From the NCBI GenBank assembly GCA_015227615.1, contig JAALGZ010000008.1, forward strand, positions 62,001 through 126,000: 64,000 nt of DNA. Direction: 5' to 3'. This document shows positions 1-64,000 of the stretch, one piece after another (the stretch's first letter is position 1; every line of letters starts with the position of its first letter). The stretch is from Labyrinthula sp. Ha. Lineage: Eukaryota > Sar > Bigyra > Labyrinthulida > Labyrinthulaceae. The translations under genes and the position numbers were made by a program. Below the pieces are notes generated by a model. That model did no database searches. It saw only the letters and a list, made by a program, of their open reading frames with translations, and was not told the DNA's origin.

Positions 1-1199
1 TAATTTTACTAGGGCATTGATATTGCTGCCTTTAGAGTTGTGAAATTTCGCTTTATACATAGTTATTTGTTTGTATTTGGATTTGAAATGGATGAACTGG
101 TATGATGAAAAGCTGGTTGAGTGTTTTATGCATGTTTCTCTCTTTCGGCTTTCAGATTTCACTTTCATATCGTATATTGAGAATTGCCAGCACATTTATA
201 ATATTTTTTTATAGTCAGAGTAAAAATATTATTAGTAGTATCTCCTTCATTTGTACCAGGACATCACTGCAAGTTTTCCCAAGGATGAAGTAACTTCAGA
301 GTATCAAATGGTGTTATTTTCTGGATTCTGAGCGATCGGTAGATTTTGATGCATTTAACCCCTCCCATTTGGCACCCATGTTTTCTTTCGCCGAAATATT
401 AATATGTAGTTTAGGGGTTCTAGCTGTTTCGATTCTTGTAATACCCTTTTAAGCCACAGAACTACTATACCAGGTTCAAGGCACTACATGCTATATCCTA
501 CGTCCTTGTGTTTTAATGGAAATTTCCGGGAACACGAAGCACATGCGTCTATTGTTACCAGTTGCCGAAATAAAGTGTTTGAAACATCGTTTTCATTTCT
601 TATTCAGAAATCTCCGCAAGATATAAGTTCCGTTGTTTTTTATTAGGTCAAACAGCTGTGGATATTCTTATTCATATAGACTAAATGATTCCACGATATT
701 TATTTTTCTTGTTTTAGGACACAGAAGTCCTAAGCGAATCTAAGGATTCTTTGGAATATGCATTATGGCTCAAGAAAATTCAGGTTTATCTTCTTCCCCA
801 CCCTATATAGTAAAGAATTCAGTTTAAAAACAAGTAACATTAAGGGGAATATTGAGTTTCCTCACAACATGTGTTCATTTCCTTCAAAAGATCATTAATA
901 CATTTTCCTCTCTTAACCCGAACTACATCATACTTGCGAAGATATGCAATTGTGAGAATCAAGTTAACTGGAAGTTATCTTCTGTTTAAGCTATAAGTAA
1001 ACAACTGATGGTAACAAGAGTTTATCAGCTTTTCTAAAGTTTATTAAAATCCAGGATAGTTTAATGTTTTAAATTGACAGGTTTTGTTAAGGTTTAACAG
1101 AGATTGGGGGTTTTGCCTTATGTCTATATTATATATAAATCCAAACTTATAGCAACACATTCTTCTTTCGGAGGCATTTATCAATCTGTTGTTTTTAGT
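1..1199. other. A+T-rich stretch, no gene seen
   Basis: Short open frames occur on both strands but none reads like a conserved protein. I see no tRNA-like A/B boxes and no repeat shared with the rest of the window. The extreme left edge could carry part of a gene lying outside the window, but nothing supports it. Confidence 0.5.
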
Positions 1200-3560
1200 T
1201 TAGTAAAAATAGTATAAGAAATACTTAGTAACGCTATGAGTACAGATGAATAGAACTTGCTGGTTTACCCTCTTGTAAAGGAATTTAATATATCGACTTA
1301 AGAGAAAAATAAACCCTTCCTTCAATAATCTTGGGTCCAGTAGAAAATCTTCTGTGAGTTGATGCAAATATTCCCTGAACAACTTATTATTTCTTAGGAT
1401 TATGGCTGGGGTCTCACCAGATCCAGAGGACACTAACTTTTTTAAGGTTTAGGTGTTTCTTGGGGTGCGATTAGTGCCAGAGGAGATGTGTTTCGACCTT
1501 CGATAGTAGCTTTAGGAATAACCAGTTCAAGTTCCATGATGGTTTTACTTGCTTCTTTGGGCGAGTTGTAGATACTGTTAAAATTTAGTCATCCGTTTTT
1601 CATAATTTATGAAGATTCCATCTTTTGTGATAATGGTGCAATGAGGCCTATGATTCTAACCTATTATCCTTCTGCCTGTGGAAGAGCTACATGGATATTG
1701 TTTCTTGCTATGGTTGTGTCGATGCTTCTTACCTGGAAATCTAGTCATGTTTGTAGTCCTCAAAGGTGTATTTCCTCATCTTTTTCAATATCTTAGTATC
1801 ATTGCTGGTTAAGCTTGTCCATATTCTTCTATTTATTTCAAAGAGTTTATGCTCGTTTACGAGATGCTTCATAAAGTTGCTCAAATGCTACTAGAATGGT
1901 AGAGTTTTGTATTGTCTTTTGGTTGTTACTCTAAATATTTTGAAAACAAGTATAGGATGTTTTTCAATGATATTTATTTCTTGGGATTTAGAAAGTGTTT
2001 ACTCGAAATACTTTGGTACTATTTACTGAACTTTGATTGGATGGTGTGTAGTTTGCTGAATTTCCTAGTTACGATGGAGCTTATTGTTTTTCTGTGAGAA
2101 ATCTTATGACTTTGTAAAGTTAGCGCTTCTACTGCCTGTTGATTATATTCGGTTATGTTGTAGATCATCTATCTATGTTTTCTCTTCCTTTGCATCTTTT
2201 CGAAAACTGTGTGTCCCTCTTACGCGCTAGAATAAAATTAAATTCTAACCATCCCTGGTTATTTTCCTTCTTTATAGCTACGCATCATGTACAATCGATA
2301 TTACGGTCGACTCTAATCATAAGAAATTCATCAGTTTTTCGCGATCACTCATCCTGTAACAACCTGATTTCTTTACCCATCCTGGATAAACTTCAATAGA
2401 ACCAATCAGGTCCCATAATTCATCCGAAAACCACTCGAAAAGCCATAATTTTGTTTGAACTTGATCAGAAAAGTTTTCTAAAGGTCGAGTATAAATTTGA
2501 GTCGAAACCTAACTTATGTTATTGATTCTGATCTGTCATCACAGTGATTAGGGAAATTATATGAATGATCACGATTTAGGACGAAAGAACGTACCTCTAA
2601 AATCTTGGTGGATGTTACCAGATTTTCACGACATTATTCTTGAAAGTTGTGTTGGGGTAATCCCATTCCATCTCCACATAAGTCCGATCCTAGCGTTACT
2701 ATAAAACCTTGTACTTATCCTATATCGCTGTTTTCGTACTGACTCGGATGCTGACGCAATCTCGTTCGCCAAACGAAATTTACAAAGACCACAATCGCAA
2801 ATAGCTATTAAGAATTAGGTTGCACGACTGGTTGACTCCGTTCCTCTCGTGGAAAACTGTAAATCGATGATTGCCAACTCAAAGTTGCTGAGGAATAAAA
2901 GGAGAAACTTATTGTTCCTCTTTGTTCCTATCGAAAATCCATGGTTGACATTTTTTGTGCTTCACTTTGACATATTTGAGCCTACCAGTCATCTAACATG
3001 ATCATAACAGATTTTCTCCGTACAAGAGAGATGGCCACTTGGAGTCTTAAAAAGAAGTATTTAAACCTCTTTCCAATTTACTTGGGTGGGTGTAGAAATA
3101 TAATAATAATGTAGTAGCTTTCAGAGTTAAGTTAAATTTTGACACCTAGAGTTCTATATTTATGGAGCGCTCTTTCTGCTTCTTAGAACATATTTCTGTT
3201 AACCTAAGTTGCTAGAATATTAATCTCTTTCTTTTCTGTCGCTGTGTATTCGGAACTTTTTGCGGAAAAAATCTAGTTCCAAGAAGCACGTTGTTTTGAG
3301 GTATTTCGATTCTTTGAGGCAAACTTCCTCCAGAGAAAGGGTGCTTTTGTTGCCGGCTATGACATATTCCTAGAGAGACCAGAACCTGTAGGCGGTGAGG
3401 CGCTTTACTTCCACAGGGACAAATGTATTTGCTTCGGAGTTTTAAGCTTAGTTGGTTGGTAGATGTTTTGCGACTGTCTTTGGCTCGATGGTACTCAACG
3501 TGTTTTTCTTGTACTAAAAATTCAACTTCCCAGGAAATTTCGAGCATATAAGGATCTAGT
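1200..3560 (-). pseudogene. Decayed coding-like DNA, family not recognised
   Basis: This block is visibly richer in G+C than its surroundings and contains several protein-like but interrupted frames. On the minus strand, 1200-1433 encodes a 77-aa open frame. About 1450-1600 reads as a Pro-rich segment (contains ATIEGRNTSPLALIAPQETP). About 2570-2760 reads as an Arg-rich segment (contains MWRWNGITPTQLSRIM). 3212-3547 gives a 111-aa ATG-started frame with a CPCG and later Cys/His residues; the opposite strand at 3270-3540 also has long open stretches. No single frame survives and I recognise no family. A decayed retroelement is the likeliest explanation because the other long gaps here hold such remnants, but this is inference. 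Confidence 0.3.
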
Positions 3561-4367
3561 TAAGGCGGGACCCCACGCAGAAACACCGATCTGCCCTACT
3601 ATGGATAACTTTGCTTCATGAGATGCTTTATATAAAAAGAAATACACTTTTAGCCTCTCCTTTAAACTGTTACAACAAGATATATATGTTTTTCCTTTAA
3701 AACAATCTTATTATTGTCAATAGCAAGGATTGCCATAGGAGAGACAATTCTGTGGTTTCCATAAAACTTTAGTTCATTGTTTACATAAATTTCTATCTTG
3801 TCGTGTGTCAATATCCTTTAACTTTAAATTGTTTTGTCTTCAGGGCTCTTAGCAAGTTATATATGTCCATGGGCAGGATTTATGTAACTTCGCCACTCCC
3901 TAAATACCCGGAAAAATAGAAAATTACCACTTCATTGTCCCCTCGAGGAAACCGGTACTGGACTTAACATACCAACTGGAATAAAATTAACAGTAACTCT
4001 TTTAACGGAATATCATTATACATGAATCAGACGCTAAATAAAATATATAATATTACTGGGAAAATACTGGTATTGTGATACAATTGTGCAAGTTGAGTTT
4101 TACACGGGAAAAGATGCAAACAAAACTAAAAGGCGATAAACATTGTGCTATTACCTACTATATAGAGTAATACCATGCAGTTGGGTATGATTATTTGGTA
4201 GAACCAAAAATCTACCAGTAACTAAGTATTGATAGACATTTCCCGTTAGCAACCATCAACCGTATATTTAGATAGAAACAATATATCAAAATTTATATAT
4301 CTATTCTTCATACAGTCCTCACAAACCAAAACCTTATAAAAAAAACAACAGTACAAAAGAAACAAAA
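3561..4367. other. Intergenic, upstream of the anchor-B gene
   Basis: A+T-rich spacer with no recognisable coding signal. The last ~120 bp before the 4368 start codon are purine-rich and A-rich, which is common just upstream of start codons in such genomes; no specific promoter motif can be assigned. Confidence 0.4.
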
Positions 4368-5975
4368 ATGAAACTATTATCAATACTTGTCCTAATGATA
4401 TTTGGAAACAACCAAGTTTCTGCAAGTGCACGTGGTCGAGCGCACATGGCCTGCAAAACACAGTTCTGGGAGATTCACCGCTCAGAATTAAAACAAGAAA
4501 CATCTATTATTGGAGAACCCAAGGAATGTATTGGGGGAAGTGTAACTGCTGGAGGAATCACATATGACTGTGACAAAGTGAACTTTCTTTCCTTAGTTAG
4601 TAGACAAGACATGATCATTGAGAGGGACAACTTTACAGATGAAATTCACGAAATGTCCGATATTTGGGGTGTAGTACTTCCTTCTGGTAGAAAGATTGCT
4701 CTAAGCTGCATTTCAAATGGTATTTGGTTCATTGATGTTTCAGATCCTGTAAATCCAGCTAGATTAGGATACATCGAGTCACCTAGAAACGAATCTTACT
4801 GGTGTGACGTAAAAGTTTATGAAAATACAGCATACATTGTTCAAGATTGGTTAGAGTATGAAGAAAATTCTTTGAATGGAGTAATGGTTTTTGATCTACT
4901 TCGTCTTGAAGGTCTTGATGCAGTGAGTTCTGATATTGTGTTCGAGATGGATTACCATGTAAGAGAACAAGGAGCAGCACACAACGTAGTTCTCAATCCT
5001 AAAAGTGGATTTTTATACTCTGTAGGTACAAGTAATTCTCCTTGTGGACCTGGAATGCACATTTACGATTTAAACTCAAACAGATTGGAGCCAGAATTTG
5101 TAGGATGTGCTCCTAGAGATTATGTGCATGATTCAATTTGCGTAATTTACGACGGACCAGATAGTAGATTTCTTGGTCGAGAAATTTGTTTTGGAAGTGC
5201 TGAATATATGCTTGATATTTTAGATGTTACAAATAAATCGAACATTACGAGTTTGAGTAGTACAAATTATAGACCACTTGATTATACTCATCAGAGTTGG
5301 TTGACAGCTGATATGGGACATTTATTATTGAATGATGAGGGAGATGAAGTGAATTTTCTGGTAAATCACACAAGAACACATGTTGTTGACTTGAATGATC
5401 TCACAGCTCCTCTATTTCAGACATACTATGAGCATAAAGGTGTTGCCATTGATCATAATTTGTATATTTGGGGTGCTGCTTATAAACAGAATCTAATAGG
5501 AAGTGGAGAAATGGAAGAAGAAATTTATTCTGGATATGCTTATCATACGAATTATGTAGATGGGCTGAGAATATGGGATATTTCAGATATTGGAAGAGAA
5601 GATTCAGAGTTTTCAGAAGTTGGTTTTTTTGATACTTCTCCGGATATGTCTGGAAATCAAGATTGGTATGGAACTTGGTCAAGTTTTATGTTTCCAGATG
5701 GAACTATTGTTGTAAACAGTATTGAAAATGGAATGTTTGCTCTTCAGTTTGAAGATGTTTTTAATCCTCCTTCAAGTAGTGATGAAATTAAAGATGAAGT
5801 TATCTATGGGTTGATTGGTAGTACAATACTTCTATCTATAGTTTTGATGCTACTTATTGCACATATGAATAAAACATCTAACCTGAAATATTATGAACTA
5901 GAAGATAAAGAAGAAGGAAAAGTTGCCGCGAGTACGCAGTCAGTAAATGAAAAAGTGCACAAACCATCTGTCTAA
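4368..5975 (+). CDS. Choice-of-anchor-B (LVIVD-repeat) surface protein
   Basis: Single-exon 535-aa protein. Residues 1-20 form a signal peptide (MKLLSILVLMIFGNNQVSAS). The body is a beta-propeller-like array in which 'D(V/I)SD/LxVTN' units recur (FIDVSDPVNPARLGYIES, LDILDVTNKSNIT, VVDLNDLTAPLF, IWDISDIG), the pattern of LVIVD repeats in choice-of-anchor-B proteins. Cysteines are scattered as expected for an extracytoplasmic protein. A hydrophobic segment at about 481-500 (GLIGSTILLSIVLMLLIAHM) is followed by a 35-residue polar tail, so the predicted topology is type I: large ectodomain, one membrane pass, short cytoplasmic tail. The biochemical role of this family is not established. The start is the first ATG of the frame and is needed for the signal peptide. 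The stop overlaps an AATAAA-like signal, and the gene converges on UTP4 with only 61 bp between stops. Confidence 0.8.
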   Translation: MKLLSILVLMIFGNNQVSASARGRAHMACKTQFWEIHRSELKQETSIIGEPKECIGGSVTAGGITYDCDKVNFLSLVSRQDMIIERDNFTDEIHEMSDIWGVVLPSGRKIALSCISNGIWFIDVSDPVNPARLGYIESPRNESYWCDVKVYENTAYIVQDWLEYEENSLNGVMVFDLLRLEGLDAVSSDIVFEMDYHVREQGAAHNVVLNPKSGFLYSVGTSNSPCGPGMHIYDLNSNRLEPEFVGCAPRDYVHDSICVIYDGPDSRFLGREICFGSAEYMLDILDVTNKSNITSLSSTNYRPLDYTHQSWLTADMGHLLLNDEGDEVNFLVNHTRTHVVDLNDLTAPLFQTYYEHKGVAIDHNLYIWGAAYKQNLIGSGEMEEEIYSGYAYHTNYVDGLRIWDISDIGREDSEFSEVGFFDTSPDMSGNQDWYGTWSSFMFPDGTIVVNSIENGMFALQFEDVFNPPSSSDEIKDEVIYGLIGSTILLSIVLMLLIAHMNKTSNLKYYELEDKEEGKVAASTQSVNEKVHKPSV

Positions 5976-6036
5976 ATAAAAAATAGTATAATTTGATTCT
6001 TTGGGAGTGATTGAATTAATTTGTAAAATAAAGTCT
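5976..6036. terminator. Shared convergent 3' region with poly(A) signals
   Basis: The 61 bp between the two convergent stop codons contain AATAAA-like hexamers on the + strand (one at the stop codon of the upstream gene, another about 50 bp later). The two transcripts therefore probably overlap at their 3' ends. Confidence 0.4.
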
Positions 6037-8037
6037 TTATATATTTCCTCCATATCTTTTTCTCTTGAATATTTTAGGTAAGAAATTACTTATCGATTCT
6101 TTTGTTCTCTCCAAAACAACTATATTCTCGGTATCTACTACTTTAATATCTAAAAACTCATCACAAGGAAAAACTCTGACGCCCAATTCTTTTCCGTCTT
6201 CTTTACTTTCTGCAATTGTTTTCGTAAGAAAATTATTTTCCAGTTTTAACGGCTTCGAAATGTTTAAAAACGCACCTAAATTTCCACCACATAAAATAAA
6301 TTTTTTATTTGATCCTCCAATTGCTCTAATAAAACTCAATTTATGTCCATTACGAATGAAGTTTGGTAAATCATAAGGATCTATAGAAGTTAAAACTTCA
6401 TCCTTTGAAAAATTATACACACAAAATCCATTGTCAGAAGTCAAGATCACCGCAAGATTTGGGTCATCAAGAAAAAAATCTACTTCTTTAATTCCTTGAC
6501 TGCTAAAAGCTTCTGCTTTGATTTTTCTCATCTGCATAGTTTTGAAATCTATAATTAAAAGATAACTTGAACCTATGAGAAAAACAACAAATTTATTAGA
6601 AATAAATATGTTTGAAACTTGGAACCAACTATTTTCATCATCTTGGTATTCCAAGAGATTCAAACTCATTTCAACCTCACCATTTAAATCTTGAAAGTCT
6701 ACTTTGGAGGAAGACACTAAAATAAATCCTCGTGTGTATGCTTTTCCGAGAAGAACAGAGTTCATTCTTACTGAAGAAACCTCTTTGAGTAAAGACCTGG
6801 AATCCTTCTGCGTTGCATGCTGCTCTAATTTAAAAATTTTATACCTATCCTTTAGAGTTACGAGTAAATTTCCTTTAGAACAATCAAAACAAACATCAAG
6901 GATCGGAGACTTGAAGTTAAGTTTAGCCAAGCATTCATATGCTTGTTCTTTCTCTGTCAATGTTTTCCTGAATACTTCCAAAATTTTATTTGTATACTTT
7001 GTAATAACAATGTTCGTCTCGGACATCGTTTTACACTTGTTTCGAAACGTGTCAGAAATTGACACATGTCGCTGTGCAAAACAAAATCGATCAATTCTTC
7101 CTACAGGAAAGTTATGCGTATCTTGAAAGTAGAAAACTCCTTTTTTTCCAGCAGAAACAATCTTTTCCTTTCCTTTGAAGATAATTCTTGCTAATCCTCT
7201 TATCTCGTACTGATTCAGCCTACGGCTTTCAGATTTCATAAATTTTTGACTGCTTGAATCAAAAGTAATTAAACTCACATTAGCATCAGCTCCAGCGGCA
7301 AAAAGTTTATTTCCATTCTCAAAAGATTGCAAGCACCAAAGAGGTCCATTTGAAACTCTGATGCTTTGGAGAAGGATCATCTCTTTAAAAACAGAGACGT
7401 AACCAGAATTATCCACTGTTATGAGCAATTCAGACTGCATGGAATCTGAAACTTCAACATCTACAACAATCATTTGATGAACAATTCTTTTCTCTTCAAA
7501 CCTGTAGACCTTTGTTGTACGTTTTTCATCCAAATCATAGTTTAAAATTGACCCATCAGCCGCAGCACAGAACATGTTATTTTGAGACAGAGAAAAACAA
7601 AAAGAAGAAATTCTAGATGAAGCTACAGAGAAAAATTCATCATTTGCGGTTCTGATTTGACCATTGTCAACAGAAAAATAGACTTTTTGGTTGTGTGGCT
7701 GAAGGGAGAGAATAGGTGAAGTTGAAGAATAAATTATTTTGGACTCCAAAGTTATAAGATTTATTCTAATAAGGGTTCCGTTCAAGTAAGAGACAAGGAT
7801 AAAAAGTGCGGCAGTTATTTTATTTTCCAAGAGTTTGACTGAGGTGATTCTTGAATCGAGTGGGTGAATTGTTGCCACTGGTTGAAAGGAGTGGAGGGTA
7901 GTGTATATTGTTATAAAGTCATTTGAATCTGTGGTGATTAGGTAAGGATCATGTGACAAAAGATTTGTGATTGAATCTGGTGGTGGTGATGCAAACCGCA
8001 GTGTATGGAGTGAAAGTTGCTGTGGTTTTGTTATCAT
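6037..8037 (-). CDS. UTP4: UTP4/cirhin-like WD40 protein, small-subunit processome
   Basis: 666-aa protein from the ATG at 8037; the frame is open a few codons further but without an ATG. It is built of divergent WD40-like blades throughout, e.g. 'ITVDNSGYVSVF', 'KLFAAGADANVSLITF', 'FCAAADGSILNYDL'. The assignment rests on family features: length close to UTP4 (about 650-690 aa), the N-terminal start running straight into a propeller ('LSLHTLRFASPP'), the 'D-S-G-x-V-x-(V/F)' blade around residue 210, and the C-terminus 'IVVLERTKES...LPKIFKRKRYG', which matches the conserved UTP4 ending (VVVERP...LP...KKFG). UTP4 is part of the t-UTP/UTP-A complex that binds nascent pre-rRNA in the nucleolus and supports 18S maturation. 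Sequence drift is high, so another nucleolar double-propeller protein is a weaker alternative. Confidence 0.68.
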   Translation of the reverse strand: MITKPQQLSLHTLRFASPPPDSITNLLSHDPYLITTDSNDFITIYTTLHSFQPVATIHPLDSRITSVKLLENKITAALFILVSYLNGTLIRINLITLESKIIYSSTSPILSLQPHNQKVYFSVDNGQIRTANDEFFSVASSRISSFCFSLSQNNMFCAAADGSILNYDLDEKRTTKVYRFEEKRIVHQMIVVDVEVSDSMQSELLITVDNSGYVSVFKEMILLQSIRVSNGPLWCLQSFENGNKLFAAGADANVSLITFDSSSQKFMKSESRRLNQYEIRGLARIIFKGKEKIVSAGKKGVFYFQDTHNFPVGRIDRFCFAQRHVSISDTFRNKCKTMSETNIVITKYTNKILEVFRKTLTEKEQAYECLAKLNFKSPILDVCFDCSKGNLLVTLKDRYKIFKLEQHATQKDSRSLLKEVSSVRMNSVLLGKAYTRGFILVSSSKVDFQDLNGEVEMSLNLLEYQDDENSWFQVSNIFISNKFVVFLIGSSYLLIIDFKTMQMRKIKAEAFSSQGIKEVDFFLDDPNLAVILTSDNGFCVYNFSKDEVLTSIDPYDLPNFIRNGHKLSFIRAIGGSNKKFILCGGNLGAFLNISKPLKLENNFLTKTIAESKEDGKELGVRVFPCDEFLDIKVVDTENIVVLERTKESISNFLPKIFKRKRYGGNI

Positions 8038-8187
8038 TTTCCTGTTCAACAAATAGAGTAATGCCGTATCGAGATTTACAACTTTAAAACGCGACTAAAC
8101 ATAACAAGAGAGAAATTATTCCAAAATTTAAGAATATCTAATTAAGAAGAGCATACTGATATTTTTTATTAAGAAAAAGTAGTTGAG

Positions 8188-9234
8188 CTAAAACCAAGCA
8201 AGTTTTTGTCTCTTAATCCATAGATATTCTGTTTTTCGCAAAGATTTCCATCCAAATTTAGTCAAGCACAACCGTTCACCTCTTTGTTCAAATTGTTTTA
8301 ATCTATTTCTGGAATATTTTGATTGATAATGAACAATAGAGCTTCCGAAACAACAGACTTTAATTTCTCTTTCATTTCCAGTTTTGTGATGAAAAAACAG
8401 GTTGATCAAAAATGGTGTAAGTGAGAGATATTGTTGACGGGAGATTAGGAAACTTATGTCTAGACCATCTAGCAGCGCCATCCAGTTATTGAGAAGAGAA
8501 AAAATGTAAAGAAAGCTATGATATGATCTTGATAGAATTTTTATTGGTTGAATACGGAGTCCTTTTAACTTTTTCAGAACAAAATTACTTCGTAACACAA
8601 CAAAGCAATTAAACAAGAAATCTATCGAAGAATCTGCAGTAAAAGTTAAATACAAAATATTTGAAATGTTGTTGTTTTTCTTGACAAAATACTTTAAGGA
8701 AAAGTAAAAATAAATATCTGCTATAAAAATATTTTGAGAAAGCATGATAAAATCCATGAAACTATGCTTGGAAAGCAACTGAAAAGTTTGTTTCAACTGT
8801 ATTCGCTCAACACTCCAATCCAAATCAAAGCACAAATAATCCAAATTTGAGTTTTTATTGATATATTTAAATAAAAGATACATACTATTAATTTTAGTAC
8901 CCTGGAAGAAAACTTTTTCCATGATTAGAACCTTGATAAGCGTTGTTGAGTTTTTCCTAGCCGCGACTAAGACGGGAAAAAAGTAGTTTGGCATTTTGCT
9001 GAGATTTAGTCGAAAAGTACTTATATTCGAAAATTTTGATAATATTTTTAAAACAACTTTAAATTCTTTTTTTCTCAGAGTTTCTTTCACAGAAAAAACA
9101 AGAGATTCTATAGATTTTGGGTCAGGTGGATTACGCATGTCATACGCACTTGAAGCAAACGGACCAGAATACTCTTTGTCGATAATTTTCAGAAAATTTT
9201 CACTGACTAAAACGTTTGGGTTGATTTTTGTCAT
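8188..9234 (-). CDS. Unrecognised 348-aa basic protein
   Basis: Single-exon frame from an ATG at 9234, 150 bp upstream of UTP4 on the same strand. The N-terminus is soluble (ENFLKIIDKEYSGPFASSAYD). Residues about 60-250 look like helical repeats rich in Leu, Ile and Phe, with some hydrophobic runs (IFIADIYFYFSLKYFV) that are not clearly transmembrane. The last ~60 residues are strongly basic (SKYSRNRLKQ..., RKTEYLWIKRQKLAW), suggesting nucleic-acid or ribosome contact. I cannot place it in a family. A fast-evolving nucleolar or pol I factor would fit its neighbour, but that is conjecture. Confidence 0.6.
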   Translation of the reverse strand: MTKINPNVLVSENFLKIIDKEYSGPFASSAYDMRNPPDPKSIESLVFSVKETLRKKEFKVVLKILSKFSNISTFRLNLSKMPNYFFPVLVAARKNSTTLIKVLIMEKVFFQGTKINSMYLLFKYINKNSNLDYLCFDLDWSVERIQLKQTFQLLSKHSFMDFIMLSQNIFIADIYFYFSLKYFVKKNNNISNILYLTFTADSSIDFLFNCFVVLRSNFVLKKLKGLRIQPIKILSRSYHSFLYIFSLLNNWMALLDGLDISFLISRQQYLSLTPFLINLFFHHKTGNEREIKVCCFGSSIVHYQSKYSRNRLKQFEQRGERLCLTKFGWKSLRKTEYLWIKRQKLAWF

Positions 9235-10086
9235 CTATTAAGTTGTTATCTTACAGCATTCAGATAAGGAGTTATTTCTTTGTACTATTTTCTTATCGAC
9301 AATAACTGTGTGAAATTCGTTTCTGTGGTAATGCCATTTTCAATTTTGGAAAATGGGGGAAAAACAAATTGAGCACATTTAGTATTTGAAACAGAGCAAA
9401 AACAAAGTATAAAATGTTTATGGGAAACAATATAATTCCTAGAGTTATCTTATCTTCACAATACTGCTTAATCTATTAATTAAGTGCATTCCGTTTTCAT
9501 CAAGATTCTATTTTCTTGGGAACTAGATTTGAAGAATAAAACGGTTTACAACTTGATTTAGGGACAGGTTCAAAACCACAAGTCGATAACTGGCTCAAGT
9601 TCGAATTATATGTAAATTTTCTGTAAAAATACTTACAAGGATATATAGTTTAAGTTTATTCTTGTCATCAATTCTCGTAAGCAATAAGTTTTTTATTGTT
9701 GAAAGTATCCGTGACCATAAAATTTCTTTCTCTTCAACTTGACGCTATCAGGTTTCTTTTCCACCTAGTATTTTATATGTAGCAAATATAATAAATATTA
9801 TGCTAATATAATCTCTTTGGTTCACTGCATTTTCTGGGTATTTTGTTAGTTAAACTTAGTTTTTATTTCTTTAAACAGCAATTTGGAGGAACATGATATG
9901 CAAGGATTGACAATTTACTTAACTCTTTTTTTGCACGTCTAGAGATGTTGATCCTGTTTTATTTATGACATTTGTATAGATAAACTTTGCTTTTACCTAT
10001 TGTACAATTGATGTCATGCTCCATAAAACAAACTACTTTACGCAAACCACTCTATTCAACTCCTTGACCTCTTGTTTCAAACTGAT
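9235..10086. other. Intergenic, nothing recognised
   Basis: Upstream region of the 348-aa gene. A+T-rich, no protein-like frame, no repeat shared with the rest of the window. Confidence 0.4.
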
Positions 10087-10563
10087 CACCAGATTTGATA
10101 AAAATTGTTGATAATTATTGGATGATTGTTTTGATTCTGATTACCAATAAAAGAATTAATCTTTTGATTTTTTTGCGTATAGATTCAGATCATATTCTGA
10201 ACATGAATTGATTATCAATAATAAATTGGGCCCCATAATGTTGGGCAAAATGCCTAAGAAAATATATTTTATTTAGGCACCTTATGAAAACCCATGTAGA
10301 AAGATCATATGAAATGGTAAAAGTCCAAGAGTTGGAATTATTAGGGCCATGTGACCTATTCTTTCAACGTTTTCGTGCAGTGCAAGAACGAAATATGAGT
10401 TTTCTGGTTAATTGGCACATTGTTGTGTGGCCCGATTTCGTATTGATGATCAATTGATTACCAATATTAAATTGAAGTAGTTGTAGAATTATCAAAATCA
10501 ATCAATAAGCAAAGCATGGGCAAAATTTTGTTACATAAGCTATCAATAAATCAAGTCCGATAC
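10087..10563 (+). mobile_element. MITE copy A (~477 bp)
   Basis: One of four related non-coding elements (others at 36415-36890, 45815-46293, 62069-62296). It begins with GATTTGATAAAAATT and ends with TATCAATAAATCAAGTCCGA, an imperfect terminal inverted repeat. Sub-terminal blocks are shared with the other copies: 'CTGATTACCAATAAAAGAATT' near the left end, 'TATGAAAACCCATGTAGAAAG' in the middle, 'GATGATCAATTGATTACCAAT' and 'AATCAATCAATAAG' near the right end. No open frame and no transposase, so it depends on a transposase encoded elsewhere. No convincing target-site duplication is visible. Confidence 0.7.
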
Positions 10564-10759
10564 ATATTTCAAAACCCTTTTACATAGTGCATGTTATTTT
10601 CTTATCAACAAACTCAGTAAACGGATCTGGAGAATTCTTTCCTGATTTCACATATACCAATTTAGTTTTCGTATCTCCTATTTCCTGACCTGTTGATTTA
10701 TTTTTGGCCTTTATAAATTTCTGTTGTTATATCAGTTTCACCTCGGTACATATTCATCG

Positions 10760-13700
10760 CTCTCTAATTGTCTACATATATTCCCGCTTCATCTTCAATA
10801 CACAGCGCTTCCAAAATTGCAAATAAATCCTGGAATGCGCTTGCACTTAGAACCGCTCCGATTTCTTCTGCTACAGTAGAGTTCCCCATACAAAATTAGT
10901 CGTAGCCTGCTCCAGTACGACAATTCAATCTGATTCAAGGGAATAACGTTTCCATACACAGTTCTTTCTTCATTTCCAGACAAGGGGAAACCATCTGCAA
11001 CTAAGAACAATAAGTTTTTTTCTTGAATTATCTTCATGCCAAGTCATAATTTTTTATGTTTTCAAGATGCGCAAATGTTTGTTTTATGTGTTCAAGTCCA
11101 GTTCCACATAAATTTAACATACCCATTGCTATTACTGAGCTACAAAGATTAAACGCGATTTTCTGTAGATCGCAATACAGTTTGTTAATCTCACCATCTG
11201 TTTCAATATGCTAGGACCCTTCAATTTTTCACTTGTATTCGTGGTAACGCCAGCTCTTATAAACATTCTTTCTGTCTTGACTATTTGTTTATCAATGCAG
11301 TGACTTCTTTATCCATTTATGGTATAAGTTCTCATAACAGTGATGTAGCTATTTTCTATTTCTTTAACGAGATACATTCAAATACATTTATCCACTATTT
11401 TAATATTCTTAGCTTATATTATTGTTTCATAACTTCTTCAAATCCTGTCACACTTTCTTTCTTATGTATTTATAATAAATCTTCTACTCAAATTATTTTG
11501 AGTATGCTCTTTGCTTGCCAGTCATAAAGGATTCCTCTTTGTTCTTAACTCATACTATAGTCAACTAACATTAAAATTTCACTCAAAGCTTCATACAAAG
11601 CCTTTTTGGCTTTTTCTAAACTATACATGGATTTTGAGAATTCTTGACTTCTCTTTACCTTAGGCATTCTAGGAGGTCTTTGATAGGATCAGGCAAACAT
11701 TTTCCATCACTTTATTACAAATTAATATCGTAGTAATGTTTACCTATATTACCTTAGTTTGAAAACGTGTCGCAAATAATAGAAATAGTCTAAAGCGGCT
11801 GACTTGAGCAACTGGTGCAAAAACTCCTTTGCTTATAACTTTATATTTATTCTTTGTTTTCTTCCTTAACACTTAGTCTCATCCCTAAACTCAAGTTCAC
11901 TTAAAAATTTGTCTTTCCTTTCAATATTTGCAATAGTTGAATAATTTGTATACATACCGAGTTTCTGATTACAATTTGTATTCCAGTTTCTTCTAATGAT
12001 TTGGCTTATTTTGGATATACCTGTCTTCGTTATTTCTTATCATATCTCTACTTAATCACCGTGTAATATCAAGAGTGAATGAGGTTACCAAGATCAAATT
12101 CTCTAAATTCAAGTTATTTACAGATTGACAACGTTTTTTTAAATCATTGCCTGAAACTAAAATCTTATGCAAAATTTAATGCTTCCTAATTCTATCAACA
12201 GATACGATGTTATTGGCTATAAATTCTGAATTGTCCAATTGCCTCGATAGTTTCAATGTAAAATTTATTGGATATCTGTTTAAGTTTGTCTATTAGAAAA
12301 GCATAAAACATTGGTCTTTAGTAATGGATTTTTGAATGTATTCAGATTTAAATCTTCTTCAAATTTACTTAAAGATAACTTATAGTACTCTCTCTATATA
12401 GTATTAATATTACATGAGACTTGTCTGATAGATTCATTGATATAGTGCTTTCTCTTGAAACTACTCAGCTGTTTTGACTAAAATGCAGTTAATTTCTTAC
12501 ATAGATATCTAGTGGACACGGTCTGATCGGGTTTCATCCTTGGAAATCTTCGAATTTTATTTGTTTTTGAATTCAGTGCTAAATATTGTTTGGATTTATT
12601 ATCATTTCCATGATAAATTATCGGCGCGATGGCGAAAATCCTAATTTCTTACTTTTGACACCAAATCCTCCTGCTCCAAATTATTTTGTGTTTTATAAAG
12701 ATGATGATTTCTTGTAGTAGATCTCGCAAGAAGGCTGGTGAAGTTCCTGGAGATCTTGTCGAGAACATAGTAACAATATCTTACAACAAGTTCCTATAAA
12801 ATTCAGAAAAGTTAGACTGAAGAAAACAAACTACAGTTATTGGTACAAAATTTTAATTTTGTCTTTTAGTACAATCGTTATCAGAAGGAATATTTATGTT
12901 GGAATATTCACCTGTTATTCAATTATCATAGCAGAATAGATTTCTATATTTAAATTTTGTTTCATTCTCTGACAATAGACACTTGACTTTCATGAGAATT
13001 TTTCTTTTGAATTTCTTGATATCTCTCATAATGTCATTAGAAATTGTATAATTTTCTTAAACAGAAAAAGACACGAGTAACACCTGTAGCTATATACTAC
13101 AAAACTTACGCAGCGACAACTCTGCAGACAACACGAAAATCTTGTATATTAATGATTCTTCTTTAGATTTTTCGGTTTTCATTTATCATCTATCGATGAT
13201 TATAACAGTATCAAACAGTTTTTACAGTATTTTGGGAAATTAAGACATAACAATTCGCCAATGAAGAAATCAAATACAGATTGTCTCAGAAGAGCAAACC
13301 TAACTGCGGGGATAGTTTGATGGAAATACGACTCATTTGAGTAATAAGACGTAGTGCAAAGTTCTTCTAAGTAAAAACAGTTACCACAGAATACCAGGGA
13401 ACCTTTTTTGAGTTATTCATTTCGCCTCTACTGAGTTTGAAGCTTCGGATTGACTGGGTGGTCACTGAACATAACCTGAAACTCACCAACTTACAAGCCT
13501 AACGTTCTTCTTAGTATCCTTGCCTCCCTTTCGAATAACTGATTGTTCGATAGTTCATCCCAAGCAGATAAAAATGGACTTGGTAGTATCGGTATGAAGT
13601 GTCTCAAATGGACAATTGCCTTTTGTTGGTGATAATGTGTTTTGCTTACCTACATTATTTTTATCTTGTTTAACCATTCTTCCAGCTGAACATCAAATAT

Positions 13701-14760
13701 AAAAATTTTAAGTCATCTCGGCAAAGCCAATATTCAAGATGTATTTATTATTTAGATGTCCAAGTCTATAGTGAGAGATCTCCAAATTTTGATGTTCTTA
13801 TAATATTTCCAGCGGCCTATTATTTAGATTTTTAATAAATAGAGAGATTAGTGTTTCTCACCTCTATAATTTCTACCAACTGTTTCGTAATTCCTGTAGG
13901 TTTTCGTTCCACTCCTATTTTCTATCATTGAAAAATTTTCGTCACATTGCTGAAGGTCTGATATTATGGTTTTTATGTGTGAGATACGAAGTATTCGTGG
14001 TATAAATATGATTATATTATTGCTCAACAGAGGTTTTCATAATTCTTCGAATATATTGATGGTTTTGGTTCTTAGAGTTCAGACGGTTTGATGTTGTTGA
14101 TCTTCTCGATGCCATCAAGTAGCTCACGGTTTCTACTTACGTTTTGTATGGCTGCAGATTAGATCAATCAAGAGACACAATCTACCTTAAATCTACATGT
14201 ACACCTTTTATTTCCAATGTAAATGTCATATAGCTGGATTTATGAGTTCATTAGAGAATAATCAATACCGTTTGAGCAATGACGCAGTTATTCTTCCCTT
14301 GTTGTTCCTTCTTAAGATTTGTTGGATGCTTCATTTTCTGAAGTTTCACTATTCGAAACATATTCATTAACTAGAATATCATCAAAATTTTCGCGAATGA
14401 GGAAAACTGTAGACTGATTAAATAGGTGAGAATTTGTTCCATATAGAAAATACACATGTTGGTTGTTTTAACATTTATTCAAAAGATGGCTTAGCCCCCC
14501 ATACTTAAAGGATCTGTTGTTCCGTTCAAATATTTTTTCTCATTTATCTTGGGTTGATAGTGTTGTTTGTTGCTGAAATAAGCTTCTTTAACTTCTATCC
14601 TTACATTCTTTCTATTACTAGCTTCTAGGCATCTCAGACTGAAGTTTAACTCAACATTTAAGAAAAAATCAATAACTCCTAGTAGAGTAGTTTTGTGGGA
14701 CATGTTTTTGTTTAGATGACACATATCATCCGGTGCATCTATTAAAAACCCTTTTTTTAT
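10760..14760 (-). mobile_element. Decayed Ty1/copia retrotransposon remnant
   Basis: On the minus strand, protein motifs of copia Pol follow each other in the right order across many frameshifts and stops. A protease-like start (FLIDAPDDMCH) is at about 14722-14751. The GAG-pre-integrase motif (HYRLGHLNNKY) is at about 13740-13782, then a CxxG-K type segment (CSAGRMVKQDKNNVGKQ) and the integrase start (CPFETLHTDTT) at about 13590-13700. The reverse-transcriptase entry (GVFAPVAQVSRFRLFLLFA) is at about 11766-11834 and a 'YSLEKAKKALYEAL' segment at about 11590-11640. The RNase H connection (IAFNLCSS ... HLENIKNYDL) is at 11036-11205. RNase H itself (VADGFPLSGNEERTVYGNV; then STVAEEIGAVLSAS and IYVDN) is at 10770-11037. 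The order PR-IN-RT-RH is diagnostic of copia, not gypsy. LTRs were not found; gag remnants may extend to about 15250. Confidence 0.75.
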
Positions 14761-15445
14761 CTCATTAGGTTCCTTAGATCAATACAAGTCGTGTTTTGTA
14801 AAATGGTTGCCGAATATGCTGGAATATGATCTAAGGTTGCTATGTTGCGTGGCAATCCATTATTTTGTGAATTCGAAAATTATATAAAGCAGTATGAAGT
14901 ATGAAATCTAGCACCTGTTCTTGATGCGAGTTCGCCAAGGCAAAGAGTAAGTTGGTAATATGCTTGACAACTCTGTGATGTATCTTTACACTCTGAACCT
15001 TAATTTTCTAAGGAGCATAAATAATATTTCTCTCCCAGCGTGTCTCCTACTTCTGTACCTTCTTAACATCCATATTTTAGTTAGCAAGGAAGCCAATCTT
15101 ACAGAATTCTGGGCTCCTAATCTGTTAGAATTTTTATGTATTCAGGATACGTTTTATTTTAAAATCTGGTCTTTACCTATTGAGCCATCAGTACCTCATT
15201 TAACAAACCAAACTGCTTACTTCAGGGAACTACTTTATTTAATAGTTGCTAATTAAGAGTTAAGCAATTTCCCTGAAATTCGTAGAAGATTTGTCATCCT
15301 TCGCTAGTGTTCCTATGCCCGGAAAAGGAAACAATACAAGAACACAAGCAGCACTACCACGATGCAAATTTAAACATGTTGCAAACGATGTTGAAACTTC
15401 CATAAAGTCTTCTTCCAAAAGGGAAGTCATCCAAGTTGTCGTATA
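14761..15445. other. Spacer between TRM13 3' end and copia remnant
   Basis: Contains minus-strand fragments that could be decayed copia gag, but no motif is good enough to claim it. No other gene seen. Confidence 0.35.
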
Positions 15446-16648
15446 TCAAAATTCCCTAATAGCAACCAGAACTCTATTTTCTAGAGTTATTTCTTTTCCA
15501 ATATATTCAAGAAAATCAACTTTGTATCCTTCTTTTTCTAAATAACTTCTTCGTATTTCATCAATAAACCTCTTACATAACCACCCAACCTGTTCCTTCT
15601 CTTTAATACTCATTTCTTCCCTCCACGATCCTCCCCTTAGCAATTCTTCTTTCTTTCCTTTCTCTCCATGGCAAACTGCCCATGAACACATTAATTTCAC
15701 ATACCCAAAATCCTCCTTTGTAATGCCTCCAATTTCTTCATCTTCCCATTCCCATTCACAAAGCTGATGACAGCAAAGCGCTATACAAATAACATCAAAC
15801 TTACTTCTCATTGCCAATTTTAATCCATAATCTGTTGCAACTCCACATAAGTGTTTACTCATGGCCACACTTGTTCCTTTAAATCTATGAAAGCCTTCAC
15901 TTTTTGATATATCTAAGTCTTTTATATCTAATCTTATTCGTTCCCAATTCGATTTTTGTGACTCTTCTCTATCAAATCGAGTCTTGAAGGCCGCTCGATC
16001 TATAAGAAGGAAGTGAGAATTCTCAGCTAGATGTGGTCTTAAACCTACGGAAAACAATCCTTTGGCTGCACCAAGCTCAACCACATAACTTGGTTTATTT
16101 GTATCAATGAACTGAGAAAGAACTTTTACAAGAGATTTTACCTGTTGAGTGTGCTTAAACTTCAAAAATGTCTTTTTTTGTTTTGGGATTTCTAATTGCT
16201 TCACGTCTAGAGTTATTGAGGATTTTTTTAAAGGCCTCTGTATTAAAAAAATATTAATCTTGTATAAAATTTGATCAAATTTATGTTTTGAGAGCTTTGA
16301 AAGATCTTTTTTAACTTTGTTTCGGGTAAATGAGAAGCTGTTAATATTCTCAGAATAATATGGGTGATCTTTCTGAGATTGGATATGCTTTGCAACATTA
16401 CATATTTGGAGATGTTTTTTAAGTCTATACGTTTCTATGGAGTGAGTGGGATCTAAAGGACAAGGAACTAGGCGATTAAGGAAGTGAATCGAAGTACCTT
16501 TCGTAGCTTCTTCTGACTTGTCAGGTGTGTAGTGATTGTCACAATATTTTTTCTGGTTACATTTTGCAGATATAGGCCAAGCACAATATCCTAAGTATAA
16601 ATTATGAGTATAGTAGAACGGTTTTTCTTCTTTAGATAGTGTTTGCAT
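15446..16648 (-). CDS. TRM13: tRNA:m4X (2'-O) methyltransferase TRM13
   Basis: About 400 aa from the ATG at 16648; the frame is open further upstream to 16816, but without an ATG and running into an LTR, so the ATG start is preferred. TRM13 methylates the ribose at position 4 of certain cytosolic tRNAs using SAM. Domains in order: an N-terminal CCCH-type zinc finger (LGYCAW ... KCNQKKYCDNH, residues ~19-41), a CHHC (U11-48K type) zinc finger (CPLDPTHSI ... HLQIC, ~62-84), a basic linker, then a Rossmann methyltransferase with SAM-binding motif ELGAAKGLFS. The family hallmarks SKHLCGVATD and IALCCHQLCEWEWEDEE are also present. All expected modules are present and length is normal. The 3' LTR of the gypsy element ends 134 bp upstream of the start in the same orientation, so its native promoter may have been displaced. 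Confidence 0.93.
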   Translation of the reverse strand: MQTLSKEEKPFYYTHNLYLGYCAWPISAKCNQKKYCDNHYTPDKSEEATKGTSIHFLNRLVPCPLDPTHSIETYRLKKHLQICNVAKHIQSQKDHPYYSENINSFSFTRNKVKKDLSKLSKHKFDQILYKINIFLIQRPLKKSSITLDVKQLEIPKQKKTFLKFKHTQQVKSLVKVLSQFIDTNKPSYVVELGAAKGLFSVGLRPHLAENSHFLLIDRAAFKTRFDREESQKSNWERIRLDIKDLDISKSEGFHRFKGTSVAMSKHLCGVATDYGLKLAMRSKFDVICIALCCHQLCEWEWEDEEIGGITKEDFGYVKLMCSWAVCHGEKGKKEELLRGGSWREEMSIKEKEQVGWLCKRFIDEIRRSYLEKEGYKVDFLEYIGKEITLENRVLVAIREF

Positions 16649-16781
16649 TTGTTCTGTTTCTGAGGTCCTTTTGCCATTTACTCGTTCTATAGTTTCAACG
16701 TAAGTTTCGAGATGAATGACTTTTGGGGAGTTTCTCAAAAATCTATTTCTAGTAGATCTGACTGAGCTGTTTGCTAAGTGC

Positions 16782-17174
16782 TTTATCGGTCGACGAGTGA
16801 CTGATATTCCTAACACAAAATCCCGAAGAAAAGTGACTCACGAAAGAGTTACTTAATCCGAACAAGAAACGTAATCAAACAAGCTTTGAACAGATCTAGG
16901 AGAAACTAGATCACCAAGTTCAAACAAGATACAAATATTCCGAGGGTTTTTAAAGTTATTAATAAGATTGTTCTCAAGATATTAGGCGAAACTAATACAA
17001 CAATCAAATTGTTTACTTTATTGGTTATTATTAATTCTTAATATGGCTGGATTGGCCACTATTTTAACTACCTATTTTTACCCTAGGAAACTATGGGTAA
17101 TCCAATATTATAATATCAACTACTTATACTAATAACGTTAAACTTCACAAACTAGACAAAACAGGGTTCACACA
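16782..17174 (-). repeat. 3' LTR of the gypsy element
   Basis: 393 bp; on the minus strand it starts TGTGTGAACCCTG directly after a polypurine tract and ends ...GTCGACCGATAAA. It aligns end to end with the repeat at 26257-26649. A central block of about 100 bp (around 16940-17040) is practically identical between the two, while both flanks differ at many positions. An AATAAA signal (CCAATAAAG on the minus strand) lies in the conserved block. Confidence 0.9.
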
Positions 17175-17191
17175 TCCCCCTCCTCCTCTTT
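17175..17191 (-). promoter_or_regulatory. Polypurine tract (plus-strand primer)
   Basis: On the minus strand AAAGAGGAGGAGGGGGA abuts the 3' LTR start TGTGTGAACC, the expected position and composition for the primer of plus-strand DNA synthesis. It lies only 8 bp after the stop codon of the methyltransferase frame. Confidence 0.85.
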
Positions 17192-17199
17192 CTAAAAGA

Positions 17200-19350
17200 C
17201 TATTCACTAGTCTTTTCAGCCATAGATTTTTCAGGTCTGTAACACCCGAAAACTAAATCAGAAATTCTAGGACCCACTTCTAATCCAATTTGAATCCAAC
17301 CCGATTTCAAATTTGCACATCTCGCAAACAATTCAACCTTAAGATGCCTTTTCAAAAATATTCTTTCAAATAATTCGTATGTTTTTCGAGATTTGACTCC
17401 TTCAATCAAACGATCTGCAAAGATCACCTTTTCCTGTCTTAACAAGTTAATTTTCTCTACAATGTCACCAATTAACCTTTCCGATTTTCGAACAAAGATC
17501 AGTAAAGCCTCTGCCGAGTGCTGAAAATAATATCCTAACGATGTTCTTATCTTACCACTCGGCGCTAGCTTTATCCATTCAATGACATGAACAAGTTCAT
17601 ATCCCCTATCAAACATTTCATTCAAAGTCAATTCCCAAGTCCGATCAATTACCCAAATAGCAATGAAGGAAGCCTTCAAGGTTTCAAAATTCAAATTCAA
17701 AACTTGCGAATCGGGTTTCCGCGCATACGGAACCCTCAATCCTCTAATAGGATTCGCCTGACCTATCGCCCAAGGTGGATCCATTAATAACAAGTCCACC
17801 TTGTCTCCAGGCCACTCAGTCAAAATTGCCGACTTATATAAGTCCGCCGTAAACCATAATTTATCCCGAGGCGGGACACAAATCCTTGTCCAGAACGGAC
17901 ACCCTTCAAAACCAACCAAAACTAAGTTGCCACAAAGACGTTTAAGCGTAAAAGTTTGTACATGCTCAAATCCTATGGCAGGACTTTCCCCAGATAACTC
18001 GCACTCCACTGGAGCAACAAGTATACCTTCAATTTTTGAAACTAACTCTTTAGGGTAATCTTTGTCCAAGACTTCGTGTAGGTACCTCTTACGGCTTAGC
18101 TCTAGTGAGTATAAGAGATACGTACATTTCATCCCAGATCTCGACACCAGATTTTTATAAAGTTTAATGAAACGATCTTCACAAATTTTTACCATCGTCT
18201 CAACCTCTTTTCTCTTTCGTTCGAAAGCGTTCCTATACGATTGACTTACTCCCTCAGGACAAGTCTCCATTAGAAATGATTTCGCTGATCCCAGCGAATC
18301 AAATCTCCTATCAAATTCCAATTTATCAAGGGAAAACCTCTCCGAGGTTCCTTTTCCCTTGTCTATATCTATGAACTGACCCCTCAAGGGAGCCAAATCC
18401 ATCCTACCTAACTTTCTTTGCAAATACGAATACATCATCGCCTTCGATTTATAAGGCATATATCGCGTAAATTGCTCAAAATTTCCCATTCCAAATTTCA
18501 GAATAAGGTTCCTAATTAACTTATGATCAAAAGTTTTCCAACCCGATACAAAATCTTTTCGTCCAGGGAGTTTCCCCCAAACACTAAGATCTTCCTTATC
18601 CCTTAAGTAGTGTAGCAGGCTCGGGCGGAGTCTCCCAACCCAAGCTGCCGACACATCTATAGCAAATTTCCTATCTAACCAAGCTTGCGCCTGTTCCCTA
18701 ACCAATTTTTTCCTATTGGAAATTCGCTTTTCTCCCAAAAATTTAAGAGTAAGCTCCTTTACATCCCTATACATGGTGAGCAGCGGCTCCCATGTATCAT
18801 CTACGGGTTCGAAACCCCTCCATCTAACTCTTAAAAGGTACTCACCTTTTGAGTATCTAATCTCTAAAAACTTTTGAACTTCAAGTTCACCCCAATTATT
18901 AATAAAAACTTTCCGAAGTGAGTCATCTGGAACGAAACCATCAGGCTCATAGAAGTATAAACGACTTCCATGTACAATCTGGGTTTCCCCATTCAATAAT
19001 CTAACCCTATATACATTCGACGAGAGTAACTCGATTACATTAACTGGACCAGACCAAATCAACTTAATCTTGTTACTCTCCCTAGGGGTATTCTTTGTAC
19101 TAATTAAGCACCAGTCTCCAGGCACATATTGTATGCAAGCCTTGTCGACTCTCTTTTGGCGCTTATTCCAATAATCATTCCTTCTCCGCTTCATGAGCGA
19201 GACGTAATCAGCTACCTGACTATGCATCTCATCCAGCTCACGTCGGAACTCCATCGACAGACGATATAGGATATCCTTATCAACCCTAATCGCACCCTGC
19301 CTATCTCCAATTTTCCGATAGATTACTTTTGGGAAAAGCCTCCGTTTCAA
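17200..19350 (-). CDS. Integrase C-term + chromodomain + Myb-like + MT-A70 methyltransferase
   Basis: 716-codon frame of the gypsy pol. It is in the frame +1 to the integrase part and overlaps it by 50 bp; no ATG marks its start, so it is read either by a frameshift or as a decayed continuation. Residues 1-135: integrase C-terminal basic/GPY-like region (IKLIWSGPVNVIELLSSNVYRV). 151-207: chromodomain with aromatic cage-type residues (FLEIRYSKGEYLLRVRWRGF, DDTWEP). 258-315: a Trp/Phe-spaced helical segment resembling Myb/SANT (WKTFDHKLIRNLILKFG.GNF). 495-695: MT-A70 domain with the catalytic motif DPPW at 524-527 (DNA 17770-17781), IAIWVIDRTWEL, a 'GYELVHVIEWIK' strand, RTSLGYYFQHSAEALLIFV and the closing KSRKTYELFER...KVELFARCANLKSGWIQIG. 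This is the METTL3/METTL14/METTL4 pattern, i.e. N6-adenine methylation of RNA or DNA. Whether the enzyme is active is unknown; no stop or missing motif is seen inside the domain. Confidence 0.9.
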   Translation of the reverse strand: MKRRLFPKVIYRKIGDRQGAIRVDKDILYRLSMEFRRELDEMHSQVADYVSLMKRRRNDYWNKRQKRVDKACIQYVPGDWCLISTKNTPRESNKIKLIWSGPVNVIELLSSNVYRVRLLNGETQIVHGSRLYFYEPDGFVPDDSLRKVFINNWGELEVQKFLEIRYSKGEYLLRVRWRGFEPVDDTWEPLLTMYRDVKELTLKFLGEKRISNRKKLVREQAQAWLDRKFAIDVSAAWVGRLRPSLLHYLRDKEDLSVWGKLPGRKDFVSGWKTFDHKLIRNLILKFGMGNFEQFTRYMPYKSKAMMYSYLQRKLGRMDLAPLRGQFIDIDKGKGTSERFSLDKLEFDRRFDSLGSAKSFLMETCPEGVSQSYRNAFERKRKEVETMVKICEDRFIKLYKNLVSRSGMKCTYLLYSLELSRKRYLHEVLDKDYPKELVSKIEGILVAPVECELSGESPAIGFEHVQTFTLKRLCGNLVLVGFEGCPFWTRICVPPRDKLWFTADLYKSAILTEWPGDKVDLLLMDPPWAIGQANPIRGLRVPYARKPDSQVLNLNFETLKASFIAIWVIDRTWELTLNEMFDRGYELVHVIEWIKLAPSGKIRTSLGYYFQHSAEALLIFVRKSERLIGDIVEKINLLRQEKVIFADRLIEGVKSRKTYELFERIFLKRHLKVELFARCANLKSGWIQIGLEVGPRISDLVFGCYRPEKSMAEKTSE

Positions 19351-21373
19351 TGTATTCCCTAGTAGGATCTGTATTCAAAAACAGCAGATTAGCACTCGGG
19401 GCATCGTTCATGCCCGGAAGCTTCCTACTAGGCAAAGGAACCTCATTTACCGCAGTCATTACTGACTCGACAACGTCCGGCCACTGATCCCATTGTAATC
19501 TAAGTTCTGAAACCAAACTTCGCAAGAAGCTCAGAACTTTCCTATGAACAATTTCTACTTCCCCATTGGTCCAACTAGCATAACTCACTGCGTAGTTATG
19601 GGTAAATCGAACCTCCTTTTGTAACAGTTCAAGTAATTGGTTCGCAAAATGGGAGCCCCTATCAGTTACAAGGGTAAACTCCACCTCTAATCTCCAATAA
19701 GTATGAAACTTACTTAGAGCCCTAACTACAGTTCCTGCATCAGCTCTAAGAGCGTAATGAAGAAAACAAAACCGAGAAAATGCATCCGTTATAACCAATA
19801 TATAACCTTTAGCATTAACATACAAAAAATCAGCTACAAGAACCTCTTTAGGTCTTCTAGCCTCAGTAACCAATATCAAATTTGTTTTCATCAATTTCCG
19901 TGTCCTATTACAATGGATGCAGTTAGACCTCAGTCCAAGCATCACTGTTTCCGCTGATACCTTCGTACCATAACCCGAAGGTATTATCCACTTAAATCGC
20001 CTCACTTCCGCCACATCCTGGACTCTAGACCCATGTCTATTCGCCAAGTGAATGTGAACGAGTTGGCGCTCAAACAATGATTCGGGAATGATAATCCTTC
20101 CCTCCTCCTCAGAAATTTTTATACCATCACCCAAAGCTTCACGCTTTTGAGCATCCAAAAGCTCCTTTTCCGATATCCGCTTCCAATCTCCTTGGTAATA
20201 TGGATTCAAACACGAGATGCGATCCTTATCCAAGGCTCGCATCCTTTCATAAGTCAATTTTTCCTTTTGTTTCTTTGGAGACAATCTCAGTTCAGAAACA
20301 ATCACATCAAGTCCTACTCTAGGAACTTCAAGCTTGACTTCTTCCTCAGAAGAAATCCCCGATTTTGCCATCTGGGACGAAACCCATGTACCAATTTCGT
20401 CTAGGGATACGGCAGATTCCGTATCCACTAGAGCTAACCGACTGTACTCCTCTTCCAGACTCGGTTTCTCAATCTTTATCTCTAAACCCCCATCCGGCCT
20501 GAGGCCATGGTTTATCCCATCACTCTCATACCAAGGATTCGAGAATTCCGTAATTGACGAATCAGAATCAGAATCGGGGTGTCTATCCTTCAACGGAGCC
20601 CACCGATCCAGACCCTCATCGACTTCCACTGGATGTCTGAACATCCTCCTATAATATCTGCGTTCTCCAGACGTCAATGACAGTTGAGGTCCCAAAGACG
20701 CATCCGATTCCTTTCGGTCACGGCGTATTGCCGCTCTCATTATCCTAATGGAGGCAACTCTCTGCTTCTCTCGCTCTGGCGTAGCCGCCCAACGCGAAAG
20801 CATATCAGCAAAGACATTATCCTCCCCCTTAATATGATGTAACTCTACATCTGCTTGTTGCAGGGTCAAAACCCATCGTTGCAACCTATTCAAATGGCCA
20901 TGGTTGATCTTAGATCCTCCTTTTATAATGGCCCTCAAATTCAAATGATCCGTATACACCTGTATTGGCGTAGGATGAAAAGGTAACAGATACGACAACC
21001 TGTTAAAAGTTTTCACAATAGGGTATAGTTCCTTATGTACGATGCCCCATCTAGTTTGGGTATCTTGAAATTTCCCCGAAAAGAACATCATAGGAACTAC
21101 CCTTTTATCCAAAAGTTTTCGATTTCTTTGAGAAGTATCGGCTTGCATCAGAATCGAACTGAAGAACATGCCAGAAGCATCTGTTATTAACAACAAGTCC
21201 TGGGTTCTATCATACAGGCTCAACTTCTGCTTTGCCGCAATACTAATCGTCTTAAGAAATTTCCTAAAGGCAGCTGTGAACTCAGCTTTCCATGAAATCC
21301 TTTCATTTTTCTTTTTCAATTCCGATTTTTGACCCCTCATTTCAGGGTAAAATTCCATAATAACACTTCTCAA
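19301..21373 (-). pseudogene. gypsy pol: RNase H and integrase part
   Basis: 690-codon frame, same frame as gag and RT but cut off from RT by TGA (21497-21499) and TAG (21383-21385). Residues 60-195: RNase H with LLITDASG, KELYPIV, YTDHLNL and ADMLSR, supplying the acidic residues D65, E115, D142, D190. 200-430: a long acidic linker of no known domain. 440-490: integrase zinc finger (HIHLANRH ... CIHC). 513-607: the DDE core with VADFLY (D515), LVTDRGSHF (D571) and NGEVE (E607); the last two are separated by exactly 35 residues as in retroviral-type integrases. The frame ends at 19301 and coding continues one base later in the next frame. The isolated parts look well conserved; only the joins are broken. 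Confidence 0.88.
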
Positions 21374-21496
21374 CTCAGCTAACTATGGGATTGCCAAAGA
21401 TAACCACTGAGACAAGTGCATCATTGATGCCAGTTGATAGACATATTCCGGTCTTGGCACATCCAAGATCCATGAATAGTACTCCTTCTTAAAATT

Positions 21497-23167
21497 TCAT
21501 TTGCTCTTTGCCACCTTTCGGTCGCAATATACTATTTCCTTAGCAAAAATGATCGATTTAGCTGGGCTAATCCGAACTCTTGCTTTCCTCAAATTCCTCA
21601 ACAAAGTTTCCAATAGCTTCAGATATTTCCCGAAGTCGTCCGCATAAAGCAAACTATCATCGATCCATTGAATGACTCCATTCCTTGGACGATTTACTAA
21701 TCTTTCCCCCACCACCTCATCAACCATCCTCTGATGGAAGAATACTGGGGTACTATGGTATCCCATAGGTGCAAATTGGAGCTGGAAAGTGCCATGCTCC
21801 GATACAATGTTAAAATACTTCTTAGCTTCTTCAGTTATTCCTAACTGATCGAAGCCCGAAACAACATCAAAACTGCCATAATACTTGCTACCCGCAAGAT
21901 TATCAAAACAAGTTTCCAAATGAGGGAGTTGATTAACATCCCTTCTCAAAATCTTGTTGACATCAACAAGATCAACAACCATTCTCAATTTATTTCCCTT
22001 TTTTGGCACCGCAAATACCACCGAGCCGAACTCAGCGGACTTAACTTTGGTAACCAATCCTCTTTCTGCCATACTTAGCAGCTTATCCCTAATGAAATTC
22101 GATTTTTCCGAAGACATTGGCCTAACCCTGGGGTAGGCAAACTCAAAATTTTCCAAAGGATACACCGGCATTGGTGACATCCCACTAATCCTAGTCTGAG
22201 TGTGGTCCGTGGCAAACACATCCCAAAAGCTCAAACACAATTTCCTAAGTAACTTTTTCATTTCCATTGAGGCTTCCGAACGATCTACCATCTCGTTGAT
22301 GGCTTTCTTGATCAAAGGTTCCTCATCCTCCAAACTCAAACCTTCCCCTACATCAGGAAGAAGGTTATCTCCCAAATCGTCATCAGCGATGTCCTCGACA
22401 TGACGACGCAATTTTATAATTTCTCCAAAATCAATCCCTTCAAAATTCCCTGAATTTATGCGCTCAACCAAATCGAGACTACCAATAGAGGCATAAATCC
22501 TTGTCGGTTGTATAGGTTCAATCCATGAGTCGACGTTAAATGACTTGGGTTCATCCCCTAGTCCGTCATCCAAGACTCTTTCCCATGCGGAATATAAAGC
22601 CGCTGTAGAACATCCCCGAGCGTCCTCGTTAGATAGGCGTCTACCCAAGGTGAGGTTTTCACTAAGTGATTGCCTCGCCTTAATGAATCGGACCTCGACA
22701 TGTCCATCAAGATTCATTAAGGTTTTTGGTACGTTGCCGACCGAGATTTGAGGGTAAACTGAAATGGCGCCATCCTGCAGCGATTTAGCCATCAGCATCA
22801 ACCGAGCCACCTCCCCGACCGTACCATGGGGTTCAATCAGCACATTCTTGTGCTTTTGTCTACTAACGCGAGACTGGCAAATACCCCTACCAAGAACCAT
22901 ATACCTCCTCACCGACTTAATCAATTTATTAGGTACCCAGTGCAACACTCGGACTACTTCAAGTAGCTTATACCCTTTCGATGTCAAATAATTCATAATC
23001 CCTTTAAGTTTAACCGAAATAGTACATACAAATATCACACTAGGCCAATTACAGATCTCTAATCTACTCTCTAACCACAAGACACTATTTACATATCTAT
23101 AAACAATGAGAGTTGAGATCTTTCCTTGTATTTGGCCCACCAGGTGGTTAGCCTGGCTGCCGATTCC
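21497..23167 (-). pseudogene. gypsy pol: reverse transcriptase part
   Basis: Begins directly after the gag-protease TAG stop, in the same frame, and ends at a TGA. The first ~320 codons form a spacer with no domain I recognise. The RT palm and fingers follow: VFAVPKKGNKLRMVVDLVDVNK, SFDVVSGFDQLGI (first catalytic Asp), FQLQFAPMGYHSTPVFF, and the active-site box WIDDSLLYADD in which Trp replaces the usual Tyr/Phe before the first residue of xDD. Codons after the TGA still read as RT connection sequence (NFKKEYYSWILDVPRPEYVY), showing that the stop is a mutation and not the natural end. Confidence 0.9.
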
Positions 23168-26100
23168 CTACCCGAGTCCCAAGTTTTGAGCGGGATCTAA
23201 ACCCATCTTTCTCAATTCGGGTCTCCCAATTAGAAAGCTTGGCCAATCTTGCGATTGAACCAATACAACTTTGGCCCTTGGGCAAGCCCTACTTTCTAAA
23301 CCATGGACTTTAACAACAAGTCCCACATAACCTACGGCTAAAATCTTAACCGGGGCATCATTTGCAACATGAACGTTGCCACTCGCACTCGAATAGCTTT
23401 CTAGCAAATCCTTGTGCTTCCACCAACTTCCCACTGTGACTTCAGCTCCGCTATCAAATTTAGCATCGCCAATCACATCTCCAGATTTAGTGCAAATCTC
23501 GTAACCTTCACCAAAGTTACGAAATTGGGATACCTCCCCGACATGCACTTCCAAAGTTGGATACTCCTTCGTACCCTCAATCATAAGATCATAGCCCTCA
23601 GGCACCATAGATTTCATATCCTCAAGCTCCTTTTGTCTGGGTGGAGCGGCTAAGGCAAGCACATTACTTCCCTTAAACCCCGAGTGCGGGCGCGAATCAT
23701 TCGCTGATTCCTTGCCCCCCATCATCATTCTGGCTTTCACAATCACAGAATGTTTCAATGATGTTAACCCTCTTGGTGTCTGATAACTAGACTTTCCTCC
23801 AGGGTTTTCCATCTGACGACGAAACGCCCGATTAATGAAATCTTGAACTTGGCGGGTTTTCAAAACATTCCCCTCCACAGATTTCAGTTTCCTTTCATCA
23901 TCTTTCCTCAAAACATTTACGGCAAAAGTAACACAATCGTGCATACCATGCCCATGATGCTTACAATAAGCACAGGTTCTGTGGTGATTCCAAGGAATCT
24001 CGGAATACCACTTCTGATGAAAGTCTTTTTCCTTACTCAAAACTCCAATTGATTCACCCGTGAGGTTAATGGGTACTGGACTCGCTGCCATTGGAATTGG
24101 CACAAAGTTAGCCACCTTACTCACATTAGGTGTTCCTATCCTATTAACCGAGGGAGTCCTCGGCTTCCTTTCCTTAATTTTAGGTCCCGACTCTGGAACC
24201 TGACCATTAGATGCATCGACACCCCTGTCCAACGCAAACTGACGTTGGGCTTCCAAAAGGGTCTGAAGCATCTCCACCGAACGAAGGGGATCCTCGAAGT
24301 TTCTAACTTTACTCCGAATCGCCTCCTTCGACAAACTAAAGCTAGAGGGCACTTTTCTCGTTATCTCATTTAATAACTCGATCAGCGCTTCCTCCCCTAG
24401 CCTTTCCGCATAACCTTCCCCAATCATAGAACTCACGTTCATCATATAAGTCTGTAATCTCTCCCTGCTATCCCCTGAGGCCGGGTACTTAACTTCCTTC
24501 AGAAGTCGCATGGGATCTTGGCGATTCTCAGCCTTTCCTTTTTCATAATAATCCTTTAGGGAATAATACACAACATCCCTATCCTCCTCGGATCTACAAA
24601 ATTTTTCTAACAATTTTTCATGAACGAAGCGGCGGGGCTGGAATGACGGATCCAACGTCAATAGCTCACCTACAACGTTCAACCATTGACCAAGCTTTTC
24701 CATTTGCAAGGTCTCCAAAACATCCACTTTGGGCAACATATGCTTAACTCTAGCAGTGGACACTAGAGGAGCAGCCCTCAATTGAGATACTTCATTAACA
24801 ACATCTCTCAAAGATTTAATTTCAGCTCTAAGGGTATCGATATACACCTTAGAGTCGACCATCTTCTTATCAGTATCTACGCGAAGGGCATCAACATGTC
24901 CCCTCGCATCACCAATCATCTGATGGATTTCCCTATTGCGAAATCTTCTTTTTTCGATTTCTCCATATATCTCTTCTCTAGTTGAATTAACCTGAGAAGC
25001 TAAACTCGGCAAGTAGGTCGACACTGCTTGCGAGTTTACATAGTTAATGATGACGTATCTTTTCAACTCCTCAGCATTAGGATCCGAAGGTTGGATAGCA
25101 TCAAACATTCCAATGTCCACGTTGGTCGCAAGACCAGCCGCTTCCATATCCAATTCTTCCCCACCAACCTTTTCAGGCCATGCTTGGTGTCCGGGAAGAC
25201 CCATAGTTTGATTCTCAGCATTCTTGCTCCTTAGTGCCGCTAGGGTTGTATTATTTTGAATACGAGCCCTTTCATATTGCACTCTCAACTTAGCAAAAAC
25301 TTTCCTCTTCTCCTGAGGATTCAGAGAATCAAACTCTAACAAATCCCTTTCCATAACCTTTTTCTCAACAAGAGATCCAGCCGCATTCCCGCTGGTAGGA
25401 TCGTTTAATTTCCTAGTGACTTCCTTATAAAGTTCGTCATTAGACTCAGCATTCCTCACGGAAGTTGCTGACCCTTCAATCGAGGTTACTCCAGCTCCAG
25501 CCCCATAATCTAGGGATTCATCTGAAGTACCTCTTCTCCTAATTGATTGCCCTTTCTTCAGCCTATACTTGCGATATGCCAAATCTCTTTGTTCATCATC
25601 GCTCAAGGCATCCAAATCAGGCTCATAACCCAAATTACCAATAGTTTTTTCTTGATTGGCGATCGTTCGGTCTATAACATCGACCTCTTCGATCTCATCC
25701 CCACTCGAACCACTAGTCGTTTCCGCATCTAAGGCTTGCGTCTCCCTAGAATTAGAGCTCTTAGGAACTCCTTTGGCTTTAAAATACGCCGCAGAAGATT
25801 TCCTCTTTGAGATATCCAATTCAATCAATTTCGATGAAGGGGGTCCTTCATCGACCAAACCAATAGCCTTCGCCTTCACAGACTTAGACTTCTTAACGAC
25901 CGGCTTCACAGCCTTAGCAATCGCTTTCCTTTTTGAACTTGTCACTGGGGTTTTTAACTTAACCTTCAGTGACAATCCCTTTTTCCTAGTTAGGGATTCA
26001 CCCCCTACAGAGGGATCATCCTTTCCAAATGACGACATCTGCGTAGGCTGATCGGAAGACGGTAAAAACTCGTTCTCCTCCCCAGCCGTATCTACAGATG

Positions 26101-26218
26101 AAGTCCTATTTTTGGGGTTTCCCCCTCCCATACTCAATGAAGGGTCTTCATCACTCAATGGGGCAAGTTGTTTGCCCGATCGAGTGACTCGAGCAGAGCC
26201 CTTTTTCAAAGTTACCAT
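23168..26218 (-). CDS. gypsy Gag with CCHC zinc knuckle and aspartic protease
   Basis: Intact 1016-aa frame from the ATG at 26218, 38 bp inside the 5' LTR. The N-terminal ~250 residues are rich in Lys, Ser and Asp with nuclear-localisation-like basic runs (KRKAIAKAVKPVVKKSKSVK). The middle is helical with coiled-coil stretches and corresponds to the capsid region. Residues 749-762 are a zinc knuckle CAYCKHHGHGMHDC (CX2CX4HX4C) that binds element RNA. Residues ~920-1010 are a pepsin-like protease with the active site DSGAEVTVGSWW and the second conserved strand FLIGRPELRKMGLDP. Protease sits at the Gag end, before a TAG stop; in most Ty3 elements it is the first pol domain. The stop (GGG TAG GGA) is followed in the same frame by RT. 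Confidence 0.92.
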   Translation of the reverse strand: MVTLKKGSARVTRSGKQLAPLSDEDPSLSMGGGNPKNRTSSVDTAGEENEFLPSSDQPTQMSSFGKDDPSVGGESLTRKKGLSLKVKLKTPVTSSKRKAIAKAVKPVVKKSKSVKAKAIGLVDEGPPSSKLIELDISKRKSSAAYFKAKGVPKSSNSRETQALDAETTSGSSGDEIEEVDVIDRTIANQEKTIGNLGYEPDLDALSDDEQRDLAYRKYRLKKGQSIRRRGTSDESLDYGAGAGVTSIEGSATSVRNAESNDELYKEVTRKLNDPTSGNAAGSLVEKKVMERDLLEFDSLNPQEKRKVFAKLRVQYERARIQNNTTLAALRSKNAENQTMGLPGHQAWPEKVGGEELDMEAAGLATNVDIGMFDAIQPSDPNAEELKRYVIINYVNSQAVSTYLPSLASQVNSTREEIYGEIEKRRFRNREIHQMIGDARGHVDALRVDTDKKMVDSKVYIDTLRAEIKSLRDVVNEVSQLRAAPLVSTARVKHMLPKVDVLETLQMEKLGQWLNVVGELLTLDPSFQPRRFVHEKLLEKFCRSEEDRDVVYYSLKDYYEKGKAENRQDPMRLLKEVKYPASGDSRERLQTYMMNVSSMIGEGYAERLGEEALIELLNEITRKVPSSFSLSKEAIRSKVRNFEDPLRSVEMLQTLLEAQRQFALDRGVDASNGQVPESGPKIKERKPRTPSVNRIGTPNVSKVANFVPIPMAASPVPINLTGESIGVLSKEKDFHQKWYSEIPWNHHRTCAYCKHHGHGMHDCVTFAVNVLRKDDERKLKSVEGNVLKTRQVQDFINRAFRRQMENPGGKSSYQTPRGLTSLKHSVIVKARMMMGGKESANDSRPHSGFKGSNVLALAAPPRQKELEDMKSMVPEGYDLMIEGTKEYPTLEVHVGEVSQFRNFGEGYEICTKSGDVIGDAKFDSGAEVTVGSWWKHKDLLESYSSASGNVHVANDAPVKILAVGYVGLVVKVHGLESRACPRAKVVLVQSQDWPSFLIGRPELRKMGLDPAQNLGLG

Positions 26219-26242
26219 AGATTCAATCGTGTTTCGGTTTTC

Positions 26243-26258
26243 AATTGTTTAAACAATT
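26243..26258 (-). promoter_or_regulatory. Primer-binding-site position, a perfect palindrome
   Basis: The place where a tRNA primer-binding site (normally starting TGG) should lie, directly after the 5' LTR, holds the perfect 16-bp palindrome AATTGTTTAAACAATT and no tRNA-complementary sequence I recognise. Ten bases of it (TAAACAATTT) are complementary to a stretch inside the LTR conserved block (AAATTGTTTA). Confidence 0.45.
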
Positions 26259-26649
26259 TATCGGTCGACGAGTGACTGATATTCCTAACACAAATTGCCC
26301 AAGAAAAGTGACTCGCGAAAGAGTTACTTAATCTAAGCACCAAAGACAAATTAAACTAGTCCGAATAGATCTAGGAGAAACTAGATCACCAAATTTAGAC
26401 AATATAAAGTTATTCCGAAGGTTTTTAAAGTTATTAATAAGATTGTTCTCAAGATATTAGGCGAAACTAATACAACAATCAAATTGTTTACTTTATTGGT
26501 TATTATTAATTCTTAAATTGGCTGGATTGGCCACTATTTTAAACTACCTATTTTTTACCCTAAGATAATACGGGCACTCTACTACTACTATAAAATATTT
26601 ATACTAAACGTGTTAAAGATCACACGTTAACTAAAATAGGGTTCACACA
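26257..26649 (-). repeat. 5' LTR of the gypsy element
   Basis: 393 bp matching 16782-17174. On the minus strand it begins TGTGTGAACCCTATTTT. A TATA-like AGTATAAATATTTTATAG follows some 45 bp in, then the conserved block with CCAATAAAG. It ends ...GTCACTCGTCGACCGATAAA. Identity with the 3' LTR is high only in the centre; outer parts have many substitutions and balanced indels. Confidence 0.9.
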
Positions 26650-28099
26650 ATCTTTTTCCATATCTTGAACAAGGATACGTTCAATTATGTGTAAGAATTG
26701 ATAAGCAAAGCTTTAACGTAAGGAAATGAGAATCTTAAGTTCATTTATTTTGAGTAACGAAATTAAGATGTAAATTTGTGTTTAAATCAAAGAAAACACT
26801 CAAACTTATTCGCTCCCGCCGCAAAATAAAAAATCGTAGTTTTAGTTGAAAAAATCTTAACTTCATCCCTTTCTTCCGTTTGAGGAACTCTGTCATCAAC
26901 GCTTCCTTCTTTTAAAAATTCAGAGCCAACTGACCAAACCCCAGTTTCAAAATATTCATATGTTCATTTCCAAAACCTGATCATTCGTGTCTTCTTCTTA
27001 ACATATGAATCCATTTTCAAAACATTCGTTTTTTTCTTCTTATTCACTGGTTTATTAAACTGTGATTTTTATTTTGGGAGACTTATTTTTGGACAGTTGT
27101 TTTGGCCAATCATAAGCAAGTGATAATTTACTCCAAAGTAAAAAAGCATATTTGTTTAACCTTATCATCGTGCAATGTTTCAATATTTCCATATACCCTG
27201 GTAGAATATGTTCACACGAGAAAATATAAACTATTATCCTACTGAACTTTAGACTAATTTAAAATCCAGGAATGAAAGAAAGAACCATCCTTGGCAGAAA
27301 ATATTCGAAGGCGTAATTCTGGACTAAACGTTCGTTGATACAGGTAACTATTATATCTAATTCAGGTATCTATATTTGCTAACTATTCCTTATTTTCCCA
27401 ATGAACAAAACGCCGAAAAGTACTTCTTCTACACAAATTTTTCCTTTTGCATGTCTAGGAATGACCTTTCTTTAGAGGATACTGCCAGAACAGGATTTTT
27501 GTCCATTAGCACTGATAATTCAAAATGTCTCTTGTGAATCAAACAAAGTGATTGAGTTTACTCAATGCTATAGCCCTTGTACGTGTAGAAGACGAGCAAG
27601 AAAATATTTATTCAATTTTATAAAATCATTGATGCTGCAGGTATTGTTTCAAGAGAATCCTTACCAGTATTATTAAATAATTAGTAAAAATATTGTTTTA
27701 TTTCACAGTTTCAATCTTTTTGATTTGGTGTTTCTTAATCTAGAGCCCAAAGATAGAAAACTCAAAATGTTCACGACTCTCTACATATATCCACCCTTTA
27801 GAGTATAATAAATAACCAACCAAAACTCAACAGTTCTACGAATATGCGAATAATGAACTCAAGCATATATATCTACAGCTGCTTTGCACATAAGCCAATA
27901 ATGACTGCTTCTCCTCGTCCTAGTGCTTTAGTCATTTTATAAATAATTATTCTTCAAAACACATATCTCATAATAAATTATATAAGTTAGATTATCTCAG
28001 ACAACTACCAAGCTTACCCTATGTAAGAGTGTTAAGAACACAGGCTGAATAAAAGGCATATCATTCTCGCCTCTTAAAGACGGAAAAAGAGACATAACT
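26650..28099. other. Intergenic, nothing recognised
   Basis: A+T-rich flank of the gypsy 5' LTR and 3' side of the first receptor gene. Short frames only; no motif-bearing peptide and no repeat shared with the rest of the window. Confidence 0.4.
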
Positions 28100-29845
28100 T
28101 TAAACTATTCCCCTACCTGGACTGGGCATCAAGACTGAACTAATGTACTTTTCCCCTGAAAATGAATTTACCTCTGGTTCCTGGTTACCATCATCTCTGT
28201 GTCCATGATCTCCCTGGCCATAGTTTTCTAATACAGGTGGGGCTGGTACGGGTGAAGAAGGTACTCTTACTCTTGGGCTCATTTGAGATGATTCTCTGCG
28301 TGTCATGAAAACGCGCTTATTACTAGTATATTTTCTAATACTGACTCTTTCTGTGTCTTTCACTTTTGCTGGACCTCCAAGTCCAATTATTTTACAGTAC
28401 GAAGTAAAGATTTTTACGCATATATAGCCTACAAAAAAAGAAAACGCTTTGCACATTTCAGGATCGTTTTGAAGTAGACCAAAAGGTAAATACTCCAAGA
28501 ACCCAAAGAGTATAAAATAAGAACAGCATATCATAATAAGAACATAAAGCATGAGCCATTTAGAAAGATGTAGAGACAAGTTAATAAGTTTCGCGTGAAC
28601 ACCTGACCCATTATTAGTTCCTAGTTTACTTAATCTTAGAGCAAAACTTTTTCCTCTCATAAAGTCTTTGATTGTTATCCAAAAGAAATGAAATTTATCC
28701 ATACAACTTTCTTTGCCCATGAAACTCGATCTACTTTTTGAACTTGCGATTACCTTTCTTAGAGTAACAATGAAATGTAACATACTAAAAAACAGAACAA
28801 TGCCGCAAATTATATCTACAGAAATACCAAATTGCAATAACCTTTTAAATTGATCAATTTTTCCTCTGTGAAACTTTTCATTTGCTCTTAGTAATCCAAT
28901 AATAAGTGACGCAGTTAAAGCAGATGAAATAAACTGCCATGGTGAAAGAAAGAATTCTTTCCTCCAATACAGTGCTGTTTGAGAATCTCTTAAGAAACAC
29001 CCTTTTCTTAATGCATTCCAATAAATAGCGTTCAACAGAGACCCATGGATATTTCCTATGAGTTGTACAATTCCTAAAACATCTTTTGTTTTTGCTGAAA
29101 TAATGTCACCTCGCAATAAATTCTTAGATTGTCGTAATTCAAGTCCAAAAAACAATACAACAGCAGTAAATAATAAAAATAGTGCTTCATAAGCAATAAG
29201 AACAACTCTTGGTCGACTTGAGTAAGTTAGGGTTACTTTTTTTGCTGATTTATAAGCTAAGAATACCCCAAACAGCGCAGCAAAGGAAAAGCAAATATAA
29301 ACAGTTTGATAAACATCATAGCACCTATTAAAAAGGTTTGTATCTCCACAACCTTGTATGACTATTGGTGTTCCACTTAAAAAATCAAACGCAGGACTCA
29401 AACCTTCGATTCCAAATGTAGCAAAAAACTCAGTACCAACTTGAAGAAACGGAATATCTCCTTTCTGGAAACTCTGTCCTGCATTGTGAATACTTTCATA
29501 GGATCCAGGTGGTACTCCAACAGAATCTATAACTGCAACAGCTCCAAGTTCAATTGCATTTTCGTAAACTATTTCTTCATAACAACCAAACTTAAGAAGT
29601 ATAAAAGTAATGAGAACCTGTCCAGTAAGGTTTGTTTCGATTGTATCTAAATCACACATGTTTTCTTCCGGGCCAAGTTTGACCATCGGGGCTGCAATTG
29701 CGCACTCTTCGTCAAAATCTCCAATGAAGTTGGAGTATCTCGGGGTTAAAAAGGTAAAATTACCAGTTATAAAAGGAACCTGAGCACTTGAATAGACATC
29801 CTGAATAAGAAAACACGAAACCAAAATAAAAAGGTAAGTTGACAT
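28100..29845 (-). CDS. PA-domain seven-transmembrane receptor-like protein, paralog 1
   Basis: 581 aa, single exon. Residues 1-19 form a signal peptide. Residues ~60-165 form a protease-associated (PA)-like domain: a 'G-x-V-L-I-T' strand, YENAIELGAVAVIDSVG, then GDIPFLQVG, the typical PA 'IP.v.i' strand. Seven hydrophobic segments follow at about 185-205, 217-239, 257-275, 299-318, 333-356, 427-450 and 461-482. The C-terminal tail is polar, Pro/Ser-rich and ends in SVLMPSPGRG-IV. The layout is extracellular PA domain, 7TM core, cytoplasmic tail, like a receptor. PA domains occur in vacuolar sorting receptors, RING proteins and GPCR-like proteins; ligand and signalling partner are unknown. A closely similar paralog lies at 33401-35308 in the same orientation, and the two clearly arose by duplication. 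Confidence 0.75.
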   Translation of the reverse strand: MSTYLFILVSCFLIQDVYSSAQVPFITGNFTFLTPRYSNFIGDFDEECAIAAPMVKLGPEENMCDLDTIETNLTGQVLITFILLKFGCYEEIVYENAIELGAVAVIDSVGVPPGSYESIHNAGQSFQKGDIPFLQVGTEFFATFGIEGLSPAFDFLSGTPIVIQGCGDTNLFNRCYDVYQTVYICFSFAALFGVFLAYKSAKKVTLTYSSRPRVVLIAYEALFLLFTAVVLFFGLELRQSKNLLRGDIISAKTKDVLGIVQLIGNIHGSLLNAIYWNALRKGCFLRDSQTALYWRKEFFLSPWQFISSALTASLIIGLLRANEKFHRGKIDQFKRLLQFGISVDIICGIVLFFSMLHFIVTLRKVIASSKSRSSFMGKESCMDKFHFFWITIKDFMRGKSFALRLSKLGTNNGSGVHAKLINLSLHLSKWLMLYVLIMICCSYFILFGFLEYLPFGLLQNDPEMCKAFSFFVGYICVKIFTSYCKIIGLGGPAKVKDTERVSIRKYTSNKRVFMTRRESSQMSPRVRVPSSPVPAPPVLENYGQGDHGHRDDGNQEPEVNSFSGEKYISSVLMPSPGRGIV

Positions 29846-30004
29846 TTTATTTTAGAATAGCAGCTTTGTCACTGTTTCACCAGAGCTATTGGGAATACGT
29901 TGTGCACTTCGCGCATAATACAAGTAAACTTCACGTGGGCAAAGGTGTTTTAACTTTGAAGTAGCGACTGAACTTCCACAATAACTTGTGATACTATCTT
30001 CGAA
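29846..30004 (-). promoter_or_regulatory. Upstream region of receptor paralog 1
   Basis: Contains TACGTTGTGCACTT (plus-strand reading, 29896-29909), 51-64 bp before the start codon. Nearly the same word, TACGTTTTGCACTT, lies 56-69 bp before the start of paralog 2 (35364-35377). The rest of the two upstream regions is not similar, so this is a candidate conserved promoter element. Confidence 0.35.
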
Positions 30005-30660
30005 ATGCTACTTTTGTTAATTCTTGTATCGTTGCTTCAAATAGAAAATGGAACATCTTTCCGATCTTTTATTGGTTGGATATAACGGTTATATTTCCAT
30101 ATCTGGAAATAATTCTAGTATTATAGAAAAACTATTAAAAGTCAAGAAAGAAACTGGAAGAATTAAAACAATTTGCAGAGTAAGGTTATCCATAGACTTA
30201 GTATTAAAAGTTAAGACTATAAGGGTTCTTCGAAGTTTAGATAATAACTATATACAGGTGAGAACCCATAGAATAGGGCTTACCAGCCAAGGTCTCGGTC
30301 AGGAGCAGAAGCAAATAATAAGTGCGTGGGTTATATGTCAAATGTTTAAGACCCTTACCCGCTCTGTGCCCAGGATTTTTTTTTAAATCTAACAACCACT
30401 TGCTTTCGCTTGTGTGTGGACTTCGTTGCTCCTTTGGGAAATCTGGCTACGATACAATGCCAAGTGCCACATAACCCAGGTAGACGGATCTAAAGTATTC
30501 TTCTTTATCGCAAACTTAGATCTTAAATTGAATCGATAATGGCTAGATCTTACTAAACATTTCAACGGCCTATTGTTAACTTGAAACTCACTCCAATAGT
30601 CCTGTAGCCTAGTACACATAGGGTGTACACAAGGCAGTGTGAAGCCCATGGTACTAGCCC
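30005..30660 (+). other. Short frames and a G+C-elevated island with a T9 run
   Basis: 30005-30085 is a 26-codon frame that looks like a signal peptide (MLLLLILVSLLQIENG). It overlaps a 112-codon frame at 30048-30386 in another phase whose first ~70 codons read like protein. From about 30245 the base composition rises, and a segment with GGTCTCGGTCAGGAGCAG ends at a run of nine T (~30376-30385), as a pol III transcript would. I could not match it to SRP RNA, RNase P/MRP, U snRNAs or tRNA. 30389-30649 on the minus strand has an 86-codon frame of no recognisable type. Confidence 0.25.
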
Positions 30661-33400
30661 TAGAAAATCAATGATGTATAAAAGTTTCGTAAGAATTAAA
30701 TTCATAAGGAACCTTCTTCCCGTGGCTCTTAAAGTTAATTAAAAATATATTTATAGAGATCAGAAATTCTTTGCGTCGTATCTCCAATTGGCATAATAAA
30801 TTTCTAGCTCTAAGCTACAACTCTTTCCTTTCTCCTATTTCTCAGTTTTATTAATCTAAAAAATGACTAAGTTTAGATTATTTACAACCCTGTGGTTCTG
30901 GCATCCATTCAAAATACTTTTGCTAGTTTGTGAATATTTTGCAGTGTATTATCTATTTACAATCCTATTAATGGTCTCGAAGCCAGCTGTAAGATAGTAC
31001 ACGTTTTTGGTAGAGTTGAGTAAAATGATCCTAAGCTTATAGTTAATAAGATCTTGCTAACTTTCCTTTACTAAGAGCATGGACTTATATTATCATTTGG
31101 TTTATAGCGTGTACAATATTGCTTCAATCGTTTGATAATTTTCTTCAAGGTGCCTATTAGTATTCCTTTATTCAGTTGCTCATGAAGACACTATCGCTAT
31201 TCCATTGAGAGTCAGATGAATTCAAGCAAAAACTTGTAAGCGAGTTTTGCACTAATTTCTATGAAATCGATCTAGTTCAAATCATATCATGCTTAATGTT
31301 TTGTATTTCCAAACTTGAATTTAATTTCTTCACTGCGAGTACTAATTGAATCATGCTCTTACGAATTTAATATAAAAGATGGAAGTTATTGTCTTGGTTT
31401 CATCTATCTTGCAATAATAGATTTTGTAAACTTTTCTTCGATATATATAAAGGAACCTAAAAGAAGGTATCCACCTTGAACTTTAAAATGATCAATTTAA
31501 AGTCACTTCTTCAAAAGAAACCAAAGAAGATAGTCTACTAAATGTTTGAAAATCTGGGGAAGAGTATATAAGGACTTGCTAGAATATTGAGCGTTGAATA
31601 TGAATTGATTCAGCTTCTTAATAAACCTGATTTCTCTTCCCAACCTTCGTAATTTCTTATGGTGATTCTACCACAACCTTTTCACATATTTTCGATATAG
31701 CGTTTGAGCTTGTAAGAATTGTGCCCTCTCCTGAGATCTTCTCATCAATGCTTGATTCTGTTATTAGATATTAACAAGTTATTACCAATTTTCATTAAGA
31801 ATGGGTACTCCATACGAATTTAGCCCAACCATGACATCAGGGTGCTAGAGTGCAGCTAAGATCAGACAGTATACTCTCCAACACTTGGAATATGAAACCG
31901 TAGCTGTACCGATGTGGCAACACAAGGTATGCAATTAATGAGCCAATAGAAATATTGAGTCTGGAGCATTATGAAACTCTATGTGCAGGAGGCGTTAATA
32001 GGCTATAATGCTAAATTTCTGCTTTACGTTAAGAATCTTGCTTGAAATCCACCACATGTTTTTTCTTGCTCCCAAGATGGGGAAGGCCTCCATCGAAGCA
32101 GGCCTCGAACATCGTAATGTAAAATTAAGGTGATAACTTCGTAATTAATTTTTATGGAGAGATTCTCTGTATGTAGCATACATACTTCAGGGTGATGATA
32201 CTGAGAAAAAATACTCCGTAAAATTAGAATAGCCAGGAGTTTTCGTTGATGTTAATAGTTATTGAAGGGGTAAAATTGCCTTTCCATAAGTTATATATAT
32301 CAGTTAACTATTTTACAGCCTATGCAGCTTTGGTGAGTGATGGAATTTAGCGAATTACTCACAAAGCAAGCTGTTCATAGTTACAAATGCTTTCCGTCGC
32401 GATAAATCCAGGCAAACCACACGTAAGCAACCGAAACAAGAGGTCATAGAAAAGTAGCAAGCAGTAAAGTGCAATTCCAATTACAATTGGTCTGAATATA
32501 GCTTTAGAACATTTTTTTCTCTCTCGTACGATGACTTTAATCTCAGTAATTTGAATTTGCTAAAAACACCGTTAACAGCTATAATTCACATTTTTATCTT
32601 TTTTGTAATGATGTGTTCACAACATTCATTATCAAGAATATAGGTTCTCAATTTACTTGACTATTCTTTAACCTTTTCATATTAAAAAGCCAGTTGAGTT
32701 ATTTCAAATGAGAAAATAAAATGGCACCTTCTCAAATACCTCATTTGCCTTGACATAGTTTCTAATGGAAGGTTTATCTCAGTTAGGGGAAAAGACACTC
32801 TTCTGAACTAAGCTTGTATCACCACATAGTTGTGGCAACTTGTCCCTACACTTTCACATCCACGAATTCTTAAACGTAATGACAGTAAATTTTGAGTTTC
32901 TTTCATACAACCTAATTCTAAGCTCTCTTTTCCAAACCCAAATTGAAAGTTGTATTCTGTTTTTGTGCACAACGCCTTGAAGTACACACGCACTAACGAA
33001 TATTTCTTCTCCCTCTGCCTGCAGTTATTCTTAAGTCGCAATTACAATAAGAACAGTTTTGGCTTTATCCCTTCCCCCATTTGAAAAACTCATTGTGGGC
33101 ATCACTTAGGCGAATGATTTAAGTACTTCATTACATATTCTGCTCCCATCAACAAGCAAGAAGAATGACACCTGCATACGTGTTCAAAAAGGTTAGAATA
33201 CAGACCGATGCTTTACTTTATGCTTGTAAAACTCCTCGCAGATCTGCCTACAATTTTTCTTTGTACTAGATACCGTACCTTAAACATAATTCAATGTGCT
33301 TTTTTTTTAACTATGACTATAGAAATTTTCTGCTCCAGAATATGAAACAGTATTTATAAACAATAGCGCTAAAAATGTTTCGAATATTAACTTAAGCGAA
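30661..33400. other. Intergenic, largely featureless
   Basis: A+T-rich. A short segment at 32085-32111 is similar to 49191-49217 (both contain a GAAGCARGCCTCGAACA core). Minus-strand reading near 31990-32100 gives a short protein-like piece (MEAFPILGARKNMWWI). No gene supported. Confidence 0.35.
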
Positions 33401-35308
33401 TCATTCATTGGAAGTACCAGCATTATATTTCGTAAATAGATTTTTGTTCTTGTTGACCATCTTGAATGATCTACCTCCCATCGGCATAACAGGTGAATTC
33501 ACCATACTTATCCGAGAAACTCTTCTATCTCTTGCTTTATTCCATGAAACTGAAGACCCCTTTCTTTCAAATCCCCTGCCCGGACTTGGTTTCAGCACTG
33601 TATCGATGTAACTTAAATCAGAAGGCCTATTTCCAAAAGGTTGATCAGTACTAGCGCCTCTACTTACCTCATCTCTTTCTATATATTGTCCAATTACTGG
33701 AGATCCTGGTCGGGGGGATATAGGTGGTCTTATATTTGGGTTCTTCTTAAAGATCTGGCTAGTGGAGAACGTGATTTGATTGCTAGAGAACTCTTTTGGA
33801 GCACTTTCCTCCTCCTTCTGTGCTTTTCTCAAAGGACCAGCGAGTCCAATGATTTTGCAATATGAAGTAAATATTTTTGTGCAAATATAAGCAACCAAAA
33901 ATGAGAACCCCCTGCACATATTTGGATCATCTTGAAGCAAGCCTATTGACAAATTCTGAAAAAATCCAAATAAGAGAAAACAAGAACACACTACCATAAT
34001 AATCACGTAGAGAATTAGCCATCTTGAAAGATGTAATGATAAGTTAATAAGTCTTTCATTAACTACAGATATATTGTTTGTTCCCTGTGCTGTAATATTT
34101 GATGATATATAATTTCCTCTCATAATGTTTTTGAGAGTTTTCCATAGAAATTTTAACTTATCACTACATCCTTCTTCCATTGAAAAGGAAAAACTACTAT
34201 TAGAGTTTGGTAAAACTTTTCTTAATGCTAGAATAAACTGCAACATAGTCAAAAACATAACAGATCCACAAACTATATCAACAGATATAGCAAATTGTAA
34301 CAACCTTTTAAATATTTCAATCTCTCCTCGATAAAAATTATCAACGGCATGAACAAGTCCAATAGTAACAGATAAGATTAAAAGAGCCGCAAAAAGTTGC
34401 CAGGGAGACAAAAAAAAATGTTTTCTCCAATATTTAGCTGACTTGGAATCTTGTGAAAAACACCCTTTTCGTAATGCGTTCCAATATATTGCATTTAACA
34501 AAGACACATGGATGTTTCCTATTAGCTGGACAATCCCCAAAATATCTTTGGATTGTGCTGAAATAGTATGACCATCTAATAAGTTTTTAGCTGGTCTGAG
34601 CTCTAATCCAAAGAATAATATAATTGCAGTAATAAATAAAAACAGTGATTCATACCCAATAAGCACTATTCTTGGAAGACTTGAGGCAGTCCAAGTTACC
34701 CTTTTTGCTGCTTGGTATCCAATAAAAATACCAAACAAGGCAACAAGGGTGAATACGGAATACACTATTTGATATGTGTCGAAGCAATGGATAAACAAGT
34801 TTGTATCCGCACATCCTTGTATAACAATAGGCGTTCCATTCAAAAAATCAAAGGCAGGGCTGATTCCTTCAAGTCCAAACGTTCCAAAAAAATCCGTACC
34901 AACCTGAAGAAAAGGAATATCTCCTTTCTGGAAACTTTGTCCTTCATTGTGCACACTGTGAAAAGTTCCAGGTGGGGAGCCAACAGCATCTACGACGGCA
35001 ATAGCACCAAGTTTGATCGCATTCTCATAAGCTACTTCTTCGAAACAATCAAAGTTGAAAATTATAAAAGTTATCAGAACTTGTCCTGTTATATTTGTTT
35101 GGATTGTATCTAGATTACATAAGTTTTCTCCTGGGGCAAGTTTGACCATTGGAGCTATGATGGAGCAGTTTTCATCAAAGTCTCCAATGAAGTTTGAATA
35201 TCTGGTCGTTATAAAAGTAAAGTTTCCAGTGATAAAAGGAACTTGAGCACTTGAAACAGCAAGATCAAAAAGTAATAGTAAGTTCAGAAAAATGCGTTGA
35301 AGTGACAT
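33401..35308 (-). CDS. PA-domain seven-transmembrane receptor-like protein, paralog 2
   Basis: 635 aa, single exon, signal peptide at 1-19. It aligns with paralog 1 over the whole PA domain (FITGNFTF, NFIGDFDE, GDIPFLQVGT) and through all seven membrane segments (SPWQLF..., LLQFAISVDIVCG, SFLVAYICTKIFTSYCKIIGL). Several glycosylation sequons (NFT, NIT) lie in the ectodomain. The tail is longer than in paralog 1: after the shared PSPGRG motif it continues for about 55 basic, Ser-rich residues (RKGSSVSWNKARDRRVSR), whereas paralog 1 stops three codons after that motif. Proline-rich tail stretches (PPISPRPGSP) could bind SH3- or WW-type partners. Function unknown; a role in sensing or sorting of extracellular ligands is inferred from architecture only. 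Confidence 0.75.
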   Translation of the reverse strand: MSLQRIFLNLLLLFDLAVSSAQVPFITGNFTFITTRYSNFIGDFDENCSIIAPMVKLAPGENLCNLDTIQTNITGQVLITFIIFNFDCFEEVAYENAIKLGAIAVVDAVGSPPGTFHSVHNEGQSFQKGDIPFLQVGTDFFGTFGLEGISPAFDFLNGTPIVIQGCADTNLFIHCFDTYQIVYSVFTLVALFGIFIGYQAAKRVTWTASSLPRIVLIGYESLFLFITAIILFFGLELRPAKNLLDGHTISAQSKDILGIVQLIGNIHVSLLNAIYWNALRKGCFSQDSKSAKYWRKHFFLSPWQLFAALLILSVTIGLVHAVDNFYRGEIEIFKRLLQFAISVDIVCGSVMFLTMLQFILALRKVLPNSNSSFSFSMEEGCSDKLKFLWKTLKNIMRGNYISSNITAQGTNNISVVNERLINLSLHLSRWLILYVIIMVVCSCFLLFGFFQNLSIGLLQDDPNMCRGFSFLVAYICTKIFTSYCKIIGLAGPLRKAQKEEESAPKEFSSNQITFSTSQIFKKNPNIRPPISPRPGSPVIGQYIERDEVSRGASTDQPFGNRPSDLSYIDTVLKPSPGRGFERKGSSVSWNKARDRRVSRISMVNSPVMPMGGRSFKMVNKNKNLFTKYNAGTSNE

Positions 35309-35930
35309 GTTTGGTTTTCACAGATAATTTGTTACTGGTTCTAACCAGGTTTTTTTTTCTTGATACGTTTTGCACTTGGTGTAACAACAAAAGCTCGAGC
35401 GGAAGCAAGGTTTCGGAGTGCTTATAAAAGTTTCACAAGAGTTTCTGTCAATAACTAGAAAATACTACATTTTGTTGTCACTGTACTCCAGCTCCTAAAC
35501 TAGAATAAAACATCCTCTCTGGTTTATTTAGGTACTTAGGAAAGTTACTGATATTATAGTCGCACCCGGAACTCAAGGAATTAATGTCATTATCAATATG
35601 CCATAAATATACCGGGAATGTTCTTTTGGAATTTAGCTTGTATTACTTAATTACTTTTGCTACTGTTAAGAGTACCATTAAGGTATATTCAGTAACGAGG
35701 TTTTCGCAAAATATTAGACCTCTTATGTTCCGCCTTAGAGTGCCGGGATATTACCAGGAAGTCGGGGACATGTTTTGTGGGTGGATTTATATGGAAGAAC
35801 AATTTGGTAATTTCTGAACCTGAACTTAAGCTTTGGAAAGAATGACAAAATATATACAGATTGCAGAAACCAGTTGCAACTAGAGTTAGAGATAGATAGA
35901 ACAACAATTATATTGTAATGAGACCTATTT
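35309..35930. other. Upstream region of receptor paralog 2
   Basis: Carries the TACGTTTTGCACTT word at 35364-35377 described for paralog 1. Beyond that A+T-rich sequence with a 77-codon frame (35584-35817, +) that shows no recognisable family and is probably chance. Confidence 0.3.
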
Positions 35931-36210
35931 GTATCTAGGGATCATTTGACAGTTATAATTTAGTTCCACAATATGACCCGTGATGTTTATCACCAAATGG
36001 TTCAACACAATAGATTCTTGATTGTTACTTGCTGCGCCACACATGTTTGCACTACAGAGTTCAGCTCCTGTAATAACCTTCTTATGATGGTTTAAATATT
36101 GAACTACACTAGTTCTTATTCCTAATAATTGCTTTCTCCATCTACCAATAGGTGCCACTTTATTTGTCTTTTTTGCGAATGAGTGCCGGTCACTATTATC
36201 CAGTCAAACA
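35931..36210 (-). pseudogene. Protein-like open frame, no start codon
   Basis: About 92 codons without a stop on the minus strand, with balanced composition (NKVAPIGRWRKQLLGIRTSV, HHKKVITGAELCSANMC). No ATG begins it and a TGA precedes it, so it is either one exon or a relic. No family recognised. Confidence 0.2.
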
Positions 36211-36414
36211 ACTTATTTTATCCTGTAGATGTTAATTCTATATATTTTAATATTTGTAACTGTTGTAAGACCTTGTATCTTCAGCACACAAGAAATATAT
36301 ATGAATATATATATATCAGTTAATGGAAATTAGGTTTCGGACAAGATGCTGATGTATTACATTCTTTTGTATGGGTAAGACAGTCATTTATCGAGTGAAC
36401 TTAATGCCCAGTTA

Positions 36415-36890
36415 GTGGTGGGGTTTGCTTTTTGATAGTTTATCAATAAAATATTTCCCCATATTGTTCTTCTTGATCAATTCTGTTAATTCACAAATCA
36501 TTTTGACTGAATATTGATATTCAAGTAATTATGAATAATAATTTGGGCCACGTCGCCTTGAGGAAAGCGGTCAATAAATAGGTATTTCATTATTGCCACT
36601 GTATGAAAATCTGCGAAATACAGGGTATATGGCCGAACTGGATTCAATTACCGGTTATTCCCGGGCTATGTGGCCTTTCTATACGGATTTTCATACCATG
36701 GCTAAACAAAATATTTTTCCTGAGTCGGTTGGTCGAAGGCCATATGGCCCAATCAACTATTGGTAAGGAATTGATAATCTAACCTAAATCCGAATTATTT
36801 GATAAGAATAAAAATCCCAATTCTTTACTTGATAATCAGAATAAAAAAAATTATCAACTAACTTTTGATAATTTTTATCAAATCCTACCT
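36415..36890 (-). mobile_element. MITE copy B (~476 bp)
   Basis: Inverted relative to copies A and C. Read on the minus strand it starts GGATTTGATAAAAATTATC, has TTCTGATTATCAA...AAAGAATT in the sub-terminal part, TATGAAAATCCGTATAGAAAG in the middle, and ends TTATTGATAAACTATCAAAAAG. The outer end reads GTGGTGG on the reverse strand, as in copy D. Length equals copies A and C within 3 bp. No coding capacity. Confidence 0.7.
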
Positions 36891-37779
36891 CTAAGCGCAG
36901 TGCAGGTACATTTTCCAAGGCGGGAAATAGTAGTTCTCAATAAACGTGAAAAGGGAGGTTACTGCTTGCGCTCGGGAAAACAAACTTAACTAGAAACAAC
37001 AATGCCCAGCTGTCAGAGCTGTACCAAAGAAAAGGGAAACCATATCAGAGATTTTGAAGAAAGAACTATTTGTATAAAACCTGTTGGATGAAGAAATGAT
37101 GAACTATGTATCGGTTTATTTATCCCCATGGAGTGCATGAACTGGAATCCAGAACGAACTAGCGCTTGGAGCTAGTCTTGTTTATTTTAACTCTTGACAC
37201 CGAAGTTCTGCCCTAAATTCATGAGCAGAGGTAAGTTGTCCAGGACTTTTACAATTTATTGAGAATTCTACGGGGCCGAGTGGCCGCACTAAGGGTTGAC
37301 TGAGCCAGGCTTAACTGTTCCATTGAAATAAGCTGCTATGAGTATATGTGCTAAGATAAGAAATTAGACTCAATGAGCACACAAACATCAATATTTTTCT
37401 TAGAAAAATTAAAATCAACAAGTTCAAAAGTCCTCACCCAAAAAAAGTCCTAAAGTTATGGATAGAGCAATCTTAACCTTTAAGTGCATCAGAAGATCTT
37501 AGCAATAGTACCAGTCAGTGAGTAATGTTTCTTACACTAGACTTTTTTTCTTGCCAAATTAGTGTGAGAGGCCTTAGCTATTCTGCATTTATATAGTCAG
37601 CTTAGGAGTTCGAAGCTTTATAGTCTCCCTGCAGAGTTTTAAAAACCCCAAATTGCTGTTGCTACAATTGGTTTAATCTTTTCAGTATATTCTAAAGTGG
37701 TAGAACGAAAGTCTTCATTGTAGAAGAGTGTTAAAAACTACATCCATGGACTTGTAACTCTCTTGTTTCGAATCATTTC
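36891..37779. other. Intergenic, nothing firm
   Basis: Slightly raised G+C around 36900-37330. GGGGCCGAGTGGCCGC near 37273 resembles a tRNA D-arm/A-box, but no B-box follows and no cloverleaf can be drawn. No gene supported. Confidence 0.35.
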
Positions 37780-38450
37780 CAATAGAGACAACAGTATGCT
37801 TCCTCAAAATTATATAACTCATTCCCTTGACGATCTTCTAAATCAAGTTTCCTTGAAATATTTTGAAGTACAGGTGTTGATTATTCTTACTAGTCACAAA
37901 TATTAGGAATTATCTTGTCATTCCCACTGAACACGAGTCTGGGCATCTTCTGGCCAGTGTGGTTACGTTTCCAATGAAGTCGACGTAATAGATGCTTTTC
38001 TAGTATTAAAGCGTTAATTTTTCGCAACTAGTGGCAAAACATAATTTTAAGGAAGTGTTTTTTCAGTTTCCTCTTCCAGATCATGCAGTCTATCCTTGAT
38101 CAACTTGAATGGGTTCAAACAATTTATATCTTGTCAACATCCGTTTCACATAACCTGAAGATTCTAAACTTAAATTCATATTCAGCACAGAGTCCACTGA
38201 TTATATATCTAAGCGCTACACAGTTTCAAATAAACATCTCTCTTCTTTTCGTGAACACTTAACGTGCTGAAACATAACACTTTCTAATCAAAAATTTCAT
38301 GAACTCATTAACATTTAGATGAATGTGTCCATTTTGCCATGAAGCTAGGGTTGCAGGATACAGAGATTTTTTACAATATTGAAGTTTTTAGACATTCACA
38401 GTAATAAAACTATTCATGTCTAGGTGAGCTGCATGAACCGCGTAGGAGAG
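37780..38450 (-). mobile_element. Second decayed copia reverse-transcriptase remnant
   Basis: Minus-strand frames, broken by stops and shifts, carry copia RT landmarks in order. HLDMNSF (for the HLDVKNAFL motif) lies at about 38405-38435, CKKSLY at ~38360-38380 and VFTKR at ~38240-38255. SLESSGYVKRMLTRYKLFEP lies at about 38110-38190, and NVTTLARRCPDS (for the YLAxxTRPDI block) at about 37940-37990. The remnant lies head-to-head with the 377-aa gene, ending about 250 bp before its start. No LTR seen. Confidence 0.55.
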
Positions 38451-38697
38451 ATGCAAAAAAGATGAGTTACTCGTAAGCTCTTATCTGCGTTCGTAGATGT
38501 CTCTGCAGAAAATTTGGGTGACGAAAGGAATTTGATGATTCTGAATCCTTAGTAGAAGGACCTTTTGAAGATGATAATTATAGTTTTGATACTATATTGA
38601 GAAATATTGAGCCGTATACTATATTCCTACTTCTGGGTACAGAGCTCATTAGCACTTTCCTGGTGTTCTCTAACCACATATTACATTACCACAAATA

Positions 38698-39831
38698 ATG
38701 GCACGAGAAAACGAGGATGAATTGCAATATACCGATTTGGTAAAGAAATCACCGAAAACGCCAAATGAAACCAACATTTCCACTGGTAAAATTATTTCCA
38801 AGTTATCTAACTCTATTCATTTCTCAAAAAATGCCAAGAATTTTTGGCTTCAAAAAAATTTGGACCAGTTTTGCCAAATTCTCACCTTGAAATTACGGGA
38901 AAAAATAAATGATGTACGCTTGGCTTACGAAGTCCTGTCCATTCTAAACAGGAACCCTTCCACTACTGTAGATGTTAAAATTTTCAGAAAAAATCCAAGA
39001 AATTATTCTACAGCCTCAAACCCTGTTTCATTAAATGTATTTCAACTCCTTCCTGATATTTCATTTACCCCGTCAAGAAAGACGTTTTATTATTTGTTAA
39101 TATTTAGTGCCTCTGGAACAATACTGTTGAAGAAACTTGCATCAAGTCAAATGGTATTGAAATCTGTCTTGGTTACTTTTGGGCTTAATTTAGCTCAAAG
39201 AAAGAGAAATGAGTGTCAAGTAACATATCTTCTTTCTGAATATAAGAATTTTCTTTCCTGTTTTAGTTTAAAAAACAAATATGAAGAAATAACACTTGAG
39301 ACAGAAACAAAAATAAGAAATCTTTCATATCTTATAGGAACAAGGTATTTGTATCAGATTATCCTACTTTCCCAGGACTCTCAAGATATTCTATCCAAAG
39401 CTGTAGTTGAAAAAATATATAAAGGTTTATCCTTTTCTCAAATTAGTTTTATATCTGATTCCTCAAATAAATTAACTCTAAGGTTTCAAAGAATGTATAA
39501 AAGTCTTAAAGGTTTTTTGGAGGAAGAAATTAAAACACCTGATGAAAAGAAAGAATATATATCTTTAAGTTTAGAAATGAGGTGCATTAGAGCATTGGTT
39601 GAGGAATATTCTTCTTTAGATAACAATATCTTAGAAAAAGACTCCATGTTAACAACTTCTTCTCGTGAAAATAGTTCTTGGACTGTAGTTGGTTTGCTAA
39701 CAAAAAGTGGTGTTCAAGTCAATAGTCAAAATTTTGTTCATAAATTTTCGGCTCCAGAGAAATATGGATTCTGTTTTGGAACTTTTGAAGAAGTTAAACG
39801 CAGAAAGATGAAGTTATTCAGTAATTTATAA
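38698..39831 (+). CDS. Unrecognised 377-aa protein
   Basis: Single exon from an ATG. Predicted mostly alpha-helical, with Lys/Glu-rich surfaces and a possible weakly hydrophobic stretch at ~128-150 (FYYLLIFSASGTILLKKLAS) that could be a buried helix rather than a membrane span. The middle (TYLLSEYKNFLSCFSLKNKY) and the part near 265-300 (RMYKSLKGFLEEEIKTPDEK) look like helical bundles. The C-terminus carries a basic patch (EEVKRRKMKLFSNL). Codon choice is like the neighbouring host genes (A/T third positions), which supports a real gene. I do not recognise the family. No obvious partner gene nearby. Confidence 0.6.
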   Translation: MARENEDELQYTDLVKKSPKTPNETNISTGKIISKLSNSIHFSKNAKNFWLQKNLDQFCQILTLKLREKINDVRLAYEVLSILNRNPSTTVDVKIFRKNPRNYSTASNPVSLNVFQLLPDISFTPSRKTFYYLLIFSASGTILLKKLASSQMVLKSVLVTFGLNLAQRKRNECQVTYLLSEYKNFLSCFSLKNKYEEITLETETKIRNLSYLIGTRYLYQIILLSQDSQDILSKAVVEKIYKGLSFSQISFISDSSNKLTLRFQRMYKSLKGFLEEEIKTPDEKKEYISLSLEMRCIRALVEEYSSLDNNILEKDSMLTTSSRENSSWTVVGLLTKSGVQVNSQNFVHKFSAPEKYGFCFGTFEEVKRRKMKLFSNL

Positions 39832-40131
39832 AAATGAGGCATACTTCGTGAATTCATTCAATAGTTCACATATGTGTGCTGTTTCTTTCTCTTAAATTAA
39901 ATAACAAACTCTAAGTAACAGAAGGGTGCTGAACTAAGCATTTAATTATAATATTTTCGCAAAAACTGGGAAAAATTAAAGGTACAGGAAGAATTTATAA
40001 AATAGATTTAACTACCTAGATCTATATATATAGAGTATGACTTACTTACAAGTAACAATAAATATGTTGTAAATAATTTGGCACAGTATAAAACGACAAC
40101 CTTATACCTTTCAAACTACAATAAGTTTTAC
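39832..40131. other. Spacer between convergent genes
   Basis: 300 bp of A+T-rich DNA between the 377-aa gene and the pseudogene. No distinct signal apart from several AT-rich hexamers. Confidence 0.4.
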
Positions 40132-40980
40132 TTACCCATAGTTGTGATCAATTGGAATCACATCTGGTCTCTGGATTGCACTTTCAATACCACCATTTCT
40201 TCTTGTTCTTCCTGCAATTTTCTGAAAAATAGGTCCACTTCGACATTCATCGCGTTGTAAACATGGATTAAGCCTATATTCTCCATTCTGCAACTGATAA
40301 TTTTTGCAAGCAGGTTCTCCATTAATAGTATTCTTACACTTTCCACCTTCTTCTGGAGGTTTACAAGGATTATCTTTTCCTTTTGGTTCAATATTATCTT
40401 CTCCATAATTTGAAAGACACTTAAATAAACAACCACCACTTGATTTAAGCTTCCTTGTATTTTTTCCTTTCCAAAACCAAATTCGTGCACAATCTTTGGA
40501 AAAACCAATCTTTCTTAAACACTTTAGAGAGTTCCTGTCTATAAGTTTCACTGCACACTTACTTACTGGAGATGCTAGATCAGTCTTGTTCAGGTAAACG
40601 TATAGGTCATCTAAATTAGAGCACACTCAACATGAAGATCTATGAGTCAGACACACTGCAGTATCTGGATTATACCTTGCCTCTTCATGTTCAGCTTGAT
40701 TTAGGGATACAAGATTATACTGCGTTCTATCCTCTAACCCATCGTCAAGAACATTGTATTGTACATAACAGTCCCTAGAAGTATCGATCTCAGTGTCATA
40801 CCAAAGCTTTGGATATGGATTCTTCTTTGGTTTAAAACCCAACTTTTCTTTTATTTCTTCTCTATTTAGCAATTTTTTTCCCCGCAAATCCTCGTTGGAG
40901 TTGCGTTGTGTTGACTATACGGATTGATAACCAGCTGTAAAGCTCAATATAGAAATCAAAACTAAAAAAACTTTTTTCAT
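40132..40980 (-). pseudogene. Cysteine-rich secreted protein, copy 1, two in-frame stops
   Basis: 283-codon reading frame colinear with the intact 284-aa copy at 47891-48745, without any frameshift, but interrupted by TAG at codon 22 (40915-40917) just after the signal peptide and by TGA at codon 118 (40627-40629). At the second site the intact copy has GGA (Gly) between two Cys residues. The signal peptide (MKKVFLVLISILSFTAGYQ), the CSNLDDLYVYL block, the NTINGEPACK block and the C-terminal GRTRRNGG...DVIPIDHNYG are retained. Cys245 of the intact copy is Arg here (LQRDECRSG), consistent with relaxed constraint. Best explanation: a young pseudogene. Stop readthrough is a less likely alternative. 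Confidence 0.8.
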
Positions 40981-43900
40981 CTAATAGTTTGTTCAAGTTT
41001 GTATTTATTATTGTTGCTCCATAGAGTTCGGTCAACTGTACTAAGAAAATATTTCCCGAATAAGAGTTATTATCGGGTAGCATCCCGATACCGGCGTATG
41101 ATTGCCCAAAATACATTCTGGCATTATACATAATATATAAAGAGTTCTAATTCAATAACACTAATTATCCTTCAGAGTTTTATACATGCTTCTAAACTAT
41201 AATTTGTTTGAGTTGTATATTACTTCTTTATTGTTTATCGATAGCATAAGAGAAGAACAGAATGGAATCTAAATAAGATATCAACTCAATCCTGTGCGAT
41301 TCAATATTGATACGAACTTTAACCTGTATACAGGCTATGTGAGAGTATATGTTTCTTTGGTAATATTGTTGCAGTAAAATAATTAAAAACCCCTAGAATT
41401 CTTAAGTTTTGCGTAACAAAAATTGGAAGTAAGGATACCATTGTGGCAAGAGACTCCTGTCGGAGAACAAGTCTGAACTTCTCAGTCAACGAGACAAAGA
41501 TTACTGCTTAGTACAAATTTCAACAAGGGATGTTGCCCGCCTTTAAACATGTAAGGGTACAATAGTTGAAAGCATTTTTCTTCTCATGTAATCATTCATG
41601 CATTGCAAGAAGTTGGAAACAAAGCGGTGACATGATTCTACAAGCCAAATTAATCTACCTTGAGTCGGAACGCTAGTAATGTATCGAACCTTATTGACTC
41701 AGATAAGAAGATAATAGCCATCTAAACGATATTTCATGATTAGAACATAGAAAATTTAGTTCTAGAATTTTTGAAGTTAGTTGAAATTAAGGTGTTAAAG
41801 CGAAGTTAGAGAATAGACACTATTATTTTATCAATATTTATGCACCACTATTTGGAAGATTCCTTAAAGGTTTGGAATATCTTTTTCTTAAATTTTGAAA
41901 AACTATTTACCTCAAAAGAAAAAATAACTTTCTCTGTACTGTTCGTAACTTCAACCTAATAATCAAGACGGATAATGTAACAGCAAATGAAAAGCTTGGA
42001 TTAAGCATGAGAAAGTTTTGAATATAGTCAGAAGAGTTCCTATATAATTTTAATTTAAGTATCCTAATCTTCAACATGGAAACAGGAGTACACAAGGCTA
42101 ATAAAAATGTTAGTTACTGTACAAAGATTCCCGATTTCTTGAAAGACGTTCTGAAGAAGATTTCATCACAACGTACCAAGAACTCATTCTCAAAATGTTC
42201 TCACTCTAAGTGTAGAAAAAAATTGGTTTGATAATACACAAGTGAACTAACTATAATCACCAACTCTTGGAGATTATGGTTCTAAAAAAATTCAATAATT
42301 TTCCATCCTCTAAATACACAAAAAGAATGTTTACCAACTACCACAAATCCCCCAAAATACGGACCAACTACAATAAAAACATATTTAGTCAAACATAACC
42401 GTTACTTTAAACAAGACGAGCCAAGTATCCATTGAATCACACTAACACAGATATAAAAATACTAACATACAAAAGTAACCTAATTCGTGAAGAGGTTGAA
42501 AATAACATCCCTCTAACAAATCATACTACGTTAAGAAAAAGCTCATTAAGAGCTGAAAAATGCGTAAGATAGGTTACCAATGCTGGGTACATGTAATTTT
42601 GGAACCTAATAAAATTCTCAAGAAACCAATAAATCACAGCAACATAAATTAAGATATTCACTGCTTCAATTCTACGGTTTGTCGAATCACTCTAGGTCTT
42701 GTTAGAAATGGTATCAACTAAGACTAGGAACTAACAAATACTATAATTGGAATACATATAAAGATCTAACCCAAAATTTAATAGCATGACAATCTTAAAG
42801 AAAACGTTAAAAACTGAGTAAGAACTTTTTAATAGTTTGTATCTATAACTCAACAGCTTCATGAAACACACATAAAACATGAAAAAATATAAGTTCCTAA
42901 AACAGAGGAAAATTCTACTCAAAGTCAACCATCAGTTGAAGAAGAAATACACGTCACTATAAAGGAATTTGCTGAAGAATCGCTTTTTGTAAGTTAAAAC
43001 TTTGACTCTGAAGAAAAACTTGAACCTTTCGCAGCGGTCATGATGCTACTCTAATAGAAAGTAGCTAAGAACTATCTACAAAACATAGGGTTTATTCGCC
43101 TATATACATATCCTATAAACTAAGAACGAAAACAGCAAATAATATAATAGAAATTTTTGTAGAATGAACTATCTAATCTTATAGGTCTTGCTTTAGAAAT
43201 ATCTCTGGAACATTAAATAAACCGAATCTTCCATTTAATAACCACAGTATACACCATCTCAAGAACTCTATACTTCTTTTCTTATCCTTAAAAGTTACGA
43301 TATATTTGAGCTCAAAACACTATTCTTTTGTAAAAATGTGTTTTGAAGAAGGGAAAATTTCATTCAACTCTATATAAATTCTCATACATCCTTATGAACA
43401 TGATAGCATTTAAATAAAGTTAGGAAACAAGAAATGTAACTATTGCTAGTTATTATCGAGCTCGATGTAAATTTTACTTACCAAACTAGGCTGTGTCAGC
43501 TTTCGAGTAGTTATGAAAACATCAAAACGATATGTACAAGACTTTATTGGTATGCCTGGAACGGGCTTCCATGGTGATGGATTGAGACTACCTCAATTAA
43601 ACATCCTGAAGTAACATGGTGATAATCTATAATCATTAACCAAAATCTTAGATATGTTCCTTCATCCTAAGTCGGAATCATTCAAACGATTGCCCAGATC
43701 ACTGTGATGGCAGATCAATATAAATTACACAAGTTAGGTTTCGTTTTAACTCATACTTGACCTGTGAAAATAATATCGGTCGCTTTGGAGCAAATTTTTG
43801 CCTTTTTTGTCGATTCTTGGTTGAGTTTCACAATTTGATTGGTTCAATTAGGAATTCTACAGTATTAGTAGCCGGCAAATGGCAATCAAATCCTTGCAAT

Positions 43901-44049
43901 TATAATCGACTGTAACACCGATTTTACAGAATGTGCAGCTATAAAAAACCATCAATATAGATGCCTTGCAAGTCTAGTGACTTAGTCTAATCTTATTTGT
44001 ATGAATTTTATATTGATGTTCAAGGATAACATTCATGAAGTTACAGGAA
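40981..44049. other. Long A+T-rich stretch, no gene seen
   Basis: Only short frames (62-65 codons or less) of low-complexity hydrophobic composition. No retroelement motif recognised. Upstream DNA of the pseudogene shows no similarity to the upstream DNA of the intact copy. Confidence 0.4.
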
Positions 44050-45050
44050 TAGTTGGTATCCTCTAGCTTCAACTTAAGTAACAGCCTGGCCTTTGCCGAT
44101 GATGTTTGTATTCTGGACCAAGAGATATATATATATACTTGTGTTCATTATGTAACAGCTGAATAGGATTTCAGGAGTATCTGATGTAGCAATACGCATA
44201 GAGAAGACAAAGGTGGTTGTCTTTATTAAAGTGAGTTAACAAGTACTAAACTATCTCATCAGAGTACAACAACTGATAAATGACTTCATCTGCGATATCT
44301 ATTCCAGAGAATTTAAAAGGAGACGCCCTAAATGACATTGTTGGCTAGTGGCTAGACCCAGGAAAGTTTTAATAACAAGTATACAAGTACTATCGGTGGA
44401 AAAATTGGAATACAAAAATATGTTTTGCGACAAATGTACTAACCTGCTTACTAACACATTTTTTCAAACAAACTAGGGGCAATGATATTGAAATACCTAG
44501 GGTTGGAACTTTATGTTATTGTATTTACTTAATTGATCCCTTTTACTAGTAATTTTGGTTTTCAATGCATTTTAAGAGCGAATACATCAAGTATGAGGAA
44601 GAAAATAATATTCATAAATTGAAAGAGAATTATACCTAAAGTTCTTGTAGTTTTCAAGATAATTCTTGACATCTAGTTCCACATCCTAATGGTTAATATT
44701 TAACTATGCACATGCACCATCTATTCAGAAACACGGAAATCTTTCTCATAGTTCTCAGGCCAATCAACCCCATAATTTCATTCAAACAAACGAGTACTGC
44801 CATCGTAATCAATCTAGATATTTCCGAGAGAAAAAAACCGGGAAAATGAATCCTAAATTTGTAAGTACTTGGAGAAAACGCAGAGGAATTGTCTCTTTCA
44901 ATTCCCTAGTAACTGAATGAATATTCCATGTACCATTCCAAAGTTGTTTGAGACTACAACGACAACTCAAACAAGTCCATCCTTATCTAAGAGCCATCCT
45001 GCAGCCGAAAATAACAGCTTCTCTATCGCTTCATTAACTTATGCATGAAA
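44050..45050 (+). mobile_element. LINE-type (non-LTR) reverse transcriptase remnant
   Basis: Plus-strand frames contain the non-LTR RT active site SLAFADDVCILDQE (FADD at 44092-44103). About 100 bp later, in another phase, AIRIEKTKVVVF (44190-44224) follows, the 'INxxKTKxM.F' motif after the active site, and then LKYLGLEL (44488-44510), the 'FKYLG' motif. Phases differ and stops intervene, so it is decayed. A 76-codon open frame at ~44690-44920 rich in Asn, Gln and His (HGNLSHSSQANQPHNFIQTN) may belong to the same element. Boundaries unknown. Confidence 0.6.
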
Positions 45051-45814
45051 AATACTGCTAGAGGTCAGTCTTTCCAGCATATCAACAGCCTTCTATTGCA
45101 TTTCAAAAAAATTTTTGGTGTAGAAACATGATTTCATACTTCATTATAGAAGTAAACATCAAAATGTATAAGCTAAAAGTCATTATAATCTTCATATCTT
45201 GCGTCAGTTACAGAATTACCTCATTCTTGCACAACAAATAAAGTGCCATCTGGACAAATGTATTAATATATACTCAATTTGTATCATTTTTCAATCTAGA
45301 CTTGAAATAAATCAGTATCATTGGAAATTAATTCATTGACGGAATCTTTTCAGAGCAGATTCTACTCAGTTAATTCTTGAAAATATCAATTCTAGCAAAT
45401 AAAACTGGAAACGGTGACTGTATCTCCACAAGGTAGGAAGTTTTTGCCCCTAGAAAGTCAGTTTTTAGAGTTACCGTGACGAAGACGAGCGGTTAAGATC
45501 AGTAGCTCCGTATTACCACCTTAAAGCTTGGCTTCAACAGAATCGTTGGAAATACTTTAAGCACTAACTTGGCAAAAAAAAGAGCATCGATGAAAGAAAC
45601 ATAAAGCCAAACAAAGTGGAAAACCCAAAGGCTATCCTACAATACAAACGGCTATAATTTTTGGTTAGATAGTGACACAAACAAACCATACAAATGCCAA
45701 GGCGAAAATGGCCTGAAAGAATTTTTTTGACGTGCATTTTGAAATAATGGCAAAGAATAGTGCAAATTCTGATGGATGCCCATGTATGCTAATACCTGTC
45801 ATCCATGAAGACAA
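45051..45814. other. Intergenic, nothing recognised
   Basis: A+T-rich; a slightly G+C-richer patch at 45420-45620 has no sustained frame. Confidence 0.35.
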
Positions 45815-46293
45815 GGGGTTGGATTTGATAAAAATTAACAATAATTATTAAATAAACATTTAGATTCGGATTATCAATAAAAGAATTTGGATTTTGATTC
45901 TTGTTCAATGGTACTGATTTTATTCTGTTTATCAGTTGATTATCAAAATAAAGATGGGCTATGCGACTCTATTTCAAGCCTAGAAGAATTTCATATTTAT
46001 TTTCTTCGCTGTATGAAAAGCTGTAAAACCGAGCTACGTAACATAGGAAGAATCCAGTAATAGGATGCAGCTAAGCCATTTGGCTAGTTTGCTGAAGCTT
46101 TGCGTATGGTACAAGAAAAGAAGAAACTTTTTGTTGCAAATTTCGCAGAGAACCTTATGACACAGACTTGTTTTGATAATCAATTGATTATAACTAAACA
46201 ATCAAAATGGTGTTGGAATTGTAAGAATCAATCAATAAGAAAAATATAGAGAAACTTCTTATTGATAAATTATCAATAAAACAAATCCGAGCC
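45815..46293 (+). mobile_element. MITE copy C (~479 bp)
   Basis: Starts GGTTGGATTTGATAAAAATT and ends AATTATCAATAAAACAAATC with terminal inverted similarity (TTGGATTTG versus CAAATCCGA). Shares with copies A and B the blocks GATTATCAATAAAAGAATTT, CTGTATGAAAAGCTGTAAAA and TTGATAATCAATTGATTATA, and with A the right-end AATCAATCAATAAG. No coding capacity. Confidence 0.75.
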
Positions 46294-47890
46294 GTACTTG
46301 TAAGTAGTTCTATCACCAAGACTAGTTCATTGACAAAGCAAAAACTAGGATACAATTTCTTGTGATATCTAGAATTACTCTACATACAACGAATTACTCC
46401 ATTGTTAACATACAAATACATGAATAAGCTAAGATATTGTATGGGATTGGACATGGAATGATAAACTGATTAGTATAACTGATTAGTATAACGACAAAAA
46501 GCAGAAGTAAGTTCATATTGTCCAGATATCAATAAGAATTTGAGTTTTTTTTTAAGTCAAACTTTAGGATATATCCAGCTCTTGGATAAGGTGCATCGTT
46601 AGAGCGTTTCTGATGACTATCGACTAATATTATATATAGCTTTAGATGTTTAGTCGAAATAAGAAACTGTGAATTGCGAAAGATGAGATAATGACATACA
46701 ACAAAGAAAATATTTTGACCAAATCTATACTCAAGTTCAAATAAGAAAGTCAGTAATATAATAACATTGATCATGTAAGAAGAAAGGTTCTACATAGAGT
46801 TTTGTTTTATAGACCCCTCATTTCTAAATTCACTTTGAAGAGAAAAGTAATAAACTAAGTAAAAAGTTTCAAGTCCTTTCCCATTTTCTCTATCCAAGAC
46901 ATATTGAGCACTATTTAGAATAAGCGAGTTGCAAAGTTATCATTTCATGAAACGATAGAATCTTAAGCAACTATTCAACGTGTAGTATTTCCCTATTCTA
47001 AACTAAGTCTTGTCAATGTGTAGTTGATAAACTTATGCTATATACTGCGTGATTCGCGAATAAAGTTTCTAGGAAGACAAAGATTAAATTACTCCTTTGG
47101 AAAGGTTTAAAGACGAAGTATTTTATTCAGAGAAGAGGTTTTGCTCTTCTTATTCGGTTTAGAAAGAACTGGCTTCGAAATAGAGTTAAAATATACAGAT
47201 TACATACTGATAGCAGATGCTTAAGACAGTAGGTTTCTACTAACATTTTAAATACTTTAGAACTGTGCGTTCAAATATATCTTTCTTTTGGCAATAACCT
47301 GTTCCTCGTTAGCTTTTTTGATACACTATTAAACTGATTTGCAAGAATTTTCTGTGAAAGTTCCTCAGATACTGTTAAACCCAATTAAGTATTAGTTTAG
47401 ATCTGAGTTCAACTCTTGAAATTACAGACCGCCAATATTTTGCTTATTTAATACCTTTCGTAGAATTTATTCTAGCGTACAATCTCTGCATTTAATAGAA
47501 TGCTCTTGCTCAAGAGAAACGCTTACTCTTCTTGTTTCAATATTTTTCTCTTTGAAATATACTGAGAAGGCTACAATTAAGAGTCTAAAACTCACGTATT
47601 AAGACTAATTAAGCTTCAGTTGTTAGAGGAATAGAAGATTTTATATAGTATGAACTTAGGAACTCGTAGTTTACTTTAATCACTGATAGGGGTGTTAATT
47701 TGAATAGAGGAGTTGTTCCTATAGTTCTTTTAAAATTCCGTTGTGGAGGTATAATTAATGAAAGGAAACTAAAGCTTACTAATAAAGCTAAGCTCTTGAA
47801 GAAACTTTGACAAATAAGCTCTCTAAATAGAAAGATATATCAAGAAGTATATACACTGATTTGAAGACAAAGAAGGTAGTTAATTATTAC
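46294..47890. other. Intergenic, nothing recognised
   Basis: A+T-rich; contains a short tandem ACTGATTAGTATA duplication near 46466-46492. No gene supported. Confidence 0.4.
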
Positions 47891-48745
47891 TTACCCATAG
47901 TTGTGGTCAATTGGAATCACATCTGGTCTGTTGATTGCACTTTCAATGCCACTATTTCTCCTTGTTCTTCCTGCAATTTTCTGAAAAATAGGTCCACTTC
48001 GACATTCATCACATTGTAAACATGGATTAAGCCTATACTCTCCATTCTGCCACTGATAATCCTTACAAGCAGGTTCTCCATTAATAGTATTTCCACATTC
48101 ACCTCCTTCATCCAAAGGTTCACATGGATTATCTGTTCCTTCTGGTTGATTATTTTCAGTTCCAAGGTGTATTATACAAGTACCAAAACATCCACCACTC
48201 AATGAAACTTGTTGTGTATTCTTTGCATTCCAAAACCAGATTCTCTTGCAATCTTCTGAAAATCCAATATCTTCCAAACAATCCAAGATCAAACTATCAA
48301 AGAGTCTAAGAGAACAATCTCTCACTGGATCTGCCAGATCAGGAGTTGACAAGTATACGTAAAGATCATCCAAATTGGAACAAACTCCACACGCAGATCT
48401 ATGTGTAAGATACAGTTTGATTTCTGGGTTTTCTTGTTCAACTTCATATTCGCTTTCAGAAAGTGATCTTAAACTATACTGAGATCTATCCTCTGATCCA
48501 TCTTGAAGAATACTATATTCTACATAGCAGTTTTTCGTAGTTTCAATTTGAGTATCATACCAAATATCAGGGTAAGGATTTGTTTCTGGAGAACTGAAAT
48601 CAACTGCGTCTCTTAGTTCTTCTGCGTTCAATAAAGTCTTCCCGAGGAAATCTTCGTTTAGCTTTCTTTGCTTCCATTTTGTAGAGTCAAAGGAAAGAAC
48701 TGCAGGTAGAATACTGCTAAGTAAAAAGGTTATTTTATTTTTCAT
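47891..48745 (-). CDS. Cysteine-rich secreted protein with GRTRRNSG motif, copy 2
   Basis: 284 aa, single exon. Signal peptide 1-18 (MKNKITFLLSSILPAVLS). The mature protein has 14 cysteines, consistent with a disulfide-bonded extracellular protein. Landmarks: CxxC in ACGVCSNLDDLYVYL (119-133), a paired-Cys DCSLRL...DCLEDIGFSEDC segment (144-166), CFGTC (186-190), then NPCLQCDECRSGPIFQKIAGRT (241-261) and RRNSG, ending DVIPIDHNYG. I recall unannotated secreted proteins with 'NLxxCLQCDE..SGP.F...AGRTRRNSG' endings from diverse protists and algae, but know no function. The last coding bases plus 8 bp beyond the stop (GGTAAGTAA) are identical in the pseudogene copy. GCACTT (plus strand) occurs 56-63 bp upstream of the start, as in the two receptor genes. 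Confidence 0.8.
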   Translation of the reverse strand: MKNKITFLLSSILPAVLSFDSTKWKQRKLNEDFLGKTLLNAEELRDAVDFSSPETNPYPDIWYDTQIETTKNCYVEYSILQDGSEDRSQYSLRSLSESEYEVEQENPEIKLYLTHRSACGVCSNLDDLYVYLSTPDLADPVRDCSLRLFDSLILDCLEDIGFSEDCKRIWFWNAKNTQQVSLSGGCFGTCIIHLGTENNQPEGTDNPCEPLDEGGECGNTINGEPACKDYQWQNGEYRLNPCLQCDECRSGPIFQKIAGRTRRNSGIESAINRPDVIPIDHNYG

Positions 48746-48913
48746 ATTTAGTTTAGATTTTGGTTGATTTTAAATTGGTTTAAGAGTTCTTTTATATGCC
48801 ACGCACTTACACGGCAACTGTATTCTCCGTGCTATTTATTTTCGTTTTATTTACCCTTTCGGGGTTAAAAAAGTAAACAGTAAAAATAGACTACATGATA
48901 TAACGTTAGTTAC

Positions 48914-49084
48914 ATGGAATTATCAAACTGGCCTGTGATTTTTTTAGTACAAGGAAAAAATAAAAAAGCAGTCTTCTACGTCAAGAAAACTCACAAATTC
49001 ACTCTTGTCGCAGAAGAAGGAAGAACAGAAGATAGAGATACTTCTACACCTAGTAAAAGATACGTTCTATTGTATGAAAACTAG
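48914..49084 (+). CDS. Small 56-aa hypothetical protein
   Basis: ATG-started frame divergent from copy 2 of the secreted protein, 168 bp apart. The sequence has alternating beta-type hydrophobic pattern and charged residues (WPVIFLVQGKNKKAVFYV, ending YVLLYEN) and no low-complexity bias, so it looks more like protein than chance. It could be the last exon of a longer gene. Family not recognised; too short to judge safely. Confidence 0.35.
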   Translation: MELSNWPVIFLVQGKNKKAVFYVKKTHKFTLVAEEGRTEDRDTSTPSKRYVLLYEN

Positions 49085-49394
49085 CCAGGGTAGTTTTTTT
49101 AGAACCTAGGCAATAGAGAAACTGGGCAACAAGTCTAGCTAGTTTCTTTTGAAGTCATATGCAGATCTCCAATGAGGCAAGAGATTCTATGCCTTTCCAT
49201 AGAAGCAAGCCTCGAACAGGTGTCATTATTTTTCATTTTGTTTCTTAACAACTCCTCTTCTTCATACCAATTCTGTTACTGATTTCAACTACTTTTTCTG
49301 ATGCCGAGGAGATATACAATTCAATAAAGTTTGCTAATAATCAGTTCATATGAGCTGCCCCCCCTTATTTAAGCCATGGAATCTGATATTTTGA
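49085..49394. other. Spacer
   Basis: Contains the 49191-49217 segment similar to 32085-32111. Otherwise nothing recognised. Confidence 0.35.
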
Positions 49395-50048
49395 CTCAAA
49401 CTCAGTCCTGTACAAAGATTCATTCGGATTTTTGAGAAAATCTATAGAGGAGTCTCGAGGCTTGTCGACAAAGGTTTTTTCCCAGCCTGGAGCCCTACAT
49501 GTGTAACACTTGTGTATTTAGTAGAACCAGGTGAGCTGCAGATAAAGGAACAAAAAGTTCAAGGTGCAGTCGTTATGCATACTAATACATCGGAAAATGA
49601 GAATAGTGGAGGTACAATGAATACGGGAAAAGAATATGTTGAAGAACAGGTGGAAAGAACAAAAAAGGACAGTAACAGTGAATAATAGATAACCACCTGG
49701 CTTGATAGTACATTTCATATCAGCTGACGAAAGCGTTGTCAGACTGCAGATAAGAGCCTAAAAATGTGTTTTTCAGTTTAAGTTTTTAAGAATAACATAA
49801 TACAAACATAAGAAGATGAAAAAGAAAAAGAAAAATTAAGAAGAGAAAAGTTAATTCATCAAGCCCGTTCTCTGAAATCTTCTATGTATTTGGGAAAAGA
49901 AAATTTCTGCTACTCACATGTGTTAGAAATTGTCTCACCTGGCGGTGAGTAAGATTTGTTAAAGTACAAATATCTAGACGAGAACTTTCCTAAAAACTAC
50001 GGTGTTCTAGTCCAAAGAGTCATCGGTATAGAAAACTACAAGATTTAA
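49395..50048 (+). CDS. Candidate split gene or gene relic
   Basis: Two long open stretches lie in the same frame. 49395-49682 gives 96 codons without a stop (contains RIFEKIYRGVSRLVDKGFFP and a Glu/Asn/Lys-rich end). 49812-49944 continues with EKEKLRREKLIHQARSLKSS and HVLEIVSPG. At 49945-49977 lies a 33-nt GT-AG sequence with a GTGAGT donor and TCTAG acceptor. Removing it deletes an in-frame TAA and joins VSPG to DENFPKNYGVLVQRVIG, ending at TAA 50046-50048. The connection between the first two stretches is unresolved and no clear start codon is seen. Family not recognised. Either a real gene with ultrashort introns or a relic. Confidence 0.3.
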
Positions 50049-53000
50049 GAGAACTTACGCAAACTATACTTTCCATAACCATGTACTTAGGTAAGAAATT
50101 TAGCTTTAACGATTATTATCAGATCCATTCAAAATTAGCGATCATTTCTGGTTTTCACCCTTCTACCCTGCAGCTTTTTAAGATTATCAGGGCACTCATT
50201 CTTTCTATCGCTTTTTCAGAGTTGAAAATGAAAGGAATTAAAAGGAAGTGAAGCTTCAACTTTGTTGCAAATTGCAATACCCGGGTATTTTTGTATGGCT
50301 TAAAATTGCAGTAGAAATTTAACCAAGGGCAGGAAATGAAATACCTAGAGCTTTCCACTGGTACCTTTTTCCAAGTTTCTGTGAAAAAGTAAAAAATTGT
50401 TTGATAATTCCTTGTACCAACTACCAAAATCCATATTGAAACAGTGATTTCCAACTTGAACTTAAGGTGTGTAATGCACCCATAATCGAGCGTTCATGAG
50501 GGTGAACTGCTACTTTATAGAGTATTCGGCACAAATGGCTTCTTACATTCGTTTCAGAGCCTCGTCCATTGTTAGGGTTTATTTTCAGTAACTTGATTCT
50601 TTAAGATACAAAATACTTCACCATCTTAACCAGATTGATGGTTTAAGTACTGTTGAAAACCGTAAATATCTTTAAAATGGGGACGTATGTCTTGAATACA
50701 AAGCAACCTGATACCCCGTTTGTTTTCTATGTGCCATTACTAGTTGTTGCAGGTAGAGCATAGAAAGTATTACTATCATATAATGACGCCCAATTGTAAG
50801 ATTTCGGTTGGGTTAACTTCAAACTGGGTTCAATGAAATTGAAACTTTCTCGAGAACTCGAGTTGTGCCTTTATTGCACTTTAGACATCTCTTTTGGAAA
50901 TATAGATATTTGTCATAAAGCCGATGAAGCACTGTATGTATCTCGAAGATTACCGTAACTTTTGAAAAGTCAAACCCCACTCTGAGCTCTTAGTTCTAAC
51001 CCTCGACCTACATAAATTGTCTTAATACTATAAGTAGTACCACAACGAAGTGCCTAAGATATTCTCTTAGGCTAACACTGCTAAATCTATATTTCTTGGA
51101 CTTAGGCCTCTAGTTGCGACTAATACTGAGATGTTCCCCAAGTACTTCACAAGTTTTGCACACATTCTCTAACATAGTAACCTCAAGAATAAGACTATAT
51201 GCAATATGAGCAAATAGTTTTTTGTGATTAAATTCTGCAAGATAATCAAACTATGTTTTTGGCCCATCGCTTGATGGCTTGTAACTTTACCTTAAGCACT
51301 ATTATTACGTGGGGCTACAAATGATAGACGATGGAGTACGATTAAGTGAAACTCATAGAGCTATAAAAAATTGTTGTAAGATAGAGGAACCTGGACAAAT
51401 GGAATGTCATCTGCCATAGAATTTATAATATGAAAATCATATTCACTCACTGAGACTCCTATTTCCTGTAAATGTTTTGGCCTCTGTTATTGCAAAATAT
51501 GAGTTGAATCCGTGTAAGGCTACTAAGTTCTTACAAACTTCACCTCTTCTTGATTTCAAATAAAGTTAGTTGTTCCGATAGTAACATACATATGTTAAAA
51601 TAAAATTCTGTGAACGAGTACGAAGCAGGGAAATAAGTCAAATCCATGATCATCTAGGAGGAGCTCTATCCCACTGTTGAAAAATGTATGTTAACGTTAT
51701 ATCCAGTTGAAGACACCTCTAAGGGTAGAATGTTAACTAATTTTAATTCATGTTGATAGAAATTCTTTTAGTAATAGAATACCCAAATTACTATTTTTTA
51801 CTCAATTTAAAGTTTCATCAAGTCAATTGCATGATTGAACTATGAGCTGGGTAAAAAGAACCTTTTTGAAAAATAGTTTGGTTTTGGCTAGCTAATGCAA
51901 GGATCAAGATTTAGAACCGCTCCCAAATATAAAGGAAGAAATACACTCTGAGTTTTGAGACAGCTGAATCATTAAGGGTTTATTGTCAATACAATATCTT
52001 ACATATTTCAATACTTAGGGTTCTTCAAAAAACTTCCACGGGGTGCTGACTAGCTTCAGTGAACATTTATTAGCTTTGATCTTCTTCAAAAAATTTTGTT
52101 TGAATTAGTATTGGGCGTAGGGAGATGAAAATACAGCCTGTTTCAGTAACTTTATATAAAAATATTAGAGGGAAAATCTATCTTAGTTTTTTCAAGAGTA
52201 AACAAAGGACCCTCTCGCTTGTTTTCTCTGTCATCGAAGAGCAAGTACCAGCTTCAAAATAAAAGGAAAAGTTAAAGAACTAAATAGCACTACCACAGTA
52301 AAAGTAAAATCCAGAACTGTGCTATGGCTTATTAAAATCCAATTATACATTGAATACTATGGATATTAATAGAAAATATTTAGAGCACTGCTACATATCA
52401 TGGTCATCATAAAGAGAAGTCTCGTATTGTGCCTGATACATTAAGCTAGAAAGTAACTTGAATATTTTTGGTGGAAAAACATATTAAGTTTTATTTCAAG
52501 TTAATAGTAGTGTACTGGGAGCCTGTTTTATCTTCTTTGAATACAAAACTCAATGTTTCTTCCCTAGGATAATTTTCTTAATAACCGGTTCCGAAAACTT
52601 ATATTCTAGCCAACAGCAATGTTTCAAGTGTCAATATATTTGGTTTCACTAAGGAGAAAGGAGAATGAAAAACAACAAACAAAAGTTCACTGAACAAAAG
52701 TTTTTCATTATTCCAAATCCGATATTAAGCTTTCAAGGCTTTACATTATTAACACTAGATTTGGGATACAAATAATAGTTATCTGCCCCTCTCCTGCACT
52801 TATATGTGATAGAACGATAATTTCCGTATTTTTTTGGTATATAATTTTCAAATAAAAATTTAGATTACGTATTTAAAAGTTGAACTGATAGTTGTGTCGT
52901 AAGAACAACTATCTTACCGGCTTCTGATAAATGTAATGTTCTAGTTGCCTTTACTTTTGAGTTAATATCATTTGCGTATTATTTGTTTACTCTTTTGTTG

Positions 53001-54095
53001 AGTAATTTCAAATATGTCAGCTATGTTTAATTAATTTGCAGCAATAAAAGAAAATACATAATTGTTTATGAAGTATCATTGCTTCAATCCATGCAATAGA
53101 TTGTAAATATAGAACCTCTCTGTTCCCTAAGGCTAAAAATTGTTACTGAGAGGAATTCCCACCCACCCGATGGGAGATGAATGCGCTTAGTTTTATTGGA
53201 AATTATTAACTAGATCTCCTTTAATAATAATAGACCCTTTTCATGTTAATTTCAACATTTTACAAAAAAAGGTTCGGTTGGAGATCAGTAAACTATTTTG
53301 GATCCTAGTGCTGCTCGTTTTTTCAACTCCACAGTCCGTTGACTACATCTAACCCAGAGCCCGATTGATTTTAATAGATTCCAATATACCTAATTTGGCA
53401 TCAATAGTACATAATTAAACTTACGCCATTATTTTAGAACAAAGAATACACCTTGTGCAGTAAATAAGAGCCTGATACTAGTCACTGCAGCTTTGTATGA
53501 ACAAACCCCGTATGGCCCAAAATATTCGCTTAATACAGTGAATGGTGATATATTTTCGTGATTCCACTTTAAGAGGAATATTTAGCTTTCAATTAATACT
53601 TAAATTTATATAGATAATCATATTCTTAAACAATATCCCATAAATGTTGACACTAACATTGACTTATTTGAACACAATATAGGCGCCAAAAGCTTTACTA
53701 TATTTTTTGCAACCCAAAGTAAGTTTTTGTTGGAAATAAATCTCATTGACCATATGATCTAACTACTTAAACTTTTAATAGATTTTGGTTCATTCAACGT
53801 AGTAGTCAATTTTTGCCTTCATTGTCCTGTGGACTTTGAATGTCGACAGTGGCACTAAAGTCATATAACCTGCTTCGAGAATACTGGCAAGTAATAATTG
53901 TTTAAGTGGAAAGCAAAAGTTTCTTCCCACAATGATACAAGGTGAACGAAGTCGCTGTTATATTAATTAACAACGTAATTTTTCGGTAGTGATTTCTGTT
54001 GGCTTCTGTGTGATAGTACCAGAAAAAAACAGAGACATGATATTGCTTTACCGTATAAGCCTGTATTAGAAAATATCAAATATCAAATATCAAAG
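50049..54095. other. Long gap with one decayed protein-like segment
   Basis: At 50680-50955 (+) a frame with an ATG and two internal stops reads like protein (TPFVFYVPLLVVAGRA; FGNIDICHKADEALYVSRR). I cannot assign it. The remaining 3 kb is A+T-rich with no motif-bearing frame. Confidence 0.3.
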
Positions 54096-54653
54096 ATGAA
54101 TATCCACGAAGCCAAAATACTATCGATAGAAAACTCTGCATCCGGAAACATCAGCCAAAAATTAAGAGTAATAATTGAGACACACCAAGTTGAAGACTTT
54201 ATCTCATCTTTAAATTCTCGGAGAACTGAGCTTTCAAAACAACTTGAGCCTGAAACGTCAGCTTCCACGGACGAAAAATTGCAAGTAAATTTCGTTAAGT
54301 TTTTCACGAACTTTCAAACAATTGAGAAACATGAGAATAAGTTAAGTATAATAAAAGCCCGTTATTTAAGCCTTCTTGAAAATAATTCGGCTTTAATAAC
54401 AAAATTTAGAAATAGTGTTAAAGAATTACAACAAGCAGAAGAACAAGAAAAAGAGATCAGAGAAAAAGAAACGAAGTTGAATAAGTTTCAGGAAGCTTTA
54501 TATATCCTGAAAAGTATTAAAAGCCTGGAAAAGAGTTCTCATCCTGAGCTAGTCAAGGCTTTCTTAATAAATAAGTGCAGGCAGAAGTTGGAAGAAATTC
54601 AAGACGTGAAAGTAGATGAAATGTTGAATAATTTAGGAGTTAGACTTTGGTGA
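54096..54653 (+). CDS. Coiled-coil protein, 185 aa, unrecognised
   Basis: Single exon from the first ATG. Residues ~35-135 are rich in Glu, Lys and Leu with heptad-like spacing (LSKQLEPET, KELQQAEEQEKEIREKETKL), indicating a long coiled coil; there is no signal peptide or membrane segment. Size and layout are like small subunits of cytoskeletal or kinetochore assemblies (for example dynactin p24), but no specific similarity can be shown. Its TGA stop lies inside the 3' coding end of LSM3 on the other strand, giving a 21-bp antisense coding overlap. Confidence 0.6.
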   Translation: MNIHEAKILSIENSASGNISQKLRVIIETHQVEDFISSLNSRRTELSKQLEPETSASTDEKLQVNFVKFFTNFQTIEKHENKLSIIKARYLSLLENNSALITKFRNSVKELQQAEEQEKEIREKETKLNKFQEALYILKSIKSLEKSSHPELVKAFLINKCRQKLEEIQDVKVDEMLNNLGVRLW

Positions 54654-54912
54654 CAGTAAAATAACTCCATCTCCTCTAACAAATAACATGTCTCTCTTTT
54701 TAACTTCTTTTTCTTTGTTTGGAGTTGTAATTTCTTCCGTCACTTTGCTCAAAACAAGGTTCAGGTGCTGATCAAATGCCTAAGGTAGTGAAAAGCCATA
54801 TAAAAATTACGTGAAGAAATCCAACTAATTTTCGTCCCGCTCGGCACTTCACGATTACTTCTTCCCCCAATGAGAGCTCAACTAGGTCTAATGGTTTATC
54901 TAAAGATCCCAT
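54633..54912 (-). CDS. LSM3: LSM3, U6 snRNA-associated Sm-like protein
   Basis: Two exons: 54811-54912 (34 codons) and 54633-54779 (48 codons plus stop), separated by a 31-nt GT-AG intron at 54780-54810 in phase 0. The 82-aa product matches LSM3 along its length: PLDLVELSLGEEVIVKCRAG (Sm1 motif), then GFLH | AFDQHLNLVL across the splice junction, and the Sm2 motif KRDMLFVRGDGVILLSP. LSM3 is in both the cytoplasmic Lsm1-7 ring (mRNA decay) and the nuclear Lsm2-8 ring (U6 snRNA binding, splicing). Without the intron the frame is broken, so the splice is required. It is divergent from RPL11 with 187 bp between start codons. Confidence 0.93.
54780..54810 (-). other. 31-nt intron of LSM3
   Basis: Starts GTAATT and ends CTTAG on the minus strand; T-rich in the middle. 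Removal restores the conserved FLH-AFDQHLN junction of LSM3. Confidence 0.92.
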
Positions 54913-55099
54913 TACTTTCAGTAATTCAACATTATATAGAAATCAGGGCTGTTGGTAATGTCAAACTGTGCTAAACAGCAAATTCCCCAAAATACCAACC
55001 TGTTAAACAATAAAAACCAACAAAAAGATAGATGGTAGAATTGTTATTTCTTTCATTAATTCTTAGACTTCTGCACAAAAAGATAAGAAAACAAACCCA
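54913..55099. promoter_or_regulatory. Divergent promoter region LSM3 / RPL11
   Basis: 187 bp between two divergent housekeeping start codons, so both promoters must lie here or overlap the neighbouring genes. No TATA box or other known motif stands out. Confidence 0.5.
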
Positions 55100-55625
55100 A
55101 TGAGGGAGTTACGAGTAGAAAAGCTTGTTTTGAACATATCTGTTGGTGAGAGTGGAGATAAGCTTACAAGGGCAAGTAAAGTGCTGGAACAACTTTCAGA
55201 GCAGAAGGTATGTCAAAGTAAGGCAAAATATACTCTTCGTGGATTTGGTATCAGAAGAAACGAAAAAATTGCTTGTCATGTAACTGTATAATCATTTTTT
55301 AGCAATAAAACTTTAGGTAAGAGGAGAAAAGGCTCTTGAAATTATTGAAAGAGGATTAAAGGTCAAGGAATACGAGTTAGAGCACAAAAATTTTTCAAAC
55401 AGTGGAAACTTTGGATTTGGTATTGACGAGCATATTGATCTTGGTTTGAAATATGATCCTAACACTGGAATTTACGGAATGGACTTTTACGTTGTTATGG
55501 GAAGGAAAGGTTTCAGAGTTTCTAAGAGAAAGAAATGCAGAAGAAGAATTGGTGCTCCACATAAGGTTACTAAAGAAGAAACTAAGGCATGGTTCAAACA
55601 GAAATTTGATGGCGTTCTTCTTTAA
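55100..55625 (+). CDS. RPL11: 60S ribosomal protein L11 (uL5)
   Basis: Two exons, 55100-55285 and 55317-55625, giving 164 aa. The protein follows eukaryotic RPL11 throughout: [47 protein letters not shown] | [49 protein letters not shown] and [15 protein letters not shown]. uL5 binds 5S rRNA in the central protuberance of the large subunit. The start is at the conserved MRELR; the short N-terminal extension present in animals is absent. The intron is phase 0 and 31 nt long. The 3' end is 456 bp from the convergent AP-4 beta gene. Confidence 0.97.
55286..55316 (+). other. 31-nt intron of RPL11
   Basis: Starts GTATAA and ends CTTTAG. It contains an in-frame stop if retained, and its removal restores the HVT-VRG junction conserved in RPL11. 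Same length as the LSM3 intron. Confidence 0.95.
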
Positions 55626-56081
55626 TTCTTAAGAGATTAAGAACTACCCCTCATACAGGAAGCTGCGAAGAGCTGAATTTAGTTCTTAAACCAGGCGTCG
55701 CAGGATTAATAAACATGTCACCTGTTTTTGTCAAGAACTGTCTCAGCTCTAGCATGTCTATAATGTTTTTCCAGCTCTTTTAAAATAAAAATGAGCTTTG
55801 TGTTAAAAAATGTGAAGTTTCACGACTTAAACCTACTGGTAAGTTTGAGAACATGACATAAACCAAAAAGGATTCTTTCGGAGTAAGGAAAAACTTGTGA
55901 GAAAAAAGATATGGACTAACTTTCTTTTTGTTGAGGGAGTATTTACACTTTCACCTTGCCTCTACATCTTGAATAAATAGAATGTCGTCGACCAAGATTC
56001 GAAAAGTAAACATTTCTGTTAGTAGAAAACAGACAAAGACAATTTCTTTCAATGCAGCTTCTACCCAGAAGCATTCATAAA
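55626..56081. other. Spacer between convergent RPL11 and AP-4 beta
   Basis: Contains two short ATG frames on the plus strand: one at ~55790 (MSFVLKNVKFHDLNLL, followed by a GTAAGT) and a 32-codon basic frame at 55982-56080 (MSSTKIRKVNISVSRKQTK). They could be exons of a small gene, but the phases across a GTAAGT...AG splice do not join them, so no gene is called. Confidence 0.3.
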
Positions 56082-58484
56082 TTAAAATGCTTCATTTAAT
56101 ACTTTTTCAAGATGTGTTTTGAAGAACTCGGTGTCAGAACCCTTTTCAGACTTTACCACCAGTTTGGAGGAAATATTCGAAACCAGTAACTCACCTAAGT
56201 AAATGTGCTCCGACTTTGCGTAAATAAAAAATTTGACACCCTCATTAACTGATCCTGATGCAAGAATTTTGACAGAAATAGTTTGTAATGCCTTTTCCAC
56301 TGTCGTAACTATTTCAGAAATAGTTCTCGCTCCAGTGGAGATCATCAGAATATAATCTTTCGATGGAGATAAACTTCTCCAAACTCCTCGGAATTTCATT
56401 TTATCCATGGAAAACGATGTCTCAAAGCCCATAGTTTTGTGGCCATTTTCTTCAGGTTTAATAAGGTCATGAAAAAAATTATCCTTGTGTGGAACGGTGC
56501 TGTTCTTTGGAGTTTCTGACTTTCCAAAATCAAGCAACATATCATTTTCTTCTTCATGTGGCTCCATCACTTTGGCTTCAAGCCTTTTTTCCCCTTCTCC
56601 TAGCGTCTCGTCACCATTATACGTACCAAATCGACTCATGTTCTTCTCAAAAATAACACTTAAGGAGTTGAAACCAAGCTCAGTATTCTTGCAGTTGCCT
56701 TCTCTTTCACTTGGAAGTTGCATCATTGCTTTAGCATAGGCTATTGGATCTGCCTTCAAACATTGCACAACAAGCTTTGCCTTTTCTAGTGTTAGGAATT
56801 CAACTTTACTTGCAGTCAAAAGTTTGTAACTCTGATCAAAAACCTTCTTGCAGTTTTCCCCTTGCCTTAAATAGGTTCTCGTGCATGCATAAAAGAGCTC
56901 CAACCTATATTGATCACTCATGTTTTCCTGGAGGCTATTAAGCAGTCTCAGCAAGACTTCCCCAGTTGACTTCATACCAGAGCAATAATATCCCAATAGC
57001 CTAACTATCAGCTTTAAATTTTCTTCAGATACTTTTCGCACTGCTTCTCTCACATTGTTGCTTAGCTCCACTGACTCTTCATCATCAAGAATTTTTAAAT
57101 CATTCAAGACTTTGTATGAGACTTTCCTCAAACGCTTAGCATTCTGTTTAGCTAACTTTGGAGTATCAAGCAGAATTTGACAATAACTCTTTAAGGCGCA
57201 TGACCTACAAAATATCGAAGTCAATCCTTTCATCTTTGTCAACCTTAGGACTTGGTTCAGAATACCTTCAGCACTTCCGGGTACTTTAGAAACAATTCTA
57301 GGAAAGCTGCCCAGAGCCTTACTAGCCAGGATTAAGTTACGATTTTCCGCATAGAAAGATATTTCAGCAACAATTATATCTACATTTACAACGTTACAAA
57401 GTTCAGCTAGAATTTCCAGCTTTGATATTTGGTTCCACATAGGTTCAGAAAAAAGAAGATAGAAATGCCGGTACTCATCGTCAAAAACTCCTGGAAATTT
57501 TTTAGAAAGCAGCAAAATATGTTTAAGCAAAGAATATTGCAACTCTGGAGAACTACTTCCAAGCATCCGAAGCATTGGTTGAAGCAAGCGAGCCAATACC
57601 TTATATTTCAGGTTCTTCATGCCTGGAATTTCATTACTATTAACAACTTTTAAAAAGCATTCAACCGTAGAGAGACACAAAGCAGAATTGTTTGATTTCA
57701 AGAACGGGTCCAAGATATTGAACAGTTTCAAAACAGATGATTCATCTTTGACTACATACTTCTCAGAAACCAAACGCAAAACAAATGTTGCTTGCCACTC
57801 TTCAAACCCTGCAATTCTCTTTAAGAGCTCATCCAAATCCCTTTCATCAACAACCAAACCACCTGACCCAGAAAGTATTTCATTAAGAACCATACATGCA
57901 GAAATAGCAACATCTCCCTCAAAATCTCCCATCATTTGATACAGCTTGTTCACTAAATCGGTTTTTACATTTTCATCAATTTCAAACCCCTGATCAATTT
58001 TAACGGCTTCATCAGAGAGCGCATAGAACTTACAAATTGCTAATACTGCACATTTTCGCACATACGAAGATTTATCCGTTAATCCTTTTTCAATCTGAGG
58101 AGTTAAATATTGAACCGTTGAAATTAATCCCAGAGAAGAAAGTGATCGAAGAGCTAATCCACGAATCATAGGATCGACATCAGAACAGTCCTTGGTCATT
58201 GTGTTAATACAAAGAGTTGCAACTTCTTCATTTGATCTAGCATATTTAGACATGAATAAATAACAAAGTTTCTTTACAACAATGTCGTTAGTGCTTGCTG
58301 CCATGACAATGTCTGGAAAAAGTCTTGAGACGTCATATCCCAGTGTCATGTAGGCTATAACCTTTTTTATGACTTCTTGCTTTTTGTGTGGATTATTTTG
58401 AACTTTTGGGTTGCGAAGAAGTGATTGTAATTCTGTTACTTCGGTTTTTCTACCTTCTGCGAAGTATACACTGTTTCTGCTCAT
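56082..58484 (-). CDS. AP4B1: Beta-type adaptin, most like AP-4 complex subunit beta
   Basis: 800 aa, single exon, ATG at 58484. Residues ~1-530 are the HEAT-repeat trunk of large adaptins, with the beta-adaptin N-terminus VIKKVIAYMTLGYDVSRLFPDI and VKKLCYLFMSKYA. KDCSDVDPMIRGLALRSL follows, where the 'CSDxxPMxRGLALRS' wording and the preceding 'A-S-T-x-D-I-V-x-K-K-L' fit AP-4 beta better than AP-1/2 (which have TVGKDVSALFPDV and EDPNPLIRALAVRT). A polar hinge covers ~600-690. The C-terminal ~110 residues form an appendage-like domain (KFRGVWRSLSPSK ... IYLGELLVSN), again like AP-4 beta. AP-4 is a clathrin-independent coat at the trans-Golgi network. No typical clathrin box is seen in the hinge, although LLDFG is present. 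Confidence 0.8.
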   Translation of the reverse strand: MSRNSVYFAEGRKTEVTELQSLLRNPKVQNNPHKKQEVIKKVIAYMTLGYDVSRLFPDIVMAASTNDIVVKKLCYLFMSKYARSNEEVATLCINTMTKDCSDVDPMIRGLALRSLSSLGLISTVQYLTPQIEKGLTDKSSYVRKCAVLAICKFYALSDEAVKIDQGFEIDENVKTDLVNKLYQMMGDFEGDVAISACMVLNEILSGSGGLVVDERDLDELLKRIAGFEEWQATFVLRLVSEKYVVKDESSVLKLFNILDPFLKSNNSALCLSTVECFLKVVNSNEIPGMKNLKYKVLARLLQPMLRMLGSSSPELQYSLLKHILLLSKKFPGVFDDEYRHFYLLFSEPMWNQISKLEILAELCNVVNVDIIVAEISFYAENRNLILASKALGSFPRIVSKVPGSAEGILNQVLRLTKMKGLTSIFCRSCALKSYCQILLDTPKLAKQNAKRLRKVSYKVLNDLKILDDEESVELSNNVREAVRKVSEENLKLIVRLLGYYCSGMKSTGEVLLRLLNSLQENMSDQYRLELFYACTRTYLRQGENCKKVFDQSYKLLTASKVEFLTLEKAKLVVQCLKADPIAYAKAMMQLPSEREGNCKNTELGFNSLSVIFEKNMSRFGTYNGDETLGEGEKRLEAKVMEPHEEENDMLLDFGKSETPKNSTVPHKDNFFHDLIKPEENGHKTMGFETSFSMDKMKFRGVWRSLSPSKDYILMISTGARTISEIVTTVEKALQTISVKILASGSVNEGVKFFIYAKSEHIYLGELLVSNISSKLVVKSEKGSDTEFFKTHLEKVLNEAF

Positions 58485-61400
58485 CTTTTATTATGGATTT
58501 TTCTTGTATCTTAAGTAAGTTTCACTTGGTAGTAGTTTTGGGGAAATTTGCAGAAAGCTCTTTTTTTCTTCATGTATAGATAAACTATTGAGTAGAAAAT
58601 GTCTTGACTAGGAGTGCACAATGAGGAAGCTCCTCTTTAAGGAAAAAAGAATCCATAAAATTCAGATATTAATGTCAAAGTTCCCATTATAGATTTCATT
58701 GAATATTCTCAATGAGTTCCTCAGTCCTCACTCAATGTGGAATCGAAACTCGCTCACACTCAGTGAGTTTCTAGTAAAATTACGCAAAAGTCAGAGCGAG
58801 TTCTAATTTACAACTTGATTTTCAACTCTGTCAATAATCACTTATACTTGTTGCGCTTTTCATGTTATTATTACGGTAAAAGTAGGTTGCAGATTCTACC
58901 TTTTTCAGGTCATTTTTGCATGTTGCGAGCTACTGCAGCTATCACCTTCTCTGTCTTCTTCAACGAGCTTCTGGCACATCAATGGGTTAGCCAAAAGACC
59001 GTACAATAGAATTTTTCCCTATGTCAAGTTTTTGCATCTTGCTCAAAAACAATTTCTGAATTAACTCAACTTACCTAGTCTTAAATTTAACAAATTAAAA
59101 TTTAGTAACCTCAATGCCTATACTCCTACTGCACTTTTATAGACAAAACAGAAAATGTATTAAGCTCTATAGTTATTATACCAATAGAGTTGATAGTGCA
59201 TAGCTACAATTCAACATTAGATAGGTTTATTGCCCCATATTTCTGTAAGAGGGATACCAAAACAAAAACGTTTATATTGAAATCTGAAACTGCCACGATA
59301 GTTTTCTAGTTATGTCATCTTTCCTTTGATGGGGTTTGTAATCGGAAACAATTTCGCAAATTTATTCTACAAATATTTTAGCCAGTTTAAAATTTTGTCT
59401 TTTCTTCACTCAACTCTTGGTTTTATGCTTTAGAGATAGTTACTTGTGTTACCAAGTAATGCAGAAAATAATTTCAACTTACCCAATGAGAGATTGATTC
59501 TAACCTGTTTACATTTCTATTTTCAAACTTTTTAATTGACATGAGTTACATATGATTTGTAAGTCTTTAAGATTTGCCTGTAGTTGTATTGTCTAAGGTA
59601 GTAACAAAATAAATGACAGTTAATGATAAACATTAGTCTTGAGTCAGAGGCAAAGATATTAAATATTTCCTAATTAGTAGTGCAACTGATAACATTAGGA
59701 TTAATAATCTGCAACAAACATACAAGAATTTCATGCTAAATTAATCTGCTTTTAACTCATAGTTCAAACCATAGCATGAGGGTAATAAACTTTTCTGATA
59801 TTAGTTTTTGGATTATAATTCCTTGGAGCAATAATTATATATGAAATCGTGTCATTCTATAATAGTCAAAATCAATCATTGTATAAATCTGTTTCAATTT
59901 TACAAGAACATACAGATGTCACAAAACTACACTCCGAGTTGAACTATAAAAAATGGAGCTGTTGATACTTATTTTGAGCTGATGTCTCGAATCATACCGT
60001 AATGATGGTGAGATGATTCTCTTTAGCTAAGCTACTAACTTTAGTGTAGCGCATTGTTTCTCATTATATATATGGCAAGTGAATAAATAATTATTTTCAT
60101 GATATATGCCATGGCTGCTAATATAAAACTCGTCTTGGAAGAGATAATAGTAACGATTTAATAAGTTAGTTTTAACTTAAAATATATCCTGTAACTATTA
60201 CCACATAAATAGCAATATCTCGTACTAGTATATTTAAGCAATAAACTTGATGATATAATTCTACTAATGAGAATAAAATAGAATAGCTGAAATCTTTCTC
60301 TTGTGTTAAAGAATACTCGGTAATACTTAGTCAATCAAATTGCGCACCCCAATCACATTCTAAGTAATGTATCCGTGATCTGGTACATAGGCAGCAATAA
60401 ACGAATAACAAACTCTTTCAACTACTGTCTCTTATTTTAACGTCTTTAATACGTCTTATCAAATATTAAACATCTTACCCATTCCTATGCTTTTCGTATA
60501 ACTGTATAGAAAAAGGAATGCAAAGATAACTGATAGAGACAGGATATGAGTAGAGACATTCATGGCTAATGACTGTAGTAACTACAAGCTCAGAGTTTAT
60601 GATATTGAGGAGAGCCATATTTAAAAAAAGTAATGAATAAACATTTTCTAACTTTGGATTAGACTGCTTCGAACCAAAGCTATAGTCTAATAAGTAATTT
60701 CTTGTTTAGAATATATATAATGATTGAATTAAGCTATTTTATTAGGGACTCTAAGGTTCAGTAGCGTATATATTTTTTACAATTTGCTCTCGTTTGTCTG
60801 ATTATGCATTACTGAAAGAATATTACTACTTATACCATAATTCGATTACCATGTTCTTCTTTTTAACTAAAGCTAATTGGTGGGTAAATATAAAGTTCTT
60901 TGCATTTTAACTACGGGTTTTGGGCCTTATAATCCTCACAAATAAAAAATATTCACTATACCTATTGAATTTATAAATCTATAGTTATTTGTTTGGTTTT
61001 TAAGCAGAGATTATATTTAACAACCATTGAAACTTAATATTACTGCAAAGGAAGAAACATAGATAATTCTTAAACAAGTATGTCTTTAGGGGCCTAAGAT
61101 CAATATTACCCATCAGCATCTACATTAATATAAATTTAACTACCCCACCTAGGCTCAAGTATGAATACATACGAAAAATTGTGAATTAAATATGAATTAA
61201 GGGTTCTCACGTTGAGCGAAATCCCATATTATCCCTTAATTTTTATCGGTTTCATTTAAAACCTTTATCATAATCAGGATATCAATTAATTTTAGGTACA
61301 TATTATTGTCGTAGTATCGACTAGCAAAGTAACCGAGAAAAAAATTACAGCAATTTTATTGCATGAAGTTAATAGTTATCTAAATAGATAACACTTAGAG

Positions 61401-62068
61401 CTACACTGTTGTTTGTTTTACATCTCTTCAAACGAGTTAGTTGTTGAAACTTATGTATTCTTTGTAGCTTGAGGAAAGGTTGCTAAGTATATTGTTGGAA
61501 TGAGTGTTCGTGTAGCAAGAATGTTGCTTCAAGAAAACGCAATACTAAAGGTATATATACATTAACAATCATAATTTATGGTGCCTCACTAGATTTTTAC
61601 TGTATCCACAATCAATATTTATTTTCTGGTTAACAGAATTAGATCCAGAGATTCGGCCTTTCAATCCGGGAGAAAGTGCGATACTAGAGGGCTCAGAAAG
61701 TTATCTGAGGGCCTACTGAGAAGTGTCTGTGTGGATTAGATTACAGAATGCTCGGTAATTAACAAGACTATAGATTTATACCAGTTTTTAGTATTTCTTA
61801 TAGAAGCTCTGTATAAGAATTTAAGATTGAAACAATACAAATGAAAATATGAGATAAACTTGGAACAAAATGGCAAATTTCGCTTATATTACTACAATTT
61901 TCTTATTTTTTTTTAAACATTTTTGCTAGTATTATTCTAATAGTAATCATTAATAAGCTTTTTCGTAATGTAGAAGCCAAAACACGGATTGGGTTATACA
62001 TATTAATGGACTTCATAAAATATCATAGGAATGCCAACTTCCGCTCCAATAGTACCTCCCCCTCAAGA
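58485..62068. other. Long A+T-rich stretch, no gene seen
   Basis: First ~100 bp are the upstream region of AP-4 beta and contain CACTTGGT at ~58529. Near 58700-58800 there is a patch of short inverted repeats (CTCACACTCAGTGAG). A short protein-like piece (VRVARMLLQENAILK) occurs near 61506-61550 without a sustained frame. No gene, tRNA or retroelement motif could be supported. Confidence 0.4.
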
Positions 62069-62296
62069 GTGGGGATTGGATTTGATATATTGACACTATA
62101 TAAATAAGCGTCTTTCCCATATTTTCTCACTTGATAGTCATTAATATTGAGAAAATTCTTTTGATTCATTATTGGAATAAAATTGACTATAAACAAAGAA
62201 TTGCAATGGTTTGAAAATTATCGAAATTAATCAACAAGAGGAATGGGGGAATTTTTTTCTAGATAAATTATCAATGAGTCAAATCCAATCCACCAC
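62069..62296 (+). mobile_element. MITE copy D, internally deleted (~228 bp)
   Basis: Shortest member of the family but with the best terminal inverted repeat: left GTGGGGATTGGATTTGATA, right TCAAATCCAATCCACCAC (GGATTGGATTTGA is perfect on both sides). Sub-terminal blocks ACTATAAACAAAGAATTG...AATTAATCAACAAGAG and GATAAATTATCAATGAG match the right half of copies A and C; the middle ~250 bp is missing. Confidence 0.7.
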
Positions 62297-64000
62297 AATA
62301 GATAAAAAAATATTCTAAAAGAAAAATTGATATAGTCCAGATTCTTGACGTATGTACATATTTACTATTTGGAACAGTTTTAATCGGTAGCGTGAATTAT
62401 TCATCAAGGAGGTAAATATTCTATAGAGTAGAGAATTTTTTCTTATAGTGCTTAACATTTTAATTTTTTTGATTTGAAAAGTTTTATTTAGAAAACCGGT
62501 TACAGTTTTTGGGGAGAAGATATTGGATTTGTTTTTTTTTTGAATATTTAGACGGCTTCAACACCATGATGGTATTATTATATTGGGTAGTATTGAAGAG
62601 TAATTATAGAAGATTGCAAGAATACTGAGGTTCCAGTTTAATATAGTTCAAAGTTGACGACATTTTCCCTGTACATTTTCTTCCACTTATTCAATGGTAT
62701 TAGCGGAAACCAATTATCTATCAGGTTAAAATGAGCACGGTCCATATAACCACTTACTTTTCTAAGGATAACCATTTCTAAGACATTGTACATATTCCTT
62801 TCGAGGATTCTTAGGGAATCCCAAAATATTATTTTACACTATCTAACCTATCTTATTATGAAGCAACAGTGTCTTGCTATGATATTTATTCCCCTGCAGC
62901 TTCAATCAACATTGTGAAATAAATGTTTCAATATTTTTTGAAAGTCTTAACCCGAACCTATCATTTGAATAGATAGTTCATATTCTTAATACAACCAGAG
63001 ACTGGATATTCATGGCTATCACATATGCTCGATATGTTAATGGAATGTGTTAAAAAGTCTTAATATTTCTAACTTAAAGTTATAAAGAAACAAATTTCAA
63101 ACTACAAAAACATTATCTATGTTTTGTCTTCAAAATAGACACAGGGGTTACTATATGAGACTGATGTGTGAACTTAATGGTTTTATTATCTGTTCCCTCC
63201 ATTATTACTGATGAGAGGGCTACTGTTCTATTATCATATTTTCTTATCATCAAACGAAACAATTATGGTGGTAAGGCTTTTCATAGACTCGGTTTCTTAA
63301 GAATATTGTCTTCGGCACTTAACTGGTTGTATTTTAATGACTTTGTTAATTGTTGCCGACTGTTCAATTTCATATCTTGAATATTCACGTTACCACATTG
63401 GACCATATATTCTATTCATACCTTTTTATTCTTGTCTTTTTATTTATTTGCACCACGAGTCTAGTTTCAGTCATACTTCACTGTTAGATATAGGATTTTT
63501 CATAGATTTCCTTACATTAATTTTCGCATTTGACCTGTTTTCTGGACTCCATTAAAAAATCCAGAACGTTTGTCAGCAGGTTCTATAGCTACTTATCTAG
63601 TTAAGTTTTTGTATATCTCCATATAGTGTCACATTGTTCATTTTATCTTTTTTATTGGTAAAATGTTGATTCATCGGATCTTCTCTATTGGTATTTTTTT
63701 TTTGCCTAGGCATATTAATTCAAAAATCCCTTTTAATTATATATCATAATAGTTAGGAACTCTTGCGAAATAGTAATATGTCATAAATTGATAAAATATT
63801 TAAATCTCTCAAATTTTATCTTTCAAAAAGGAATCTATTCCCAATCAATACATATTGCTCCTCTCAGAATTGAAATTGTATACTTCATCGTGGAATTTGT
63901 TACTACCCTGGAACCATAATATGGTTGCTTACTTATTTTCCTTTAACAGTATTACATTTTCTGTTTCCTTGTAATGGATTATTTGTTAGCCACTTGTGGT
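62297..64000. other. A+T-rich end of the window, no gene seen
   Basis: Two overlapping frames of about 70 codons at 63168-63555 are rich in Phe, Leu and Ser and show no recognisable domain; probably chance. Confidence 0.4.

Follow-up and report, generated by a model that had tools for sequence, protein, structure and literature searches.

A stretch of 64,000 nucleotides from Labyrinthula sp. Ha (referred to here as the window) contains a retrotransposon whose pol region ends in an adenine methyltransferase domain. The initial annotation, made from the letters alone, described this domain as a METTL3-like MT-A70 enzyme carried by a Ty3/gypsy element and suggested that the element might mark its own cDNA, integrated copies or RNA with N6-methyladenine. 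The locus raises the questions of whether the domain is truly part of the element, which class of MT-A70 enzyme it represents and what it could do for a retrotransposon. The p1-like domain and the genome-wide scale described below go beyond that earlier reading.

Structure of the Element

The element has LTRs, a polypurine tract and the reverse transcriptase (RT)-RNase H-integrase order of Ty3/gypsy elements, and the Ty3 Pol chain 7q5b was matched by profile. The coordinates of its features are given in Table 1. The MT-A70 domain lies downstream of the integrase core on the same strand, as first described, and its DPPW motif is confirmed at positions 17770-17781. The stop codon of the encoding ORF (17200-17202) precedes by 6 nt the polypurine tract, which abuts the 3' LTR, and the domain is therefore inside the element. 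The earlier placement of the domain thus stands, with the gap to the tract amended from 8 to 6 nt.

Table 1. Features of the retrotransposon copy in the window
Feature	Position	Strand	Evidence
LTR retrotransposon, window copy	16782-26649	-	LTR pair and pol domains
5' LTR	26257..26649	-	blastn of LTR pair: 337/396 columns identical, 6 gaps
3' LTR	16782..17174	-	blastn against 5' LTR
Polypurine tract AGAAAGAGGAGGAGGGGGA, 19 nt	17193-17175	-	sequence at junction with 3' LTR (LTR starts 17174)
gag-like ORF, 1026 aa	23168..26248	-
Reverse transcriptase domain, in ORF 21497-23167	21527..22009	-	PF00078, 50.5 bits
RNase H domain, in ORF 19301-21382	20855..21211	-	PF17917, 65.3 bits
Integrase core	19589..19858	-	PF00665, 38.4 bits
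ORF, 724 aa stop to stop: integrase C-terminus, chromodomain, p1-like, MT-A70 (in order)	17200-19374	-
Chromodomain, aa 165-198	18781..18882	-	PF00385, 21.4 bits; MPP8 chromodomain (PDB), E 1.2e-7
p1-like Myb/homeobox domain, aa 277-338	18361..18546	-	7f4l_E, E 0.07 alone; alignment with 13 relatives
MT-A70 domain, AMT1/MTA1 type, aa 527-699	17278..17796	-	PF05063, 67.5 bits; MTA1 7f4r, 87.5 bits

The integrase C-terminal piece in the 724-residue ORF scored 18.4 bits, below the cut-off of 27. The chromodomain of the window copy is also below its Pfam cut-off of 25.1, which is exceeded in three relatives (L045, 27.5 bits; L047, 29.0 bits; L049, 31.6 bits). We call the element chromovirus-like on the basis of this chromodomain at the integrase C-terminus. 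Gypsy elements of Ectocarpus that have a chromodomain have been reported as non-chromoviruses (PMC12477816).

The window copy is decayed: three stop codons (23168, 21497 and 21383) interrupt the gag-RT-RNase H frame, and the reading frame changes between 19301 and 19374. Its LTRs are 85% alike, near-identical in the middle and diverged at the ends, although a further copy of the module reaches 98% identity. The uneven LTR divergence may mean that the window copy is a recombinant. No target-site duplication was seen at the element. A short palindrome, AATTGTTTAAACAATT, is located just inside the 5' LTR (26225-26256), at the position expected of a primer-binding site. A protease-like D-S-G-A stretch close to the end of the gag-like ORF was spotted by eye and had no Pfam match. 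Adjoining the element is a host gene for the tRNA methyltransferase TRM13 (15446-16837; 171.8 bits), and elsewhere in the window (56082-58487) are an adaptin N-terminal region and a beta2-adaptin appendage.

Class of the MT-A70 Domain

The initial annotation had named a PF05063 profile search as a place where its reading might fail. The match in the ORF was strong (E = 1.8e-18, 67.5 bits against a cut-off of 23.9) and covered profile positions 2-172 of 172, showing that the Ty3/gypsy element possesses a real and complete MT-A70 domain. Membership of the METTL3 family was not borne out. The top PDB sequence matches of the window domain were the chains of Tetrahymena MTA1 at 87.5 bits, compared with 35.4 bits for human METTL3, and a profile made from 14 element proteins matched MTA1 with E = 6e-64 (chain residues 47-372) and METTL3 with E = 3e-40. 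A structure predicted for the window module likewise had MTA1 as its first match. With the relative L049, the fold did not separate MTA1 from METTL3, but identity did (35-36% versus 26-27%). The present alignment also shows a P-x-R-G motif after DPPW, which all 23 AMT1/MTA1 rows and 37 of the 39 sampled elements have and which was seen in neither the METTL3 nor the METTL14 rows. At the loop through which MTA1 contacts MTA9 (contact residues taken from PMC9174199), the Y-L-Q-H of MTA1 is Y-F-Q-H in the window copy and Y-L-R-H in L040 and L049; the loop is lost in L047.

A tree was computed from 64 domains, namely 39 from elements, 23 AMT1/MTA1 domains, METTL3 and METTL14. It included 21 of the 120 listed host-gene relatives, after 16 identical rows had been dropped and domains under about 175 model positions omitted. 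The elements and AMT1 were separated from METTL3/14 at 98/93, with only two outgroup rows on the far side of that branch. The METTL3-like identity is rejected on the basis of this branch, the bit scores and the profile E-values. By sequence scores and the P-x-R-G motif, the element domain is nearest to the AMT1/MTA1 class, the writers of 6mA in DNA; the tree has no AMT2/5, AMT6/7 or METTL4 rows. A weakly supported branch (58/35) has all elements on one side, with the host AMT1s apart, and a single capture of the module appears likely.

In the tree, the host's own AMT1 gene (L036) clusters at 86/89 with rows from labyrinthulids and Blastocystis and three further AMT1 rows, and it is 65% identical to its Mucochytrium and Hondaea counterparts over 62-63% of its length, which points to a stramenopile as the probable host. 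No METTL3 orthologue was seen in a six-frame search of the genome that ignored introns, the best match of human METTL3 being AMT1 (44%). C5-methylase matches in the genome numbered only two.

Of the 39 sampled domains, 24 retain DPPW together with the lysine and arginine that align with those of the SAM pocket, among them the domains of the window copy and two further copies of its family. The asparagine aligned with Asn360 is kept in 21 of these 24, the exceptions being three B2 rows, which have G (residue numbering here is that of PMC9174199, transferred via our alignment). In the window family, A and L stand in place of MTA1 Asn359 and Asn370, two SAM-pocket positions. DPAW replaces DPPW in 12 of the 39 domains and the motif is altered otherwise in 3 more, counts that need not hold genome-wide, the 39 elements having been drawn mostly from the best-scoring PF05063 places. 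The DPAW group consists of L001-L007 and L009-L013, several of which are the same elements as L031-L035 and L037-L039, and the rest of the domain is mostly kept. The second proline of the motif, Pro211, has been named as a catalytic residue in MTA1 (PMC9174199). Judged from their residues, the DPAW families and the window family may be inactive partners or altered enzymes.

These substitutions bear on the idea that the module is a non-catalytic structural or competitor subunit, which would bind host MTA9/p2 or DNA and redirect or poison the host 6mA writer. Purifying selection acts on the DPAW domains despite their changed motif (dN/dS 0.09-0.17 at dS 0.28-0.79), and MTA9 is itself described as a paralogue whose catalytic site is not conserved (PMC9174199). 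The three domains with other motif losses and the altered SAM pocket of the window family point the same way, and the odds of a writer are slightly lowered, and those of a non-catalytic subunit slightly raised, by the DPAW and SAM-pocket changes. The 24 domains that keep DPPW with the lysine and arginine, most of them with the Asn360 counterpart also, argue against a non-catalytic role, which we consider unlikely.

A p1-like Domain in the Same Polypeptide

The stretch between the chromodomain and the MT-A70 domain of L049 had as its best PDB match p1 of the Tetrahymena MTA1 complex (E = 5e-10, 42.5 bits), and the profile of 14 element proteins matched p1 with E = 1.2e-17. When the corresponding window domain was aligned with 13 relatives, W, G.G and K were invariant. 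The p1-like and MTA1-like parts are within one polypeptide. The second captured part seen in the relatives is thus homologous to p1, the Myb-like DNA-binding subunit of the MTA1 complex, with a similarity that is weak in the window copy alone.

The presence of a p1-like part is relevant to the proposal that the enzyme puts m6A on element RNA and so controls its translation, packaging or decay. The sequence class of the domain is AMT1, its relatives have MT-A70 fused to a p1-type DNA-binding subunit, and the MTA1 complex (MTA1c) is reported to methylate double-stranded DNA at ApT, with no or weak activity on RNA and single-stranded DNA (PMC9174199). All three points speak against RNA as the target, and we judge it a distinctly unlikely one.

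A retropepsin-like stretch was observed between the p1-like and MT-A70 domains, near the Pol C-terminus, in P0008 (aa 2195-2302; PF00077, 21.7 bits, above the cut-off of 20.7) and, below the cut-off, in L031 (15.3 bits, ORF aa 1410-1506) and L040 (14.7 bits, ORF aa 1941-2037). D-S-G-A was seen by eye in L034 and L045. The retropepsin-like stretch of L047 and P0003 lies before RT and is below the cut-off. Pol domain order seems to vary from family to family.

Distribution in the Genome

A PF05063 search of the 50.8-Mb genome gave 150 listed places of 354 candidates, and a second search with the MT-A70 domain of the window gave 150 of 424. Merging the two yielded at least 238 distinct MT-A70 places, the host AMT1 gene included. 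RNase H and p1-like searches gave 150 listed matches of 379 and 334 candidates, respectively. MT-A70 is found downstream on the same strand within 6.5 kb of 116 of the 150 listed Ty3-type RNase H matches, and 123 of the 150 are accompanied by MT-A70 or p1. The 27 with neither include the 11 best-scoring RNase H matches; they either represent a Ty3 lineage of their own or have an MT-A70 beyond the matches listed. MT-A70 is likewise downstream at 114 of the 150 listed p1-like places. A strand-flipped control gave no MT-RNase H and no MT-p1 pairs. Viewed from the MT-A70 places (at least 238), RNase H is upstream at 117, p1 at 114 and either at 186; neither partner is listed at 52, among them the host AMT1 gene. 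Of the 150 listed p1-like places, 29 have no listed MT-A70 or RNase H nearby (for example C100:136081 and C65:144833), and one of these may be the host p1 gene.

Family copies without the domain had been named as another observation that would count against the initial annotation. The 12 further near-full-length module copies in the window family (84-98% identity) all carry MT-A70. At 70% identity or above there are 20 near-full-length matches to the window domain, of which 10, window included, are stop-free. Six long ORFs that were scanned whole (L031, L034, L040, L045, L047 and L049) run from RT to MT-A70 in one open frame.

Taken by itself, the decayed window copy with its 85% alike LTRs might suggest a chance capture, a host-gene flank or an assembly artefact. 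The census rules out such explanations, leaving them a negligible probability: the at least 238 places are mostly in the same order and strand, lie between LTR-like repeats where examined, and show purifying selection.

Selection and Age

The initial annotation proposed dN/dS as a check on the domain. In the window family the MT-A70 domain is under strong purifying selection, with dN/dS of 0.06-0.07 in three of three pairs (window, L051 and L052; dS 0.67-0.82). Among L024, L029, L030 and L049 the values were 0.06-0.08, not counting L024-L029, a pair in which synonymous changes are absent. The four remaining groups gave pairwise values between 0.05 and 0.77; the larger ones each reflect few changes, and a further pair likewise lacks synonymous changes. 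Between L040 and L044, dN/dS is 0.10 for gag, 0.03 for RT, 0.04 for RNase H, 0.07 for the integrase core, 0.17 for the integrase end plus chromodomain, 0.08 for the p1-like domain, 0.22 for the protease-like stretch and 0.06 for MT-A70.

RT and MT-A70 identities are correlated with r = 0.93 (n = 13 elements, reduced from 22 by removal of near-duplicates; 0 of 9999 permutations). Since RT identity is as low as 29%, the module looks like an old, inherited component of the elements. An LTR-like direct-repeat pair was present at 18 of 20 loci examined, and in 7 of these the two repeats are at least 99% identical across 440 bp or more (L044, 443 bp, 100%; L034, 441 bp, 99.8%), so elements with the module have moved recently. 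P0009, an element on a 10.9-kb ENA contig from a different genome, has RT, RNase H, integrase and MT-A70 above cut-off and a p1-like stretch in the alignment. Among the matches listed, none between its MT-A70 and the present genome exceeds 38% identity, showing that the element type is not confined to this genome.

Discussion

The reading that we favor, with confidence somewhat above even, is that a long-lived chromodomain Ty3/gypsy lineage captured a p1-like plus AMT1/MTA1-type module that writes 6mA on the element's own double-stranded DNA and so favors permissive chromatin. We infer the enzymatic activity and the effect of the module; 6mA self-marking by the element, as initially suggested, is plausible. 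The module would be made as the C-terminal part of Pol and travel with integrase and cDNA. The p1-MTA1 writer would then methylate the double-stranded DNA of the element, with ApT as the probable site, either ahead of integration or shortly afterwards, and may borrow host MTA9 and p2. In Tetrahymena MTA1, p2 is reported to be required for SAM binding and MTA9 for full activity, and p1 and p2 form the DNA channel of MTA1c (PMC9174199). AMT1 6mA accompanies transcribed, permissive chromatin according to PMC12695648, so a new copy bearing it would resemble an active gene. The same source suggests maintenance of AMT1-type 6mA from hemimethylated ApT. After a single act of writing by the element, the host could thus retain the mark, with host AMT1 maintaining it in symmetric form after replication.

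HP1-type chromodomains read H3K9 methylation, and the element chromodomain may carry the writer to H3K9-methylated copies. A more tentative proposal, to which we give somewhat less than even weight, is that the p1 and MTA1 writer behind a chromodomain reader puts the host's "active gene" mark on new copies and that host AMT1 recopies it, amounting to a heritable epigenetic camouflage. Counterpoints to self-marking are the dependence of Tetrahymena MTA1 on p2 and MTA9, the variation of the MTA9-contact loop among the elements, and the finding that transposable elements (TEs) are reported to be without 6mA enrichment in the species of PMC12695648.

Methylation might instead shield cDNA from a host nuclease or sensor, or silence the element to limit harm, rather than open chromatin. 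For the cytosine methyltransferases of retrotransposons, cDNA protection has been discussed, as have effects on chromatin where the element inserts (PMC5890265), but AMT1-type 6mA accompanied transcription in the AMT1 species surveyed in PMC12695648. We regard shielding or self-silencing as very unlikely.

An AMT1-type writer with a p1-like partner is now part of a very successful retrotransposon lineage, and 6mA would thereby enter the conflict between host and transposon. The elements offer a natural p1-MTA1 fusion for the study of writer assembly, and with many copies in one organism the role of 6mA in TE expression is directly testable. Cytosine methylation has been described as having TE-driven dynamics, MT-A70 families by contrast as relatively static and the AMT1 pathway as directed at endogenous genes (PMC12695648). 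Among the matches listed from the titles and abstract openings of the open-licence literature, preprints excluded, no MT-A70 enzyme in an LTR retrotransposon was found, and no paper in that literature was found to treat MT-A70 together with Ty3.

Among the closest known systems is MTA1c of ciliates, early fungi and algae, which pairs AMT1/MTA1 with p1. The elements share its catalytic class, with DPPW and P-x-R-G, and its p1-like Myb domain, and they have PDB profile matches to both MTA1 and p1. Host MTA1 and p1 are separate proteins of a four-subunit complex (PMC9174199), whereas both parts are in one Pol behind a chromodomain in the elements. With Ty3/gypsy elements that have an integrase chromodomain, they have in common the LTRs, the polypurine tract and the RT-RNase H-integrase-chromodomain order, and they differ in the addition of p1-like and MT-A70 domains after the chromodomain, where some families also have a protease-like domain. 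The cytosine-methyltransferase retrotransposons of dinoflagellates and charophytes and the DIRS elements with Dam-like enzymes also carry a DNA methyltransferase; their enzyme families are unrelated and their element classes are others (PMC5890265), the present enzyme belonging to a eukaryotic family of 6mA writers and its carrier being an LTR element. Algal DNA transposons with ParB and an N4C/N6A methyltransferase similarly pair DNA binding with methylation on a transposon, but they are DNA transposons with prokaryotic-type domains, unlike the LTR elements described here (PMC12477816). Orchid Ty3/gypsy elements with an AlkB m6A demethylase have likewise captured an adenine-methylation enzyme; in the orchid elements it is an RNA m6A eraser in an additional ORF (PMC9289625), and in the Labyrinthula elements it is a putative writer within Pol.
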